NCBI RefSeq assembly: GCF_003151255.1
Contig: NZ_CP029481.1
Coordinates: forward strand, 2,728,001 to 2,792,000
Origin: Microvirga sp. 17 mud 1-3
GTDB lineage: Bacteria; Pseudomonadota; Alphaproteobacteria; Rhizobiales; Beijerinckiaceae
DNA length: 64,000 nt
Direction of reading: 5' to 3'
Part shown: in pieces, positions 1 to 64,000 of the stretch
Layout: each line of letters starts with the position of its first letter
How positions within the stretch are numbered: the first letter of the stretch is position 1
Notes under the pieces: model-generated
What the model was told of the DNA's origin: nothing
What the model saw: the letters and a program-made list of their open reading frames with translations, nothing else
The model's database searches: none
Translations under genes and position numbers: made by a program

Positions 1-667
1 GCGACAGCCATTCTCGGACATTGTCCTGCACCATGGCGAAGGGCTCAGGGTTGACGGCTTCCTCGCCGAGCGCGTCCGCGAGCTTCCAGTCGGCACCCGC
101 GACGATCTTGCCCGCGAGGTCGCCATAGCCCCAGCCGGCCATGCGGCGGGGTGCCTGCGCGACGATGTCGAGATCCGCCACCACGGTGACCGGCGGCGCA
201 CAGCCGAGGGTCCGCTTGAACCCATCGTCGAGGAGAGCCGCACCGGAAGCCGCATAGCCGTCCATGGAAGCGGCGGTCGCCACGCAGACGTAAGGCACGC
301 CCGCCACCTCGGCGGCATATTTCGTCAAATCGTTGATCACGCCCGACCCGACCGAGACCGGAACGGCGCCGCGCTCGCGAATCGCCGCTGCAATGTCCCG
401 CGCAGTTGCCGCATGGGGCTTCACCCGGGGCTTCTCATGAAGGACGATCGGCTCCGCGACCGCAAATCCTGCTCCTGAGAGCACGGATGCCGCTTGGCGG
501 CCCGCCACATCCATTGTGGTGTCGTCGGCGATCACGAGCAACGGCTTTCCCTTGAAGTCCCTGGCCCCTTCAGGCAGCGCCGCCAGAGCGCCCGGTGCGA
601 CGAACACGCTGCGTGTGACTGCAGCTTTCCCGATTGCCCGGTCGAGTACGCGTGCCTGATCGGCCAT
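1..667 (-). CDS. Glycerol-1-phosphate dehydrogenase-like (AraM family), 3' part cut by window edge
   Basis: The reverse strand is open from an ATG at 667 to the window edge, about 222 residues with no stop. The protein has the iron-containing-alcohol-dehydrogenase/AraM layout: a nucleotide-binding N-terminus, then VSVGSGVINDLTKYAA and VCVATAASMDGYAASGAAL, the G-S-G-x-x-N-D and S-M-D-G-Y signatures of sn-glycerol-1-phosphate dehydrogenase-like enzymes. Family members reduce dihydroxyacetone phosphate or act on related polyol phosphates with NAD(P)H and a divalent metal. It is divergent from a SorC regulator 177 bp away, a common arrangement for sugar or polyol catabolic loci. The C-terminal metal-ligand half lies outside the window. 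The substrate cannot be fixed from this sequence. Confidence 0.8.
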   Translation of the reverse strand, partial: MADQARVLDRAIGKAAVTRSVFVAPGALAALPEGARDFKGKPLLVIADDTTMDVAGRQAASVLSGAGFAVAEPIVLHEKPRVKPHAATARDIAAAIRERGAVPVSVGSGVINDLTKYAAEVAGVPYVCVATAASMDGYAASGAALLDDGFKRTLGCAPPVTVVADLDIVAQAPRRMAGWGYGDLAGKIVAGADWKLADALGEEAVNPEPFAMVQDNVREWLS

Positions 668-684
668 CGATCCCTCACTGGAAA

Positions 685-712
685 TACATTTGAATAGTTT
701 GTATTACATTTG
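685..712. promoter_or_regulatory. Candidate operator in the divergent araM-like/sorC intergenic region
   Basis: The octamer TACATTTG occurs at 685-692 and again at 705-712, exactly 20 bp apart (about two helical turns). It sits in an AT-rich patch within an otherwise GC-rich region, 18 bp from the start codon of the dehydrogenase. Direct repeats on one DNA face suit an oligomeric regulator such as the SorC protein encoded next door. The assignment to that regulator is inferred from position only. Confidence 0.45.
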
Positions 713-844
713 TATGACGAACGCAACGGAACTGTCGAGTCCTCCTCCCCGGCCCTTTCCGCGTCGAATGGGCGGGTCGCCTTGTGAAGTGAGGGCACTT
801 GTGACAATTCCGGTCCGCAACAGCGTTTCCCGAGGGCTCCGGCC

Positions 845-1804
845 ATGACCCGTCCCGAAGAGCAGATCGAAGCCCGCGTCGCTTGGCTCTACTACATGGA
901 GGGGCTGACTCAGGCCGAGATCGCCGAGAAGCTCAAGATGACGCGCCTGCGGGTGAACCGCATGCTGGTGGAGGCGCGCACCAGCGGCCTCGTCAGCATC
1001 ACGCTCAATTCGCGTTTCGCGAGCTGCCTCGCCCTGGAACGGGTCTTCGTCGAGGAGCTGGGCCTCAAGGCTGCGATCATCATTCCGACGCCGGAGGACC
1101 CGGATCTCATCCCGATCCTGCTCGGGCAGGCAACGGGCGAGTATCTCTCGACCTACCTGGAGGAGAATCAGGTGTCCGGCCTGGGCCTCGGCTGGGGCGC
1201 CACCTTGCGCGAGACGATCCGCAATATGCGGGCTGGCCGCTATCCGGGCCTGTGCGTAAACTCGATGATGGGCGGCCTTACCCACGGGCTCGAGCTCAAC
1301 ACCTTCGAGACCGCCAGCGGCCTCGCCAACCGGCTCAATGCCCAATGCCAGTATCTGGCGGCGCCGATCTATGCGGGCAGCCCGGATTCCCGCGACATCA
1401 TCCTGGCGCAGGACGTATTTCGCGAGACCTTCGAGCGGATCGCCGCCAACGACATCGCGGTGCTGAGCATCGGCGACCTGTCCGAACGCTCACTGCTGGT
1501 GCGCTACGGCCTCCCGCGCGACGTCTCCACTGACGACCTGCGCTCCAGGGGCGCGGTCGGCGACATTATGGGCCAATTCTATGACGAGAACGGCACGCCC
1601 ATCGACCACCCGCTCAACCGCCGCGCCATCGCGCTGCCCCTCGACGACCTCTCGCGGATCCCCACCGTCGTCCTGACCTCGGGCGGCGCCAACAAGACCC
1701 GAGCCGTTGCGGGCGCCCTGCGGGCGAAGCGTGCCTCGGTCCTGGTCTGCGACGAGGATACGGCACGGCAAGCCTATGCGCTCCTGCGCGGAGGCACGGC
1801 CTAA
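845..1804 (+). CDS. SorC/DeoR-family sugar-binding transcriptional regulator
   Basis: This 319-residue protein has an N-terminal helix-turn-helix at about residues 20-50 (LTQAEIAEKLKMTRLRVNRM), followed by the sugar-phosphate-binding NagB/RpiA-like domain typical of SorC regulators (for example GLGWGATLRETI near 115-125 and SIGDLSERSLLVRYG near 205-220). Family members are tetrameric and sense phosphorylated sugars or polyols. The gene diverges from the AraM-like dehydrogenase, and the candidate operator at 685-712 lies between them, so it probably controls that catabolic locus. Length is normal for the family. The ATG at 845 is the first methionine before the helix-turn-helix. Confidence 0.87.
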   Translation: MTRPEEQIEARVAWLYYMEGLTQAEIAEKLKMTRLRVNRMLVEARTSGLVSITLNSRFASCLALERVFVEELGLKAAIIIPTPEDPDLIPILLGQATGEYLSTYLEENQVSGLGLGWGATLRETIRNMRAGRYPGLCVNSMMGGLTHGLELNTFETASGLANRLNAQCQYLAAPIYAGSPDSRDIILAQDVFRETFERIAANDIAVLSIGDLSERSLLVRYGLPRDVSTDDLRSRGAVGDIMGQFYDENGTPIDHPLNRRAIALPLDDLSRIPTVVLTSGGANKTRAVAGALRAKRASVLVCDEDTARQAYALLRGGTA

Positions 1805-1811
1805 GCGCCCC

Positions 1812-2396
1812 TCAGAGCATGTTGCGCATCACGCCCCAAACGCTGCGGTCCGGGATCGTCTCGTCGGGATAGACGCCCCATAGGCGCGTCTGGCGGACAT
1901 AGCCGCTCGCCTCCTGGCCCTGCACGCGGACGGAACACCACATCCGATCGCACCATTGCAGGCCGACGAGCACACGGGGCTGAAGGCGCGCCGCGACGGC
2001 GGATGTCGGGCGCCTCCCCGCCCGAAGGTCGACGGCGCTCTCGCTCCACGGGGCCACCAGGGCGGTGCGGCGGGACGACAGGAGCATTGCGGCGATCCAT
2101 CCCTCGCTCCCGTCGCTGGCGCGGATGCGCCGCCAATTGCCATAGGACGCGAGCACCTCCACCGGCAGGCCGCGCTTCTTGTAGACCCAGCGGATCGGAT
2201 AATCCCGCCCGGGCCCGACGCGGACATTGGCCACGGGTCGCTTCAGGGACGCGAAATAAGGAAGCGCCACCGGCCTCCCGGCCGAAACCGGTGCGGCCGG
2301 CCCAGCGGCCTGCGCGCCCACCCTACCGGCATCGACCGCCAGGAGCGACAGGAGGCAGGCCAGCCACGCGGCACGATGGGTCATTCTCGGGGCCAT
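1812..2396 (-). CDS. Secreted SH3-domain protein
   Basis: The 194-residue protein opens with a signal peptide (about residues 1-28, ending in VGAQ). A bacterial SH3 (SH3b) domain follows at about 54-115, recognisable by NVRVGPGRDYPIRWVYKKRG and the later SEGWI. A second, weaker SH3-like segment follows at about 135-180. Such periplasmic proteins bind peptidoglycan or regulate cell-wall enzymes; nothing here defines a catalytic role. The gene converges on the SorC gene with only 7 bp between stops. Another start is possible at Met5. Confidence 0.75.
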   Translation of the reverse strand: MAPRMTHRAAWLACLLSLLAVDAGRVGAQAAGPAAPVSAGRPVALPYFASLKRPVANVRVGPGRDYPIRWVYKKRGLPVEVLASYGNWRRIRASDGSEGWIAAMLLSSRRTALVAPWSESAVDLRAGRRPTSAVAARLQPRVLVGLQWCDRMWCSVRVQGQEASGYVRQTRLWGVYPDETIPDRSVWGVMRNML

Positions 2397-2409
2397 CCTC
2401 GCCTCCCGG

Positions 2410-2910
2410 TCAGCGGCAGGATCGTGTCGCCTTCCGCATCGCAGCCGTCACGCCCTTGAGCGAGAAGGTATATTCCGTCCGGTTTCCGCGGCTGGAGAGA
2501 GCCTCGACGGTCATGAGCTTGCCCTTCTGCAGAGCCGCCATGAACTCCCCTTCCCGCTCCTCCCGGCGGAGCCAGGCATAGGCGCCGCGCGGCAGCATCG
2601 TGAAGGCGGTCCCGTCCACCGAGACCTTGATGGCCTCTGCGCCGAAATCATATCCGGCGCGGAGGCTGGCCTCCGTCTCGCTCGGGCCCTGCCGGCGATG
2701 GCGGATAGCAAAACTCACGCGACCGTGATCGAGATTTTCAGGTTTCATGGTCTGCGCTTCCGCATAGATATAACAAACCCTCGTCTTTCCTTCGTATGAC
2801 GACCAGGCGCTCCAGTTCTCGAATGTTCCCAAAGGCTTGATCTCCTGTGCAAGAACGCTGGAGCAGGAGGCCACGAGGAAAAACAATGCTGAGAGTGTGG
2901 ATCGTTTCAT
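2410..2910 (-). CDS. Invasion-associated locus B (IalB)-like secreted protein
   Basis: The 166-residue product has a cleavable signal peptide (KRSTLSALFFLVASCSSVLAQ). The body matches the IalB pattern: an early FENWSAWSSYEG segment, a cysteine in TRVCYIYAEAQ, a beta-rich core and a terminal cysteine in RSCR that probably forms a disulfide with the first. IalB proteins are periplasmic or surface proteins widespread in Hyphomicrobiales. The name comes from Bartonella, and no invasion role is implied here. It lies 13 bp upstream of the SH3 protein on the same strand, so the two may be co-transcribed. Confidence 0.7.
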   Translation of the reverse strand: MKRSTLSALFFLVASCSSVLAQEIKPLGTFENWSAWSSYEGKTRVCYIYAEAQTMKPENLDHGRVSFAIRHRRQGPSETEASLRAGYDFGAEAIKVSVDGTAFTMLPRGAYAWLRREEREGEFMAALQKGKLMTVEALSSRGNRTEYTFSLKGVTAAMRKATRSCR

Positions 2911-3120
2911 TAAGGGAATACTCGTTATGTGCTGTGCGGGAACGCGCGAACCTTTTCAGCCGGATCTTACCGTAGCGTTAAGATGACCCATCATCGGCCC
3001 GGCCCAAGCCACCCTTGCCCGAAAGTCACCACACTCACGCTCTAGCGCAGGGCCGCCCTGGCATGGCGGACCGCCTCCCCGTCCCCAAATCCTTCCCGCC
3101 CAGGCGCAGAGGAGATTGCG

Positions 3121-3555
3121 ATGATGGATGGACTGGGCGAGCTCGCACCGATTGCCGCGGCTTCGTTCCTGGGCCTGTGCCTGGTGTGGCTGCTCTGGCG
3201 CGCCCTTCGGCGCCTTGTGGCGCCCCGCGCCGAGCGGCAGGAGCCAGCCTTTTCCGAGCCTGTTCCCCAGCCCGTGGAGCCAGTCCCCGCCCGTCGGGAA
3301 CCCGTTCTGGCCCCGTCTCAACCCGGGCCTTCCCAGCCTGTACCGCAGCCGAGCGTTCCTGACGCCGCCGACATTCTGGCCCTGAAGGCAAGCATCGATG
3401 CATTGACCCGGCAGATCGCCTCCCTGGAGAAGCGGCTGGTTCCCGCCCATTCCAACGAAGTGGTCGTCGAGAAGCCTGTGCCCTCCGCCGCAAGGCCGTT
3501 GTCGGTGGATATCCTGGCCGAAGTCCCCCTCGTGGTGCCGGAACGCCGGCGCTGA
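3121..3555 (+). CDS. Hypothetical single-pass membrane protein with proline-rich linker and short coiled coil
   Basis: The 144-residue protein has one N-terminal transmembrane helix (about residues 8-30), a basic anchor (RALRRLVAPRAER), then a Pro/Glu-rich stretch at about 40-80. A helical segment follows (about 83-108, ILALKASIDALTRQIASLEK) that looks like a short coiled coil. The layout suggests an inner-membrane anchored cytoplasmic protein. A purine-rich AGGAGATTGCG lies just before the ATG. No family was recognised. Confidence 0.6.
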   Translation: MMDGLGELAPIAAASFLGLCLVWLLWRALRRLVAPRAERQEPAFSEPVPQPVEPVPARREPVLAPSQPGPSQPVPQPSVPDAADILALKASIDALTRQIASLEKRLVPAHSNEVVVEKPVPSAARPLSVDILAEVPLVVPERRR

Positions 3556-3690
3556 ACCCAACCCACAGGACCGTCCTGGCCCGGGCTTGCTGAATCGCGG
3601 GCGTGGTCGTAAACCCTTTGCCCCGCCGACGGGGCGAGCGTCGACGGGCCATCCGGCATCAATCGCTCTGCGCCGAGGGGAAGGTGGCTC

Positions 3691-4658
<968 letters not shown>

Positions 4659-4662
<4 letters not shown>

Positions 4663-5432
4663 ACCTGCCGATCAATCTTCACGCCATCAAGGCAATCTAC
4701 GCGTTCGAGATGGCGCGCATGTGGCGCACGCTTCTCCAGAGCATCGCCTCTCCGGTCATCTCCACCTCGCTCTATTTCATCGTGTTCGGGTCGGCGATCG
4801 GCGGGCGCATGGCGGAGGTCGACGGCGTCAGCTACGGGGCCTTCATCGTGCCGGGGCTGATCATGCTGTCGATCCTGACCATGAGCATCTCGAACGCCTC
4901 CTTCGGCATCTACATGCCGAAATTCACCGGCACCATCTACGAGGTCCTGTCCGCGCCGATCTCCGTCGTCGAGATCGTGATCGGCTATGTGGGCGCGGCC
5001 GCGACCAAGTCGATCATCCTGGGGCTCGTGATCCTGATCACCGCCCGGCTCTTCGTGTCGTTCTCCATCGAGCATCCACTCTGGATGATCGGGTTCCTCG
5101 TCCTCACCTCGGTGACCTTCAGCCTGTTCGGCTTCATCATCGGCATCTGGGCGGACGGGTTCGAGAAGCTGCAACTCGTGCCGATGCTGATCGTCACGCC
5201 GCTCACATTCCTCGGCGGCACCTTCTATTCCATCGGCATGCTGCCGCCCTTCTGGCAGAAAGCGACCCTGTTCAACCCGGTGGTCTATCTGGTGAGCGGC
5301 TTCCGCTGGAGCTTCTACGGCGTCTCCGACGTGGCCGTAGGCATCAGCCTCAGCATGACCCTGGTCTTCATGGCCCTGTGCCTGGTCATCATCGCGGCCA
5401 TGTTCCGGACGGGGTATCGGCTGAAGACGTGA
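4659..5432 (+). CDS. ABC-2 type transporter permease (YadH-like)
   Basis: A 257-residue integral membrane protein starting at GTG 4659 within the stop of the ATPase gene. It has six predicted hydrophobic segments (for example [19 protein letters not shown], the IIMLSIL region, the [15 protein letters not shown] region) and the ABC-2 C-terminal pattern [18 protein letters not shown]. With the preceding ATPase it would form a homodimeric exporter. A longer reading of this frame that begins at 3603 only reads through the ATPase gene out of frame; the GTG overlap fixes the true start. Confidence 0.9.
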
Positions 5433-5543
5433 GCCGAGCGCCTGCGCGCTGGACGTTTTTTCGGACCCAGGCCCGCCGCGCCAGCGCGCGGCAACCAGGG
5501 CCGCAGAAACTCTTCGCAGAACAAGCGCTTCAGGAAAATCAGG

Positions 5544-5634
5544 TGGCGGAGACGGAGGGATTCGAACCCTCGATACCCTTTTGGGGTATGCTCATTTAGC
5601 AAACGAGTGCCTTCAGCCTCTCGGCCACGTCTCC
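5544..5634 (-). tRNA. tRNA-Ser(GCT)
   Basis: On the reverse strand the sequence folds as a class II tRNA: 5' GGAGACG pairs with the 3' CGTCTCC preceding an encoded CCA (5544-5546). The anticodon loop TTGCTAA gives anticodon GCT, there is a long variable arm (ATACCCCAAAAGGGTAT), and the T-arm is GGGTTCGAATCCC. The long variable arm and the GCT anticodon agree on serine. Confidence 0.97.
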
Positions 5635-5849
5635 AGCAACGGGGAATCTGGTGCAGATCGCCCCGTCCGCGGCGCATATGGCGCGACAAAGCCCCCTTCG
5701 TCAAGGTCGTTGTGTCGCAAGATCGCCCTTTCCAGGCGTCTCCTGTGGGCCGGAGCCGTTCGCGGTTTTTCCTGTGCGCCGCTGCACCTCCTACGGGGCT
5801 CATCTCTCCTAGCGTTCCTTCGACGGGAATCGCACAGGAGGTCGTGTTC

Positions 5850-6113
5850 GTGGATTCGGAACGGGACATTCGGGAACAGTCCCCCTGCTCGGACGCAGGG
5901 GTGGACGGGGCCCTTGCGGAGATCAGGGAGCGGTTCCTGGCTCAGGCGCCGCGGGACGCGGCCGGACGGCTCCTGTTCGCCGCGATGCTGACTTTCGCGG
6001 GTCTCTGGATCGGTCTGTTCTCCTGGCTGGGCTCCTATGCCTACGAGCTCTCCGGCGAGTGGGCGAGCCGCGCAGCCATGAAGCCCCCTTCCCTGCTCAT
6101 CGGGCAGAGGTGA
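5850..6113 (+). CDS. Small hypothetical membrane protein
   Basis: An 87-residue reading frame starting at GTG 5850, preceded by AGGAGG at 5836-5841 with 8 bp spacing, a near-perfect ribosome binding site. The N-terminal half is acidic and helical (ALAEIRERFLAQAPRDAAG). One transmembrane helix follows (about residues 45-65, LLFAAMLTFAGLWIGLFSW). No family was recognised. An in-frame GTG at 5844 is too close to the Shine-Dalgarno sequence to be likely. Confidence 0.6.
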   Translation: MDSERDIREQSPCSDAGVDGALAEIRERFLAQAPRDAAGRLLFAAMLTFAGLWIGLFSWLGSYAYELSGEWASRAAMKPPSLLIGQR

Positions 6114-6134
6114 CAAGCATTCTGGCGCCAAGCA

Positions 6135-6926
6135 CTAATCCTGCTGCTGGCTGGGCCCCTTCAAGGCATTCAGGCGGCGCTTCTCGTAGTGCTTGGCGAG
6201 CCGCAGGTGCCGGGAGATGGCGTAGTTCATAGCCGTCAGGAAGCCGTAGGTGCCGCGCAGGGCATGGCGGCGGCCGATATAGGCCTTGATGAACGCCGCC
6301 GGCAGCTCGAAGAACACCCGCCAGGTGGGGATCGTAACGCCCCGGATCTCGAGATCGACCGCCTGCTGGTCCGAATAGCGGTTGAGCTTGGCCAGCTGGT
6401 CGCCGAGGGAGCGCACGGACCAGTGATGAATAATCCCCTTTAGCTTTCCGACTTTGGCTCCAGGCGTGAGATCGACCCGGTCGTGCACCAGCGAGGGTGA
6501 ATAGCGCCCCCAATCCTTCCGGTAGAGGCGAACGGGATAAAGGGTATAGGCCAGCGGGTGCGGCGCCGCCTCGCCCGGGAAGATCTCCGCAATCCCGATC
6601 CGATAGGCCTGCTTCGGCGGCTCTCCGCCTGCGAAGAGCGCGCGGATCTCGGCAGCGAGCTTCGGCGGCACGACCTCGTCGGCGTCGAGGTTCAGCAGCC
6701 AATCGTAGCGGCACTGGTCCTCGCCAAAGCGCTTCTGGGGGCCATATCCCGGCCAGGGATTGTGGATGACCCGCGCGCCGAGCTCCTCCGCCACGGCCTG
6801 GGTTCCGTCCGTGGAGCCGGAATCGATCACCACGAGATCGTCCGTCAGGTCGCGGACCGCCCGGATGGTGTCGCCGATGCGATCGGCCTCGTTCTTGGCA
6901 ATGATGAAAACAGAGATGGGGAGCAT
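6135..6926 (-). CDS. Family 2 glycosyltransferase (LPS core WaaE/KdtX-like)
   Basis: The 263-residue protein is a GT-A fold transferase: N-terminal ISVFIIAKNEADRIGDTI, nucleotide-binding VVIDSGSTDGTQ (about residues 33-44) and the DXD-type metal site NLDADEVVP (about 79-87). The C-terminal half is typical of the WaaE/KdtX group that adds a sugar to lipopolysaccharide inner core. It is probably cytoplasmic or membrane-associated. It stands alone here, 21 bp from the convergent small membrane gene, without other LPS genes, so the acceptor is inferred from family only. Confidence 0.85.
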   Translation of the reverse strand: MLPISVFIIAKNEADRIGDTIRAVRDLTDDLVVIDSGSTDGTQAVAEELGARVIHNPWPGYGPQKRFGEDQCRYDWLLNLDADEVVPPKLAAEIRALFAGGEPPKQAYRIGIAEIFPGEAAPHPLAYTLYPVRLYRKDWGRYSPSLVHDRVDLTPGAKVGKLKGIIHHWSVRSLGDQLAKLNRYSDQQAVDLEIRGVTIPTWRVFFELPAAFIKAYIGRRHALRGTYGFLTAMNYAISRHLRLAKHYEKRRLNALKGPSQQQD

Positions 6927-7000
6927 GACGAAAGAGCCGGGTGATCGGGCTGACTAGCCGCCGCCGCCGCATCTGGCAAGAGCGCTGGCATCCCAGCCCG

Positions 7001-7621
7001 TCAGCCCCCGCAGCCGCCCGCGAGGAGCCCCTCATCCTCCATGGCTTTTCGGACCTTCGGTCGGCTGCCGACCCGCTCCATATAGGCGACCATGCGCGGA
7101 TAGGCCGTGAGGTCGATCTTATGAAAGCGGCACCAGTTCAGAATGGTGAACGCGTAGGCATCCGCCACCGTGAAGGTGCCCCCCATGAGATAGGCCCGGC
7201 TCTCGAGTGTCAGATTGAGGAAGGCGAAATGCCCGTGGAGGAGCTTCAGCGCCATCCGGCGGCATTCCTCCGAAACAGGCATCCACAAGGGGCCGAAGCC
7301 CTTGTGCAGATCGCTCGCCACAAACGCCAGCCATTCCTGGACCTGAAACCGCTCCAGGGAGCCGCACCGGGGGATCAGGCCGGAACCGGGCGCCTGGTCG
7401 GCCAGGAACTGGACGACCACCGATGCCTCCGTGAGGAGTTCGCCGTTGTCGAGCATCAGGGCCGGGACGTCGCCTTTGGGGTTGACGCTGAGGAAATCAC
7501 GGCCCGAGGCCGTCGTCTTCGTCGTCAGGTTGACCTTGTCCAACTCAAGGGAAAGCCCGGCCTCGGAGGCAACGATATGCGGCGCAAGAGAGCAAGCTCC
7601 CGCGGAATAATAGAGCTTCAT
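7001..7621 (-). CDS. Glutathione S-transferase, beta-class-like
   Basis: The 206-residue protein begins MKLYYSAGACSLAPHI, which carries the cysteine (Cys10) and the serine characteristic of bacterial beta-class GSTs. The thioredoxin-fold domain (1-80) includes DVPALMLDNGELLTEASVV with the cis-proline and the ES/AS glutathione-contact region; an all-helical C-terminal domain follows. It would conjugate glutathione to electrophiles or act as a thiol reductase in the cytoplasm. Length is standard. The region upstream of its start (7622-7750) is a short AT-richer intergenic that could hold its promoter. Confidence 0.9.
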   Translation of the reverse strand: MKLYYSAGACSLAPHIVASEAGLSLELDKVNLTTKTTASGRDFLSVNPKGDVPALMLDNGELLTEASVVVQFLADQAPGSGLIPRCGSLERFQVQEWLAFVASDLHKGFGPLWMPVSEECRRMALKLLHGHFAFLNLTLESRAYLMGGTFTVADAYAFTILNWCRFHKIDLTAYPRMVAYMERVGSRPKVRKAMEDEGLLAGGCGG

Positions 7622-7749
7622 GGTCCTCTCCGGCTCTGCGGCCGAGCTTGGTCACGCAGCGGAACCGGCGGAGACTAATATGGCGAATGCAACGTAGCAA
7701 TATTGTCTTCTTTGCACCCGGAACAGAAATGTTGCATCCGTGCAAAGAT

Positions 7750-8565
7750 TCAGGTCAGTTCCTTTGAGGTAGCTTGAGCATAATCGCTCTCGGCGCTCGC
7801 AGGGCCGGGTTGAACGCGCAATTCCGCCAGCAGCGGAAAGTGATCCGAAGCCACCCGGGTGAGCTCATTGCGCACGGGTGCCGCTCCGATGATATCCACC
7901 GATTTCGTGACGAAGACATGGTCCAGCCGCAGCACGGGCGCCCGCGTGTGGAAAGTCGGCTGGGGTTCGCCGGCGGGATTCGACAGCTGCGCATCCCTCA
8001 GGCGGCTGGCGAGGAGGCGGTAGGACCGGGAATAGGGCGGCGCATTGAAATCCCCGAGCAGCACGGCGGGGTCGGCGCACTCGGGATGCCCGGTCCATTC
8101 CTCTCCCAGGAGCGCGGCTGCCTGAGCGCGTCTTTCCCGGGAGCGAAGGGAAAGATGGGCGTTGATCACGTTGAGGGGGTGTCCCTCCACGTCCACCGAG
8201 ACCCAGAGCGCGCTGCGTTTTTCGAAGGACGACCCTGAGGACAGGCACGGCAGGCGCCCGGACTTGATGATGCTGGAGGAATGCCGGGTCAGGATGGCGA
8301 TGCCGTACTGATCCCCGAGCATGCGGATCGTCGGCTGGAAATGCAGGTCCATGCCGAGCTGCTTCGCCACCATCTCGGCCTGGTCCGGATGTCCCTTATG
8401 GAGCCGTCCGGCCCGGACTTCCTGGAGGGCCACGACATCGGCCTCGCAGGAGGCGATGACCTCGGCGATCCGGCCAGGCGAAATCTGCCGGTCCGTCCCG
8501 AGCCAGCGATGAACATTGTAGGTGAGAATACGGACGTTCCGCCCCGGCTTTTCCACGTGCTTCAA
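7750..8565 (-). CDS. Endonuclease/exonuclease/phosphatase (EEP) family protein
   Basis: The 271-residue protein shows the EEP core in order: ILTYNVHRW (about 13-21), VVALQEVRAG (catalytic Glu, about 45-54), NVINAHLSLRSRERR (about 130-145), LLGDFNAPP (Asp/Asn, about 165-173) and SDHFPLLAEL near the C-terminus (catalytic Asp-His). Members cleave phosphodiesters in nucleic acids, sphingomyelin or inositol phosphates; the specific substrate cannot be read from sequence. There is no signal peptide, so it is probably cytoplasmic. It is monocistronic, facing away from the copper locus. Confidence 0.85.
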   Translation of the reverse strand: MKHVEKPGRNVRILTYNVHRWLGTDRQISPGRIAEVIASCEADVVALQEVRAGRLHKGHPDQAEMVAKQLGMDLHFQPTIRMLGDQYGIAILTRHSSSIIKSGRLPCLSSGSSFEKRSALWVSVDVEGHPLNVINAHLSLRSRERRAQAAALLGEEWTGHPECADPAVLLGDFNAPPYSRSYRLLASRLRDAQLSNPAGEPQPTFHTRAPVLRLDHVFVTKSVDIIGAAPVRNELTRVASDHFPLLAELRVQPGPASAESDYAQATSKELT

Positions 8566-8873
8566 AGCTCAGTCTCGATCATCTGGGGATAGGCGGTGCG
8601 CAAGGTCCGCATCCAAAAGTCCTGAATTCCGCTAGTGGTGGAACATGGTGGTTCAATGGCCGGGCACAGGCCGAGGTTCCAGCTACCCGCAATATGGCAA
8701 GGCTCGCGCCAGGATTCGCCCCCAACCATAGGCTAGGACCGAAGGTCGCATTCCTTTCGCCACCAGCCTTACGTAATGTCATTACGTGAAGATGCTAATT
8801 AATACGAAATGTCTGTTCCAGTCCGTGCGTCTTTATCTTAACAGTAACTGACTCGGAGCATGAAGCTTCGTGG
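8566..8873. promoter_or_regulatory. Intergenic region with a 17-bp perfect palindrome
   Basis: No gene is supported here. The notable element is ACGTAATG-T-CATTACGT at 8771-8787, two perfect 8-bp arms around one base, followed by an AT-rich tract (about 8790-8810). It could be an operator for the small membrane gene starting at 8892 or 8874. It does not match a regulator motif that I can name with confidence. Confidence 0.35.
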
Positions 8874-8891
8874 ATGCCAAGCTTGAATCGC

Positions 8892-9017
8892 ATGTCCTCT
8901 CGTTCTGACAAACGCCCGGGCGAAGATCTTCTGGCACGTGTCCTCGACTGGGCCGGATTATCGTTCGGCATCGGGGTGCTGATCGTCGTCGCGACATTCA
9001 CCATTCAGGTCCACTGA
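8892..9017 (+). CDS. Very small single-pass membrane protein
   Basis: A 41-residue frame: a charged N-terminus (SSRSDKRPGEDLLARVLDW), then one hydrophobic helix (GLSFGIGVLIVVATFTI), ending VH. The composition is typical of conserved small inner-membrane proteins in alphaproteobacteria. An in-frame ATG at 8874 would give 47 residues, and neither start has a strong Shine-Dalgarno. It precedes the copper operon on the same strand but is separated from it by that operon's own promoter. Function unknown. Confidence 0.45.
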   Translation: MSSRSDKRPGEDLLARVLDWAGLSFGIGVLIVVATFTIQVH

Positions 9018-9122
9018 AGGCTGAGGGTCTGCGGCCGGCCGCGCAGCCTCCGCCGCCCCTAGTCCCTGAACCTCTCCATCCACTCCCGGTTCTCCTTCCT
9101 TTCCAGTGCGTCCATGCGGGCC

Positions 9123-9155
9123 TTGACCTTCCCATGATGGGAAGGATCATAAGAT
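9123..9155 (+). promoter_or_regulatory. CueR-type (MerR family) copper-responsive promoter of copA
   Basis: TTGACC at 9123-9128 and CATAAG at 9148-9153 are separated by 19 bp, the overlong spacer diagnostic of MerR-family promoters. The spacer region contains the perfect dyad CCTTCCCAT-G-ATGGGAAGG (9127-9145), very like the CCTTCC...GGAAGG operator known for CueR at copA. It lies about 30 bp upstream of the copA start, and the cognate regulator is the second gene of the operon. Confidence 0.85.
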
Positions 9156-9186
9156 CGGGCCAGGATATGGAATCAGGAGATTCATC

Positions 9187-11715
9187 ATGGCCGATACCCG
9201 ACCCACTGCGGACCTCACCCTCGACATTCCCATCGAGGGGATGTCCTGCGCGTCCTGCGTCGGCCGTGTCGAGAAGGCCATCAAAGGCGTGAACGGTGTC
9301 ACTTCGGCGAGTGTCAACCTGGCTACGGAACGGGCCCGGGTATCATTCGACCCGTCACGCGCGGCGCCTGAGGCCGTGGCCGAGGCGATCCGCAAGGCCG
9401 GTTACGAGCCCAGGGCCGAAAAGATCGACTTGGCCGTGGAGGGCATGACCTGCGCGTCCTGCGTCGGGCGTGTGGAGAAGGCGCTCGCGCGGGTTCCGGG
9501 CGTCATCGAGGCCAACGTCAACCTCGCGACCAGCCGGGCCTCGGTGCGGTATCTGGGCGGGAGCGACATGACGGCCCGCCTCGTCGCGGCCGTGGAGAAG
9601 ACCGGCTATACGGCCCGCCCGGCCGCTCCTGCGGGCGCCGAGACCGACCGGGAAGCCGCGGCCCGTGAGGCCGAGAACACCGCCCTTCGCCGTTCCCTCG
9701 CCTTCGCGGCCGTGCTGACCCTTCCGGTCTTCCTCATCGAGATGGGCTCGCATTTCATCCCGGCCGTCCATGACTGGGTTATGGCGACCATCGGCCATAG
9801 GGAGAGCTGGTATCTCCAGTTCGTTCTGACGACCCTCGTGCTGTTCGGGCCGGGCCTGCGCTTCTTCCGGAAGGGCGTTCCGGCCCTGCTGCGCCTCGCG
9901 CCCGACATGGATTCCCTCGTCGTGCTCGGCACCAGCGCAGCCTATGGCTACTCGCTCGTCGCGACCTTCCTGCCCGACCTCCTGCCGGCCGGCACCCGGA
10001 ACGTCTACTACGAGGCCGCCGCCGTCATCGTGACGCTGATCCTGCTCGGGCGCTTCCTCGAAGCGCGGGCCAAGGGGCGGACCTCGGAAGCGATCAAGCG
10101 GCTGATGGGCCTGCAGGCCAAGACCGCCCGGGTCCGCCGGGATGGCGCGTTCCAAGAGCTTCCCCTCGACGAGGTCCGCACCGGAGACGTGGTCCAGGTG
10201 CGGCCGGGCGAGCGGATCCCTGTCGACGGCGAGGTGATCGAGGGCTCGTCCTTCGTGGACGAATCCATGATCACCGGCGAGCCGGTGCCGGTCCAGAAGG
10301 CCGAAGGCGCCGCCGTCGTCGGCGGCACCGTTAACAAGACCGGGAGCTTCACCTTCACGGCCACGAAGGTCGGTGCCGAGACCGTTCTGGCCCAGATCAT
10401 CCGCATGGTCGAGGAGGCGCAGGGCTCGAAGCTTCCGATCCAGGCCATGGTGGACCGGGTTACGGCCTGGTTCGTACCGGCCGTCATGGGGGCGGCCGTG
10501 CTGACCTTCGCGGCATGGCTGTGGTTCGGGCCGGATCCGGCCCTGTCCTTTGCGCTCGTGAATGCGGTCGCGGTGCTCATCATTGCGTGCCCCTGCGCTA
10601 TGGGCCTCGCCACGCCGACCTCGATCATGGTCGGAACAGGCCGGGCCGCCGAACTCGGCGTCCTCTTCCGCCAGGGCGAGGCGCTCCAGAACCTGAAGGA
10701 TGTGGGGATCGTGGCTCTCGACAAGACCGGCACCCTGACCCTGGGCAAGCCGACCCTGACCGATTTCTCCGTAGAGACAGGCTTTGAGGAAGCGGACGTT
10801 CTGCGCTTCGTTGCGTCCGTGGAGAGCCGATCCGAGCACCCTATCGCCGAGGCCATCGTGGCGGCGGCGCAGGGCCGTGGCCTAACCCTGGCGGAGCCCG
10901 AGCGATTCGAGGCCGTTCCGGGCTTCGGCGTCTCAGCCCTTGTCGAGGGACGGCGGGTCGAGATCGGAGCCGACCGGTTCATGGACAGGCTCGGCCTGAA
11001 GGTCGCGGCCTTCGCGCAGGTCACGGAGCGGCTCGGCCAGGAAGGCAAGAGCCCCCTCTACGCAGCCATCGATGGCCGGCTCGCCGCCGTGATCGCTGTG
11101 GCGGATCCGCTGAAAGCCTCCACCCGGGAGGCCATCGCGGCCCTGCACGGGCTCGGCCTGAAGGTCGCCATGGTGACGGGCGACAACCGCCGCACGGCAC
11201 AGGCCATTGCCCGACAGGTCGGGATCGACGAGGTCGTGGCGGAGGTGCTCCCCGACGCGAAGGTGGAGGCGGTCCGCCGCCTGCGCACACAACATGGGCG
11301 CATCGCCTTCGTGGGCGACGGCATCAACGATGCGCCGGCCCTTGCGGAGGCGGATATCGGCCTCGCCATCGGCACCGGTACGGACATCGCCATCGAGAGC
11401 GCCGACGTGGTGCTCATGTCCGGCGACCTGCGCGGCGTCGTCAACGCCATCGCGCTGTCGCGGGCGACCATCCGCAACATCAAGCAGAACCTCTTCTGGG
11501 CCTTTGCGTACAACGCCATCCTGATCCCGGTCGCGGCGGGTGTCCTCTATCCCGTGGATGGCGTGCTGCTCTCGCCGATGATCGCGGCAGGCGCGATGGC
11601 CCTGTCGAGCGTGTTCGTCGTCGGCAACGCGCTGCGCCTACGCAGCTTCCGGCCTCCCCTGCCGGGCAGCGTGGGCTCGGCCGAAATCGGCCGCATGGTA
11701 GGAGAAGCCGCATGA
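9187..11715 (+). CDS. copA: Copper-exporting P1B-type ATPase
   Basis: The 842-residue protein has two N-terminal heavy-metal-associated domains with metal sites GMSCASC (about residue 20) and GMTCASC (about 88), eight membrane helices, and the Cu(I) channel motif CPC in [14 protein letters not shown]. It also has the phosphorylation site DKTGT, the actuator TGEPVPV and the hinge GDGINDAP. It would pump Cu(I) from cytoplasm to periplasm at the cost of ATP. AGGAGA at about 9174-9179 precedes the ATG at 9187. It overlaps the downstream merR gene by 4 bp. Copper rather than zinc or cadmium is supported by CPC, the two CASC domains and the CueR-like promoter. Confidence 0.95.
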
Positions 11716-12191
11716 ATATCGGACAGGCGGCGGAGCGCTCCGGCGTTTCCGCGAAGATGATCCGCTACTACGAATCCATCGGGCTGATCCCGAAGACCGT
11801 ACGGACGGAAGCGGGCTACCGGGTCTATTCGGACGCGGACATCCACACACTGCGCTTCATCCGCCGGGCACGGGACTTAGGATTCTCGGTGGAGCAGATC
11901 GGCGAGCTGGTGTCGCTCTGGCAGGACCGCAGCCGCGCAAGCACCGACGTGAAGGCCATCGCGCTGGAGCACATCCAGGCCCTGGAGCGCAAGATCGCGG
12001 AGCTTCGCTCCATGACCGAGACTCTGAAGCATCTGGCGCACACCTGCCACGGGGACGCGCGGCCCGATTGTCCCATCCTCGAGGAGCTTGCGGGCGCGGA
12101 GGTCGTTCACGATTGCGCGAAGCGCGAGACCGTCTTCGGCCTCGCTCGTACGCCTCACCGGACTGGCTCGAAGGCAGGACAGGGTTCCTGA
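11712..12191 (+). CDS. cueR: MerR-family copper efflux regulator (CueR-like)
   Basis: The 159-residue protein begins with the MerR winged helix [20 protein letters not shown] and has the dimerisation helix at about 78-110. The CueR metal-binding loop is present: a Cys pair spaced seven residues apart in CHGDARPDC (about 113-121), the Cu(I)/Ag(I)/Au(I)-type ligand pair. The start codon overlaps the stop of copA (ATGA), so regulator and exporter are translated together from the promoter at 9123-9155 and the system is autoregulated. The C-terminal 30 residues extend slightly beyond the E. coli length. Confidence 0.92.
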
Positions 12192-12415
12192 CGGAGCCCT
12201 GCTCACGGCCAAGCCGTTGTTTCCAGCCATGATTTGCCTCTGGCGTTGCCAGCCGGTGTGGCCCAAGGGGCACAGGTCCGGCCTGCCTTGTTTTCGCCAT
12301 GAGGGATCCACTTTGCAGCCACGCCGCGGCTTTGAACCTTTTCTCCAGTCTTTGCGCCCTATCTGCGCACTCAAACGGATTCCCTCAAAACCAAGAAACC
12401 ACGAGTCTCCCACTG

Positions 12416-13165
12416 ATGTTTGTTGCCGATCTGATCCAGAGCCCTTCCCTGCGGCCCCTTCTCCGTCGCATCGGCGCGATCCTGGTGCCCCTGGCCATGG
12501 CCGGATGCGTCTCCACCCAGCCGCCTCAGCCGGCCGCCCGCGTCGTCGATCCGACTTATGCGGCCATGTATGGTCCGAAGCCTGACGAGACGTTCCCGCT
12601 TCCGGCCACGGACATCTCCGAGGTCGATCCGCGCTATCTCCGCCGCGAGGTGGCCTATAACGGTCCCGAACAGCCCGGCACGATCGTCATCGACACGGAC
12701 AACCGCTATCTCTACCTCGTGCGGGAGAACGGGCGGGCGCTACGCTACGGCGTCGGCGTCGGATCCGAGGGACGGGCCTGGAGCGGTCGTGCCCAGGTGG
12801 GGCGCAAGGCCCAATGGCCGCGCTGGACCCCGACCCCTGCCATGATCAAGCGCGAGCCGGAGCGCAACGGTCCCTGGGCCGGCGGCATGCCTCCCGGCCT
12901 CGGCAACCCCCTCGGCGCACGAGCGCTCTATCTCTACAAGAACGGGCAGGACACCCTCTACCGGATCCACGGCACATCGGAGCCATGGTCCATCGGCCAG
13001 TCGGTCTCGAGCGGCTGCATCCGTCTGTTCAACCAGGACATCATCGACCTGTTCAGCCGTGTCCCGGTCGGCGCGCCGGTCGTGGTGCTGAACCGGGGCC
13101 TTCCGAGCGAGCCGAGCGACGGGATGCGCATCTCCGCGAACGAGGCCGTGACTGAGAGCTTCTGA
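12416..13165 (+). CDS. L,D-transpeptidase (YkuD domain) lipoprotein
   Basis: Starting at ATG 12416 the protein has 249 residues. The N-terminus ends in a lipobox (LVPLAMAGC). The YkuD catalytic domain fills about residues 80-235, including VIDTDNRYLYLVRENG, an HGTSEP histidine motif and the nucleophile in SSGCIRL. Such enzymes form 3-3 cross-links in peptidoglycan or attach proteins to it in the periplasm. Reading the frame from 12299 would add 39 non-signal-like residues, so the inner ATG is preferred. Confidence 0.88.
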   Translation: MFVADLIQSPSLRPLLRRIGAILVPLAMAGCVSTQPPQPAARVVDPTYAAMYGPKPDETFPLPATDISEVDPRYLRREVAYNGPEQPGTIVIDTDNRYLYLVRENGRALRYGVGVGSEGRAWSGRAQVGRKAQWPRWTPTPAMIKREPERNGPWAGGMPPGLGNPLGARALYLYKNGQDTLYRIHGTSEPWSIGQSVSSGCIRLFNQDIIDLFSRVPVGAPVVVLNRGLPSEPSDGMRISANEAVTESF

Positions 13166-13227
13166 CGCCCCTGCCCTTCCGGGCAAGGGCTCTTCCGGGT
13201 GCAGCAGGGCCCGCCCATATGAGGGCC

Positions 13228-13887
13228 ATGCTGACCTACGCTATCGGCGACATCCATGGGCGCCACGATCTTCTCCGGCGATTGCTGGAGGAGATCTACG
13301 GCCATGCGTCAGGGCGCCCGCATCGCCTGGTGTTCCTGGGCGACTATATCGACCGGGGGCCCGACAGCGCCGCCGTGGTCGCAGATGTGCGAAGGCTTCA
13401 GGCTGATGCGCCCGGGCGGGTCGTGGCGCTCATGGGCAATCACGAGGCGATGCTGCTCGCAGCCGTCAGGCATCCCAAGTCGGCGGCAATGCAGTGGCTG
13501 GCGAACGGCGGCCTCGCCACGCTCGCGTCCTACGACGCCGCAGCTCCGGGCGACATTCCGGCCGACGTGGTGGCGTGGATGGCCACCCTGCCCACGTCCT
13601 ACGAGGATGAGTGGCGCTATTTCGTCCATGCGGGCGTCATGCCGGGTCGGCCCTTAAGCGCGCAGAGCGAGATGGACAAGATCTGGATCCGCGAACCATT
13701 CCTCTACAACGAGTACGACTTCGGCAAGCATGTGGTGCACGGTCATACGCCCGTGCGGGACGCAACGCCCGAATGCCTGCGCCACCGCACCAATCTCGAC
13801 ACTGCCGCAGTCTTCGGCGGCGCGCTTACGGCCGGTATTTTCGAGGATGGCCAGGGCGCGCCGCAGGACATTCTGCAGGCGCGCTGA
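13228..13887 (+). CDS. Serine/threonine protein phosphatase-type metallophosphoesterase
   Basis: The 219-residue protein has the PPP-family metal ligands in order: YAIGDIHGRHDLL (GDIHG, about residues 4-16), VFLGDYIDRGPDS (GDxxDRG, about 37-49), LMGNHEAML (GNHE, about 70-78), then HAGV and HGHTPV histidines near 140 and 173. It would be a Mn/Fe-dependent phosphatase acting on phosphoproteins or on small phosphates, as ApaH does on diadenosine tetraphosphate. The inner ATG at 13228 is preferred over 13219 because GAGG lies about 7 bp upstream. Confidence 0.88.
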   Translation: MLTYAIGDIHGRHDLLRRLLEEIYGHASGRPHRLVFLGDYIDRGPDSAAVVADVRRLQADAPGRVVALMGNHEAMLLAAVRHPKSAAMQWLANGGLATLASYDAAAPGDIPADVVAWMATLPTSYEDEWRYFVHAGVMPGRPLSAQSEMDKIWIREPFLYNEYDFGKHVVHGHTPVRDATPECLRHRTNLDTAAVFGGALTAGIFEDGQGAPQDILQAR

Positions 13888-14000
13888 GCGCCGACGCTTC
13901 CGGTCCCCTGCTCTTTCGGATGAGTGCTCGTTCGGGCTCTTCGCGGCGTTGATGCCGCGTGCATTCAATGGCCCGGAAGCTTGGCGCTGGAGACGGACCC

Positions 14001-14519
14001 ATGCACCTCCGTTCGAATTGGGGCCGCTGGCTCCTACTGGTACCGTTGCTGCTTACCGGATGTGCGGGCGTGAATGTCAGCCGCGTGACCGACCCCAATC
14101 AGCCCGGCATCCGCTATTGGCGGCCGGCAATTTATGTGGCGCTTCAGAAATCGGTGGCGAAGGACGAGACCCAGACCTGCGAGTTCAAGACGCTGACCCT
14201 GCCCGACAAGTCCGAGGAATACGCCATCACGTTCACGCCCGGGATGGGCACCGCCAATGTCACGCCAACGCTCTATGAGGGATGGCGTTTGGACAGCCTG
14301 AACGCAAACCTCGATTCCAAGACGGCAGAGAACCTCAACGCGGTCACGGGCCTGTTCAAGGCAATTGTTGCTGGGACACCCGGGGCGAAGTCCGCAGTAG
14401 CCCCTCCTAATCGAAACCGGGCGAAAGAACTTCCTTGCCTAGGCGTCTATAGATTGGAATACGATCAGATGGGCGTGTTGACCGGCTTCAAGCCCATTCC
14501 GATGCCCGGTCTTTATTGA
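14001..14519 (+). CDS. Hypothetical lipoprotein
   Basis: The 172-residue protein starts at ATG 14001 with GGAGA about 8 bp upstream. It carries a lipoprotein signal (RWLLLVPLLLTGCAGV, lipid-modified Cys near residue 21). The mature part has a TCEFKTLTLPDKSEEYAITF segment and a short proline-rich tail. No family was recognised. It probably sits in the outer or inner membrane facing the periplasm. The gene stands alone between the phosphatase and a convergent small secreted protein. Confidence 0.65.
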   Translation: MHLRSNWGRWLLLVPLLLTGCAGVNVSRVTDPNQPGIRYWRPAIYVALQKSVAKDETQTCEFKTLTLPDKSEEYAITFTPGMGTANVTPTLYEGWRLDSLNANLDSKTAENLNAVTGLFKAIVAGTPGAKSAVAPPNRNRAKELPCLGVYRLEYDQMGVLTGFKPIPMPGLY

Positions 14520-14572
14520 TGCAGACGAGACGGCTCGCTTTTTTGCGAAGGGAGATCTCTGCCTCATGGACG

Positions 14573-14594
14573 AAGGGGCTCCGAAGAGCCCCTT
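14573..14594. terminator. Hairpin between convergent genes
   Basis: AAGGGGCTC at 14573-14581 pairs perfectly with GAGCCCCTT at 14586-14594 around a 4-base loop (TTCG when read on the minus strand, a stabilising tetraloop). It lies between the convergent genes ending at 14519 and 14605, but no long T-run follows on either strand. It may be a weak terminator or an mRNA 3'-end stabiliser. Confidence 0.5.
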
Positions 14595-14604
14595 CCCTGG
14601 TCGC

Positions 14605-14865
14605 TCAGCGACGCACGACCCGGCAGCGCTGGACGCGCTCCTTGATGATTCTGCCCCGCACGCGGCGCTCGACCGTCTCCCAGCGGCAGATCCGGCGCGG
14701 AGGACCGAAGCGGCGCCCACGATCATGGTACTGTGCCTGCACGATGCCACTTCCATCGGAGAATGCGCTTCCCTTGGCGAAGGGCGCCGCATACGCGGCA
14801 TTTCCGCTCAAACCGATGAACGCCGCCAGGGCGACCGCAGCAAGACCGAGTTTCTCGAACGTCAT
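14605..14865 (-). CDS. Small basic secreted protein
   Basis: The 86-residue product has a signal peptide (LAAVALAAFIGLSGNAAYA) and an arginine-rich mature domain of about 60 residues with two cysteines (RICRWETVERR and RVQRCRVVRR). The R-C-x-W...R-C pattern suggests a small disulfide-linked periplasmic protein. It is a recurrent type of hypothetical exported protein in this order, but I do not recognise a named family. It converges on the lipoprotein gene. Confidence 0.6.
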   Translation of the reverse strand: MTFEKLGLAAVALAAFIGLSGNAAYAAPFAKGSAFSDGSGIVQAQYHDRGRRFGPPRRICRWETVERRVRGRIIKERVQRCRVVRR

Positions 14866-15272
14866 AGCAATTCCTTGTTCTTAGCCCCCGCGGGGCAAAG
14901 ACACTCCGGCCCGTGAACAAGCGGTTAATGCTAGGACGGTGATTGGCATCAATCTCGGCTTGTACTTGAGATGATGCTTGGAGGCGGCCGCCGACCTCGG
15001 CTCCCTGTTCGTGGTGATTTTCTTGATCTAATAGGATAAGGAGAAGCAACGATAGACTGACATGAAATGTGATTTTGTTGCATGAAAAATTCAGGTTATG
15101 CAACTGCTCACTTTATAAAGTTATATCGCCGAAACGTTTGAACCCGCTGAGGGCATCGGGTATTATCCCGCCCGCGAAACACATGCCTTTTCAGCCCAGT
15201 TATTTCGTGTTTAGTTGAAATCATGAATGGTTCTAGGCTAGTAACTAGCTTCGGACCGCGAGGCCTGAAACG
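14866..15272. promoter_or_regulatory. AT-rich divergent intergenic region
   Basis: No gene is supported. Base composition drops visibly in AT-rich runs around 15010-15125, marking the left side of an accessory segment that continues to about 22 kb. Divergent promoters for the flanking genes must lie here, but I cannot pick them with confidence. Confidence 0.5.
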
Positions 15273-16391
15273 TTGCATATACTCAGATTTTTAGGTACGT
15301 TCCTCTTAATACTTATGCCCAGCCTTATCTCACTAGGCAAAGCTTCTGCCCAGGGCGGCCCAACCGTTACTCCATCAAGCTTGGCTGGGGTCAGCTATGT
15401 AGGGAAGCCTATCTCTATCAGCATTGATGGATTTGTTGGCGACTACGAGTACCGCGCCCTCGTTCGGCACGAGACGGATCCGTCGTGGAATTTCGATGCT
15501 CCTTGGCATGAATCTCCAAATCTCGAAGTGACGCCGGACAGGGAGGGAGTGCTATCAATTAATATTCAGGTCAGACAAACCGGTTCGGACACCCTGTCTC
15601 TAAACAAGTGGATCGGGCAAACACAGGTCTTTTCCAGCGTAAAGGCAGTTACGCTATTGGCTCAGCCGCTCAATAGATTCAAAAGGGCATCTATCCCATC
15701 CGACTTGAGCGAGATTGCAAGCCGCCTAGACTGGCGTGCAAGCGTACATTCCCCTAGCGATTTTGCTGCATTCGTACGTAGCCACATGTCACGCTCTGGA
15801 GATCTCCGGACAATCGTGCAGTCGGACGATGGTATTTTCGCTCTTAGTGCAATGCAGATTGTCTCCGGCCTCTGGCATTATGGCAACTTCGACAATTTGT
15901 CGGTCACGGGCTGTGTCCGTAACAACGAAAATCTTCCCGAACCCAAGAGTTCGATAAAATTCGCTGAGTACCTTAGCGCAGAAATCGGATGCTGTGAGGA
16001 CTACGCAACTGTTCTTAGCATGGCGCTTGAGATCGCTGGAATTCAAAACCGTGTTGTTTTGCTGGAAACGCACGCCTTGAATGAAGTGTTCATTGACGAC
16101 GAATGGTGGACGCTCGATGCGAATATTGGCGTCGCATACCAAGCTGCTTGGGAGCAGGTCGTCGATGGGGCATCAGAAGTTAATGTCTATACGTTTCCCC
16201 ATGAGGGTATGCGCCTCGGCTCTCGCATCTATAGTGCTCCGCTAAACAACATTCGCACATCCTTCGTCGCGCAACTCGCGGCCGGGTTAATGTTCAAATT
16301 CGACCGGTATTTACCTACTGATTGGATCTCTAACTACAATAATGATGGCTTTTTCCCTTCAGGCACGCGAAAGATAACAGCCGTAGAATAG
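15273..16391 (+). CDS. Secreted transglutaminase-like (cysteine protease fold) protein
   Basis: The 372-residue frame starts at TTG 15273; the next Met would truncate the signal peptide (FLGTFLLILMPSLISLGKASAQ). Residues 30-120 look like a beta-sandwich. The C-terminal half has a transglutaminase-core triad: Cys in IGCCEDYATVLSMALEIAG (about 245-263), His in LLETHALNEVFI and Asp in WWTLDANIGV. Proteins with this core cleave or cross-link peptides or act on glycan-linked substrates. Codon usage is AT-richer than that of flanking housekeeping genes, suggesting acquisition. It sits near acyltransferase and C5-epimerase genes, so a role in processing surface polymers is possible. Confidence 0.68.
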   Translation: MHILRFLGTFLLILMPSLISLGKASAQGGPTVTPSSLAGVSYVGKPISISIDGFVGDYEYRALVRHETDPSWNFDAPWHESPNLEVTPDREGVLSINIQVRQTGSDTLSLNKWIGQTQVFSSVKAVTLLAQPLNRFKRASIPSDLSEIASRLDWRASVHSPSDFAAFVRSHMSRSGDLRTIVQSDDGIFALSAMQIVSGLWHYGNFDNLSVTGCVRNNENLPEPKSSIKFAEYLSAEIGCCEDYATVLSMALEIAGIQNRVVLLETHALNEVFIDDEWWTLDANIGVAYQAAWEQVVDGASEVNVYTFPHEGMRLGSRIYSAPLNNIRTSFVAQLAAGLMFKFDRYLPTDWISNYNNDGFFPSGTRKITAVE

Positions 16392-16483
16392 CCCTCTCAC
16401 TCACTGGAATTTCTCATCAAAAGTTCATGAAAAAGAACAACAGCGCAGGCATAACCTGTTGGAAATTCATTTTACAACAAGAA

Positions 16484-16511
16484 CCTAAGGCGGCTTCTTT
16501 TCCGCCTTAGG
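16484..16511. terminator. Perfect 10-bp stem hairpin, probable terminator
   Basis: CCTAAGGCGG (16484-16493) pairs perfectly with CCGCCTTAGG (16502-16511) around an 8-base loop. Read on the minus strand it is followed by TTCTTGTTG, so it best serves the minus-strand small gene ending at 16588. It could also end transcription from the plus-strand gene finishing at 16391. Confidence 0.6.
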
Positions 16512-16587
16512 ATATGGGAGATCAGTCTGGTCTCGGCCAGTAACTTAATAAGCATTTTAGCGCCCAAAACAGGGCGACGGACTAGTT

Positions 16588-16869
16588 TTACTCTTCTGTC
16601 GTCACGGCACGGGACTGCACCCGCCTGCGGCCGCGATAGTGGCGGACGAGGACATAACCACCGGCGAGAATCAGGAATGGCAGGCCAGCCCCTGCCAACG
16701 GGCCCGGAGCGCCTTTGTTCTGGCCCGGAGCGCCGGGATTGCCGCCAGGGCCTCCTCCCCACGAAGGCGGGCCCGGAATGCCACCCGGGGCAGCTGTCGC
16801 TGACAGGAACCCGAATAAACTCATGCCTGCAGCCGTAATGATGGCCTTATGCAAAGTACTCATCGACAC
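16588..16869 (-). CDS. Small Gly/Pro-rich exported protein with a PEP-CTERM-like C-terminal anchor
   Basis: The 93-residue protein has a signal peptide (about 1-27, ending SATA), a low-complexity Gly/Pro core (about 28-58), then the tripartite tail GPLAGAGLPFLILAGGYVL followed by basic residues RHYRGRRR. A short motif, a hydrophobic helix and an Arg cluster at the extreme C-terminus is the layout of sorting tails such as PEP-CTERM. Small proteins with a similar tail recur in Hyphomicrobiales. Any link to a sorting enzyme is inference, since none is encoded in the window. Confidence 0.6.
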   Translation of the reverse strand: MSMSTLHKAIITAAGMSLFGFLSATAAPGGIPGPPSWGGGPGGNPGAPGQNKGAPGPLAGAGLPFLILAGGYVLVRHYRGRRRVQSRAVTTEE

Positions 16870-16971
16870 CTCCCAAGGTTCAAGATGTCCCTTGTAGCGG
16901 AAGGTTTTGCACCAATGGTGGCCTGTACTTCGGAAGTGTCATGCTCTACCCCATCGTGGCTCCGTTGAGCT

Positions 16972-17080
16972 AGAGCATCGTGCGGAAAAGTGGACCCGGT
17001 TTTCCGCGTCAACGATGCTCTTACCCAAGGAGAAAGCATCGGACCCAAAAGTGCAAATCCACTTTTGGGTCCGATGCTTT
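16972..17080. repeat. Tandem palindromic intergenic elements (family A, copy 1)
   Basis: Two adjoining palindromes lie in a 537-bp gene-free stretch (16870-17406). The first has AGAGCATCG at 16972-16980 pairing with CGATGCTCT at 17013-17021, with inner TGCGGAAAA/TTTTCCGCG arms. The second, at 17033-17080, is a perfect 21-bp stem beginning AAAGCATCGGACCC with a 6-base loop. A related pair lies at 24837-24938. Elements like these are dispersed between genes in many Hyphomicrobiales. The rest of the stretch holds only the tRNA remnant listed separately. Confidence 0.85.
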
Positions 17081-17292
17081 AGGAAGTGACAGGGCGAGAT
17101 GAAGCGACCCGGCTGCGCATTCGGGTTGGGTATTCAATCATTCAAATCGGGCAATCGTTCAACCATCGCGCATGGCCGAGCTTCTAATGGGAGGCGGCGA
17201 GAATCCGAGACCTGCTCAGACGCCCCCTAACACGAACCTATATCGCATTTTACTCGGCTCGCCGAGCTGTTAATTCATTATGCAAAAGGAGA

Positions 17293-17338
17293 TGGTGCCC
17301 AAGAGCGGGATCAAACCACTGTCATTACGAATTTAAGT
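17293..17338 (-). pseudogene. Decayed tRNA 3'-end fragment resembling tRNA-Phe
   Basis: Read on the minus strand, this stretch resembles the 3' portion of a tRNA, from the anticodon arm through the T-arm to the CCA end. Against the intact tRNA-Phe at 22628-22703, the first nine bases on the plus strand (TGGTGCCCA) are identical, and 35 of 45 positions agree in an ungapped comparison by eye. The 5' half of a tRNA is absent. It is in the same orientation as the intact tRNA, as expected for a duplicated attachment site at the other end of an integrated element. Confidence 0.55.
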
Positions 17339-17406
17339 TGGAAATAACCAGTTGAAACTCCTCATAGCTGTTACCCCCACGGCTGGCAGGGCGAATGCCT
17401 CCCCGG

Positions 17407-19248
17407 TTAAGGATTTGCCCTATCAGCAGCGCTCATAAAGAACAGGAAGGCAATTACGATCAAGTAGAGCTGGACGCCGCCCAGAACGACGGCGCTATCC
17501 TTAAAGCGCCGCGAAAGAGCCAAACCCGGCACTTCTATGAAACGGTGGAGCAGGACGGCGAGCGGGACGCAAATGAGCAAGCTAGTCAATAAAAAGTAAC
17601 CGTAGACCTGCTCAGAGGAAGCAAAGAGGCCGCTGCTGAGATAACGCTGGGATAGCTGCATTGCCGGAACGTGCAGAAGGTAGATAATGAACGACAGGAT
17701 ACCTGCAGTTCGCAGAAGCCGCCCCGCTTCCCCTCCAAACCCGATTTGCTCCAGCCATCGAGCCGTCGCGATCGATAACCCGAGCAGGGCGATAAATACG
17801 AGACGTTGGATCCCAGAGACAGAAACAGCCTCCGTTACAGGATAGATACCATAATACGCTACGGCCAAGACCATGATAGCCATCCAACCATATCCGGCAC
17901 AAAGCTTGACGGCCCAAGGATAAGGTCGGATCGCCAGGCTGGACAGATTTCTCATCGGCAAGACAGCCAAGGCCATGCCAGCCATAAACACATCGAAATG
18001 CTTAAACACGAGGTATTGGGACCAGCCGACCTCTGCTAACTGGTCCAGTGTTAGGCGAGATACCGCTATTCCAAGGGCAGCAATGGTCGCGGCTCCGATA
18101 AACCGAAGATAGCCGGGGGCGTCCCTCAACCGTCGGACCGAGAGAACGGCTCCGAAGAAAAAGACAGGCATCAGCGCGTAGAACTGGAATTCTGTCGAGA
18201 TTGACCACCACACGCTGTGTTGGACAACACCGTTGAGGATCGCTTGATCGAAGATATAGGTCAGGGACGCATAACGCCACCACGTGCCTGGAGGTAGATC
18301 GGCAGCGAGGGTTGGATATAACAGTGGCCTCGCCGCAAGCACCAGCACAACAACAGTCACAAACACGGGCATGATCCGAGTCAGGCGCCGAAGCCAAAAC
18401 TCCGTGACTGGATTCGCTTTGCTTGAGCCGGCCAAGAGACTCAAGGTCAAGGTATAGGCACTTATAAAATAGAATATTTCGACACCTAAATGCCCATTTG
18501 CCACCAGCCTTTTGAATAAAGGAACATGGGCAAATGCCGGAAGCTGCGAATACCCTGCCATATGGTGGAGGACAACAAGGAGCACTGCGATGCCCCTGGT
18601 GACGTCAATAAACAGCAGCGCTTGACCGGAACTAGGCGTCATCGCCCTGACAAACCGCCCAGCGATTGCAAATACACTGACGACTGCACTCACCAAGGCG
18701 AGTACCAAAGCCACCCTCTTGAATGGAAACCCAGCTCCTTTTAGGTCGATGTGATCGACGATGAAGCTATATTGGCCGATCTCAATAGGCCGGATGCGAA
18801 GGAGCGAGACCGTTGTCTCGCTAGGCAATGGCACCTGAATGCTCTCCGGACCGACCACTTTAGCCGGCGGCTGGACAACAGTTAGCGGCGGCTGATCATC
18901 AAGAAGAATCTCGATTCGGTTGGTGCCAGCAGCATAATTTCCTAGTCCAAGAGTAATAAGCCGGACAGGCTGTGCAGAGGCAAAATGATAGGATATTTCA
19001 GCCTTCGGGTCCCTAGTAAAGGAAGCACGGCTTTCTGAATAGGGCGTGAGGTCAATGAAGTCCCACGTCCCTGTTTTTTGCAGAATCTCATCGGCAATTC
19101 GAATACGATTTCCGCTAGTTTCCAAGAATAAGACAGTTATCGCAATCCAGAAGATTAAGAACCCCGGAAGATAGCTTTTCGTTATTGAGGGCCACCAGAT
19201 CCGAGCCACTGCGAGGCATCCTATGCTTACTGGGAGATCAGCGGGCAT
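17407..19248 (-). CDS. Membrane acyltransferase (acyltransferase 3/OafA family) with an N-terminal extracytoplasmic domain
   Basis: The 613-residue protein has an N-terminal helix (about 27-47) and a beta-rich domain of about 140 residues. About ten transmembrane helices follow from residue 185. The acyltransferase-3 hallmark FIDVTRGIAVLLVVLHHMAG (catalytic His) is near residue 230, and SVWWSISTEFQFYALMPVFF near 345. Such proteins O-acetylate or succinylate sugars of surface polysaccharides or lipids. It is divergent from the C5-epimerase-like gene 162 bp away. The N-terminal periplasmic-type domain is an unusual extension of the basic 350-residue fold. Confidence 0.85.
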   Translation of the reverse strand: MPADLPVSIGCLAVARIWWPSITKSYLPGFLIFWIAITVLFLETSGNRIRIADEILQKTGTWDFIDLTPYSESRASFTRDPKAEISYHFASAQPVRLITLGLGNYAAGTNRIEILLDDQPPLTVVQPPAKVVGPESIQVPLPSETTVSLLRIRPIEIGQYSFIVDHIDLKGAGFPFKRVALVLALVSAVVSVFAIAGRFVRAMTPSSGQALLFIDVTRGIAVLLVVLHHMAGYSQLPAFAHVPLFKRLVANGHLGVEIFYFISAYTLTLSLLAGSSKANPVTEFWLRRLTRIMPVFVTVVVLVLAARPLLYPTLAADLPPGTWWRYASLTYIFDQAILNGVVQHSVWWSISTEFQFYALMPVFFFGAVLSVRRLRDAPGYLRFIGAATIAALGIAVSRLTLDQLAEVGWSQYLVFKHFDVFMAGMALAVLPMRNLSSLAIRPYPWAVKLCAGYGWMAIMVLAVAYYGIYPVTEAVSVSGIQRLVFIALLGLSIATARWLEQIGFGGEAGRLLRTAGILSFIIYLLHVPAMQLSQRYLSSGLFASSEQVYGYFLLTSLLICVPLAVLLHRFIEVPGLALSRRFKDSAVVLGGVQLYLIVIAFLFFMSAADRANP

Positions 19249-19410
19249 ACTCCGAACTGCCTCTAAAGCGCAACAAAAGAATGTTATCGTGGTGTTTACG
19301 CCAGCGACCGAAAGTTAGCTGGGTTGCTCAACCAATTCTGGTCTATTAGATGGTCTGTTTTCGAAAAGCAGGATCTATGATCCACCGGCTTCACTTGCAG
19401 GGCTAGCAAA

Positions 19411-20643
19411 TTGCGCAACAAACATATCTGGGCAGCGACGACTGTTGTGGTCATCGCGATTGGAGCGACTGCCCTTTTTGAACACAGAGCCGACCGCAAG
19501 CTAAAGCGAATGCTAGCTGAGAGCGCAGCGATCATGCTCCAGGTGCGAGACCAACTGGCTACCATCCGGACGAGCACTGATGAAGCCAAGATCAAGCTCT
19601 CGTCTGCTGATGACCTTCAAGGAATTTTGAACGACCTTCAGAGAATCCGCGAGACGTACACTCAAAGGCAGACTGGCCTTGAGAAAGCTGAGCATTATAT
19701 CAATAATATTAAGGGTGAGATCAATCGGCGGCTCGACGTTATTAGCAGCGAGATCACTCGACGCGATGCGACTGTGACGCCTGTGACGGGTCTATCCTGG
19801 ATTGATTTGCACGGTCAGCAAATAAAAATTCTAGAGACTCCACTTCGCTTTGACATAGACGTGTTGAAAGTCGCGTCCCTTCGTCACCCTAAGGGACTTA
19901 AGTACGACCCAAGCAAACTTCCTGTCCCATGGCCGAAGCAGTACGTTGAGCAGTTCAAGCAGGAATTCAATCCATACACATTTGCCAGCAATTGCTCAGC
20001 CGTTGCTCAGCAGATTCGTGAGGGCAATGGAGATTGGATTCAACAGATTACGTATCTCTTGACCCAACTTGCTAAATATACAAATGCCCAGGATGAGATT
20101 TTTTATAATTTTGACTACCAACAGGTCGGGGACATTTTCAAAGCGGGGTGGAAAAGCGCGCTCGGGAATGCTCTTGTTTCTGTTGGCCTACTTGAGATCT
20201 ACGATGCCACAAAGGATGATAAATATCTAAACCTTTCTCGGCGTTACTTGGCACCTCTCACAACAGCCTGGCAAGACGAGGACATCGTTAGATTAGACCA
20301 AGCGAATTACCTTTGGTTTGAAGAAACGCCACCTGCGAATGGTCGGCCAATATCGGTGTATAACGGGCACGTCTACACAACGCTTGCCTTATATCGCTAT
20401 CAGCAGCTCACGGGGGACAAGTCGCTGGAGCCCTATCTTCGAGCTGGCCTTGCGACAGCGGCGCGTTACCTACCGGAGTCGAGACGACCGGGCAAGATCC
20501 CTGTCTATTCACGGTACGACGAAACCCCGGACTACGGCCCATTGCGAGCATATAACCAGGCAAACGCGCTATGGGAGATCACCGGTAACCGCATCTTCAA
20601 AGACCTTGCTGATGGCCTGATGACAGATATCCCAGTTCGATGA
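19411..20643 (+). CDS. D-glucuronyl C5-epimerase-like protein, membrane-anchored
   Basis: The 410-residue frame starts at TTG 19411; an in-frame stop at 19378 excludes an upstream start. It has one N-terminal membrane helix (about 5-25), a coiled-coil-like linker (about 28-115) and an alpha/alpha-barrel domain. The domain matches the D-glucuronyl C5-epimerase C-terminal family: GWKSALGNALVSVGLLEIYD near 249, YNGHVYTTLALYRY near 317, and PDYGPLRAYNQANALWEITG near 373. Known members convert glucuronate to iduronate in heparan-type chains. Here it would face the periplasm and act on an unidentified uronic-acid or other polymer. AT-rich codon use marks it as probably acquired. Confidence 0.75.
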   Translation: MRNKHIWAATTVVVIAIGATALFEHRADRKLKRMLAESAAIMLQVRDQLATIRTSTDEAKIKLSSADDLQGILNDLQRIRETYTQRQTGLEKAEHYINNIKGEINRRLDVISSEITRRDATVTPVTGLSWIDLHGQQIKILETPLRFDIDVLKVASLRHPKGLKYDPSKLPVPWPKQYVEQFKQEFNPYTFASNCSAVAQQIREGNGDWIQQITYLLTQLAKYTNAQDEIFYNFDYQQVGDIFKAGWKSALGNALVSVGLLEIYDATKDDKYLNLSRRYLAPLTTAWQDEDIVRLDQANYLWFEETPPANGRPISVYNGHVYTTLALYRYQQLTGDKSLEPYLRAGLATAARYLPESRRPGKIPVYSRYDETPDYGPLRAYNQANALWEITGNRIFKDLADGLMTDIPVR

Positions 20644-20739
20644 CCTCCCCGTCAGCTCGTCCTTGCTTGTTGTCATGTGGTCGGGCGCCTAAGGTCACTG
20701 CAGTACAATCCATCCCTGCACTGTAGCAATAAGATTCCG

Positions 20740-22290
20740 ATGCGCTTTGTCCTTGCTTTCCTTCTCGCTCTCCTAGCAGCCCCAGCCCTTGCATATGAAG
20801 GTGCTCCTGTCTCTGTCGCTCCGTTGCCCGATGGCAGGATCCTCGTTGCGCGGTACGAGCACCTCGACCGCTACAACCCCGACTTAGGCGACCGGCAGCC
20901 ACTCCGCCCGGTTTTCCCTGAGGGCGTCTCGGCTCACTGGAATCCGACAGGCGTGTACGTTTTCGGCGGCAGAGTTTATGTGGCGAACTACAGTGGCCAC
21001 AACATCCTAAAGGGCACGGTGCAAGGCGACGAATACTGGGTCGAGCAAGTGATCAAGCACCCAGACATGACGAGCCCGGAGAACGTCGCGGTCGATGCTG
21101 ATGGGATCGCGGTCGCGGATTACGACGGCGAAGCAATCTTGTATTTCAACCACGATGGCACACTACGCTGGCGACGGAAGCTGTCTGTGGCCCACGGTGT
21201 CGCCCTTGCCTATGGAAATGTTTACGGCGCGTCACTCTCGCCCGAGGGACTTGTCAAGCTCGATCCACGTACGGGCGATCTCCTAGCCCAGAACACCACC
21301 TACGGCCAAAAAGGGTTCATTTATCCGACTGCGATCTTCTCCGTGAGGGACAGCACATTCCCGGGGGATCTCGCGGTAATCGACGCCAACCGCGGTGCCG
21401 TGATATTCATCGACCGCGACTTGAACCTCATCGAGACCTTCGGGCGTAATTCCCCTCACTTATGGCTGCGGCCCTATGGCGGCGAAATCCTCGGTAACCG
21501 CATGCTGGTGACGGACACGGAAGGCCGGCGACTGGTTTGGTTGACGCCTGGGCGTGACACGATGGTGGCCGCCGATCATGGGCAACGCATCCACGCCGGG
21601 CACGCCCAAGAGCGCGGCGCGGATGGCGCTCAATGTGCCTACATCCCTCTGCCCAGAGCGCCAGGCATCCCGCAGGATATTGCCCTGCGTGGCGGCTGGC
21701 AGGGCGGCTGTGTTGTTCAGGATGGCAAGACCACTTCCCCTACAGTCATCTTCCCAAGAAACAGTTTTCTAGGGTGGCGCCCAACAATCTACTTCAACGC
21801 CCTCTGGGGGGCCACGGTCGAGAAGGACGGCCAATCCTATACCATCTACGGGTCGCCTTCGCGATCTATCTACATGGTCACGGATGGTAGCGATTACGTG
21901 TTCGTACCTCAGGATCCACGTCTCGTGATCTGGGGACCGGATGGCGCCGAGGCGGAACTCCGTCGGATCACCGAAGACGCCCAGTCTGATCTCGCCGCGC
22001 TCAAGGCCTCGTCGGAGCGCTGCGGAAGATTGACGGCGTTCCTGCGCTACGGAGACGTCAAGGGTGAAGACTTGGCGACCACCCTCTCCAACATCACGGT
22101 TTATCCCAGTGCTAAGGCGCTGGCGGAGCGCTGGATCAAGGGCGAGCAGATCACGGATCAAAGCATCGACGATCTTGCCAGGTCGGCAGCCGGCGGCATC
22201 TACATATCGATTGACGACATCGCCATGCTACGCCGGATGGTCGGAACAACTTACGAGAGCGAAGCGGCGCGGTTTCGGGCGTGCAAATGA
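20740..22290 (+). CDS. Secreted beta-propeller (NHL/SMP-30-like) protein
   Basis: Starting at ATG 20740 the protein has 516 residues with a clear signal peptide (RFVLAFLLALLAAPALA). Repeated blades of the type APLPDGRILVARY, GVYVFGGRVYVANYSG and NVAVDADGIAVADYDG indicate a six-bladed NHL or SMP-30-like propeller. The last about 110 residues are helical and end CK. No catalytic residues can be assigned. It follows the C5-epimerase-like gene by 96 bp on the same strand, so the two are probably co-expressed and may act on the same extracellular polymer. Confidence 0.68.
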   Translation: MRFVLAFLLALLAAPALAYEGAPVSVAPLPDGRILVARYEHLDRYNPDLGDRQPLRPVFPEGVSAHWNPTGVYVFGGRVYVANYSGHNILKGTVQGDEYWVEQVIKHPDMTSPENVAVDADGIAVADYDGEAILYFNHDGTLRWRRKLSVAHGVALAYGNVYGASLSPEGLVKLDPRTGDLLAQNTTYGQKGFIYPTAIFSVRDSTFPGDLAVIDANRGAVIFIDRDLNLIETFGRNSPHLWLRPYGGEILGNRMLVTDTEGRRLVWLTPGRDTMVAADHGQRIHAGHAQERGADGAQCAYIPLPRAPGIPQDIALRGGWQGGCVVQDGKTTSPTVIFPRNSFLGWRPTIYFNALWGATVEKDGQSYTIYGSPSRSIYMVTDGSDYVFVPQDPRLVIWGPDGAEAELRRITEDAQSDLAALKASSERCGRLTAFLRYGDVKGEDLATTLSNITVYPSAKALAERWIKGEQITDQSIDDLARSAAGGIYISIDDIAMLRRMVGTTYESEAARFRACK

Positions 22291-22627
22291 GGCACGGCCT
22301 ATTTGCGGGAGCAGCAACTCGGTCGTGACCGAGCTGCTGCTGAAATGCATGTCGTTCAGCTCGCCCCAGGCGCGACTCGACGCTTCGGGCCCGGCTTCGG
22401 AGGAACACGGGGTTCGCGGGGATTGGAACTGTCTCTCCACCGATCTGTAGGGTGACGGGCTCTCAGACCTCAATGGAGGTCTCGCGCTACACGAACACGG
22501 CGTGGCAAAAAGTGCGGACTGAACGGCCGACGGGTGGATTCTCGAAGTCCCATTTTCAGAAGCCGGAGAAACGCGATGGGCCCCAACCCGTAGGATGCCG
22601 AGGAAAATCAAGACCGAAAAGTAAAAA
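22291..22627. other. Gene-free stretch with a long hairpin
   Basis: No gene is supported. GCAGCAACTCGGTC (22311-22324) and GACCGAGCTGCTGC (22327-22340) form a 14-bp stem with one mismatch and a 2-base gap, just after the propeller gene. There is no T-run, so it is a weak terminator or mRNA-end structure. The remainder leads to the tRNA-Phe gene and holds nothing recognised. Confidence 0.5.
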
Positions 22628-22703
22628 TGGTGCCCAGGGGCGGAATCGAACCACCGACACTGCGATTTTCAGTCGCATGCTCTACCAACTGAGCTACCTG
22701 GGC
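22628..22703 (-). tRNA. tRNA-Phe(GAA)
   Basis: The reverse strand gives a 76-nt tRNA with encoded CCA (22628-22630): acceptor GCCCAGG/CCTGGGC, D-arm AGCTCAGTTGGTAGAGC, anticodon loop CTGAAAA with anticodon GAA, and T-arm GGTGGTTCGATTCCGCC. It marks the right boundary of the accessory segment described in the findings. Confidence 0.97.
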
Positions 22704-22910
22704 GTCCGGCGCGGCGCTTGGCCGTTTTTCGTCGGAGGCCGGTTGTATAGTCAGAGCCGCGACGCATGTCCAGCACCCTGAGGCGCCTTCGCGTGGAAAA
22801 TTTTTCGCACTGCACTGGGTCAAGCTTCCGCTCAGGCACACGGCAGCCTTAAGGGATTGCGAAGGCTACGCTTTCCGGCACGGTGCGATATACGTCCGTA
22901 AAGGTGTCGG

Positions 22911-23141
22911 TCAGAATTCCCGGTCACTCTCGTCCCGATCTTCATCGTCCTCGACTGCTGGAATCGCGTAGCGACCCGAAAACCAGCGCTGCAGATCCAC
23001 GTCGGCGCAGCGCTTGGAGCAGAAGGGCCGGAAGTCCGGATTCGTCGGCTTGCCGCAGATCGGGCATTTGCCGCCAGAGGTCTTGGCAGCGGAAGCCTTA
23101 CTGGCTGACTTCTTTGGCTTGTTCTCGTTGGCCGCATTCAT
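22911..23141 (-). CDS. yacG: DNA gyrase inhibitor/zinc-finger protein YacG
   Basis: The 76-residue protein has a basic N-terminal extension (about 1-24) and the YacG zinc finger: KCPICGK (CxxC, about residues 25-31) and RPFCSKRCADVDLQRWFSG (CxxxC, about 38-56), followed by an acidic tail. E. coli YacG binds GyrB and inhibits gyrase. It lies just downstream of maf with 15 bp between them, a conserved pairing in Hyphomicrobiales. Confidence 0.93.
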   Translation of the reverse strand: MNAANENKPKKSASKASAAKTSGGKCPICGKPTNPDFRPFCSKRCADVDLQRWFSGRYAIPAVEDDEDRDESDREF

Positions 23142-23156
23142 GGCGACGTCCTCCGT

Positions 23157-23789
23157 TCAGGCGGCATTGAGCCAGCTGAAGCGGACGGGATAGCCCTCCC
23201 CGTCGAGCAGCGCGACGGTCTCGTAGAGGGGCAGCCCCACCACGTTGGAATAGGAACCGACCAGCTTCACCACGAAGGTTCCGGCCAATCCCTGGATGGC
23301 ATAGCCGCCCGCCTTGCCGCGCCATTCGCCGGACGCAAGATAACGCTCGAACTCGTCCCGCGCGAGGCGCTTGAAGCGCACCCGCGTCTCCACCATGCGC
23401 AGACGCACCCCGTCCTTCGGCGTCACGAGGCAGATGGCCGTATAGACCCGGTGCGCCCGGCCGGAGAGGAGCCGCAGGCAGGCTGCCGCCTCATCCACCA
23501 CCTCGGCCTTGGGCAGGATCCGCCCGCCGGCCACCACCACCGTGTCGGCTGCCAGAATAAAGGATTCCCGCAGGTCGTCCTGGTTGCGGGCGGTGCGGCG
23601 CGCCACCTCCGCCTTTTCCCTGGCGAGACGCTTGGCGAGCTCGCGCGGGTTCTCGGATTTCCGGGGCGTCTCGTCCACGTCCGCCGGGAGGAGCGCATCA
23701 GGCTCGATCCCGGCCTGCTGCAGGAGGGCCAGGCGGCGGGGTGAGGCCGAGGCCAGAACGAGCTTGGGACGCCAGCCGGCATTCGACAT
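23157..23789 (-). CDS. maf: Maf-family nucleoside triphosphate pyrophosphatase
   Basis: The 210-residue protein (start taken at Met12 of the longest frame, as family members begin close to the motif) has [10 protein letters not shown] at its N-terminus. [32 protein letters not shown] and [11 protein letters not shown] follow. Maf proteins hydrolyse non-canonical or methylated nucleoside triphosphates to monophosphates, guarding nucleotide pools. An in-frame ATG at 23822 would give 221 residues. It is cotranscribed with yacG. The usual upstream partner infA is not present here. Confidence 0.92.
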
Positions 23790-23911
23790 CTCGGGGAGGA
23801 CGCCACGATCTTCTCCAGGCATTGAGGGCCGTCAGCCGGCCCCGCAAACAATCACGATACAGGTTATGGGCTGAACTGCCCCGCCACAAAATGGAACCGC
23901 GAAACGGCGTT

Positions 23912-24751
23912 TCAAGCGTCCGGCGGCGGCACCTCCGGCCCGGCGGTCTCCATGCGCGCCTCCAGCCGCTCCAGGCGGCGGTAGCGCATGACGCTGACCG
24001 GGATCGACGCCAGGAACAGGAACGTGATCACCGTCAGCATCTCGAACGGGAAGCTGACCAGGAGCCCGAAGAGGGCCACCGATACCACGAAGATGGGCAG
24101 CACCCAGTGGCGCGGCACGTATTTGCCGATGGTCTTGCCCGAATAGACCGGGATGGTGGACACCATCAGGAACGCGAGACCCAGCAGATACACGAGAACG
24201 ATCGGCGCCACCGAGGCGTCGACGATGGGCACGCCGAGGAAGTGCAGGTAGATCGGCAGGAGCGACGTGATGGCGCCGGCCGGCGCCGGCATCCCGGTGA
24301 AGAAGTTCTTCTGCCATTCGGGCCGGTTGGGCGTGTCGAGCATCACGTTGAAGCGCGCGAGCCGCAGCACCATCGCGATGGCGAAGACCAGCACGGCGAT
24401 CCAGCCCACCGATTTCAGCTCATGCAGGACGAAGCTGTAGAGCACGAGCGCCGGCGTCACGCCGAAATTGACGAAATCGGCCAGGGAATCGAGTTCGGCG
24501 CCGAACCGGGACGTGCCTTTCAGCATCCGGGCCACCCGCCCGTCGATCCCGTCGAGCGCCGCCGCCACGATGATGGCGAAGACCGCCGGCTCCAGCCGCC
24601 CCTCATAGGCGAGGCGGATGGCCGTCAGCCCGAGGCAGAGTGCCACCAGGGTGATGATGTTGGGCACGATGACCCGGAACGGCACCGGCTTGAACAGCCG
24701 CTTGCGCGGCTCGTCCGGATCGGGCGCGAAGGGAGGAAAAAGATCGCTCAT
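23912..24751 (-). CDS. pssA: CDP-diacylglycerol-serine O-phosphatidyltransferase
   Basis: The 279-residue membrane protein carries the CDP-alcohol phosphatidyltransferase motif (D-G-x2-A-R-x8-G-x3-D-x3-D) in AALDGIDGRVARMLKGTS followed by GAELDSLADFVNFG, around residues 83-115, with several membrane helices after it. It makes phosphatidylserine, the precursor for phosphatidylethanolamine, in the inner membrane. Its usual partner psd lies on the same strand, but about 3 kb away across an inserted segment. Confidence 0.93.
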   Translation of the reverse strand: MSDLFPPFAPDPDEPRKRLFKPVPFRVIVPNIITLVALCLGLTAIRLAYEGRLEPAVFAIIVAAALDGIDGRVARMLKGTSRFGAELDSLADFVNFGVTPALVLYSFVLHELKSVGWIAVLVFAIAMVLRLARFNVMLDTPNRPEWQKNFFTGMPAPAGAITSLLPIYLHFLGVPIVDASVAPIVLVYLLGLAFLMVSTIPVYSGKTIGKYVPRHWVLPIFVVSVALFGLLVSFPFEMLTVITFLFLASIPVSVMRYRRLERLEARMETAGPEVPPPDA

Positions 24752-24836
24752 GCCAAGGTTTTAAGGTCACCCCCTCCGGCCCGCAAGGCCGGCTTTGGTT
24801 TTGCCCTCAACACTTCTGCGGGGAAAACCCCGCCCT

Positions 24837-24938
24837 AAAGCCTCGGGCGTGAAATCAAACTCACGTCCGAGGCTTTAAGCCTTTGTTTTTGAGCATCTTT
24901 TCACGCAAAACCGGTCCCCACTTTTGCGTCCGAGGCTC
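24837..24938. repeat. Tandem palindromic intergenic elements (family A, copy 2)
   Basis: At 24837-24876 AAAGCCTCGGGCGTGA pairs with TCACGTCCGAGGCTTT (one mismatch) around 8 bases. A second unit at 24891-24938 begins GAGCATC and contains CGCAAAACCGG and CCACTTTTGCG. Its core resembles the reverse complement of the first unit at 16972. The two copies differ in the outer arms but keep the architecture. It sits exactly where the inserted Hint segment begins, next to pssA. Confidence 0.8.
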
Positions 24939-26242
24939 TAGCCTCTCACAACCCTCAAAGCCGCAAGGCGGCGGCGCTCCCTACGGTTGAGGTTGGACGC
25001 GAAGGGGCAAGACACCGCAAAGGCCGGCTCGCCATTCACCGCCTGCGCCTCGCCCTCGTCGCGAAGCCCGGCGATCCAATCTGGCAAGTACGGCCTGTCA
25101 TCGAGCGATACCACCCAGTTCTCCTGAAACGGCGCATCCAGCGGCGTGCCGCCCGGCCAGGGTGTGGCGTTGTAGAATCGCCCATCGGCCCCTGTCAGCG
25201 TCCCGTCGGGCCTGATCGTGTAGTTCTGCTGCCGCAGCACCCGCGCCAAGCTCCAGCCTTCGCTTGAGCCGTCCGCTCGCCGCTCGGCGATGCAGACGAT
25301 TCCCGCTCTCACCACGGCCTTGTGCGGTCTGCCCGCCCGGTCGGCAAACAGCACCGTGACAGGCGCATCCTCCTCCGACCCGATCGCCGCTCCGGTACGC
25401 GCGCGCACTAGGACTGGCCCGCCCGTGCGCTCCTCCACAATCGCCCGGTCCCGGCGAAGAACGTCCGCAATCTTGAGCCATTCACCGTTGTCGGAGAGCA
25501 CCACATGGCCCGGCGTCATGCGCAGACCGCGCAGGTCGATGATCGACTTCGTGACATTCTGAAAGGTGCGCCTGACGCGAGCAGGCTTCCTGGCGCCAAG
25601 GCCATCATTGCCCTTGGGATCGAAGGCCATGACAAGATCGTCAGGGCGGACGTCCTGGATCGGCTTCTCCGACCCATCCGCCATCAGAACGGGTGTGTCG
25701 GCGAGGAAGCAATGAACCTCAAGGGACGAGCCCGGCTTATCCCAAGTCGCAGCGCGAATCTCCAGGAGTTTCTCCTTGCTCAGCAGGAGAACACTTTGTC
25801 CTGGAATTGGCTTGGTTATGGAAAGGGGTGGCTGAAGGCCCATGGCAACAGCCAAGGTCTCAATCACCGCATTGCTGTTGCTAATTCCGAGGGATGTTGA
25901 TGTAGAAAATAGCCCTATTACTGGATAACCAATTTCTAGAGCATTGATTTCCTTAGCCGCTAGAGTAGCTGCCGCCATCATTGCCTCGACCTCAGCTCGA
26001 GGTCCGCTGAAAAGCGTCTGCGACGGCATAGTCGGATCATAATTCGGACTCACGCCGGGAATAACAACTGCTTCTATCCTGTTAAGAGTAGAAAGGCCTA
26101 TTGCTCCTCGGACGCCATTAGGCGCTACTGCTAGACCTTCATAGCTTTGTACAATTGTCCCAGTCGAATCCCTTACGCTGATGACGCCATGGGAAGCGAT
26201 GCCGAGTTCTTTTGTAGAATACCCAATCGTCCAATCGCCCAC
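24938..26242 (-). CDS. Hint (intein/hedgehog-like) domain protein with an unclassified N-terminal domain
   Basis: The 434-residue protein has two parts. Residues 1-175 form a domain with SHGVISVRD (His18) and GISNSNAVIETL (about 119-130), reminiscent of papain/NlpC-like folds that carry an N-S-N signature; this is a weak resemblance. From Cys178, CFLADTPVLMADGSEKPIQD starts a Hint domain (block A), with MTPGHVVLSDNGEWL as the block B-like TxxH motif near 245. Hint domains self-cleave at their first Cys. There is no signal peptide. It starts 2 bp after the stop of a secreted cysteine-rich protein, so the two are translationally linked. Codon use in the N-terminal half is AT-richer. Confidence 0.75.
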   Translation of the reverse strand: MGDWTIGYSTKELGIASHGVISVRDSTGTIVQSYEGLAVAPNGVRGAIGLSTLNRIEAVVIPGVSPNYDPTMPSQTLFSGPRAEVEAMMAAATLAAKEINALEIGYPVIGLFSTSTSLGISNSNAVIETLAVAMGLQPPLSITKPIPGQSVLLLSKEKLLEIRAATWDKPGSSLEVHCFLADTPVLMADGSEKPIQDVRPDDLVMAFDPKGNDGLGARKPARVRRTFQNVTKSIIDLRGLRMTPGHVVLSDNGEWLKIADVLRRDRAIVEERTGGPVLVRARTGAAIGSEEDAPVTVLFADRAGRPHKAVVRAGIVCIAERRADGSSEGWSLARVLRQQNYTIRPDGTLTGADGRFYNATPWPGGTPLDAPFQENWVVSLDDRPYLPDWIAGLRDEGEAQAVNGEPAFAVSCPFASNLNRRERRRLAALRVVRG

Positions 26243-26244
26243 GA

Positions 26245-26682
26245 TTAGTACTTTCTATCTTTGTAATAAGGGTCAAATTCGTAACCAAATTTTATCTTTA
26301 TTTTCGGACAATTAGATCGGCCAAAATCAACCTTGACCTCCCATGATTGCCTAGCAATATTCGGGGTGAACTGGCCCATAAGATATTTAAATCTGCTGGT
26401 CTGACAAACCTTGTTGCGACACACAAACCCTGCTTCCAGCAACTCTTGAACATCGCGGCGTCCACAAAATTTCGAGAAATACGGCTTTAACTCTGAAATG
26501 ACGTACTCTTCTTCAGGAATTGACTGTCTTTTCAGGAGTAATCTATCGAATTCGCTATCAATAAAATTACTATGAATTTCATATACTTGGGCTAATGCCC
26601 TTGGCTCTACGAAGCAAACAAAAGTCTGCGTCGCCAGAACAGCGCAGGTCCATCGTCCTAGACCCGTTTTTGAAGACGACAT
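26245..26682 (-). CDS. Secreted four-cysteine protein, paralogue 2
   Basis: Taken from the ATG at 26682 (the frame also has an ATG at 26712), the product has 145 residues. It has a signal peptide ending ALAQ, then VYEIHSNFIDSEFDRLL, and conserved cysteines in KFCGRRD, GFVCRNKVCQTSRF and SNCPKIKIKF. It is clearly paralogous to the protein at 27202-27603, both in the signal peptide (GRWTCAVLATQTFVC) and in all four cysteines. It lies 2 bp upstream of the Hint gene. No family was recognised. A secreted partner, inhibitor or substrate of the Hint protein is an inference from position. Confidence 0.72.
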   Translation of the reverse strand: MSSSKTGLGRWTCAVLATQTFVCFVEPRALAQVYEIHSNFIDSEFDRLLLKRQSIPEEEYVISELKPYFSKFCGRRDVQELLEAGFVCRNKVCQTSRFKYLMGQFTPNIARQSWEVKVDFGRSNCPKIKIKFGYEFDPYYKDRKY

Positions 26683-27201
26683 GGCGCAAGCGAGCCTCAA
26701 GTGTGACCACAACCTAAATTTTCATAGGCTACTCAAAATACAACTATATATTTGGAGGGGGCCCTTGTATTCTACGACGAATTGTTTTCTAGGGTCCGCG
26801 GATACTATGAAATTAAATGATCGGTCACCTACTGGAAAACACCCTCCCCAAGCATTTGAGATAGAGTTATGGGAAAATGTGCCGGTTGCTGATAGTGTCT
26901 AGCTGCCAAATGCAACAGGATTCCATATGATATCGCGACCGGTCGGCGCTTTTTTCTCCCTACACTCTGCTCCCTGATTATATTTTTGCTTACGATTGCA
27001 CAAATCAATCCGACTACTGCTTCAGATAGCCCTTTTAGATTATAAACAATTATTGATATTGTAGAAGAATTTAATGTCTCTACTCTATTGTGAGAACAAT
27101 CGCGATCCATATAAATTATATTGCAATATATATCTGTTTCACTACTGGATAAATCTTATTCCAATAATTTTATCGACCGTCATATATATATATATCAATA
27201 A
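26683..27201. other. AT-rich gap between the paralogues, with duplicated upstream sequence
   Basis: Bases about 26683-26760 form the upstream region of paralogue 2 and resemble the upstream region of paralogue 1 (27604-27681), with the hexamer CAACCT at the same distance (27 bp) from each start codon. The rest is very AT-rich, includes a short TA run near 27183, and has one 93-codon minus-strand frame (26829-27110) that I do not consider supported. Confidence 0.55.
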
Positions 27202-27603
27202 TTAGTTGGACCAGAAATTCACACCGATCCTCGGGCATCCAGGTTTATTTACTCGGAAACTCCAACGTCTGACGTTTCTCTTGGAATCGAATATACTTCC
27301 GTAAACCCATGTTCGACTTGTCACACAGACCCGATTCTTACACTGAAAATTTGCAGCATAAAGTTCCGCAAATTCCTTCTTATTACAGAAATTTTCAAAA
27401 TATGACCTTGTGTATTCTATAGCGTATTTTTCGACCTCTATAAGACGAGCGTAACGGAGGATCCTATCGAAGGGGGTGTCGAGAGCATCGCTCTCAATTT
27501 CGTATACCTGCGCCAAGCTCCGTGATCCGGACAGGCAAACAAAAGCCTGCGCCATCAGAACAGCGCAGGCCCATCGCCCCATACTCGTTTTCAGTATCCT
27601 CAT
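27202..27603 (-). CDS. Secreted four-cysteine protein, paralogue 1
   Basis: The 133-residue protein has a signal peptide (MGRWACAVLMAQAFVCLSG...SLAQ) and then VYEIESDALDTPFDRIL, the same opening as paralogue 2. Its four mature cysteines (NFCNKKE, NFQCKNRVCVTSR, PGCPRIGVNF) align with those of paralogue 2, implying two conserved disulfides in the periplasm. The gene's own upstream region is duplicated too. It has no Hint gene directly downstream; a 490-bp gap follows. Function unknown. Confidence 0.7.
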   Translation of the reverse strand: MRILKTSMGRWACAVLMAQAFVCLSGSRSLAQVYEIESDALDTPFDRILRYARLIEVEKYAIEYTRSYFENFCNKKEFAELYAANFQCKNRVCVTSRTWVYGSIFDSKRNVRRWSFRVNKPGCPRIGVNFWSN

Positions 27604-27734
27604 GGTGCAGCCGAGTCCCCGCGCGACTGCAACCTAGACTTTCACGGTCTCCGGAGAACACAACTCTCTATTTGGGGAGGATACCTCTCGGCGTTCCTCC
27701 CCAGAGAGCACTGCTCCAGGTATGGGTGCCCGCC

Positions 27735-28436
27735 CTACCCCACCCGGTACTGCCGCGCAGGCTCGTTGACCGAGAGGTCCGCCAGCAGGGTTTCGCCCGC
27801 TACGGAGGTCTGGCCGAGGCCGACGAGGACCTGGGCGGTGAGTGGGACGTAGATGTCGAGGCGGGAGCCGAAGCGGATCAGGCCGAAGCGCTCCCCGGTG
27901 CTCAAGGAATCGCCCGCCTTGACGAAGGACACGATGCGCCGGGCCACGAGGCCGGCGATCTGCACCACGCCGATGCGGGTGCCGCCGGTCTCGATCACGA
28001 GGGCGTTGCGCTCATTGTCCTCGCTCGCCTTGTCGAGCTCCGCGTTAAGGAAGAGACCCGGCGTATAGAGGATCTGCAGGATGCGGCCCGTGACGGGGGA
28101 GCGGTTCACGTGGCAGTCGAACACGTTCATGAAGACCGAGATTCGGGTCATCGGCTCCTGGGGCAGATCGAGTTCCGCGGGCGGCACCGCCGTGGTGATG
28201 AGGCTCACGCGCCCGTCGGCGGGCGAGACCACGAGGCCTTCGCGGATCGGGGTCACGCGGGGCGGATCGCGGAAGAAGTAGCAGACCCAGACGGTCAGGA
28301 TCGTGCCGATCCAGCCGAGCGGCGACCACAGCATGGCCAGCAGGATGGTCGCGATCAGCGCGATCAGGATGAAGGGATACCCCTCCTTGTGGATCGGGAC
28401 GAAGATGCGGCGCATCGATTCCAGGATATCGGACAT
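27735..28436 (-). CDS. psd: Phosphatidylserine decarboxylase proenzyme
   Basis: The 233-residue protein has two N-terminal membrane segments (about 15-50), [12 protein letters not shown] near 70, [14 protein letters not shown] (active-site region) and the self-cleavage site in [11 protein letters not shown] near residue 190. There the GS bond is split to give the pyruvoyl alpha subunit. It makes phosphatidylethanolamine from phosphatidylserine. This is the short, alphaproteobacterial form. In related genomes pssA follows directly, but here about 3 kb intervenes. Confidence 0.94.
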
Positions 28437-28489
28437 TCTCGGCTAGCCTCTTGTGACCTGGAGGGGGATGGCAGGGGCGGCGGGATCCG

Positions 28490-30346
28490 TCAACCCGCCA
28501 CGCTTTCGCGCTCACGCTCCTCCGCCTCGGCGCGCTTGAGGGTCTCGCGGGCCTCGTCGGCCTCGCGCTGGCGGTTCCACATGGCCGCATAGACCCCGCC
28601 CTGGGCAAGCAGGCCCGCATGGGTGCCGCGCTCCACGATGCGCCCGTGATCGAGCACGATGATCTCGTCGGCGCCGATGATCGTGGACAGGCGATGGGCG
28701 ATCACCAGAGTGGTGCGACCACGGCTGACCCGGTCGAGAGCGTCCTGGATCTCCTTCTCGGTAAAGGAATCGAGGGCCGAGGTCGCCTCGTCCAGCACCA
28801 GGATCGGCGGGCCCTTCAGGATCGTGCGCGCGATGGCCACACGCTGCTTCTCGCCGCCCGAGAGTTTCAGGCCGCGCTCACCGACCGGCGTATCATAACC
28901 CTCCGGCAGGTGACCGATGAAGCGGTCGATCTGCGCAAGGCGCGCCGCCTCCCTCACCTCCTCGGCGGCAGCATCCCAGCGGCCATACTGGACGTTGTAG
29001 CCGATCGTATCGTTGAACAGCACCGTATCCTGCGGGACCATCCCGATGACCTTACGCAGGGACGCTTGCTGCACTTCGGAGATGTTCTGCCCGTCGATGA
29101 GGATGCGCCCGCTCGTGGGCTCGTAGAAGCGGAAGAGCAGGCGCGAGATGGTGGACTTTCCGGCGCCCGAGGGGCCCACGATGGCGACCGTGTGGCCGGC
29201 CGGCACCTCGAAGCTCACGCCCTTCAGGATCTCCCGCTCGGGATTATAGGCGAAATGCACGTCCTCGAAACGGACTACGCCCTTCGCCACGTGGAGCGGT
29301 TTTGCATCCGGCCGGTCCTCGATCTCCGGGTTGCTGTCGAGGATCGTGAACATGTCGTCGATGTCGATGAGAGCCTGCTTGATCTCGCGGTAGAGCATGC
29401 CCATGAAATTCAGCGGGATATAGAGCTGCACCAGCATCGCATTGACGAGCACGAAGCTGCCGATGGAGGTCCGCCCCGCCATGATGTCCCGCGCCGCGAG
29501 AATCATCACGACGGTCATGCCGATGGTGAAGATGACCGCCTGTCCGGCATTCAGCACCGCGAGCGACGTGTAGGTCTGGGTCGAGGCCTTCTCGAAGCGC
29601 TCCATGGACTGGTCGTAGCGGATCGCCTCCCGCGCCTCGGCGCCGAAATACTTCACGGTCTCGTAGTTGAGGAGCGAATCGACCGCCTTCGTGTTGGCGT
29701 CCACGTCCGATTCGTTCATCCGCTTGCGGATGGAGATCCGCCATTGCGTCGCCTGATACGTATAGGCGAGGTAGACCACCACCATCACGAAAACGACGAG
29801 CGAGTAGAGCCAGTCGAACTGCCAGGCCAGGATGCCGAGCACCATGGCGAATTCGACGATGGTCGGGATCAGGGTGAGCACCGCGAGCCGCGACAATTCC
29901 TCGATGCCGTTGCGGCCACGCTCCAGCACGCGGGTCAGGCCGCCGGTCTTGCGCTCCAAGTGAAAGCGCAGGGACAGCCGGTGCATGTGCTCGAAGGTCT
30001 GCATGGCGAGCTTGCGGACCGCATGCATGGCGACCTTGGCGAAGAGCCCGTCCCGCACCTGAGTCAGCACGGCCATGAGGATGCGCGTGAAGCCGTAGAC
30101 CAAGGTCAGGAGAACCGGCGCGCGCCACAGCCACGATCCCGCCGTGGCGGCCGCCTCCGTCCCCTGCTGGCCGGTTCCGGAGACCACTGCCACGAGGGCG
30201 TCGGTGGCCCATTTGAACGCGAAGGGCGTGACCATGGTGGCGCCCTTCGCGACCAGAAGGAGCGCGAAGGCCAGAAAAACCCGCATCTGCAGGTCCCGGC
30301 GGCCATGGGGCCACAGATAAGGCCAGAGTCGGTTGACCGTGACCAT
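28490..30346 (-). CDS. Atm1/HMT-type ABC exporter (fused permease and ATPase)
   Basis: The 618-residue half-transporter has six membrane helices in residues 20-310 and an ATPase domain with Walker A GPSGAGKST (near 397), signature LSGGEKQRV (near 500) and Walker B ILVLDEATSAL. The membrane-domain motifs SLRFHLERKTGGLTRVLERG and ETVKYFGAE are characteristic of the Atm1/ABCB7 group, which exports glutathione-linked sulfur compounds or metal-glutathione conjugates. It lies 53 bp upstream of psd on the same strand. Confidence 0.92.
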   Translation of the reverse strand: MVTVNRLWPYLWPHGRRDLQMRVFLAFALLLVAKGATMVTPFAFKWATDALVAVVSGTGQQGTEAAATAGSWLWRAPVLLTLVYGFTRILMAVLTQVRDGLFAKVAMHAVRKLAMQTFEHMHRLSLRFHLERKTGGLTRVLERGRNGIEELSRLAVLTLIPTIVEFAMVLGILAWQFDWLYSLVVFVMVVVYLAYTYQATQWRISIRKRMNESDVDANTKAVDSLLNYETVKYFGAEAREAIRYDQSMERFEKASTQTYTSLAVLNAGQAVIFTIGMTVVMILAARDIMAGRTSIGSFVLVNAMLVQLYIPLNFMGMLYREIKQALIDIDDMFTILDSNPEIEDRPDAKPLHVAKGVVRFEDVHFAYNPEREILKGVSFEVPAGHTVAIVGPSGAGKSTISRLLFRFYEPTSGRILIDGQNISEVQQASLRKVIGMVPQDTVLFNDTIGYNVQYGRWDAAAEEVREAARLAQIDRFIGHLPEGYDTPVGERGLKLSGGEKQRVAIARTILKGPPILVLDEATSALDSFTEKEIQDALDRVSRGRTTLVIAHRLSTIIGADEIIVLDHGRIVERGTHAGLLAQGGVYAAMWNRQREADEARETLKRAEAEERERESVAG

Positions 30347-30508
30347 GAAGCCCGGCGTTTTTTTCGCGGCCTCGCGGGGGAGGACGCCGAGGAGGAGGAC
30401 ATTTTTACGAGAATCCGATGACAGTGCCGGATGTCCATATAGGCGATCGGCGGAACGAATTCATCCCGCCGCTTCGCGCCCGCATGTCACCCGGGCGGGT
30501 AACCCGCC

Positions 30509-31927
30509 TCAGTTGGTCTCTCTGGCCTCGTCGGAGGGCAAAACGAAGACCTGGCCGGGATAAATCAGGTCCGGGTCGCGGATCTGCTTCTGGTTGGCGC
30601 CGTAGATCACCGTGTAGCGGACGCCGCGGCCATAGATCCGCTGGCTGATCCGCCACAGGCTGTCACCCTTGGACACGATGGCGGTATCGATATTGGGAAC
30701 GATGACGGTGCTCGGGGTGATCTGCCCCTCCGGAAGGGCCGAGGCGAGGCGGTTGCCGGCACTGGGTGCCGCAACTGCCGGGACGGGAGCCTGTTCGCCG
30801 GCCCCCGCCACCTGCGGCGCTGCGCCCGCCTGGTCGGGCCCGGCCTTGGCCTGGGGCTGAGACATGGCTCCCTGGGGAGCCGCGCCTTGCGCAACCTGGG
30901 CCGGCGCGGTCTCGACGGGCACATTGAAGCCAACCTCGGCCCGGGACTTCACCTGTCCCGAAACCGGGTCCACATCGTCGAGGCGCACCCGATAATCGCC
31001 AGGCTTGACCCCGCTCGCGATCGCAAAGGAGAGCCGGCCGTCCGCCCCTGCGCCGCCGGGCGCCACAAAGGTCTCGTTGAGATAGAGGCGCACCGTGGCG
31101 CCGGGCGCGGCCTGTCCGGAAACGTAGAGCCGTCCGGGCTCAGACTCGACGCTCATGATCTTGATCTCGGCACGGGGGGCCGGCTGGGCCGCAGGAGGCG
31201 TGGACGCGGCGGGGGTCGGAGCCGGCTGAGCAGCACTTGCTTGGTTCTGGGGTTCGGGCGCGGCAGGGGCCGGCTCGGCGGCTTTGGGGGCCGGAGGCTC
31301 GGGATTGGACAGGAGCACCGTCGGCTTGTCGGGCGCCGCCAGAGCTACGAGCGGGCGGCTCTCGCCCGTAATCGCCACTGTCACGCTTTCGCGGGAGCGC
31401 TGCCGCGTGCCGTCGGGCGCGATGGATTGGAGCACGATCTGGTGAGAACCGGGCGGGAATGGCGGCGGCGTGATCGCGAAGAGGCCGGAGGCGTCCGCCA
31501 CGCCGCGGGCATGGACCTGCTCGCCGTTCAGAAGCTCGATCGTCGCTCCAGGCGCGGCGCGGCCCGCGATGACGCTGTCACCGTTGGGCTCCACGCGCAC
31601 GATGTCGAAGGATGGAGCGACCGGCTCGGAGGGCTTTCCATCTGCGGCGGCCTTGGCGGGAGCGGCAGGCGGCGGAGCGGCCGTGGCCTTTGCCGGTCCC
31701 TGGCTTTCGGATGTCTTCTGGGGTTTCGACGGGACAGCCTGAGCCATGTCGGAAGGCTGCGGCGCCTTGTCCCCGGCCTGCTGAGCCGGCGCCGGAGAGG
31801 CCGTACCGGCGCCCGCGGGCTTGTCTTGACCGCTCCAGTTCAGCACGCCGAACAGCGCCAGCACGACCGCGATGGCCGTCGCGCCAAGAACGGCGATGGT
31901 GCCCCTGCCCAGTTTCTCGTCAGCCAT
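30509..31927 (-). CDS. LysM-domain membrane protein with bacterial Ig-like repeats
   Basis: The 472-residue protein has one N-terminal membrane helix (about 9-27) and an Ala/Pro-rich linker (about 35-105). Two Ig-like modules follow (FDIVRVEPNGDSVIAGRAAPGA and IMSVESEPGRLYVSGQAAPGA, each with ATxxLxLNxE-type strands), then a second Pro-rich linker and a C-terminal LysM domain (about 415-470: IVSKGDSLWRISQRIYGRG...LIYPGQVFVLP). LysM binds peptidoglycan, so the protein probably spans the periplasm. It is divergent from the LOG gene. Confidence 0.85.
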   Translation of the reverse strand: MADEKLGRGTIAVLGATAIAVVLALFGVLNWSGQDKPAGAGTASPAPAQQAGDKAPQPSDMAQAVPSKPQKTSESQGPAKATAAPPPAAPAKAAADGKPSEPVAPSFDIVRVEPNGDSVIAGRAAPGATIELLNGEQVHARGVADASGLFAITPPPFPPGSHQIVLQSIAPDGTRQRSRESVTVAITGESRPLVALAAPDKPTVLLSNPEPPAPKAAEPAPAAPEPQNQASAAQPAPTPAASTPPAAQPAPRAEIKIMSVESEPGRLYVSGQAAPGATVRLYLNETFVAPGGAGADGRLSFAIASGVKPGDYRVRLDDVDPVSGQVKSRAEVGFNVPVETAPAQVAQGAAPQGAMSQPQAKAGPDQAGAAPQVAGAGEQAPVPAVAAPSAGNRLASALPEGQITPSTVIVPNIDTAIVSKGDSLWRISQRIYGRGVRYTVIYGANQKQIRDPDLIYPGQVFVLPSDEARETN

Positions 31928-32008
31928 GATGCCTTTGTCTCAATCTGGCACTTTCGTGCATTAAAGCTGTTTATCTTTCAAAAGGCTACGGCCATAAGGA
32001 ATAACATA

Positions 32009-32656
32009 ATGCCTTACGACTCAACGGGGGCTAGCTCCCATTTTCCCGACGTTCCAATGCCTGCGATCAAATCCATTTGCGTGTACTGCGGCTCCGGTTT
32101 CGGAGACGACCCCGTTTTCGCCGAGAATGCGGCGGCATTAGGCCGCGCAATGGCTGAGCAGGACATCAGCCTCGTCTATGGGGGCGGCAATGTGGGCCTC
32201 ATGGGCACCATCGCGCAATCCGTGCTCGATCATGGCGGCTACGTCACGGGCATCATTCCGGACTTCCTGAAGGCCCGGGAAAGGCTCCTGGAGGCCGTGC
32301 AGGAGACCATCACGGTCCCGGATATGCACACCCGCAAGCGCCTGATGTTCGAGAAGGCGGACGCCTTCGTGGCCCTGCCCGGCGGCATCGGCACCCTGGA
32401 GGAGCTCGTGGAGCAAATGACCTGGGCGCAGCTAGGGCGGCACACCAAGCCGATCCTAATGCTCAGCACCAAGGGTTTCTGGAAGCCTCTCCTGAGCCTT
32501 CTCGCGCACATGCGCAACGAAGGCTTCATCCGCCCGGGCCTCGAGCTCAACTACCTCGTGGCCGAGCAGGTCGAGGACGTAATTCCCATGCTCACGGCCT
32601 CAGTCCGCCGCGTAGGCCTCGTGGCCAATGCCGACATGATCGAGCGGCGTTTTTAG
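32009..32656 (+). CDS. LOG family protein (TIGR00730-type nucleotide phosphoribohydrolase)
   Basis: From ATG 32009, preceded by AGGA with 8 bp spacing, the product has 215 residues. It has the Rossmann-like LOG motifs SICVYCGSGFG, YGGGNVGLMG and PGGIGTLEELVEQMTWAQLG. Proteins with PGGxGTxxE cleave the N-glycosidic bond of AMP or cytokinin ribotides; older databases call them lysine decarboxylases. A later Met at 32057 (MPAIKSICVYCG) is an alternative start. It is cytoplasmic. Confidence 0.9.
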   Translation: MPYDSTGASSHFPDVPMPAIKSICVYCGSGFGDDPVFAENAAALGRAMAEQDISLVYGGGNVGLMGTIAQSVLDHGGYVTGIIPDFLKARERLLEAVQETITVPDMHTRKRLMFEKADAFVALPGGIGTLEELVEQMTWAQLGRHTKPILMLSTKGFWKPLLSLLAHMRNEGFIRPGLELNYLVAEQVEDVIPMLTASVRRVGLVANADMIERRF

Positions 32657-32806
32657 CGTTAGCATTTCTTGCGCTGTGGACATCCGGATCACGGACCAGA
32701 TAGTCACGCTTTGAAGGGCGAATAGCGTAGCGGCAGAGGCTCTCCCTTTCCTCGCGGCCCGGCTGGCCTCTTGCGCTGCCTGCCGCCCTTCGTCATAGGG
32801 TTTTTC

Positions 32807-34147
32807 ATGTCAAAGCCCATCGTCCGCTTCGCCCCGTCCCCGACCGGGCACATCCATATCGGCAACACCCGTGTCGCTTTGCTCAACGCGCTCTTCGCGC
32901 GCCGGGAGGGCGGCACCTTCGTGCTGAGGTTCGACGACACCGATCTTGCGCGCTCCAAGCAGGAATATGCGGATTCCATCGAGACAGACCTCGCATGGCT
33001 CGGCATTCCGCCGGACGTGGTGGTGCGCCAGTCGGAGCGGTTCGACCTCTATGACGATGCGGCAGAGCGCCTGAAGGCGCTCGGGCGCCTCTATGCCTGC
33101 TACGAGACCCCGGAGGAGCTGGAATTCCGTCGCAAGCGGCAGCTCGCCCGCGGCCTGCCGCCGATCTACGACCGCGCGGCCCTCAAGCTCACGGACGAGG
33201 ACCGGGCGAAGCTCGAAGCCGAGGGGCGCCGCCCCCATTGGCGCTTCCGTCTCGACCACGCGACCGTCGCCTGGGACGATCTCGTGCGCGGCCATGCCCA
33301 CGTGGATTGCGGCTCGCTCTCGGACCCGGTGCTGGTGCGTGAGGATGGGACCTATCTCTACACCCTGCCCTCGGTGGTCGACGACATCGCCCTGAAGATC
33401 ACGCACGTGATCCGCGGCGAGGACCACGTCACCAATACGGCGGTACAGATCCAGATCTTCGAGGCGCTTGGCGCGAAGGCGCCGCTCTTCGCCCATCACA
33501 GCCTGCTCATTACGGCGAGCGGCGAAGGCCTGTCGAAGCGTCTCGGGCACCTCTCGGTCAAGGGTTTGCGCGAAGCCGGGCTCGAGCCGCAGGCTGTCGC
33601 GTCGCTCGCGGTCCTCGTCGGCTCCGCCGAGGCAGTCCGGCCGGTGGCCGATCTCGACGAACTCGCCCGCCTCATCGACTTCTCCCATATCTCCCGCGCC
33701 CCGGCGAAATTCGACGAGCACGAGCTCGACCAGCTCAATGCCCGCCTGATCCACGAGATGTCCTACGAAACTGCCCGCCCCCGCCTTGCGGCTCTCGGGG
33801 CCGATGGGGGCGAGGCATTCTGGCTCGCGGTTCGCGGAAACCTCGGCAAACTGGTGGACGCGGCCGAGTGGTGGACCGTGGTGCAGGGCCCCATCGTGCC
33901 CCTCATCACCGACCGGGCCTTCATCGAGGAGGCGCGCCACCTGCTGCCTCCGGAGCCCTGGGACGGAAGCACCTGGAAGACCTGGACCGAGGCCGTGAAG
34001 ATCGCGACCGGCGTGAAGGGCAAGGCCCTGTTCATGCCCCTGCGCATGGCGCTCACGGGCCTCGACCACGGCCCGGAACTCGGCGCTCTGCTGCCATTGA
34101 TCGGGCCGGAGCGCGCGAAGGCGCGGCTGTCGGGGGATGCGGCTTAG
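32807..34147 (+). CDS. gltX: Glutamyl-tRNA synthetase
   Basis: The 446-residue class I synthetase starts at ATG 32807, twelve codons inside the longest frame. It has the HIGH-type motif [20 protein letters not shown] and a variant of the KMSKS loop, [13 protein letters not shown], in which LSKR replaces MSKS as in many alphaproteobacterial GluRS. The RFDDTD glutamate-binding motif is present. It charges tRNA-Glu and may, in organisms that use GatCAB, also charge tRNA-Gln. It stands alone, convergent with cimA across a long palindromic repeat. Confidence 0.95.
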
Positions 34148-34177
34148 ATAACTGGCCTCATTCCGAGTGCGTTCTTC

Positions 34178-34322
34178 CGTCATTCCGGGGCCGCGAAAGC
34201 GGCGCCCGGAACCCATAAACACCATTGTTTCAGAAGAAAGAGCTGCGATAACTACTGCGCCTCTCTCATAAAGCTCAGCGGTTATGGGTTCCGGGCTCGC
34301 CTACGGCGCCCCGGAATGACGG
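34178..34322. repeat. Long imperfect palindrome (family B, copy 1) between convergent genes
   Basis: The left arm CCGTCATTCCGGGGC...GCCCGGAACCCATAA pairs with the right arm TTATGGGTTCCGGGCTC...GCCCCGGAATGACGG, with about 70 bp between the inner ends. A second copy with diverged arms lies at 38568-38713. Such CATTCCGGGGC/GCCCCGGAATG elements are dispersed in this order. Here it fills the gap between gltX and cimA and may act as a bidirectional terminator. Confidence 0.85.
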
Positions 34323-34331
34323 TGCGATGCG

Positions 34332-35927
34332 CTAAAGCCCCGCGCCGCTCTTCAACAGCTTGTAGACCATCGAATCCGTCAGCGCCTGGAAGGAGGCGTC
34401 GATGATGTTCGCCGAGACGCCGATGGTGGACCAGCTGTCGCCCTCGCCGTCCGAGAACTCGATGAGCACGCGGGTCACGGCGTCCGAGCCGCCCTGGTAA
34501 ATGCGCACCTTATAGTCGATGAGTTCCAGGTCCTGGATCAGGTCCCGGTATTTGCCGAGATCCTTGCGCAGGGCCACGTCGAGGGCGTTGACCGGACCGT
34601 TGCCCTCGGCGGCCGAGATCAACACCTCGTCGCCGACCCGCACCTTCACGATGGCTTCCGACGCCGTGACCATCTCGCCGACCGCGTTGAAGCGGCGCTC
34701 CACGTTCACCGAGAAGCGCTCCACCTGGAAGAAGGCCGGAACCTCGCCGAGCATCCGCTTGACCAGCACGTAGAAGGAGGCGTCCGCCCCCTCGAACGCG
34801 AAGCCCTCCGACTCCTTGCGCTTGACCTCGTCGAGAATGCGCGACACGCGCGGATCGCCCTTCTCGAACGTGAATCCGAGGCGCTTGAGTTCCGCCAGGA
34901 TGTTGGACTGGCCGCCTTGGTCCGAGACCAGGACCTTGCGCATGTTGCCGATGCTCTCCGGCTCCACATGCTCATAGGTGCGTGGATCCTTCAGCACCGC
35001 CGAAGCATGGATGCCGGCCTTGGTCGCGAAGGCGCTGGCGCCCACGAAAGGCGCATGGCGGTTCGGCTGGCGGTTGAGGATCTCGTCCACCTGGCGCGAC
35101 ACATGGGTAAGTTGGTTCAGGGCCTCGTCCGACACGCCGAGGTCGAACCGGGCCGCATAGCCATTCTTGAGCTTCAAAGCGCCAATGAGCGTCACCAGAT
35201 TGGCGTTGCCGCAGCGCTCGCCGAGGCCATTAAGGGTGCCCTGGATATGGCGCGCGCCCGCCTCGATGGCAGCAAGCGAATTGGCGACCGCGCAACCGCA
35301 ATCGTCATGGGCGTGGATGCCGAGATGGGCGCCCGGCACGACCTTGGCGACCTCCGACACGATGGCGCTCACCTCGTGGGGCAGCGTGCCGCCATTGGTG
35401 TCGCAGAGCACGACCCAGCGGGCCCCGGACTCGTAAGCCGTCCTGGCGCAGGCGAGCGCGTAATCCGGATTGGCCTTGTAACCGTCGAAGAAGTGCTCGC
35501 AATCGACGATCACCTCACGGCCCTTCTCGCGCGCAGCCGCGACGCTGTCGCGGATTCCCGCGAGGTTCTCGTCGAGGGTCGTCTCCAGCGCCACATGGAC
35601 GTGATAGTCCCAGGACTTGGTGACGAAGCAGATCGCATCGGCCTCAGCATCGAGCAGCGCCGCGACGCCGGGATCGTTGGCGACTGAGCGGCCAGGCCGC
35701 TTCGTCATGCCGAAGGCCGTGAACTTCGCGCCCTTGGTGCGCTTCTCGGAGAAGAACTCCGTGTCGAGGGGGTTCGCGCCCGGATAGCCGCCCTCCACAT
35801 AGTCGACGCCGATCCGGTCGAGGAGGCCCGCCACCGCGCGCTTGTCCTCCAGCGAGAAGTCGACACCCGTGGTCTGCGCGCCGTCGCGCAGAGTCGTGTC
35901 GAAGAGATAGACGCGTTCGCGGGTCAT
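34332..35927 (-). CDS. cimA: (R)-citramalate synthase
   Basis: The 531-residue protein belongs to the homocitrate/isopropylmalate synthase family. It has LFDTTLRDGAQTTGVDFSLE (acyl-CoA lyase motif with Arg and Asp), VEGGYPGANP and the metal-binding GIHAHDDCGCAVAN near residue 210. The C-terminal LeuA regulatory domain (from about 390) is complete. Citramalate synthases condense pyruvate and acetyl-CoA for isoleucine synthesis. GGYPGANP and the length favour CimA over LeuA. It overlaps the upstream GNAT gene by 4 bp (ATGA). Confidence 0.92.
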   Translation of the reverse strand: MTRERVYLFDTTLRDGAQTTGVDFSLEDKRAVAGLLDRIGVDYVEGGYPGANPLDTEFFSEKRTKGAKFTAFGMTKRPGRSVANDPGVAALLDAEADAICFVTKSWDYHVHVALETTLDENLAGIRDSVAAAREKGREVIVDCEHFFDGYKANPDYALACARTAYESGARWVVLCDTNGGTLPHEVSAIVSEVAKVVPGAHLGIHAHDDCGCAVANSLAAIEAGARHIQGTLNGLGERCGNANLVTLIGALKLKNGYAARFDLGVSDEALNQLTHVSRQVDEILNRQPNRHAPFVGASAFATKAGIHASAVLKDPRTYEHVEPESIGNMRKVLVSDQGGQSNILAELKRLGFTFEKGDPRVSRILDEVKRKESEGFAFEGADASFYVLVKRMLGEVPAFFQVERFSVNVERRFNAVGEMVTASEAIVKVRVGDEVLISAAEGNGPVNALDVALRKDLGKYRDLIQDLELIDYKVRIYQGGSDAVTRVLIEFSDGEGDSWSTIGVSANIIDASFQALTDSMVYKLLKSGAGL

Positions 35928-36433
35928 GACGAAGGGGTCCGGGCCTCGGATGGGGCGAGGTGCTTTTCCATGGTGGTATTGGCGACCCATTCGTCGCCGA
36001 GCGGGATGGTGTTCCGGCGCTGGGACGTGAAGCCGCGACGCTCGAAGAACGTCCGCGCCGTGTCGCTTGCATCGACCGTGAGGCGCGTCGCCCCGCGGGC
36101 CTGGGCCAGCTTCTCGACAGCATCGTAGAGCATGGCCGCGACGCCCTGCCCGGCTACGGCAGGATGGACATAGAGAAAGTCCACATGCTCGTTGTTCTTG
36201 AGGCACGCGAAGCCGACTGGCGAGCCGCCCAGGGTGGCGAGCAGGGTCAGGCCCTCCGCGAGGCGTTTGCCAAAATTCTCGTCGTCGGCAAGCGCCGCCC
36301 AGGCCTCACGCTGCGCTTCGCTGTAATCCTCCTCCGCAAGCTCCATGACGCTTGCCTGATAGATGTCGACGAGCCTCGGAAGGTCGCCGGGCAGGAAAGG
36401 CCGCAGGGCCGGTTTCGGCAGAGACTGTCCCAT
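35924..36433 (-). CDS. GNAT-family N-acetyltransferase
   Basis: The 169-residue protein starts at ATG 36433, overlapping the cysS stop by one base, and its stop overlaps the cimA start. It has the acetyl-CoA-binding beta-bulge and loop in VDFLYVHPAVAGQGVAAMLYD (V/I-x-P-x-x-x-G-x-G pattern) and the C-terminal ARTFFERRGFTSQRRNTI element typical of GNAT proteins. The acyl acceptor is unknown. Its place between cysS and cimA suggests a link with amino-acid metabolism, but that is only positional. Confidence 0.87.
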   Translation of the reverse strand: MGQSLPKPALRPFLPGDLPRLVDIYQASVMELAEEDYSEAQREAWAALADDENFGKRLAEGLTLLATLGGSPVGFACLKNNEHVDFLYVHPAVAGQGVAAMLYDAVEKLAQARGATRLTVDASDTARTFFERRGFTSQRRNTIPLGDEWVANTTMEKHLAPSEARTPSS

Positions 36434-37899
36434 CAGCGTGCGACCTCCCAGGTGGTGGTGCCGTCCTTGTTGTCCTTCACGACGACGTTGAGGGCGGCGA
36501 GCTCGTCGCGGATGCGGTCGGACTCGGCCCAGTTCTTGGCGGCGCGGGCCTCCTTGCGGGCGGCGATCAGTGCCTCGACGGCCGCGGGATCGACCGCGAG
36601 CGAGGCCTGTCGGCGAGCCTTCCAGGCTCCCAGTGTGTCCGACAGGAAGCCCATGGCGCGAAGGTTCGCTCCAAGCTCCTCGTGCGCCCCCTGTCCGTCG
36701 AGGGCATGCAGCTCCGCGATCATGCGCGGCGTGTTGAGGTCGTCGGCCAGGGCCTCCGCCACCGCGGGCGAGAAGGACGCGCCCTCCCCCTGGGCGATGC
36801 CATACCAGCGGTCGAGCGTTTTCTCGCTCTCCTCCAGGCCCCGCACCGTCCAGTCGATGGGCTGGCGGTAATGGGTGCGCAGCATGTTGAAGCGCAGCAC
36901 CTCGCCGGGCCAGTCCTTCAACAGGTCGTGGATCGTGAGGAAGTTGCCGAGGGACTTCGACATCTTCTCGCTTTCCACCTGCAGGAAGCCGTTGTGCATC
37001 CACACATTCGCCATGCGCGGCATGTCGAAGGCGCAGCACGATTGCGCGATTTCGTTCTCGTGGTGCGGGAAGACGAGATCGATGCCGCCGCCATGGATAT
37101 CGAAGGTTTCGCGCTCCGCCGGATCGTCGCAAGACAGACGGGTCTCGAACGCCTTGATCAGGTGCTGCCACGCCATGGCCGAGCACTCGATGTGCCAGCC
37201 CGGACGGCCGGGCGTCGCGATGCCGGCGGGCGAAGGCCAGGCGGGATCCTGCGACCCGGAAGGCTTCCACAGGACGAAATCCATGGGGTCGCGCTTGTAG
37301 GGCGCCACGTCCACCCGCGCGCCCGAAAGAAGCTCGTCGAGGGAGCGCTTGGAGAAGGCGCCGTATTGCGGCACGTTCGGGAGCTTCTGCATCGCGGCCA
37401 CGCTGAAGAGCACGTGCTCCTCGGCCACATAGGCGGCACCGCGCGCGATCAGCCGCTCGATGATCATGCGCATCTCGTCGATATGCTCGGTAGCCCGGGG
37501 CTCGACGAAACGGGGTGGCTCACCGGGCTCGTTCACGTCATCGGGCATCAGCACGCCGAGAGCCCGGATATCGGCATGGAACTGCGCCTCGGTCTTCTGC
37601 GTGACAAGGCGGATCGCCTCGTTATGGGGCAGGTCCGGATAGTCCCGCACGGCGCGCGCGTTGATCTTGTCGTCCACATCCGTGATGTTGCGCACATACG
37701 TCACCGCCCCCGCGCCGTAGACATGCCTCAGGAGGCGGAACAGAAGGTCGAAGACGATGATGGGGCGCGCATTGCCGATATGGGCATAGTCGTAGACGGT
37801 GGGGCCGCACACGTAGAGGCGCACGTTCTTCGGGTCGATGGGGACGAAATCGTCCTTCGACCGGGTCAGCGTGTTGTAGAAGCGAAGCTTCGCCGCCAT
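36433..37899 (-). CDS. cysS: Cysteinyl-tRNA synthetase
   Basis: From ATG 37899 (31 codons inside the longest frame) the enzyme has 488 residues. It has the zinc-binding, HIGH-type motif [19 protein letters not shown] near residue 25, the KMSKS loop [13 protein letters not shown] near 270, and zinc ligands including [19 protein letters not shown]. It charges tRNA-Cys. It is the first gene of a tightly coupled cysS-GNAT-cimA operon with overlapping starts and stops. Confidence 0.96.
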
Positions 37900-38189
37900 G
37901 AAACCATATCCCTTCGGGCCGCAGGCCGGAGAATGGTTTCGATCTTGGAATGAGAACGAGACGGCTCCAGCCAGCGGGTGAGCTAGCTGCAAATAATCCC
38001 GGAAATGAGGATCGCTGCCGTTTTCATGCCTTGATCAATGCCCTCTTGCCGCGACTTCGTCAAGGTTCCCTCCCGTTAGGCATAAATTATTTGCATTCTT
38101 GCAGGAAACACCCATGAGGGCACCGCGTTAGCGGAATATTCATGTCCCTTCGTGACAATGGTTCACGAGTTTCAAGTAGTGAGGTCTAC

Positions 38190-38519
38190 ATGCGCCGCGC
38201 ATATGCCATGCTCGGGTTGGGTACTGCTATGTTCGTGGCTGCGACCACGTCGCTGACGCTTCTTCCCAACGACACCCAGGCCTCCTCCACCGAAGCCACC
38301 TTCATCGTGCCTGCCGCGGACGGCTACGGCGTCGCCGAGTGCCTGATTTCCGGCCAGACCTGCGGGCAGGCCGTGGCCGATACCTGGTGCGAGGCACAGG
38401 GCTACGCCCGGGCCCTCTCCTTCCGCCAGACCACCCCCGACGAGATCACCGGGTCCGTTCACAAGGTCTCCCTGGAGACCGGCGACCTGCAGCCGGTCGC
38501 GATCACCTGCGCAAACTGA
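38190..38519 (+). CDS. Small secreted cysteine-containing protein
   Basis: Taken from ATG 38190 the product has 109 residues, with a signal peptide (RRAYAMLGLGTAMFVAATTS, cleaved near TQASS). The mature domain has four cysteines (AECLISGQTCGQ, DTWCEAQGYARALSF and the terminal TCAN), implying two disulfides. Similar small exported proteins occur widely in Hyphomicrobiales as conserved hypotheticals. It is monocistronic, followed by a palindromic repeat. Confidence 0.65.
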   Translation: MRRAYAMLGLGTAMFVAATTSLTLLPNDTQASSTEATFIVPAADGYGVAECLISGQTCGQAVADTWCEAQGYARALSFRQTTPDEITGSVHKVSLETGDLQPVAITCAN

Positions 38520-38567
38520 TCCGAGCGCATCGTTCCACTTCACTCCCGGGAGGCTTAAGATGCGCCA

Positions 38568-38713
38568 CCGTCATTCCGGATTGCCGTCAGGCAAGTCCGG
38601 AACCCATAGCCGCTGACAGTACAGGATGGAGTACCACGGCTGCCGTCGCTCTCTATCCTCTACAGACGATGTTTATAGGTTCCGGGCTCCGCTGACGCGG
38701 CCCCGGAATGACG
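38568..38713. repeat. Long imperfect palindrome (family B, copy 2)
   Basis: Arms CCGTCATTCCGGATTGCC...GTCCGGAACCCATA and TATAGGTTCCGGGCTCC...GCCCCGGAATGACG are the same element type as 34178-34322 with diverged arms. It fills most of the gene-free stretch 38520-38862. After it, 38733-38850 holds a further G/C-rich low-complexity segment but no gene. Confidence 0.8.
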
Positions 38714-38862
38714 CGGAAAGCACTACCTGCTCTCCGCCCTCCTTGTGGGAAGGGAAACCCGTCGCGCCCCGTCGCCGTCGCGCGTAACCTCCCCGGCGCC
38801 CCTCTCCCTTCAAACACCAGTGCAAAGGCAGGGATCCCCAGCACAAGGCTGGGGGATGAGGA

Positions 38863-40596
38863 TCACACGTCCACGGAGGCTTGGCGCGGCTTGCCGATGG
38901 CGCGCTCCAGGGCTTCGTCGGGGCGGTGGGCGACAAGGCCCTGGTCCCGGAAACGGTTGACGATGGGATAGCGGCGGTCGCGGCCGAAGTTCTTGCGCGT
39001 CACCTTCACGCCGGGGGCGGATTGGCGACGCTTGTATTCCGCAATGTAAAGCAGCCGCTCGACCTTCTTCACGGTCTCCAGGTCATGGCCCTTGGCGACG
39101 ATCTCTGACACCCGTAGCTCATCTTCCACGAGACCGCGGAGGATGTCGTCGAGCACCGGATAGGGCGGCAGCGAATCCTGGTCCGTCTGGTTCTCGCGCA
39201 GTTCCGCGCTCGGGGCCTTGGAGAGGATGTTCTCGGGGATCACGACCCCGTCCGGCCCCAGCGCCCCCTTCGGCTTCCAGCGGTTGCGCAGGGCCGAGAG
39301 ACGATAGACCTCCATCTTGTAGAGGTCCTTGATCGGGTTGAAGCCGCCATTCATGTCGCCGTAGAGGGTGGCATAGCCCACCGACATTTCGGACTTGTTG
39401 CCGGTGGTCACCACCATGGGACCGAACTTGTTCGAGATCGACATGAGAATGGTGCCGCGGGCGCGGCTCTGGAGGTTCTCCTCCGTGATGTCCCGCTCCC
39501 GGCCGGCGAAGAGCGGCTGCAACAGGGCCTCGAACCCTTCCACAGCCGGAGCGATCGGCACCGTGTCGTAGCGGACGCCGAGTGCCTTCGCGCAGGCCTC
39601 CGCGTCCTGGAAGGATTCGCTCGATGTGTAGCGGTAAGGCAGCATGATGCAATGGACGCGGTCCGCCCCCAGAGCGTCGACCGCCATGGCGGCGCAGATA
39701 GCCGAGTCGATGCCGCCCGAAAGCCCGAGCACCACGCCCGGGAAACGGTTCTTCTCCACGTAGTCGCGCAGGCCCAGCACGCAGGCGGCGTAATCCGCCT
39801 CGTCGCCCTCCTCCACGGTGACGAGCGGCGCCTCCCGGCAGGCCCAACCCTCTTCGCCCTTCTCCCAGACCGTGAGAGCGACCGTCTCCTCGTAGGCCGG
39901 GAGCTGGCAGACCATCGCGCAATCGGCGTTGAGCACGAAGGAGGCACCGTCGAAGACGAGTTCGTCCTGCCCGCCGATCTCGTTGAGATAAACCATCGGC
40001 AGACCGGTCTCGGTGACCCGTGAGGCCGCGATGTTGAACCGCTCCTCGGTCTTGCCCCGCCAATAGGGCGAGCCGTTCGGCACAAGCAGGATCTCGGCGC
40101 CGGTCTCGGCCAGGCACTCCACCACGTCCCCGGACCAGATGTCCTCGCAGATCGGAAGGCCGAGGCGGATGCCGCGGAAATTCACCGGCCCAGGCAGCGG
40201 GCCCGGCTCGAAGATCCGCTTCTCGTCGAAGACGCCGTAATTGGGCAGGTCCACCTTGAAGCGCACGCTGATGCTGCCCTGGTCGAGCAGCGCATAGGCG
40301 TTGTAGAGATTGCCGTTGTCCCGCCAGGGAAGCCCGATCAGCATGGCCGGCCCGCCATCGGCCGTCTCGTGGGCGAGGCGCTCCAGCGCGGCCCTGCAGA
40401 CATCCTGGAAGGCGGGCTTGAGAACCAGATCCTCGGCCGGGTAGCCGGCGAGGAACAGTTCGGTGAACATCACGATATCCGCGCCGAGCCGGGCCGCTTC
40501 CGCACGGGCGGAGCGGGCCTTCTCCTCGTTGCCGGCGACATCGCCGACGATGGGATTGAGCTGCGCGAGGGCGATCTTGAGACGGTTCTGAGCCAT
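38863..40596 (-). CDS. nadE: Glutamine-dependent NAD+ synthetase
   Basis: The 577-residue enzyme has an N-terminal nitrilase-type glutaminase domain (about 1-270): MFTELFLAGYP (catalytic Glu), FDEKRIFEPGPLPG (Lys region) and GLPICEDIWSGD (nucleophile Cys). The C-terminal synthetase domain has the PP-loop LGLSGGIDSAICAAMAVDALG. It makes NAD+ from deamido-NAD+ with glutamine as the ammonia source. The start at Met5 of the longest frame is preferred, with GAGGAG just upstream. Confidence 0.94.
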   Translation of the reverse strand: MAQNRLKIALAQLNPIVGDVAGNEEKARSARAEAARLGADIVMFTELFLAGYPAEDLVLKPAFQDVCRAALERLAHETADGGPAMLIGLPWRDNGNLYNAYALLDQGSISVRFKVDLPNYGVFDEKRIFEPGPLPGPVNFRGIRLGLPICEDIWSGDVVECLAETGAEILLVPNGSPYWRGKTEERFNIAASRVTETGLPMVYLNEIGGQDELVFDGASFVLNADCAMVCQLPAYEETVALTVWEKGEEGWACREAPLVTVEEGDEADYAACVLGLRDYVEKNRFPGVVLGLSGGIDSAICAAMAVDALGADRVHCIMLPYRYTSSESFQDAEACAKALGVRYDTVPIAPAVEGFEALLQPLFAGRERDITEENLQSRARGTILMSISNKFGPMVVTTGNKSEMSVGYATLYGDMNGGFNPIKDLYKMEVYRLSALRNRWKPKGALGPDGVVIPENILSKAPSAELRENQTDQDSLPPYPVLDDILRGLVEDELRVSEIVAKGHDLETVKKVERLLYIAEYKRRQSAPGVKVTRKNFGRDRRYPIVNRFRDQGLVAHRPDEALERAIGKPRQASVDV

Positions 40597-40676
40597 GGCT
40601 CCTCGCATGTAGCGCGCAGGTCCCGGCTCAGCAATCCGCCGCTGGAGCTTTCCTCCGGAGCTTTGCGGCTTCGGGC

Positions 40677-41150
40677 CTAACGAGCCGGCTCATGAGCAAG
40701 CAGGAATTCCAGCCCGTTCCGGCGCCCGATCTCCAGCAGGCGCGGAATGTCCGGCTCGCCCTCAGGTGCAGGCAGCTCCCGCGTTCCGGCGGGCATCGGG
40801 TCGCCGGCCTCCCGGAAGAACCCGTCATGAGCGCGGCCCGGCGCGTTGATGATCAACAGCCGCCCCGGTGCCTCCCCGACATTCTTGAATGCGTGAACGG
40901 CCCCGTTCGGGACTTTCACGAAATCTCCGGCGGCTGCCGTGACGGTCTCGTCACCGACGAGGAATTCGAACGCACCTTCGAGCACGTAGAAAGCCTCATC
41001 GTCGGAAGGATGCCGGTTCGGCGGCGTGCCTGCGCCGGGCGCCGTCAGGGTTTCGACGAGGCAATAGGCGCCGCCCGTATCCGGGCTGCGGGCATGGAAG
41101 CGCAGGAGATTTCCAAGGAGATGGTAGGTGTCGGTCTCGGTGCCGGTCAT
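40677..41150 (-). CDS. Cupin-domain protein
   Basis: From ATG 41150 the product has 157 residues with one conserved cupin barrel: NRHPSDDEAFYVLEGAFEF carries the H(x)n E metal-ligand pattern (His, then Glu), followed by GDFVKVPNGAVHAFKNVG with the last His. Such small cupins may be dioxygenases, isomerases or sensors; the activity cannot be told from sequence. It is divergent from a TetR regulator, with a dyad between them, so it is probably the TetR target. Confidence 0.85.
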   Translation of the reverse strand: MTGTETDTYHLLGNLLRFHARSPDTGGAYCLVETLTAPGAGTPPNRHPSDDEAFYVLEGAFEFLVGDETVTAAAGDFVKVPNGAVHAFKNVGEAPGRLLIINAPGRAHDGFFREAGDPMPAGTRELPAPEGEPDIPRLLEIGRRNGLEFLLAHEPAR

Positions 41151-41220
41151 GGCGGAACCCTTTTGATGGCGGATCGGGATACACACACCAACTTGAACGA
41201 ACGAGACGAAGATATCATAA

Positions 41221-41236
41221 TGAGACACACGTCTCA
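41221..41236. promoter_or_regulatory. Candidate TetR operator in the cupin/TetR intergenic region
   Basis: TGAGAC-ACAC-GTCTCA is a 6-4-6 inverted repeat between the divergent cupin (start 41150) and TetR (start taken at 41250) genes. A dyad at this position is typical for TetR-family self-regulation and control of the divergent partner. If TetR started at the in-frame ATG at 41220, the dyad would lie inside the coding sequence, one reason to prefer 41250. Confidence 0.5.
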
Positions 41237-41249
41237 AGAAGCACGCCCT

Positions 41250-41903
41250 ATGCGCCTCGACATCGGACGAACCAATCAAAAGGCACGGACCCGGCAGGCT
41301 CTGCTCGCAGCGGCCCGGTTGCTGATGGAGCGCAATGAGCCCGTCAGCGTCGCGGCAGCCGCCGACGAGGCCAAAATCTCCCGCGCTACCGCCTACCGGT
41401 ACTTCTCGAATGCCGATGTCCTGTCCCTGGAAGCGGTCCTCGACGGCCGGGTCGCCACGCCGCAGGAAATCGTCGGCGACGCGCAGGACGTGCGGGAACG
41501 GGTCCACCGGGTGCAGCGCTATCTGTTCGCCCTGACCAGGGGCTCCGAGGCCAAGTTCAGGATCTTCCTGGCGCGTGCTCTGGATTCCTGGGTGGCCGAT
41601 GGCGGCCGTCCGGACCGCCAGATCCGGGCCGGGCGCCGGCTGCCCATGTACGAATTCGCCCTTGCGCCCGTCCGCCCCCGCATGACCGAGGAGGACTTTA
41701 CCCGGCTGGTTCTTTCGCTGTCGGCTGTCTCGGGGATGGAGAGCTATCTCGCCCTCAAGGATGTGTGCCGGGTCGATGATGCGACCGCCGACACGGTCGC
41801 GGCTTCGGTCATCGACGCGGTTCTTGACCGATTCCTGCCGAAGGACCTGGGCCGGGCTGAGGTGGACAGTCAGGTGGGCGGATCGGAGCCGATGAAGACC
41901 TGA
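41250..41903 (+). CDS. TetR-family transcriptional regulator
   Basis: The 217-residue protein has the TetR N-terminal helix-turn-helix at about residues 12-55 (RQALLAAARLLMERNEPVS and AADEAKISRATAYRYFSNAD) and an all-helical ligand domain. Start at ATG 41250, since an upstream in-frame ATG at 41220 would overlap the dyad. It is divergent from the cupin gene and probably represses it in response to an unknown small molecule. Confidence 0.85.
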   Translation: MRLDIGRTNQKARTRQALLAAARLLMERNEPVSVAAAADEAKISRATAYRYFSNADVLSLEAVLDGRVATPQEIVGDAQDVRERVHRVQRYLFALTRGSEAKFRIFLARALDSWVADGGRPDRQIRAGRRLPMYEFALAPVRPRMTEEDFTRLVLSLSAVSGMESYLALKDVCRVDDATADTVAASVIDAVLDRFLPKDLGRAEVDSQVGGSEPMKT

Positions 41904-41977
41904 AGAACTGCCAGGCTCCGACGGAACCCGAAACGGCCTAGTTCGTTGTCACGACACGAGACGAACGGGAGACAGCG

Positions 41978-42061
41978 ATGTTAAAAGGCGGCCTTCTCTG
42001 GCTTATCGGCATTCCGCTGCCGATCATTCTTATTCTCTTCTTTCTCGGTTACTTGCACTGA
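41978..42061 (+). CDS. Very small hydrophobic membrane protein
   Basis: A 27-residue frame (LKGGLLWLIGIPLPIILILF core) is one transmembrane helix ending GYLH. GGGAGA about 7 bp upstream is a good ribosome binding site, and a strong terminator follows at 42101-42125, so it is a complete small gene. Similar W-L-I-G-I-P small proteins are found across Proteobacteria with no assigned function. Confidence 0.65.
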   Translation: MLKGGLLWLIGIPLPIILILFFLGYLH

Positions 42062-42100
42062 GACAGATTTCGACCTCCAGGGACCTTCAACTTATCAAAA

Positions 42101-42125
42101 GGGGCGCTTTCGCGCCCCTCTTTTT
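42101..42125. terminator. Rho-independent terminator, probably bidirectional
   Basis: GGGGCGC-TTTC-GCGCCCC (42101-42118) is a 7-bp G/C stem followed on the plus strand by CTCTTTTT. On the minus strand it is followed by TTTT, so it can serve both the small membrane gene (plus) and the DAHP synthase gene ending at 42146 (minus). Confidence 0.85.
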
Positions 42126-42145
42126 CTTGCCTTGGCAGAGATCGA

Positions 42146-43531
42146 CTACTCGGCGGCTACCGCGTCGGGCCGCTCACGACCCTGACGCTCCTGCTTGACC
42201 AGCTCCGAGGTCAGGAAGGCGATCTCCAGAGCCTGCTCCGCGTTGAGGCGCGGGTCGCAATAGGTGTGGTAGCGATCCATCAGATCCGCGTCGGTCAGCG
42301 CCCGGGCGCCGCCCGTGCACTCCGTCACGTTCTTGCCGGTCATTTCCAGGTGGATGCCGCCCGCATAGGTGCCCTCGGCCTGGTGGACGGCAAAGAAGTC
42401 GCGCACCTCGCTCATGATTCGCTCGAACGGCCGGGTCTTGTAGCCGGAGGCCGCCTTCACGGTGTTGCCGTGCATCGGATCGCAGGACCATACCACCGTG
42501 CGGCCTTCCTGCTTCACGGCCCGCACGAGCGCCGGCAGATGCTCGAACACCTTGTCGGCACCAAAGCGGCAGATCAGGGTCAGACGGCCAGCTTCGTCCT
42601 CAGGATTCAGCTTCTCGATGAGCCTCAGGAGATCGTCCGGCTTCAGGGACGGGCCGCATTTGAGGCCGATCGGGTTCTTGATGCCCCGCATGTATTCCAC
42701 GTGGGCATGGTCCACCTGACGGGTCCGGTCGCCGATCCAGACCATGTGGCCGGAGGTGGCGTACCAGTCGCCGGTGGTGGAATCGACCCGGGTCAGGGCC
42801 TGCTCGTAGCCTAGGAGCAGGGCCTCGTGGCTGGTGTAGAAATCCGTCGAGCGCATCTCGGGATGCGTCTCCGGGTTCACGCCGATGGCCCGCATGAAGT
42901 CGAGGCTCTCGGTGATCCGCTCGGCCAGCTCGCGATAGCGCGAGGATTGCGGGGAATCCTTTACGAAGCCCAGCATCCAGCGATGGGCGTTCTCGAGATT
43001 GGCGTAGCCGCCGGTCGCGAAAGCCCGGATCAGATTGAGGGTCGCGGCCGACTGGCGATAGGCCATGAGCTGCCGGCGCGGATCGGGAATGCGCGATTCT
43101 GGCGTGAACGCGATATCGTTGATGATGTCGCCCCGGTAGCTCGGCAGTTCCACGCCGCCGACCGTTTCCGTATCGGAAGAGCGCGGCTTGGCGAACTGGC
43201 CGGCCGAACGGCCCACCTTCACGACCGGCGAGCTGCCCGCGAAGGTCAGCACCACGGCCATCTGCAGGAACAGGCGGAAGAAGTCGCGAATATTGTCGGC
43301 GTTGTGCTCGGCGAAGCTCTCGGCACAATCGCCCCCCTGGAGGAGGAACGCCTCACCCTTGGCAACCTTACCGAGGGCCTTCTTCAGCTTTCTGGCCTCG
43401 CCTGCAAAAACCAGCGGCGGAAACCCGGCGAGCTGCTGCTCGACGTTTCCAAGCGCCTCGAGGTCCGGATAGGCCGGGACCTGCTGGATTGGCTTGTTTC
43501 TCCAGCTTTCGGGCGTCCACCGCTCGTTCAT
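42146..43531 (-). CDS. aroF: 3-deoxy-7-phosphoheptulonate synthase, class II
   Basis: From ATG 43531, with GAGGAG 6 bp upstream, the enzyme has 461 residues. It shows the class II (plant-like) signatures [39 protein letters not shown] and [10 protein letters not shown] (Mn ligands). It condenses phosphoenolpyruvate and erythrose 4-phosphate, the first step of the shikimate pathway. The class II form is common in alphaproteobacteria. It stands alone, with no other aro genes nearby. Confidence 0.95.
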
Positions 43532-43817
43532 GACACACTCCTCGTGTCGTTTGATGATCCTCATCGTTCACCGCAATAAGCGGCACGAAAGGGCACCTAT
43601 ACACGACATATTCCAAAAGGCGAGTGCAGAGAATCGCGCACCCTGGTCTTTCTTGCCTCGAGTTCCAAGCACGTCCAGGGCCCGAAATTCGGGAAGATCG
43701 GCCCTCCTCAGATGCCTGCTCTCCCCTTTAGCAAGCCGAATATTTCCGGGATCGCGGAGAGAAAGAAGAGCGGTGGAGAGGGGCCACACGCAAGTAGGAC
43801 GAAGCGCGACCGGATTC

Positions 43818-43920
43818 CCTCCCCCTTGTGGGGAGGGTCAGGGTGGGGGTGTGAGCGCCACGTTCTGAGAATTCAGAGCTGACACCCCCACCTCCACCTC
43901 CTCCCCACAAGGGGGAGGAG
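43818..43920. repeat. Palindromic repeat with CCCCTTGTGGGGAGG arms (family C)
   Basis: TCCCTCCCCCTTGTGGGGAG with GGGTGGGGGTGT is mirrored by ACACCCCCACC and CTCCCCACAAGGGGGAGGAG, with about 35 bp between the inner arms. This is a dispersed intergenic element of many Hyphomicrobiales. It lies in the 452-bp stretch 43532-43983, which otherwise has no gene. It may terminate the RTX gene. Confidence 0.8.
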
Positions 43921-43983
43921 AGCAGCGCAGCGCTTCCCCCGAGAGCTTGAGCCGTGGGGAGGAAAGCCGGTTGAGGGTCTCCC

Positions 43984-46166
43984 TCAGATGAAGAAGAAGT
44001 CCTTTTCGGTCAGCTTGAGGCCCTTCTTGAGGGTCGCAATCTCGACCGCAGCCTTCGACCCGGACCCATCCGCATCATAGGACAGCACGCCCGTCTTCTT
44101 GTCGTAGATGAAGAAGTCGTTGGCATCCTTGGCCTTGTCGCCCACCGTGAAGAACTTGCTCGCCATCTTCGCCGGCTTGGCCTCGCTGCCCTTCTTGATC
44201 GCCGCATAGAGGCTCTTGTTGGCCTTGAACAGGCTGTTCTCCAGCCAGAGCGTGTCGTCCTTGACGGTAAAGTCGGCGATCTTGTCGAGGTTGGTCTTCT
44301 TGTTGAACTTGGCATCGAACACGAAGATGTCCTGGCCCGCGCCGCCATACAGCACGTCCTTGCCGGCCCCGCCGTAGAGCCTGTCATGGCCGGACAGCCC
44401 CTTGAGCACATCGTGGCCGTCCGCGCCGGTGAGCCGGTCAACCCGCGCCGTGCCGCGCAGGCTCAGCGCCACCGGGCCGGACGGGTTGCCGGCCCCACCG
44501 GACGAGCCGCCCCCTCCGCCGGCGGGCGTGTCGGCCACGTCGGTCACCGTGACGGTCACTGTCTCGGAGCGGGCAAGACCGTAAGCATCGGTCGCCGTGA
44601 GGGTGAGCTCATAGGCGTGCGGGCCGGTCTCGTAATCGGGCGCCTTGAGCAGCACGAGCTTCGTGCCGTCGAGCTTGAACGTGCCGGTCGGATCGGTGAG
44701 CGCATAGGTGATGGCATCGCCGTCCGCATCCGTGGCCGAGACGGTGGCGACCGTCGTGCCGGCGGGCGTGTTCTCGGCCACCGCGGAGGCCGACAGGGTG
44801 AGGCTGGCGGGCGCGGTGTTGGAGAGCACGACCGTCTTGTCGGCGAACTGGGCAAAGCGGATGTTGCTGAGCGTATCGGTGCCGTCGCGGCCGGACACTT
44901 TGTCCTGCACCTTGAAAAAGAGTCCTCCCCCCTCCAGGCTTTGAATAGAGTAATCGGCGGCTTTGCCGGAGAAGACCGCCGTGTTGACGCCGCCGCGGCC
45001 GTCGAGGGTATCGTCGCCTTTGCCGCCGGTCAGGACATTGTTGCCCGCATCACCTTTCAGCAGGTCGCCGGCTTCTCCGCCGATGACGTTCTCGATGTTC
45101 TGCAGCGTATCGGTATGGTTCGGCCCGACCGCCTGCGGCCCCGCCAGGCTGAGATCGATGATCACGCCATATGTTCGGTCTTCATACGAGACCGTATCGA
45201 TGCCGGCGCCGCCATCCACGACGTTGTTGCCCGCTCCGGGCAGGAGGACGTCGTTGCCGCCATTGCCGGTCAGGGTATCGTCACCGTGTCGCCCCTCGAG
45301 GCGGTTGGCGCCGTCGTCGCCGATGAAGGTGTCCTTTCCGGCGGATCCTGTGAGGTTCTCGATATGGATCAGAGTATCCATCCCCTCGCCGGTGTTCTGC
45401 GCGGTGGTGAGGCGCAGGTCGACCGTCGCAGCATGGTCGAAGGCGACAGTGTCGAGGCCGCCGCCGCCATCGATTAGGTCATCGCCGAGGCCGCCATAGA
45501 AGACCTCGGTGCCGGCGCCGCCATAGGCGGAATCCTGCCCGTCGCCGAGACTAATATATCCAAAGAGAACGCTGCCCAGCTCCCCGTGATAGGTATCATT
45601 GCCTTTCGTGAGATCGACGATGCCCTTGATCGTTCCGCTGTTGGTGATCACGTCATCCCCGAGCGAGGCATAAATGGCATAATCTTGATTTCCTGGAAAA
45701 TCGACGGCTAGCCGACTTTCGATGATTCCTGTGTTGGTGAGCACGAGACTGTCGGTTGGGCGTTGCCCAGAGAAGTTGATCGCTTGAGACTGCAGCGAGC
45801 TGATGTGGCCCGCATTCTCGATGATCGACGGGCCAATGAGACTGATGGTCGAAGCTCTAGTAACGCTACCTGAATTCGGGTCTGCGTGGACGTACCCTTC
45901 TGCCCCAATGGCGATGTACGAAGGGCCGCTAACCGCAATTGCGCCACGCAGCTTTCCGTAGACCTCACCGTTGATCGTGAGGCGCGTCGGAACAGCGGCG
46001 GTCGCGGCGCTCTGGACATAGACGCCGAAGGACGCCGCCCCCGTCGCCCTGAATAGGCACCCTCGTCGACAAAGAGGATATCGTCCTTTTCCATCGTAAG
46101 GGCCGGCGTATTGTCCGCCGTCGTCCCAAGAGGTTCCTGTGGGGTAATGGTATAGGAGTTGGGCAT
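43984..46166 (-). pseudogene. Hemolysin-type calcium-binding (RTX) protein with cadherin-like domain, broken by one frameshift
   Basis: The main frame (43984-45744) codes a 586-residue C-terminal portion. It has beta-helix-like VITNSGTI repeats, RTX nonapeptides (GDDTLTGNGGNDVLLPGAGNN, GGKGDDTLDGRGG, GGAGKDVLYGGAGQD), a cadherin/Ig-like domain (near 310-400) and a C-terminal secretion-type tail. That frame stays open upstream to about 46200, but has no start codon there. A good N-terminus (MPNSYTITPQEPLGTTADN, ATG at 46166) lies in the next frame and runs out of register at a run of five G near 46038-46042. One extra base would restore about 727 residues. Ca-binding RTX proteins are exported by type I secretion; no secretion genes are nearby. 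A sequencing error cannot be excluded. Confidence 0.75.
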
Positions 46167-46538
46167 CCGGACGATCCGAAGAAAAGGAGGATAAGATTTC
46201 TCCAATTTATGCTATGTAATAGCATTTATACAATTGAAAGCCTGCAAGGATCACTCTCGGCGGCGCATCGCCGCAGGCCGTTTTGCCCGATCACTGCAGA
46301 ATCTGCGCGGACTCAGGAAGCTAAAAGAGCCGCGTTACTGATACAGTCCAAGGAAAGCCAGCCTATCACACCTACTCACTCGCCAATCCCCGGCCATGCC
46401 GCCCTTCAATGTCACCCTCGTCTTCTTCAGGGCACTTCCAGAGTCACACTGATGTGATGGCCCTATGCCGTTTCGGCGGAGGGATCGGCTGGCCGCCATG
46501 GTATTCTCGGGTCCTCGACGGTGTTTCGGACGGTCACC
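46167..46538. other. Divergent intergenic region before the polyketide synthase
   Basis: No gene is supported. The left part is AT-rich (46190-46250) and probably holds the RTX promoter. The right part (46440-46538) leads into the polyketide synthase start. No clear operator or hairpin was seen. Confidence 0.4.
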
Positions 46539-47621
46539 ATGACGGATGCTTACATCAACGGCATCGGCACCGCGGTTCCACGCCACGACGTGCACGAGAC
46601 CTTTATCGCTTCCGTCGACCGGCGCCTGCCCGATCGGCGAAGCCAGATCCTGTTCCGGCGCATGGTCCAACGAGCCGGGATCGATCATCGCTATTCCACC
46701 CTGGAGCCCAACCCGAACCTGGACGAGAGCGTCGACCGGGAGGGCCTCTACCGGTCCGGCAGCTTCGCCGGAACGGCGGCGCGCATGGCCCGTTTCGAGA
46801 CGCAAGCGGTCGAGCTCGTCCTGGAGGCGGTCGAGGCGCTTGGCCTCGGAGACCGCAAGGATGGGATCACGCACCTGGTGGTGGCGAGCTGCACGGGGTT
46901 CACGGCTCCAGGCCTCGACCAGCAGCTCATCGACCGCCTCGGCCTGCCCCCCTCGATCGAGCGGACGGCGATCGGTTTCATGGGCTGCGCGGCCGCCGTC
47001 AACGCTCTCAGGATCGCCCGCCATATCGTGCGCTCGGACCCCACCGCCAAGGTGCTGACAATCAATCTCGAGCTCTGCACCCTGCATCTTCAGGATTCTT
47101 CCGACATGGAAATTCTCCTGAGCGCCCTTCTCTTCGGCGACGGCTGCGCCGCAAGCCTGGTCTCGGCGACGCCCGAGGGCATCGAGCTGAAGGATTTCCG
47201 CTCCGTGACGATCCCGGACTCGCAGGATCTCATTACCTGGCGCATCGGCGATACGGGCTTCGAGATGGCGCTGTCCGGTGAGGTTCCGGCCCGGATCGCA
47301 AAGGCGCTGCGCCAGGAGGCCCTGCGCAATGACCGTGACGGCATTTTGCATGGCCAGAGCAAGGACGAGGTCGACCTGTGGGCCGTCCATGCCGGAGGGC
47401 GGACGATCCTCGACGCGGTCGAGCAGGGCCTGAGCCTCGGCCCGGACGCCCTGCGCTGGTCGCGGGATGTGCTGCGGGATTTCGGGAACATGTCCTCCGC
47501 GACCCTGATGTTCGTGCTCCAGAGGATGATGCAGGCCCGCGTCTCCAACGCGCTCGGCCTCGGGATGGCCTTCGGACCCGGACTGGTGGCGGAAACCTTC
47601 CGCTTCAGCCTTCCTGGCTAG
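46539..47621 (+). CDS. Type III polyketide synthase (chalcone/stilbene synthase-like)
   Basis: Taken from ATG 46539 the protein has 360 residues with the type III PKS triad: Cys in GFMGCAAAVNALRIARHI (near 150), His in LWAVHAGGRTILDAVE and Asn in FGNMSSATLMFVL. It would make an alkylresorcinol, alkylpyrone or similar polyketide from acyl-CoA and malonyl-CoA. A GTG at 46521 could also start the frame. It is followed 5 bp later by a methyltransferase, an established partnership. The product type cannot be told from sequence. Confidence 0.9.
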   Translation: MTDAYINGIGTAVPRHDVHETFIASVDRRLPDRRSQILFRRMVQRAGIDHRYSTLEPNPNLDESVDREGLYRSGSFAGTAARMARFETQAVELVLEAVEALGLGDRKDGITHLVVASCTGFTAPGLDQQLIDRLGLPPSIERTAIGFMGCAAAVNALRIARHIVRSDPTAKVLTINLELCTLHLQDSSDMEILLSALLFGDGCAASLVSATPEGIELKDFRSVTIPDSQDLITWRIGDTGFEMALSGEVPARIAKALRQEALRNDRDGILHGQSKDEVDLWAVHAGGRTILDAVEQGLSLGPDALRWSRDVLRDFGNMSSATLMFVLQRMMQARVSNALGLGMAFGPGLVAETFRFSLPG

Positions 47622-47626
47622 CCAAT

Positions 47627-48415
47627 ATGGACACGGGCCTCTCCCGCCGCAGCGAGGCCGTGGAGATCATGGACGGCCAAGCCGTTCCTTTCGAGGAGTA
47701 CCGCGCCTATCTGGCCGATCTCGCACGGGTCAACACGGCAACGCTGGCGCACCGGCCCATTCTTCGCTGGCTCGATGACGCCGTCCGTGCAGTGCCTCGC
47801 GAGGTCCCGCTCACCATCCTGGATGTCGGCTACGGCCATGGCGACCTGCTCCGTCGGCTCCGGCGATGGGGCATCGCGCGCGGGCGGACGCTCGACCTCC
47901 TCGGGATCGACCTCGACCCCGCCAGCGAAGTCATCGCGCGGGATGCGACGCCGGCAGGCGACGCCATCGACTACCGCACGGGAGACGTCCTTCGCTTCGA
48001 GCCGGAACGATCCATCGACTACGTTCTCTGCTCCCAGACCGCGCATCACTTCTCCGACGCCGATCTGGTGATGCTCGTCCGGTGGATGGAGCGCGTGGCC
48101 ATACGCGGGTGGTTCATCGCCGACCTGCACCGGCACGCCCTGGCGTTCCACGGCTTCCCCCTCCTGGCCCGCCTGGCCGGATGGCACCGTTTCGTGCGGC
48201 ACGATGGGCCGATCTCCATTGCCCGAAGCTTCCGCCGCGCCGACTGGGAGCGCATCCTGCGTGACGCGGGGCTCGACCGGTCGATGTCGACGATCCGCTG
48301 GCACATTCCGTTCAGATTGTGCGTCGGGAGATTACGCGGCGCTTCGACGTCTTCCGGCCGCAGAGGAGCAGCCGGAATGTCCTTCCCTACTTCAGCGGCC
48401 AATCCTCGATCGTGA
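47627..48415 (+). CDS. SAM-dependent methyltransferase paired with the type III PKS
   Basis: From ATG 47627 (5 bp after the PKS stop) the frame has 262 residues. It has the Rossmann SAM motif ILDVGYGHGDLLRRLRR near 60 and LLGIDLDPAS near 82, then VLCSQTAHHFSD near 130, as in class I O- or C-methyltransferases. The conserved end IPFRLCVGRLRG is reached about 25 residues before the stop; the remaining tail (ASTSSGRRGAAG...) reads into the antisense of murI. It overlaps the convergent murI gene by 29 bp. It probably modifies the polyketide. Confidence 0.82.
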   Translation: MDTGLSRRSEAVEIMDGQAVPFEEYRAYLADLARVNTATLAHRPILRWLDDAVRAVPREVPLTILDVGYGHGDLLRRLRRWGIARGRTLDLLGIDLDPASEVIARDATPAGDAIDYRTGDVLRFEPERSIDYVLCSQTAHHFSDADLVMLVRWMERVAIRGWFIADLHRHALAFHGFPLLARLAGWHRFVRHDGPISIARSFRRADWERILRDAGLDRSMSTIRWHIPFRLCVGRLRGASTSSGRRGAAGMSFPTSAANPRS

Positions 48416-49208
48416 CGGCCGGCAGGCCCTTTATCTGCAGAGCCGTCCGAAGCGCCTCGTTGAGGCCTCGCCCGGCGGTGAAGACCGCGAGAGACTCCTC
48501 ATCCCCTTCCTCGTGGCCCGGCACCGGGCCGCCGAGGAGGTGCACCACCCGGCGGGCGATGGCGGGGGCGGGATCGATCCAGGCCACCGGCCACGGGGCG
48601 AGCGCCTTCAGGCGCGGCAGCAGCAGCGGGTAATGGGTGCAGGCGAGCGCGACCACGTCCGTCCGACGTCCACCCTCCTCCACGAAACAGGGAGCAAGCT
48701 CCGCCGCAAGGTCCGCATCCGGAACCGGGCGACCTTCCAACTCGGCCTCCGCATAGGCGGCGAGCTTCGTGGAGCCGACGAGATTGACCCGGCAGCCCGA
48801 CGCATAGGCCGCTACGAGGCCGCGGGTATAGTCCCGCGCTACCGTGCCGGGCGTAGCCAGGACCGTCACGACGCCGCTGCGGGTGATCTCGGCGGCCGGC
48901 TTGATGGCCGGCACGGTGCCGACGAAAGGAAACGGGAAGCGCCGGCGCAGGTGGGGCAGCACCAGGGTCGAGGCGGTGTTGCAGGCGATTACCGCGAGGT
49001 CAGGACGGTGGAGCACGGCGAGCCGCTCCATCACGGTCAGCACGCGGGCGACGAGGGCCTCCTCGGACAGGCGGCCATACGGAAAGGCCGCATCGTCCGC
49101 CGCGTAGACGAACCGGGCATCCGGGCGTGCCTTCAGGACCTCGGAGAAGACCGTAAGGCCCCCGAGACCGGAATCGAAGACCAGGATGGTCGGTACGGGA
49201 GCCGGCAT
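48387..49208 (-). CDS. murI: Glutamate racemase
   Basis: Taken from ATG 49208 the enzyme has 273 residues. It shows ILVFDSGLGGLTVFSE (catalytic Asp), VIACNTASTLVLP (first catalytic Cys) and ALACTHYPLLLP (second catalytic Cys), the Asp/Glu racemase signatures. It supplies D-glutamate for peptidoglycan. An in-frame ATG at 49253 would give 288 residues; neither start has a convincing Shine-Dalgarno, and family members begin close to PTILVFDSG. It overlaps the methyltransferase 3' end on the opposite strand. Confidence 0.92.
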   Translation of the reverse strand: MPAPVPTILVFDSGLGGLTVFSEVLKARPDARFVYAADDAAFPYGRLSEEALVARVLTVMERLAVLHRPDLAVIACNTASTLVLPHLRRRFPFPFVGTVPAIKPAAEITRSGVVTVLATPGTVARDYTRGLVAAYASGCRVNLVGSTKLAAYAEAELEGRPVPDADLAAELAPCFVEEGGRRTDVVALACTHYPLLLPRLKALAPWPVAWIDPAPAIARRVVHLLGGPVPGHEEGDEESLAVFTAGRGLNEALRTALQIKGLPAVTIEDWPLK

Positions 49209-49284
49209 GACCGCGGGGTTATAGGCGGTTCCGGCCAGAAGATCGACACGCATGGAGGGAGATCTCCGTTCGCCCGGCCCCGGT

Positions 49285-50487
49285 TCAGGAGCGGCCGCCC
49301 AGGAAGTCGGACAGGCTCTGGCGCGTCTCCGTGGGCGCGAGGTTGAGCTTGCGCCGCGGGCCCCTCTCGGGCTTCTCGTCCTCGACCTGCCCCTTCGGCA
49401 TCTGGGCCGAGAGGCGGCGCACGGGCCAGCCGTCGGTCCAGGTGGTCATGTCGATGAATTTCGGGTCTCGGGCCAAGGAAGCCGCGTCACGGCCCGCGAA
49501 GGCCGCCTCCGCGGCCATGTCGAAGGTCTTCCAGAACGCAAGGTAATCGAGCGCATCGGTCGGGTTGTTCCCGAGCTGCGCGGTCAGGATCGTCTGGGGG
49601 CCGGACAGGGACATGTCGGCGCTCCACTTCCAGGTATTCTTCTGCTTCGGATCCCGGGGCGGATCCGGCGGGAGCTTGATGGCCGAGGCATCGTATTCGG
49701 GTTTCGGGGAGCCGGGCGAAGCCAGGGTCGCGGTCAGGGCCGGAAAACCGTGGTCGTCGGAACTGGCGCGCATGAACAGCTTGCGGCTTGCGGGCACGCC
49801 CTTCGAGGCCTCGAAGATCCGGCGAGCAGCACGGTCGCTCGGCAGATGATCGCGATCGCCGCTCATGGCGATGAGGAGGGTCGAGGGATCCACGGTCGAG
49901 AGATCGCGCAGCATGATGCCCCGCTCCTTCTCATTTGACGCGATGCCGCCCGGCATAAGGCCGAAGATCAGCTTGGGAGCCGGCACGTCCGATTCGGCGA
50001 CACCCGCCGCCACGTTGAACGCAATCGGCACGCCAGCGGAATGCCCGATGAAGGCCACACGATTCAAATCAGGCCGCGCCTTCTCGTCGTTGGCCAGATG
50101 CCCCAGTCCGTCACGGATCAGGGTCTCGGCCAGATCGGTGGCACTCGCAGGGCGGGTGCGGTTCACTTCCTGGAAACGCGGGAACAGGACGAGATAGCCC
50201 TTGCGGGCCAGGTGATCGATAAAGCCGCCATAGAGGGCCGGGTTCACGGCTCCCCAGGAATGGAAGAAAACCACCACCGGGCGGGGCGCCACAGGCGTGT
50301 CGTTGCCGTAGAAGACGAAGCTTCCCGCGCTGACGGTGCCGGTCCCGGTCTTGATGACCTCGGCGATCTTGTAATCCGCCCCGCCCGGCCCCTGCTCCGG
50401 CTGCTTGGGAGGTGAGGCCGCGAGGACCGCCGGGGCGATCAGGCAGGAGCCAAGAAGGAGAAAAGCGGAAAGCGGGCGGCGCATCAT
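49285..50487 (-). CDS. Secreted alpha/beta hydrolase (chlorophyllase/dienelactone-hydrolase-like)
   Basis: The 400-residue protein has a signal peptide (about 1-23, LLLGSCLIAPAVLA) and a serine hydrolase core. This has an oxyanion region RPVVVFFHSWGAVNPALYG near 72, nucleophile AFIGHSAGVPIAFNVAAG near 150, and a later Asp and His consistent with a triad (SGDRDHLPSD, SSDDHGF). It would hydrolyse esters or lipids in the periplasm; the substrate is unknown. The C-terminal 130 residues are an additional domain ending LSDFLGGRS. Confidence 0.8.
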   Translation of the reverse strand: MMRRPLSAFLLLGSCLIAPAVLAASPPKQPEQGPGGADYKIAEVIKTGTGTVSAGSFVFYGNDTPVAPRPVVVFFHSWGAVNPALYGGFIDHLARKGYLVLFPRFQEVNRTRPASATDLAETLIRDGLGHLANDEKARPDLNRVAFIGHSAGVPIAFNVAAGVAESDVPAPKLIFGLMPGGIASNEKERGIMLRDLSTVDPSTLLIAMSGDRDHLPSDRAARRIFEASKGVPASRKLFMRASSDDHGFPALTATLASPGSPKPEYDASAIKLPPDPPRDPKQKNTWKWSADMSLSGPQTILTAQLGNNPTDALDYLAFWKTFDMAAEAAFAGRDAASLARDPKFIDMTTWTDGWPVRRLSAQMPKGQVEDEKPERGPRRKLNLAPTETRQSLSDFLGGRS

Positions 50488-50559
50488 GCGTCTCTGGTCT
50501 GGTCAACGCGCGAAAGATCTCGCGCCCCGCACTAAAGCAGAAGATCTTTAATGGTTTCT

Positions 50560-51282
50560 CTAGGGTTTTCTTTCCGCAAGGGCACGAATCGCTCCGCGCA
50601 GGGTGCGCACGTCCTGCTCGGTCAACGCGAGGCGATGAAAGATGTCGCGCATGTTGCGGACCATGATCGGCCGCTTGTCCTCGGGGAAATAGTCCAGGGA
50701 ATCGAGCGCGCCTTCGATATAATCGAAGAACGAGACCAGCATCTCCCGCGGGGCCGGCAGGCTTTCCGTGCCGCCCGCGAAAGGCAGCGCGCTGCCCGTG
50801 GCCTGCCGCTGCCACTCATAGGCCATGAGAAGAACCGCCTGGGCCAGGTTGAGGGAGGAGAATTGCGGATCGACCGGGAAGGTCACGATGGCGTCCGCAA
50901 GGGAGATTTCGTCGTTCTCGAGCCCGGTGCGCTCCCGGCCGAACAGGATGCCGACCCCCTGCCCTTCCCGGACGCGCCTATGCGCCTCCGCCATGGCGGG
51001 CTCCGGCCCGAAGACCCGCTTCATCTGCCCGCGCGCACGGGCCGTGGTGGCGAGGACGAAGTTGAGGTCGGCGATCGCCTCCCTGGCCGTGTCGTAGAGC
51101 TTCGCGCTCTCCAGGATATGTGTTGCGCCCGAAGCCGCCGAATGGGCCCCCTTCTTGGGCCAGCCGTTACGCGGCGAGACGAGCCGCAGTTCGGAGAGGC
51201 CAAAATTCGCCATGGCGCGGGCGACCATGCCGATATTCTCGGCGAGCTGCGGCTCCACCAGGATGATGACGGGATGGTTCAT
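50560..51282 (-). CDS. trmJ: tRNA (cytidine/uridine-2'-O-)-methyltransferase TrmJ
   Basis: The 240-residue protein is a SPOUT/TrmH-type enzyme: IILVEPQLAENIGMVARAMANFG near the N-terminus, GILFGRERTGLENDEISLADAI (SAM-binding loop, near 110) and FSSLNLAQAVLLMAYEWQR (knot, near 140), followed by a helical C-terminal extension. TrmJ methylates the ribose at position 32 of tRNA. Its gene is monocistronic here. Confidence 0.92.
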   Translation of the reverse strand: MNHPVIILVEPQLAENIGMVARAMANFGLSELRLVSPRNGWPKKGAHSAASGATHILESAKLYDTAREAIADLNFVLATTARARGQMKRVFGPEPAMAEAHRRVREGQGVGILFGRERTGLENDEISLADAIVTFPVDPQFSSLNLAQAVLLMAYEWQRQATGSALPFAGGTESLPAPREMLVSFFDYIEGALDSLDYFPEDKRPIMVRNMRDIFHRLALTEQDVRTLRGAIRALAERKP

Positions 51283-51505
51283 GGGACATTCTCGAGAGGT
51301 GCGATCCGCGAAGGCATGACACGACCCGGAGGAGCAAAGTCAAGCGGGCCCCAGGCTCCTGCATCACGGTGGTAGGCTCAATGGCACTGGACCAACGGGT
51401 GCCTCCCAAAAGAAAACCTCCCCGCGAGGCTCTCGCCGGGAGGTTGAAGATGGGCCAATGGAGGGGCGGTTTTCCGCCCTGCCATCGACCGCTTGGCCTG
51501 CGCGC

Positions 51506-51799
51506 TTACCAGCAGCCCCAGCCGCAATAGTAATGCGGACGGGCCGCGGCCGCGCCGATGGCTGCGCCGCCGATCACGCCGACAGCCGTGCCGACCGCAA
51601 CCTGGCTCGCGGCCTGGTTCGACTGGGCCACGTTGTTGCGGTAATTGGCGTCGGTGCAGCGGGCATAGGCCTTCGTGCCGGGCTTCAGGCCCGATTCGAC
51701 GCAGACGTTCTGGGCATTCGCCATGGATTGCTCCGCGGTCTGGCATCCAGCCAGCAGCAGGGCGGTGGCCCCCATTCCGATGATGATAGCAAGACGCAT
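51506..51799 (-). CDS. Small lipoprotein with glycine-zipper segment
   Basis: The 97-residue protein starts at ATG 51799, with GGGGAG 6 bp upstream, and has a lipobox (GATALLLAGCQT). The middle has two cysteines (NVCVESG and YARCTDANY), and the C-terminal half a glycine zipper (VAVGTAVGVIGGAAIGAAAARP), ending YYCGWGCW. This resembles small outer-membrane glycine-zipper lipoproteins. Reading upstream to 51871 would add 24 unrelated residues. Confidence 0.72.
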   Translation of the reverse strand: MRLAIIIGMGATALLLAGCQTAEQSMANAQNVCVESGLKPGTKAYARCTDANYRNNVAQSNQAASQVAVGTAVGVIGGAAIGAAAARPHYYCGWGCW

Positions 51800-52075
51800 G
51801 TTCAGCTCCCCAAAATTGAAAAATCGGCAGATCGCCCGCGGGTACAAATGGAATATCATGTCATGAGTCAAGCGATATTACGTTAAGTTACCCAAGGGAC
51901 TGTGCATAAATTCATGACGGCCACGCTGTAAAAGCGGTGCGGCACCACACAGGCCGGGCAATGGATACCCAGGAACCGCAAGGAGCGGGCCCGGAACCTT
52001 CGAGAGCCTTGGCCATTTTCCCATCCGCCGTGCGGGCCGCGCGTCACGGCCCTGACCCGACGGAGAATCCCGACC

Positions 52076-52459
52076 ATGTTCCGCCTGCCCCCCCTTTCGG
52101 CCGCCCTCGTCGTTCTGCTGACAATGGCGGGCGGGGCTTCGGCGGCACCCGCCGCCGTGACCACGCCGCCTGCTGCCCCGCTCTTCCACGGCCATTGGTG
52201 CGGTGCGGGCGACGAAAACCGGGCGGCGCCTGTCGACGCCCTGGATGCCGCCTGCCGGGCACATGACCTCTGCTACGAGCAGAGGGGGCGCGGCGCCTGC
52301 ACCTGCGACAAGGCTTTCCTGAAGGCGACCGGCCGGCTGATCACCAATCCGAAGACCGACGAGACCCTGCGCAGCAAGGCCGCCACCGCCAATTCCCTGT
52401 TCAGCGCCACCCCATGCGTGGAGACCGGGCGCAAAGGCGCCCGCGCGGCCCGGCGCTAG
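52076..52459 (+). CDS. Secreted phospholipase A2-like protein
   Basis: The 127-residue protein has a signal peptide (about 1-23, ending ASA) and the phospholipase A2 core: HGHWCGAGDENR (calcium-loop-like), DAACRAHDLCYEQ (catalytic His-Asp pair) and CTCDKAFLKA with further cysteines. The C-x-x-H-D-x-C-Y motif is the PLA2 hallmark. It would cleave the sn-2 ester of phospholipids outside the cytoplasm. It lies alone, 111 bp before icd. Activity is not proven: the calcium loop is short. Confidence 0.75.
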   Translation: MFRLPPLSAALVVLLTMAGGASAAPAAVTTPPAAPLFHGHWCGAGDENRAAPVDALDAACRAHDLCYEQRGRGACTCDKAFLKATGRLITNPKTDETLRSKAATANSLFSATPCVETGRKGARAARR

Positions 52460-52570
52460 GCCTTCGGCGAAAGTCGACCCTTCCTTCCCGGCCCCAGTCG
52501 CGCTATAGCCCGCGCCACGATGCCCGCTGTCCGGCGGGCTGTCCGAAGGCTTCAAGCACAAGGTGAGATC

Positions 52571-53785
52571 ATGGCGAAGATCAAGGTGGCCAATCCGGTC
52601 GTCGAACTCGACGGCGACGAGATGACCCGTATCATTTGGCACTTCATCAAAGAAAAGCTGATCCACCCCTATCTCGACATCGACCTCAAGTACTACGACC
52701 TCGGCATCGAGCATCGCGACGCCACCAACGACAAGGTCACGGTCGAGGCCGCGGAAGCCATCAAGAAGTACGGCGTCGGCGTGAAGTGCGCCACCATCAC
52801 GCCGGACGAAGCCCGCGTGAAGGAGTTCAACCTCAAGGAGATGTGGAAGTCGCCGAACGGCACGATCCGTAACATCCTGGGCGGTGTGATCTTCCGCGAG
52901 CCGATCATCTGCAAGAACGTTCCGCGCCTCGTGCCCGGCTGGACGCAGCCGATCATCGTCGGCCGCCATGCCTTCGGCGACCAGTACAAGGCCACCGACT
53001 TCAAGGTGCCCGGCAAGGGCCGCCTGACGATCAAGTTCGAGGGCGAGGACGGCACGGTCATCGAGAAGGAAGTCTTCAAGTTCCCGGACGCCGGCGTCGC
53101 CATGGCGATGTACAACCTCGACGAGTCGATCCGCGACTTCGCCCGCGCGTCGATGAATTACGGCCTGAACCGCAAGTACCCGGTCTACCTCTCCACGAAG
53201 AACACGATCCTCAAGGCCTATGACGGCCGCTTCAAGGACATCTTCCAGGAAGTCTACGAGAACGAGTTCAAGCAGAAGTTCGAAGCCGCCGGCATCACCT
53301 ACGAGCACCGCCTCATCGACGACATGGTGGCCTCGGCCCTCAAGTGGTCGGGCGGCTATGTGTGGGCCTGTAAGAACTACGACGGCGACGTGCAGTCCGA
53401 TACGGTCGCGCAGGGCTTCGGCTCGCTCGGCCTCATGACCTCCGTGCTGATGACGCCGGACGGCAAGACCGTCGAGGCGGAAGCCGCGCACGGCACCGTC
53501 ACCCGTCACTACCGCGAGCACCAGAAGGGCAAGGAGACCTCGACGAACTCCATCGCGTCGATCTTCGCCTGGACCCGCGGCCTCGCGCACCGCGCGAAGC
53601 TCGACGACAATGCGGACCTCGCCAAGTTCGCCAACACCCTCGAGAAGGTCTGCGTCGACACGGTCGAATCCGGCTACATGACGAAGGACCTCGCGCTCCT
53701 GGTCGGCGCCGAGCAGAAGTGGCTCTCCACCACGGGCTTCCTCGACAAGATCGACGAGAACCTCAAGAAGGCGATGGCCGCGTAA
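52571..53785 (+). CDS. icd: NADP-dependent isocitrate dehydrogenase
   Basis: From ATG 52571, the enzyme has 404 residues. It belongs to the eukaryote-like subfamily, opening [21 protein letters not shown] and continuing with [42 protein letters not shown] and a [13 protein letters not shown] isocitrate/NADP-binding segment. It makes 2-oxoglutarate and NADPH in the TCA cycle. Codon bias is strong (AAG, GTC, CTC), as for a highly expressed gene. A terminator follows at 53815-53838. A start at 52520 would add 17 residues. Confidence 0.96.
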
Positions 53786-53814
53786 GGCGAGCCCTTTCTT
53801 TCCTGCTTCGCGAA

Positions 53815-53838
53815 AGCCCGGCTCCGGCCGGGCTTTTT
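53815..53838 (+). terminator. Rho-independent terminator of icd
   Basis: AGCCCGG (53815-53821) pairs with CCGGGCT (53828-53834), and a run of five T starts at 53834. It lies 30 bp after the icd stop. Confidence 0.85.
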
Positions 53839-53937
53839 GCTGCCTGGTCTCCAGCCTGCTCATCCCGGAGGACGTGCGCCCTTCTTGCCGCTCCGGCGCG
53901 GCGCGCCAGATATCCGCGAAAGGAAGAAGGAAACCCC

Positions 53938-54132
53938 ATGAGCAAGGACGACGCCATGCCCGACAGCTCCCTGGACTACGCCGTGCGCGAATACCGGCGC
54001 CTCCTGGACGAAGCCCGCCGCGGCGAGCGCCCCTGGGATCACAGCGCCACCGTGAGGGCCCTGGCCGAGAAAACGGGCGTCACGGTGGAGGAACTCGAGG
54101 CCAGGCTCGGCCCATCTGCATCCCATTCTTGA
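53938..54132 (+). CDS. Small hypothetical helical protein
   Basis: From ATG 53938 the frame codes 64 residues: acidic N-terminus, then LDYAVREYRRLLDEARRGE and LAEKTGVTVEELEARLGP, which may be a small helix-turn-helix-like or helical-hairpin fold. AGGAAGAAGG precedes the ATG with suitable spacing. No family was recognised. It lies 153 bp after icd, behind its terminator, and ends 40 bp before the next gene. Confidence 0.55.
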   Translation: MSKDDAMPDSSLDYAVREYRRLLDEARRGERPWDHSATVRALAEKTGVTVEELEARLGPSASHS

Positions 54133-54171
54133 GCAAGACTCTCCCGGCCAGGTCGGGCCGGAACCGGAGTG

Positions 54172-54489
54172 TCAATCTTCGCGGGAGGCAGCCGCCGCGC
54201 TGGCCGCAATAATGTCGTCCACGCGCGAGCGCGCGTAATCCCACGCGCTGAATGAAACGGGGTCCATGTCGCCGGACACGACGATGTAGGGATCGTCTCC
54301 AAAGGTCGTGTAGAGGTCGTACATTTCGGACGATGTAAGGCCGTCTCTGAGGTATCCTACCAGACAGGTATCGACAATCGTGCGGGCTGCCGCCAGCGCC
54401 TGTTCCTTCGTGTCGAAGGTCCCCGCTTCGTACTCCTCGTCTGGGTCCTGATAATGAAAATTGTCGGCAACAATGACCTTGTATGGCAA
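54172..54489 (-). CDS. Conserved hypothetical cytoplasmic protein
   Basis: The 105-residue protein begins PYKVIVADNFHYQDPDEEYEAG and continues with EQALAAARTIVDTCLVGYL and TFGDDPYIVVSG. The pattern (a beta strand, an acidic loop, an amphipathic helix with L-A-A-x-x-I-V-D, then GDDP) is that of a small conserved hypothetical family found in many bacteria. No signal or membrane segment is present. The function is not known to me. Confidence 0.6.
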   Translation of the reverse strand: MPYKVIVADNFHYQDPDEEYEAGTFDTKEQALAAARTIVDTCLVGYLRDGLTSSEMYDLYTTFGDDPYIVVSGDMDPVSFSAWDYARSRVDDIIAASAAAASRED

Positions 54490-54819
54490 TCCCGGCTGCC
54501 TTTCCCCGTGTCAACCAAGCACGCACTAGATACCCGCACGGCGTTTCAGACGCCAAACGCGCATTCGGATTGCCTGCGCTGCATCATCTGAAAAACATGC
54601 TCTTTGGAGAAACGCACCACATTAGGTCGGAAAGCGCAATGTCGGAGATTACCGGCCTGCTCGGGGAAGCACGTTGCGATCGCAACTATGGGATTGGCGA
54701 CGGCCCGGCACCCCCCCTTTGCGGGAAGGAGCTTGACCGCAGAAGGAGTTGAGGCTGCGATGTAGCATCACTGGTGAGCAGGACGGTGGTAGTCTGCTCC
54801 TACCGTCAAGGAGATGTGA
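54490..54819. other. Gene-free divergent region
   Basis: No gene is supported. The frames crossing it have no convincing start or family likeness. It separates the divergent genes at 54489 and 54820 and must hold both promoters. AGGAG near 54809-54813 is the ribosome binding site of the downstream gene. Confidence 0.4.
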
Positions 54820-55284
54820 GTGACCGAACCTCAGCACTACCCCGCAACCGGAGGCTGCCAGTGCGGCGCGGTGCGCTATGCCCTGCGCTCCGCGCCGACC
54901 GGCGCCGGCATCTGCCATTGCCGCATGTGCCAGAAGGCCTTCGGCAACTACTTCGGCGCCTTCGCGGGGGTTCCGATGGCGGACCTCGTCTGGACCCGGG
55001 GCGAGCCGGGCATGTTCAGGAGTTCCGAGGCGGCCGAGCGGGGTTTCTGCCGCGATTGCGGCACCCCGCTCACCTTCCGCTACCGTGAGAGCGGGCGCAT
55101 CTCCGTGTCGATCGGAAGCCTCGACGCGCCGGAGGGGATCCGGCCCGAGATCCAGTACGGCATCGAGAGCCGCCTGCCCGCCTTCGAGAACCTGCACGCG
55201 CTCCCGGGCGAGCGGACGGAGGACGCGGTGACGCCGGAGGATCTCATCCGGATGACCTCGCGCCAGCACCCCGACCACGACTGA
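54820..55284 (+). CDS. GFA family protein (glutathione-dependent formaldehyde-activating-like)
   Basis: The 154-residue protein starts at GTG 54820 (AGGAG 6 bp upstream). It has the GFA/CENP-V zinc-binding pattern: GGCQCGAVRYAL (CxC, residues 11-22), ICHCRMCQKAF (CxCxxC) and FCRDCGTPLTFRY (CxxC). The founding member makes S-hydroxymethylglutathione from formaldehyde, but the family is broad and the activity here is unproven. It converges with the SDR gene 15 bp away. Confidence 0.9.
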   Translation: MTEPQHYPATGGCQCGAVRYALRSAPTGAGICHCRMCQKAFGNYFGAFAGVPMADLVWTRGEPGMFRSSEAAERGFCRDCGTPLTFRYRESGRISVSIGSLDAPEGIRPEIQYGIESRLPAFENLHALPGERTEDAVTPEDLIRMTSRQHPDHD

Positions 55285-55299
55285 AGGCGCCTGCCCCGC

Positions 55300-56064
55300 T
55301 TACGTCCGGTTGACGGACACGCCGCCATCGGCGAGGAGCGCCGCGCCGGTCGTGAAGCTCGATGCGTCTGACGCCAGAAAGAGCGCCGCGCGGGCGATCT
55401 CGTCCGGGCGCGCCAGGCGCTTGAGAGCGTGGAGGCCTTCCACGAAGGCGCGCGCATCGGGCGTCGGCATCCAGGCCTCTGCCATCGGCGTATCGGTGCC
55501 GCCGGGCAGGAGCGCGTTCACGCGGATGCCTTGGGAGCCGAACTCAACGGCAAGCGCCTGCGTGAGCCCGATCAGCCCCGACTTGCTCGCCGCATAGGAG
55601 GCAGCGCCCGGAAAGCCGGCCGTGTGGCCCACGAAGGTAGACGTGAAGATCAGCGACCCGCCTCCCCGCTCCATCATGGCCGGGATCTGGTATTTGGCGC
55701 CCAGGAACGCCGCCGTGAGATTGACGGCGAGCGCCTCGTTCCATCCATCGAGGGTGAGGCCCGGCGTCGGGCCCATCTCGCCGTTGGTGCCCGCATTGTT
55801 TAACGCGATATCGAGCCCGCCGAAGCGCTCGGTCGCGGTGTCGACAAGCCTCTTGGCGAAGGCCTCCTCGCGCACGTCGCCCGCGACTGCGAGCGCAGTA
55901 CCGCCCGCCTCTTCAATCTCGCGCACCAGCCGCTCCAGCGCATCGGACCGGCGCGCCGCCACCACAACCCGTGCACCCTCTTGGGCGAAGAGCTTCGCGG
56001 TCGCGTAGCCGATTCCGGAGCTGGCGCCCGTCACGATGGCGGTCTTGTTCACGAGTGTCGTCAT
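55300..56064 (-). CDS. Short-chain dehydrogenase/reductase
   Basis: The 254-residue SDR has the NAD(P)-binding TGASSGIGYA near residue 11, the NNAG motif (NNAGTNGE), catalytic Ser in FTSTFVGHTAG and the YxxxK pair in YAASKSG, followed by the substrate region PGGTDTPMAEAW. The start at Met9 of the longest frame is used, with AAGGA upstream. The classical SDR substrate cannot be assigned. Confidence 0.9.
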   Translation of the reverse strand: MTTLVNKTAIVTGASSGIGYATAKLFAQEGARVVVAARRSDALERLVREIEEAGGTALAVAGDVREEAFAKRLVDTATERFGGLDIALNNAGTNGEMGPTPGLTLDGWNEALAVNLTAAFLGAKYQIPAMMERGGGSLIFTSTFVGHTAGFPGAASYAASKSGLIGLTQALAVEFGSQGIRVNALLPGGTDTPMAEAWMPTPDARAFVEGLHALKRLARPDEIARAALFLASDASSFTTGAALLADGGVSVNRT

Positions 56065-56172
56065 GGATGTCGTCCTTTCCTCGAGCATTGTGCTCGCGGA
56101 TCAGTTCCGACATTCCCGCACGGGCAGCGACCCGTTTCCGCCGCCCGTTTCCTGTGATGGACGGCTGAGGGA

Positions 56173-58146
56173 TCACTCCACCTTCAGCGCTTTGCGGGCG
56201 ATGACCTTGTCGCCGTCGAGACCCGGGGCCGCCATGACATAGCGCACCTCGTACAGGCCAGGCTCGTCGGGCGCCGCCATGACGATGCGAGGCGCAGCCG
56301 CATCCACGGACTGGAACTGCGCCGCCCCATTGTCGGCCTCCGAGGGGGCCGAAATGGCGATATAGTCCCCCGCCCCTATGGGGCCGGTATAGGCCACCGT
56401 GATCTCCGCGCCCGCCTTGATACGGTCCGGCGCCGTAACCGTCGCGCGGGCCGGTTCGACCGTGAGAGGGCTCGCGGCAAGGATCTTGTAGACGCCGCCC
56501 GATTCCAGCACGAACCGCACCTCGTAGGCGCCGGGCTCGCCCGGAACATGCAGGACGACCTGCTCCCTGTCCTGCGGATATTCATAGGAAATCCACGCCT
56601 GCGCGGGCGCGCCCTTCTTGACGATGCCCACGAAGGTGTCGCCGCCGCCCTTGCCCTGGAAGCCGACCGGAATCATGGAGCCGGCCATGGCCTTGGGAGG
56701 AGACGACAGGGCGGCGCTCGCGGCCGTGACCTCGACCTTGCGGGAGGCCAGGATCTTCGGGTCGAGACCCGAGATATAGCGGACTTCGTAAATGCCCGGC
56801 TCGGCCGGCAGGCGCAGCGTCGCGGGGGAGCCGTTCTGCGCATAGACCCAGGAGCTGCCCTCAAAGGCGTTGGCATCCGTGCCGGGTTTAGCAAGGCCGA
56901 CCCAGTCCTCCGCCGCATCGGGCCCCTTAAACGACACAGCGATTTCGGAGCCGGCCGCGCCCTTCGCGGGCGCCTCGATCGTCGCCGTCACGGCCGTGAC
57001 GGTGATCTTCGCGCGGGCCAGCACGGCGCCCAGCGCATCATGGACGTAACGCAGCTCGTAGTCGCCTGGCTCGCCCGGCACACGGACCTTCAGGGGATTT
57101 CCATCCGCCGTGTAGCTGAACTGCCGGATCTCCAGCGGCTCGCCGGTCGACGACGCGAGAGAGATGTAATCGCCCTGACCGTTCGGCCCGGTCCATCGCA
57201 CGTCGACCATGCCGGTGGCGGGCACGCTGGCCTTGACCGGCTCCAGGCTCGCCTTGGGCAACTCGCCCGCAAGCGGCACGACAATCCGGCCGGGCGCATC
57301 ACGGGTGACATTCACGCCCACCTGCCCGGCCTTTGCGCCCGAGATGGCGGATATCCGGTAGCGGCCGGGCGGAAGCGCGATGCTGGAGAACGTCCCCTCC
57401 GCGAAAGCGCCGGCCTCGCCGTCGCGGGTGATCGTGAAGGTCGCGTCGGATACGGGCCGTCCTCCTTCCGTCGCCTCAAGCGGCACCGCGCGGGTGACGA
57501 CGGCCGCTTTCGGCTTTGCCTGAACGGTGGTCTTCAGGGCCTGTCCAAGTTCGCCGGCATTCGAAGCGGCCAGGAACGTGCCGCCCGTGCGCTCCGCGAT
57601 GCAGGAGAGTTTTGGCCGTTCCACGGCCGAAACATCGAAGCCGATCACATGCGCGACGAAGCCGGCATTCCGGCGCTTGAGCTCCTCGGCGAGCGCGCAG
57701 GGATCGCCCTTGCAGGTTTCGACCCCGTCCGTAACGATGATGACATTGCCCGGCTTGCCGGCCGGAAGCTGGCCCGCCGCCTCCTTCAGAGCGGCGGTGA
57801 TCGGCGTCTTGCCCCGGGGCGTCAGCCGACTTGCGAGCGCCTGCACCTTCGCTTCATCCACGGCACCGACCGGAAGGATGGTTTCGATATCGCCGCAATC
57901 GCCTGCACGGCGATGCCCATAGGCTACGATGCCGAGGCGCGCGCCCTTCGGGAGAGTTCCGACGAGAGCCGAAACCGCATCCCGCGCGACCTCCATCTTC
58001 GCCTTGCCGTCGATCCGCCCCCACATGCTGTTCGAAGCATCGATGACAAGGACGGTCGGAGCCGCACCCTTTTCCTGCGCATTCCCTTGGGTCATTCCAA
58101 GAAGCGCGCAAAGCAGAGCGGCCGATACAAGAAAGCTGAGACGCAT
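56173..58146 (-). CDS. VWA-domain secreted protein with tandem C-terminal repeats
   Basis: The 657-residue protein has a signal peptide (about 1-23, MTQGNAQ), then a von Willebrand A domain (about 30-215) with the MIDAS motif LVIDASNSMWGRID. A beta-rich domain and four related modules of about 95 residues follow (for example IEAPAKGAAGSEIAVSFKG, LSSPPKAMAGSMIPVGFQG and VTAPDRIKAGAEITVAYTG), each ending in PGEPG/PDEPG-x-YEVRY. The module type looks like an Ig or beta-sandwich array. It is probably periplasmic. It is monocistronic. Confidence 0.82.
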   Translation of the reverse strand: MRLSFLVSAALLCALLGMTQGNAQEKGAAPTVLVIDASNSMWGRIDGKAKMEVARDAVSALVGTLPKGARLGIVAYGHRRAGDCGDIETILPVGAVDEAKVQALASRLTPRGKTPITAALKEAAGQLPAGKPGNVIIVTDGVETCKGDPCALAEELKRRNAGFVAHVIGFDVSAVERPKLSCIAERTGGTFLAASNAGELGQALKTTVQAKPKAAVVTRAVPLEATEGGRPVSDATFTITRDGEAGAFAEGTFSSIALPPGRYRISAISGAKAGQVGVNVTRDAPGRIVVPLAGELPKASLEPVKASVPATGMVDVRWTGPNGQGDYISLASSTGEPLEIRQFSYTADGNPLKVRVPGEPGDYELRYVHDALGAVLARAKITVTAVTATIEAPAKGAAGSEIAVSFKGPDAAEDWVGLAKPGTDANAFEGSSWVYAQNGSPATLRLPAEPGIYEVRYISGLDPKILASRKVEVTAASAALSSPPKAMAGSMIPVGFQGKGGGDTFVGIVKKGAPAQAWISYEYPQDREQVVLHVPGEPGAYEVRFVLESGGVYKILAASPLTVEPARATVTAPDRIKAGAEITVAYTGPIGAGDYIAISAPSEADNGAAQFQSVDAAAPRIVMAAPDEPGLYEVRYVMAAPGLDGDKVIARKALKVE

Positions 58147-58235
58147 TGTAACGTATCCCGAAAACCGGGCGTCACATCTGATATAACAGACCTTACGTCA
58201 AGGCATGCGGGGCGATTCCGCGCAAAAACCTTTGG

Positions 58236-59402
58236 CTATACGCTCCGTCTGTCTTCCCTCGTGCGGACCACCTCCTCGACATGCCGCCTCATGGAGGGGT
58301 TGGTTTCCAGGAGGAGATGGAAGTCCTCGGCATCGAGCACGAGCAGCCGGCACGGCGTCGCGGCCCTGACCGTGGCGCTGCGGCGCCGCCGCTTCAGCAC
58401 CGCCATCTCGCCGAAGAAATCTCCGGGGCCCAGCCGCACGACGTCGCCGGGGAGCATGATCTCCACCTCGCCGGAGGCCAGCAAATACATGGAATGCGCC
58501 TTCTCGCCCTTGCGCACGATGATGTCCCCGGGCGCGCAGGTCTGCGACCGCAGATACTGCATCACCCGGCCGATCTCTCCGGTGCTGAGCCCCGAGAAGA
58601 GCGGCACGCGCGCCGCCATGCTCCAGGTGATGATGAAGTCGCGCCGATGGATCTCCCGCGAGAAGGCACTGGCGATGATGCCCACGGGCAAAGCCAGCAT
58701 GACGAGCCCCGCAACCGCCGTGATCCCGGCGATGACGCGTCCCAGCGGCGTCACGGGAACCACGTCCCCGTAGCCCACGGTGGTCAGCGTCACGACCGCC
58801 CAGTACATGGCCCTCGGGATGGTTCCGAACGCATCGGGCTGCGCCTCGCGCTCGACGAGGTTCATCACGGATGCGGCGAGGAGAATGGTGCCGAGGAGGA
58901 TGATGCCGCAGGCGACGAGCGCCCGGCGCTCGGAGGCGATCGCCCCCGCGAGGCTCGTCAGGCCGGGCGAGTAGCGAGCGAGCTTGAAGAAGCGGAAAAG
59001 CCTGAGGAGCAGAAGCGTGCGCAATCCGCCGACATCCCAATAGGCGAGATAGAAGGGAAGGATGGCGAGGAGATCGACGATGGATTGCGGATGCAGCGCC
59101 CATGTGACGCGAGCCCGCCACGGCTTGAGATGGCGCCACGGCGCATGTTCCGGCGCGCACCACAGGCGCGCGGCATATTCCACCGTAAAGACGGCGCCGC
59201 TGACGATCTCGATAGCGAGAAACAGTCCCCGATAGGATTCCTGGATGGTGGGCTCGCTTTCGAGCACCACCGCCGTCACGTTGACCACGATGAGCCCAAC
59301 CAGAACGGCATGGACCGCGTGGATGAGCGGATCGCCGACGCTGCTGCGCTCGAGGATTTCGTAGAGGCGGTGCCGGACCGGATGAGAGCTTTCCCGGGGC
59401 AC
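58236..59402 (-). CDS. Cyclic-nucleotide-gated potassium channel (MlotiK1-like)
   Basis: From GTG 59402 the protein has 388 residues. It has six membrane helices with a voltage-sensor-like LLRLFRFFKLARYSPG segment, the K+ selectivity filter LTTVGYGDVVP near 200 and a C-terminal cyclic-nucleotide-binding domain (about 260-370: GDFFGEMAVLKRRRRSATVRA). This is the architecture of MlotiK1 from Mesorhizobium. The longer frame upstream to 59567 overlaps the alaS C-terminus and is ruled out by the GTG 14 bp after the alaS stop. Confidence 0.9.
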   Translation of the reverse strand: MPRESSHPVRHRLYEILERSSVGDPLIHAVHAVLVGLIVVNVTAVVLESEPTIQESYRGLFLAIEIVSGAVFTVEYAARLWCAPEHAPWRHLKPWRARVTWALHPQSIVDLLAILPFYLAYWDVGGLRTLLLLRLFRFFKLARYSPGLTSLAGAIASERRALVACGIILLGTILLAASVMNLVEREAQPDAFGTIPRAMYWAVVTLTTVGYGDVVPVTPLGRVIAGITAVAGLVMLALPVGIIASAFSREIHRRDFIITWSMAARVPLFSGLSTGEIGRVMQYLRSQTCAPGDIIVRKGEKAHSMYLLASGEVEIMLPGDVVRLGPGDFFGEMAVLKRRRRSATVRAATPCRLLVLDAEDFHLLLETNPSMRRHVEEVVRTREDRRSV

Positions 59403-59415
59403 GCCTCTACCGTCC

Positions 59416-62067
59416 CTAGGCGGCTGTTGACAAAGCCGCCTCGATGGCCGCGAGCGCGGCTTCGGCCTGCGCCCCATCGGGCCCGCCGGCCTGCGCCATG
59501 TCGCGCCGTCCGCCGCCGCCCTTGCCGCCCAGCTTCTCGGCGCCGGCGCGCACGAGGCTAACCGCATCGACCTTTGCGGTCAGGTCCTCGGTGACGCCCA
59601 CGACGATGCCGGCCTTGCCGTCCTCGGCGACGCCCACGATGGCGACGACGCCGGAGCCGAGGCGCTTCTTGCCCTCATCCGCGAGGCTCTTGAGATCCTT
59701 CATCTCGACGCCGGAGACGGCCCGGGCCATGAGCTTGATGCCGCCGACATCGCGCACCGGCTCGCCCTCGCCGCCGCCACCGCCCATGGCGAGCTTGCGG
59801 CGGGCCTCGGTCAGCTCGCGTTCGAGCTTGCGCTTGTCTTCCAGGAGCGCCGCGAGGCGGTCTGCCGCCTCGTCCACGGGGGTCTTGAGCAAGCCCGCGA
59901 TCTCCCGGAGCCTGCGGCTCTCGCCCTCCAGATAGCGCCGCGCCGCATTGCCGGTCATGGCCTCGACGCGGCGCACGCCCGCCGCCACCGCGCCTTCGGA
60001 CACGATGGTGACGAAGCCGATATCGCCCGTGCGGTTCACATGGGTGCCGCCGCACAGCTCCACCGAGAAGGCCCGGTTTCCATCGCCCGTGCCCATGGAG
60101 ACCACGCGCACCTCGTCGCCGTATTTCTCGCCGAAGAGCGCGCGGGCGCCGGATTCGATGGCCTCCTCGACGCCCATGAGCTTGGTGACGACCGGTTCGT
60201 TCTGCAGCAGCACCCGGTTGGCGATGGTCTCGATCTCCACCAGCTCCTCGTCGCCGATGGGCTTGGGATGGCTGAAGTCGAAGCGCAGGCGATCCGGAGC
60301 GACGAGCGAGCCCTTCTGGGCCACATGGTCGCCGAGCACCTGCCGCAGGGCCTCGTGCAGGAGGTGGGTGGCCGAATGGTTGGCCCGGATGGCAGAGCGC
60401 CGCTCGTGATCGACCGTCAGCTCGACGGATTGGCTGAGCTTCAGCGTCCCATGCTCGACGAGAACGTGATGCACGAAGAGGTCGCCGAGCTTCTTCTCGG
60501 TGCCGGTGACGCGCGCCCGCGCCCCCTCGCCCTGCATGATGCCGGTGTCGCCGACCTGGCCGCCGGACTCGCCGTAGAATGGGGTCTGGTTGAGCACCGC
60601 GAGGCCGGTCTCGCCGGCCTTGAGCTCCTTCACCTCCTGGCCGTCCTTCAGCAGCGCGAGGACGAGGCCCTCCGCGGTCTCGGTATCGTAGCCGAGGAAT
60701 TCGGTGGCGCCGACGCGCTCCTTGATGCCGAACCACACGGTCTCGGTCGCAGCCTCGCCCGAGCCCGACCAGGCCGCGCGCGCCTTCTCGCGCTGGCGCT
60801 CCATGGCGGCGTTGAAGGCATCCGTATCGACTCCGATGCCGCGCGGCTTGAGCGCATCCTGAGTCAGGTCGAGCGGGAAGCCGTAGGTGTCGTAGAGCGT
60901 GAAGGCCGTCTCGCCCTTGAGGTTCTGGCCCTTCGTAAGATCGCGGGTCTCCTCGTCGAGGATCGAGAGGCCACGCTCCAGGGTCTTGCGGAAGCGGCTC
61001 TCCTCGAGCTTCAGGGTCTCGGTGATGAGCGCCTCGGCCCGCACCAGCTCCGGATAGGCCTGCCCCATCTCGCGCACAAGGGTCGGCACGAGGCGGTACA
61101 TGAGCGGATCGCGCGCGCCGAGGAGCTGCGCATGGCGCATGGCGCGGCGCATGATGCGACGGAGCACGTAGCCGCGGCCCTCATTGGACGGCAACACGCC
61201 GTCCGCCACCAGGAACGAGGAGGCGCGCAGGTGATCGGCGATCACCCGGTGCGAGGCCTTGCGCTCGCCCTCCGGCGCCACGCCGGTTGCGTGCGCCACG
61301 GCCTCGATGAGGGCGCGGAACAGGTCCGTGTCGTAGTTGGAGTGAACGCCCTGGAGGATCGCCGAGATGCGCTCCAGCCCCATGCCGGTGTCGATGGAGG
61401 GCTTGGGCAGGCCGATCCGGTTGCCGGGCTCGATCTGCTCGTATTGCATGAAGACGAGGTTCCAGAACTCCAGGAACCGGTCGCCGTCCTCCTCCGGGCT
61501 GCCGGGCGGGCCGCCCCAGAGGCTCTCGCCCTGGTCGATGAAGATCTCCGAGCAGGGGCCGCAGGGGCCGGTATCGCCCATCTGCCAGAAATTGTCCGAG
61601 GTCGGGATGCGGATGATCTTGGAATCCGAGAAGCCCGCGATCTTCTTCCACAGGTTCGCGGCCTCGTCGTCCGTGTGGTAGACGGTGACGAGGAGCTTGT
61701 CCTTGGGCAGGTCGAATTCCCGGGTGATCAGGTTCCAGGCGAGCTCGATCGCCTGCTCCTTGAAGTAATCCCCGAAGGAGAAATTGCCCAGCATCTCGAA
61801 GAAGGTGTGGTGGCGCGCCGTGTAGCCCACATTGTCGAGATCGTTGTGCTTGCCGCCCGCGCGCACGCATTTCTGGGACGTGGTGGCGCGGCTGTAGGGC
61901 CGCTTCTCGACGCCCGTGAAGACATTCTTGAACTGCACCATCCCGGCATTGGTGAACATCAGCGTCGGGTCGTTGCGGGGCACGAGCGGGCTCGAGGCCA
62001 CGACCTCGTGGCCGTTCTTGGCGAAGTAATCGAGGAAGGTCGACCGGATTTCGTTGACGCCGCTCAT
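59416..62067 (-). CDS. alaS: Alanyl-tRNA synthetase
   Basis: From ATG 62067 the enzyme has 883 residues, the usual size. The class II catalytic domain (about 1-250) includes [21 protein letters not shown]. The editing domain has [15 protein letters not shown] (HxxxH) and [14 protein letters not shown] (CxxxH). The C-Ala domain has a coiled coil ([22 protein letters not shown]) and a glycine-rich end. The 3' end lies 14 bp before the K+ channel start, so the two may be cotranscribed. Confidence 0.96.
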
Positions 62068-62314
62068 GGAATTCAAAGCTCGGTAGGGGCAAGGCCCGAA
62101 AAACACACAGGGTGGCCGGTTTTAGACGCAGGCTGAGGCGCTGTCGAGGCATTCGCATCAGGATGCCTGCGCATGGACGAATATGGCACAGGGCCAGGCT
62201 TTCGGGCCTGGTCCCTCGGTGCAAGGCGCGCCATGGTTCTGGCACCGCACAGCTGAACCCGGTCCTCCGGACCATTCCAGATTGACGGGAGAGTATCATC
62301 CCCCTCTGTCGGCA

Positions 62315-62353
62315 GGAAAAAAGAAAGGCCGCCGCGATCTCTCGCGACGGCCT
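62315..62353 (-). terminator. Rho-independent terminator of recA
   Basis: Read on the minus strand: AGGCCGTCGCGA-GAGA-TCGCGGCGGCCT (62326-62353, 12-bp stem with one mismatch) followed by TTCTTTTTTCC. It lies 85 bp after the recA stop. The rest of the 370-bp gap 62068-62437 has no gene; its upper part must hold the alaS promoter. Confidence 0.85.
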
Positions 62354-62437
62354 GCCATTTTGCCCTTGAAGGAGAGCAAATCTCGATTCTGCGGGACCGT
62401 TGTCGAACAACCGGTGCCCGCTTGTCCGGGTCGTGCG

Positions 62438-63529
62438 TTACGCAGCGCCCTCGTCCAGGTCCTCGGCCGTCGGGGTCGCCTGCTCCAGGATGCGGTCGGC
62501 CAGGAGGCCGGCATTCTGGCGGATGAGCGCCTCGATCTTGCCGGCGACCTCCGGATTGTCGCGCAGGAACTGCTTGGCGTTCTCGCGGCCCTGGCCGAGG
62601 CGCTGGCTGTCATAGGAGAACCAGGCGCCGGACTTCTCGACGATTCCGGCCTTGACGCCGAGATCGATCAGCTCGCCCACCTTGGAGACGCCCTCGCCGA
62701 ACATGATGTCGAACTCGACCTGCTTGAAGGGCGGCGCGACCTTGTTCTTGACGACCTTCACGCGCACCGAGTTGCCGATCGGATCGTCCCGGTCCTTGAG
62801 GGTCGAGACACGGCGAATGTCGAGGCGCACGGAGGCATAGAACTTGAGCGCATTGCCGCCCGTCGTCGTCTCAGGCGAGCCGTACATGACGCCGATCTTC
62901 ATGCGGATCTGGTTGATGAAGATCACCATCGTGTTCGAGCGCGAGATCGAACCGGTGAGCTTGCGCAGGGCCTGGCTCATGAGACGGGCCTGGAGGCCCG
63001 GCTGGACCTCGCCCATCTCGCCGTCGAGCTCGGCCTTCGGGGTGAGCGCCGCCACCGAGTCGATGACCAGCACGTCCACGGCGCCGGAGCGCACGAGCGT
63101 GTCGGCAATCTCCAGGGCCTGCTCGCCCGTGTCGGGCTGGGAGATCAGCAGGTCGTCCAGATTGACCCCGAGCTTGCGGGCATAGACCGGATCCAGGGCA
63201 TGCTCGGCATCCACGAAGGCGCAGACGCCGCCCTTCTTCTGGGCTTCGGCGATGGTGTGCAGGGCGAGCGTCGTCTTACCCGACGATTCCGGCCCGTAAA
63301 TTTCGATGATGCGTCCCCGCGGCAGGCCGCCGACCCCGAGCGCGATATCCAGGCCGAGGGACCCGGTCGAGATCGTCTCGATCTCCACCGGCTGCTGGCC
63401 CTTGCCGAGCCGCATGATCGAACCCTTGCCGAAGGCGCGTTCGATCTGGGAGAGCGCCGCGTCGAGAGCTTTCGACTTGTCTTTATCCATTGATGAGCTT
63501 TCCACCAGTCTCAGAGAAGACTGCGACAT
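62438..63529 (-). CDS. recA: DNA recombination and repair protein RecA
   Basis: From ATG 63529 (Met3 of the longest frame) the protein has 363 residues. The start fits the alphaproteobacterial N-terminus SQSSLRLVE...[20 protein letters not shown]. It has Walker [13 protein letters not shown] near 80, Walker [11 protein letters not shown] near 155, loop L2 [15 protein letters not shown] and an acidic C-terminal tail (EDLDEGAA). It forms filaments on single-stranded DNA, promotes strand exchange and triggers LexA self-cleavage. An SOS box lies 88 bp upstream and a terminator downstream. Confidence 0.97.
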
Positions 63530-63616
63530 GACCACGAATCCTTATGGCACGGAGGGGGACTGAATCTCAACGCGGTGTTGAGGTCATATATGTACCCTTT
63601 TTGTTCTCTGAAGCAA

Positions 63617-63631
63617 GTTCGTTTTTTGTTC
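63617..63631 (-). promoter_or_regulatory. LexA SOS box (GTTC-N7-GTTC) of recA
   Basis: GTTC at 63617-63620 and GTTC at 63628-63631 are separated by exactly 7 bases (GTTTTTT). The direct repeat GTTC-N7-GTTC is the established LexA box of Alphaproteobacteria. It lies 88 bp upstream of the recA start. An additional GTTC at 63603-63606 has the wrong spacing. Confidence 0.85.
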
Positions 63632-63771
63632 TACGGCAACCTTATTCACAGGCTTAGCAAGGCGCGATTGAGCCCGCCCAACATGGTCTGGCGAAGTGGG
63701 CGTCAGGCTCGACAATCTCAACGACAGTCGGCGATGAAAGCCTTTGAGCAGGCCATGTCTCGACAATACTA

Positions 63772-63822
63772 AACCAATCGGTTGACTATTCTGCGGGCAC
63801 CTGTATATTTAACCACATGGTT
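63772..63822. promoter_or_regulatory. Two matching dyads before the ArsR gene
   Basis: AACC-AATC-GGTT at 63772-63783 and AACC-ACAT-GGTT at 63811-63822 have the same 4-4-4 architecture and are followed by GACT and GAAT. The second spans the start codon of the ArsR-like gene (ATG at 63817). Their centres are 39 bp apart. Two identical-type dyads at the promoter and start of a regulator gene suggest autorepression. Confidence 0.6.
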
Positions 63823-64000
63823 GAATTACAGACACCCCAGCTAGATACCGTCTTCCACGCCCTCGGCGACGCCACACGCCGGCGGATGCTCCGTGATCTT
63901 GCGGGCGGTGAGCGGACGGTCGGGCAGCTTGCCGAACCCTTCGCGATCTCGCTCGCGGCCGCCTCGAAGCACATCAAGGTGCTGGAGAGCGCGGGGCTGA
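63817..64000 (+). CDS. ArsR-family transcriptional regulator, 5' part (cut by window edge)
   Basis: The frame from ATG 63817 is open to the window edge (61 codons): LDTVFHALGDATRRRMLRDL and TVGQLAEPFAISLAAASKHIK are the ArsR/SmtB winged-helix start, with no metal-site cysteine in the visible part. The pattern (LGDATRRR, AASKHIKVLESAGL) is that of ArsR regulators often paired with SRPBCC/AHSA1 proteins. Two dyads at its start suggest autoregulation. Confidence 0.88.
   Translation, partial: MVELQTPQLDTVFHALGDATRRRMLRDLAGGERTVGQLAEPFAISLAAASKHIKVLESAGL

Follow-up and report, generated by a model that had tools for sequence, protein, structure and literature searches.

The DNA separating psd from pssA in this Microvirga genome is probably a toxin-immunity cassette that follows the logic of polymorphic toxins in the reverse of the classical layout: a toxin-like domain stands at the N-terminus of a 434-aa protein, a Hint module follows it, and two small secreted proteins are encoded upstream. 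The analysis establishes how the protein is built, that its module has many N-terminal partners, that base composition steps within the gene, and how the parts co-occur and correspond between genomes; toxicity, cleavage, immunity and export are inferred.

Results

The psd-pssA junction

The window, by which we mean the whole 64,000-nucleotide stretch that was analysed, occupies positions 2,728,001-2,792,000 of a single-contig genome of 4.40 Mb (G000). Family models back both flanks: psd (27735..28436, minus strand) matches the NCBIfam phosphatidylserine decarboxylase model with 376.9 bits, and pssA (23912..24751, minus strand) matches Pfam CDP-OH_P_transf (E 1.8e-23) and scores 106 bits with TIGR00473, 1 bit below the NCBIfam cut-off of 107. 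The first-pass annotation of this DNA had placed the two genes on one strand about 3 kb apart, and the gap is indeed 2,983 bp with both genes on the minus strand. In minus-strand order the genes are psd, smA, an AT-rich gap (26756..27201, minus strand) in which no gene was identified, smB, the Hint protein gene and pssA. An inverted repeat of terminator- or REP-like character (24824..24889; arms of 29 nt, 79%) lies 3' of the Hint gene. An RNA element was rejected, there being no Rfam match at the gathering score in 24700-27800; a 99-nt tRNA-Ala called by ARAGORN over the pssA start was deemed spurious because Rfam gives no such call.

The psd-pssA spacing, which the same annotation had proposed to check in relatives, is 44-289 bp in 29/29 other same-genus loci (L006-L034), and one further genome, G071, also has a cassette; with G000, the comparison covers 31 of the 48 genus genomes. 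In G071 about 2.8 kb separates psd from pssA and holds a cassette of the same kind, with one small-family gene, a toxin-like domain and a Hint gene with a frame break. Homology to the empty sites of G001 (L006) and G030 (L007) stops at 24792..24816 on the pssA side and at approximately 27733 on the psd side. The cassette is foreign to the psd-pssA junction of most relatives. A psd plus pssA tree of 31 sequences groups G000, G071, G001 and G030 together (0.999), two of them with filled and two with empty sites; inner support is mixed (0.927, 0.091), and the pattern may reflect either a single insertion plus losses or two insertions. A single insertion predating the split of G000 and G071 was considered and, given that mixed support, could not be demonstrated.

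The Hint module and its tail

The Hint protein gene extends over 24938-26242 on the minus strand, from a GTG start. A Hint domain had been proposed to begin at Cys178 behind an N-terminal domain, and this was borne out: matches to Hom_end_hint (E 1.5e-5), Vint (2.5e-4) and Hint (0.005), all below Pfam cut-offs, start at Cys178, and T243-P-G-H246 (25505-25516) provides the TxxH motif, so that both the N-terminal Cys nucleophile and the TxxH of the Hint superfamily are present. Among the matches listed, the Cys with F-[LVA]-x-x-T is found in 43/43 homologues that reach it (six others start inside Hint), and TPGH in 49/49. In sequence and structure, the first 50 Hint residues resemble those of inteins and BIL domains and, weakly, of Hedgehog, with intein and BIL structures matching residues 175-232. 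Both diagnostic features being in place, the assignment as a Hint module is supported.

The N-terminal part of the module comprises residues 178-260 (25463..25711, minus strand), delimited by Pfam, by inteins, BIL domains and Hedgehog in the PDB, and by conservation. It is followed by a conserved, beta-rich region, residues 265-395 (25058..25450, minus strand), seen in the alignment and modelled by AF2 mostly with pLDDT 77-95, and by a C-terminal tail, N-L-NRRERRR-LAALRVVRG (24941..24994, minus strand); among the matches listed, 24/49 homologues have NRxxR[RK] within their last 45 residues. The intein-type C-terminal His-Asn is absent from the short module alignment and is kept as VHN in four giant proteins.

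Many N-terminal domains on one module

At least 49 homologues of the Hint protein emerged from a search of 5.8 billion proteins; they are alike from Cys178 onward and unlike before it. N-terminal parts 80 aa or longer numbered 49 (from the listed homologues, 15 genes from loci and the window gene), and blastp at E 1e-3 sorted them into 31 clusters, a number to be read with the near-duplicates in the set (P0007 = L059; P0002 within L056), a joining in P0012 that is doubtful, and some singletons that would probably merge (L070, L073 and L097, all with an N-S-N motif). Seven proteins were left unparsed, six of which start inside Hint, the other (P0017) being a lysozyme fusion.

Several of these N-termini contain recognised domains. 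P0017 has a phage lysozyme before the module (E 5e-41), as does P0015 according to its record; a Cell Wall Hydrolase domain is found in L072 (E 7e-8, above cut-off), Tlde1 in P0007 (E 4e-6; 27.7 bits, the cut-off being 30.1) and DUF6973 in P0020 (E 0.015, below cut-off). Zincin-like HExxH motifs were recognised by eye in P0004, P0005, P0010, P0023, P0024 and P0035, and PIN-like N-termini suspected by eye in L050 and L076 were unconfirmed by Pfam. Most N-termini had no family match. The polymorphic-toxin pattern of one conserved module with many toxin domains is therefore present, the toxin nature being evident from homology in some of the domains only. Among 385 Alphaproteobacteria genomes, 29 contain any match to the module and nine a near-full-length short module, as judged from match lengths.

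The toxin-like domain

The toxin-like domain, residues 1-177 (25712..26242, minus strand), was defined from alignments, an AF2 model (pLDDT 81, pTM 0.83) and structure matches. Its landmark residues are His18, Glu35 and Asn122-Ser123-Asn124. A papain-like fold had been suggested for it, and the structure matches point the same way: the model resembles permuted NlpC/P60 folds (TseH, viral 2A, CLN5), and Ser123 occupies the position where such a fold expects Cys. The domain is therefore probably of papain-like kind. In close homologues His18 and Glu35 are conserved, while in distant ones the third position is E, Q, K or H; standalone homologues of the domain also exist (L065, L068). When solved structures were searched by sequence, neither the domain nor the small family gave a meaningful match. 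A Cys version seen by eye in P0034 was considered as a relative, and no sequence link to it was found.

Between G000 and G071, psd is 96% identical, pssA 98% and Hint about 86%, against 55% for the toxin-like domain. The window's toxin-like domain is 55-59% identical to its counterparts in G071 and M. lenta, which share 74% identity with one another; the window comparison gives 41-44% over residues 1-85, where the difference is greatest, and 66-70% over the remainder.

The small secreted proteins

A secreted four-cysteine protein 2 bp upstream of the Hint gene, with a second copy beyond it, had been described, and both are present. The first, smB (145 aa; 26245..26682, minus strand), ends 2 bp before the Hint gene and has an ATG start, a TTG start at 26712 being also open; the second, smA (133 aa; 27202..27603, minus strand), is 42% identical to it. 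With signal peptides judged by eye, the mature parts contain C73, C88, C93 and C123 in smA and C73, C88, C93 and C125 in smB, and each protein has two further Cys inside its predicted signal peptide. The same four Cys occur in the family members of G071 and G030. A search of 5.8 billion proteins with smA returned one relative.

The annotation had also proposed that the small proteins may be partner, substrate or immunity factors, and had asked for co-occurrence. In the 48 genus genomes the small family is found in four (G000, twice; G063; G071; G030) and the toxin-like domain in three (G000, G063, G071), with an overlap of three (hypergeometric P 2.3e-4, kinship of the genomes being ignored); in 3/3 carriers the small gene lies directly upstream of the toxin-like domain. 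In G002 a Tlde1-like domain precedes the same Hint module, the small family is missing and the upstream neighbour is a membrane-type protein; the small family thus tracks the toxin-like domain and not Hint. More generally, 17/20 module genes with at least 300 bp of upstream sequence have a same-strand ORF of at least 50 aa ending -40 to +150 bp from them (L050, L051 and L053 do not), an arrangement to be expected in part because operons are common. In G030 a small gene stands without a toxin beside another small gene, itself related to the gene upstream of the G000 giant (23% identity, E 3e-6). The small secreted proteins are best read as putative immunity proteins; gene pairing and orthology would suit neighbouring immunity genes specific to one toxin type.

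Mature smA is 78% identical to the sole small protein of G071, and smB 35%. This suggests that smB is the probable cognate immunity protein and smA a probable orphan from an earlier toxin. A repeat of about 142 bp precedes both genes: copy 1 (27535..27675, minus strand) covers the upstream region and signal-peptide codons of smA and is 72% identical to copy 2 (26614..26755, minus strand), before smB. A related leader follows psd in G071, in front of a different secreted-type frame. Two observations run against the orphan history of smA: no remnant of a displaced toxin was found in 26700-27215, which includes the interval between smA and smB, and in M. lenta an in-frame stop interrupts the small gene next to an open toxin gene.

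Base composition

The interval had been called AT-rich, and this holds for smA, smB and the stretch of the Hint gene before Cys178 and fails for the Hint half. GC is 0.43 over 26243-27734, 0.51 over 25712-26242 and 0.66 over 24942-25711, the whole window having 0.63; GC3 of the Hint gene is 0.46 before Cys178 and 0.79 after it, compared with 0.93 in psd and 0.92 in pssA. GC3 steps up at the Hint Cys in all 17 short genes that were parsed, by +0.03 to +0.43 with a mean of +0.26 (Wilcoxon 1.5e-5), and likewise in two that the parser had missed, the window gene (+0.33) and L097 (+0.12), giving 19/19 in a set that includes truncated genes (L053, L054) and broken-frame starts (L057, L097). The step is smaller in four giants (+0.01 to +0.12). 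For a control, 29 further ORFs from the window, each 250 aa or longer and listed mechanically so that antisense ORFs may be among them, were split at 41% of their length; the mean step was +0.04 (sd 0.08) and the largest +0.30, none reaching the +0.33 of the window gene.

The plain reading of this step is that foreign toxin domains have been exchanged in front of a host-resident Hint module. Since the Hint half is near host composition, only the toxin domain and the small genes look recently exchanged. The earlier idea of a mobile or recently acquired cassette is accordingly kept in part: the DNA is foreign to most junctions, but no mobility gene was seen, the Hint half is near-host and the G071 site is occupied too.

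Giant relatives and routes of export

Giant proteins of 1,845-2,101 aa in G005, G012 and G001 (L060-L062) consist of an N-terminal domain, Hint and then 22-26 RTX stretches, and G000 has its own giant-type locus, in two frames, at G000:C1:2904253. Their N-terminal domains recur in short proteins. The G005 giant (L060) and the short P0004 have zincin-like N-termini with 51% identity, and the N-terminus of the G000 giant resembles the short P0020 (37%); in M. lenta, L056 has a zincin-like remnant and adjoins a gene 35% identical to that upstream of the G005 giant. Short and giant carriers therefore draw on one toxin pool.

In the window protein, where a signal peptide was judged by eye, there was no Pfam match to a secretion signature or to RTX repeats (PF00353). 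Delivery by a T6SS was rejected, VipB being absent from G000 and from all 7 Hint carriers of the genus (it occurs in 2/48 genus genomes and in 1/12 module carriers). Delivery by a T4SS was likewise rejected: VirB4 is found in 13/48 genus genomes, including the giant carriers G001 and G012, and is missing from the short-cassette carriers G000, G063, G002 and G071. As far as VipB and VirB4 tell, both systems are excluded for G000. PrtD-type T1SS transporters are present in 48/48 genus genomes. PADLOC gave zero matches for the three cassette proteins, and an anti-phage defence reading was rejected.

Discussion

We propose that the exchangeable domain of residues 1-177 would be a toxin, permuted NlpC/P60-like, that perhaps acts on envelope lipids or peptidoglycan. 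An N-to-S acyl shift at Cys178 would break the chain there and free it, and export to the periplasm would let smB shield the producing cell. The site may once have held an older pair, a toxin of the G071 type with smA, which was replaced when a newer pair, smB with the present toxin-like half, arrived upstream of the resident Hint, smA being retained; the repeated leader could have acted as the second exchange arm. We consider rather doubtful the wider proposal of an uncatalogued alphaproteobacterial class of inverted polymorphic toxins, in which a Hint-tail module of about 260 residues exports the toxin and cuts or transfers it in Hedgehog fashion, and in which a shared leader and the resident Hint flank the pairs that are swapped.

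The shared toxin pool allows another view of the short genes, as silent, unexported donors that recombine their N-terminal toxins into the giant toxin-Hint-RTX weapons of type I secretion. The RTX stretches of the giants, the N-terminal domains common to both forms, the giant-type locus of G000 and the ubiquity of PrtD-type transporters in the genus would all suit it. However, the short module is conserved over its full length, with a region and tail missing from the Hint of the giants; it has near-host GC3, unlike a passive store; and it occurs near full length in nine of the 385 genomes of the class sample. We regard such donors as unlikely.

Less probable still is a self-maturing enzyme, secreted or intracellular, with the small proteins as its inhibitors or chaperones and no role in conflict. 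Standalone homologues of the N-terminal domain would fit, and inhibitors are frequent for papain-like proteases, but the diversity of N-termini suits toxins better, as do the cases with a lysozyme, a Tlde1-like domain or a cell-wall hydrolase. That the protein is left over from a homing intein or endonuclease element is very improbable: although Hom_end_hint is the top Pfam match and some relatives are named Hint domain-containing homing endonuclease, there is no splicing C-terminal HN, no endonuclease match and no host extein, and the N-terminal parts vary freely. The toxin-immunity cassette is the reading that we prefer.

If it is true, polymorphic toxins need no C-terminal toxin and Hint can release an N-terminal one; the conserved tail would hint at an export or delivery route in G000 other than T6SS or T4SS; the family would offer novel envelope toxins and immunity proteins from soil- and plant-associated bacteria; and a bacterial weapon with its parts in Hedgehog-like order would bear on the origin of that layout. 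No description of the layout was found in the open-access papers searched, nor anything joining Microvirga with a Hint domain, or an N-terminal toxin domain with HINT and polymorphic toxins, which is weak evidence of novelty.

Comparison with known systems

Like the window protein, the genus's type I-secreted RTX proteins (L060-L063) have a toxin-like N-terminal domain followed by Hint, and most giants have a secreted-type small gene just upstream, as in the window cassette; the RTX repeats and the C-terminal VHN are found in the giants alone. With Hedgehog-type proteins the common features are an N-terminal effector domain before a C-terminal Hint, a Cys starting Hint and TxxH. Here, in contrast, the N-terminal domain is variable, sterol transfer is without support and the resemblance of the Hint sequences is weak (E ~1). 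Unlike inteins and A-type BIL domains, the short module does not have the HN of C-terminal cleavage.

The toxin-like domain has no detectable sequence similarity to solved structures. In the parts of PMC12994826 that describe the permuted NlpC/P60 toxins TseH and Tox-Act1, the predicted fold, the conflict context, an early His and a nucleophile position starting a later helix all match the window domain as modelled, where Ser123 replaces Cys; T6SS VipB is missing from G000.

The closest overall parallel is with the polymorphic toxins of Zhang et al. 2012 (PMC3482391). In the sections of that paper on HINT, toxins are C-terminal with HINT immediately before them, and HINT is tied to T2SS, T5SS, T7SS and TcdB/TcaC and never to T6SS or PVC. 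The features of the window cassette fit an inverted polymorphic toxin, yet its toxin-like domain is N-terminal with Hint after it, away from the defining C-terminal position, and no secretion signature was seen. What it has in common with the systems in those sections is a conserved, putative trafficking and processing part joined to exchangeable toxin-like domains, a Hint predicted to be autoprocessing, and candidates for an adjacent immunity gene and an orphan one.

Within the genus, the cassette of M. lenta sits where a second genome, G002, carries its Tlde1-like cassette. Adjoining the M. lenta cassette is part of the N-terminus of a zincin-like toxin, together with the immunity-like gene that goes with it (7656-8959 of locus L056), and these two are a trace of replacement. 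In a further Microvirga genome, G030, a pair of adjoining small genes of the secreted, immunity-like type is found with no toxin of the window's type close by (3176-4178 of locus L058); this pair is possibly an orphan immunity array.

At the window's own site, a tRNA-Ala of 99 nt was called by ARAGORN over the start of pssA (24722-24820), near the insertion limit, but this call was without Rfam support and was rejected. Directly past the Hint gene lies a perfect palindromic element, CAAAAGTGGGGACCGGTTTTG (24906-24926), present as a single copy within the window, which we take to be a repeat common in the host's order.

Among the short Rhodobacter-like and Roseomonas-like members (L069-L076, L097, L050-L052), the LAALRVV tail of the window's Hint protein is often replaced by a C-terminal histidine (e.g. 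NTLH, ETIH, RMH). The second toxin-Hint locus of the window's own genome is of the giant toxin-Hint-RTX type and is split over two reading frames (G000:C1:2902247-2909292, equivalent to L063 7247-14292); its neighbours are two RTX proteins, one of them a serralysin-like M10 protease.
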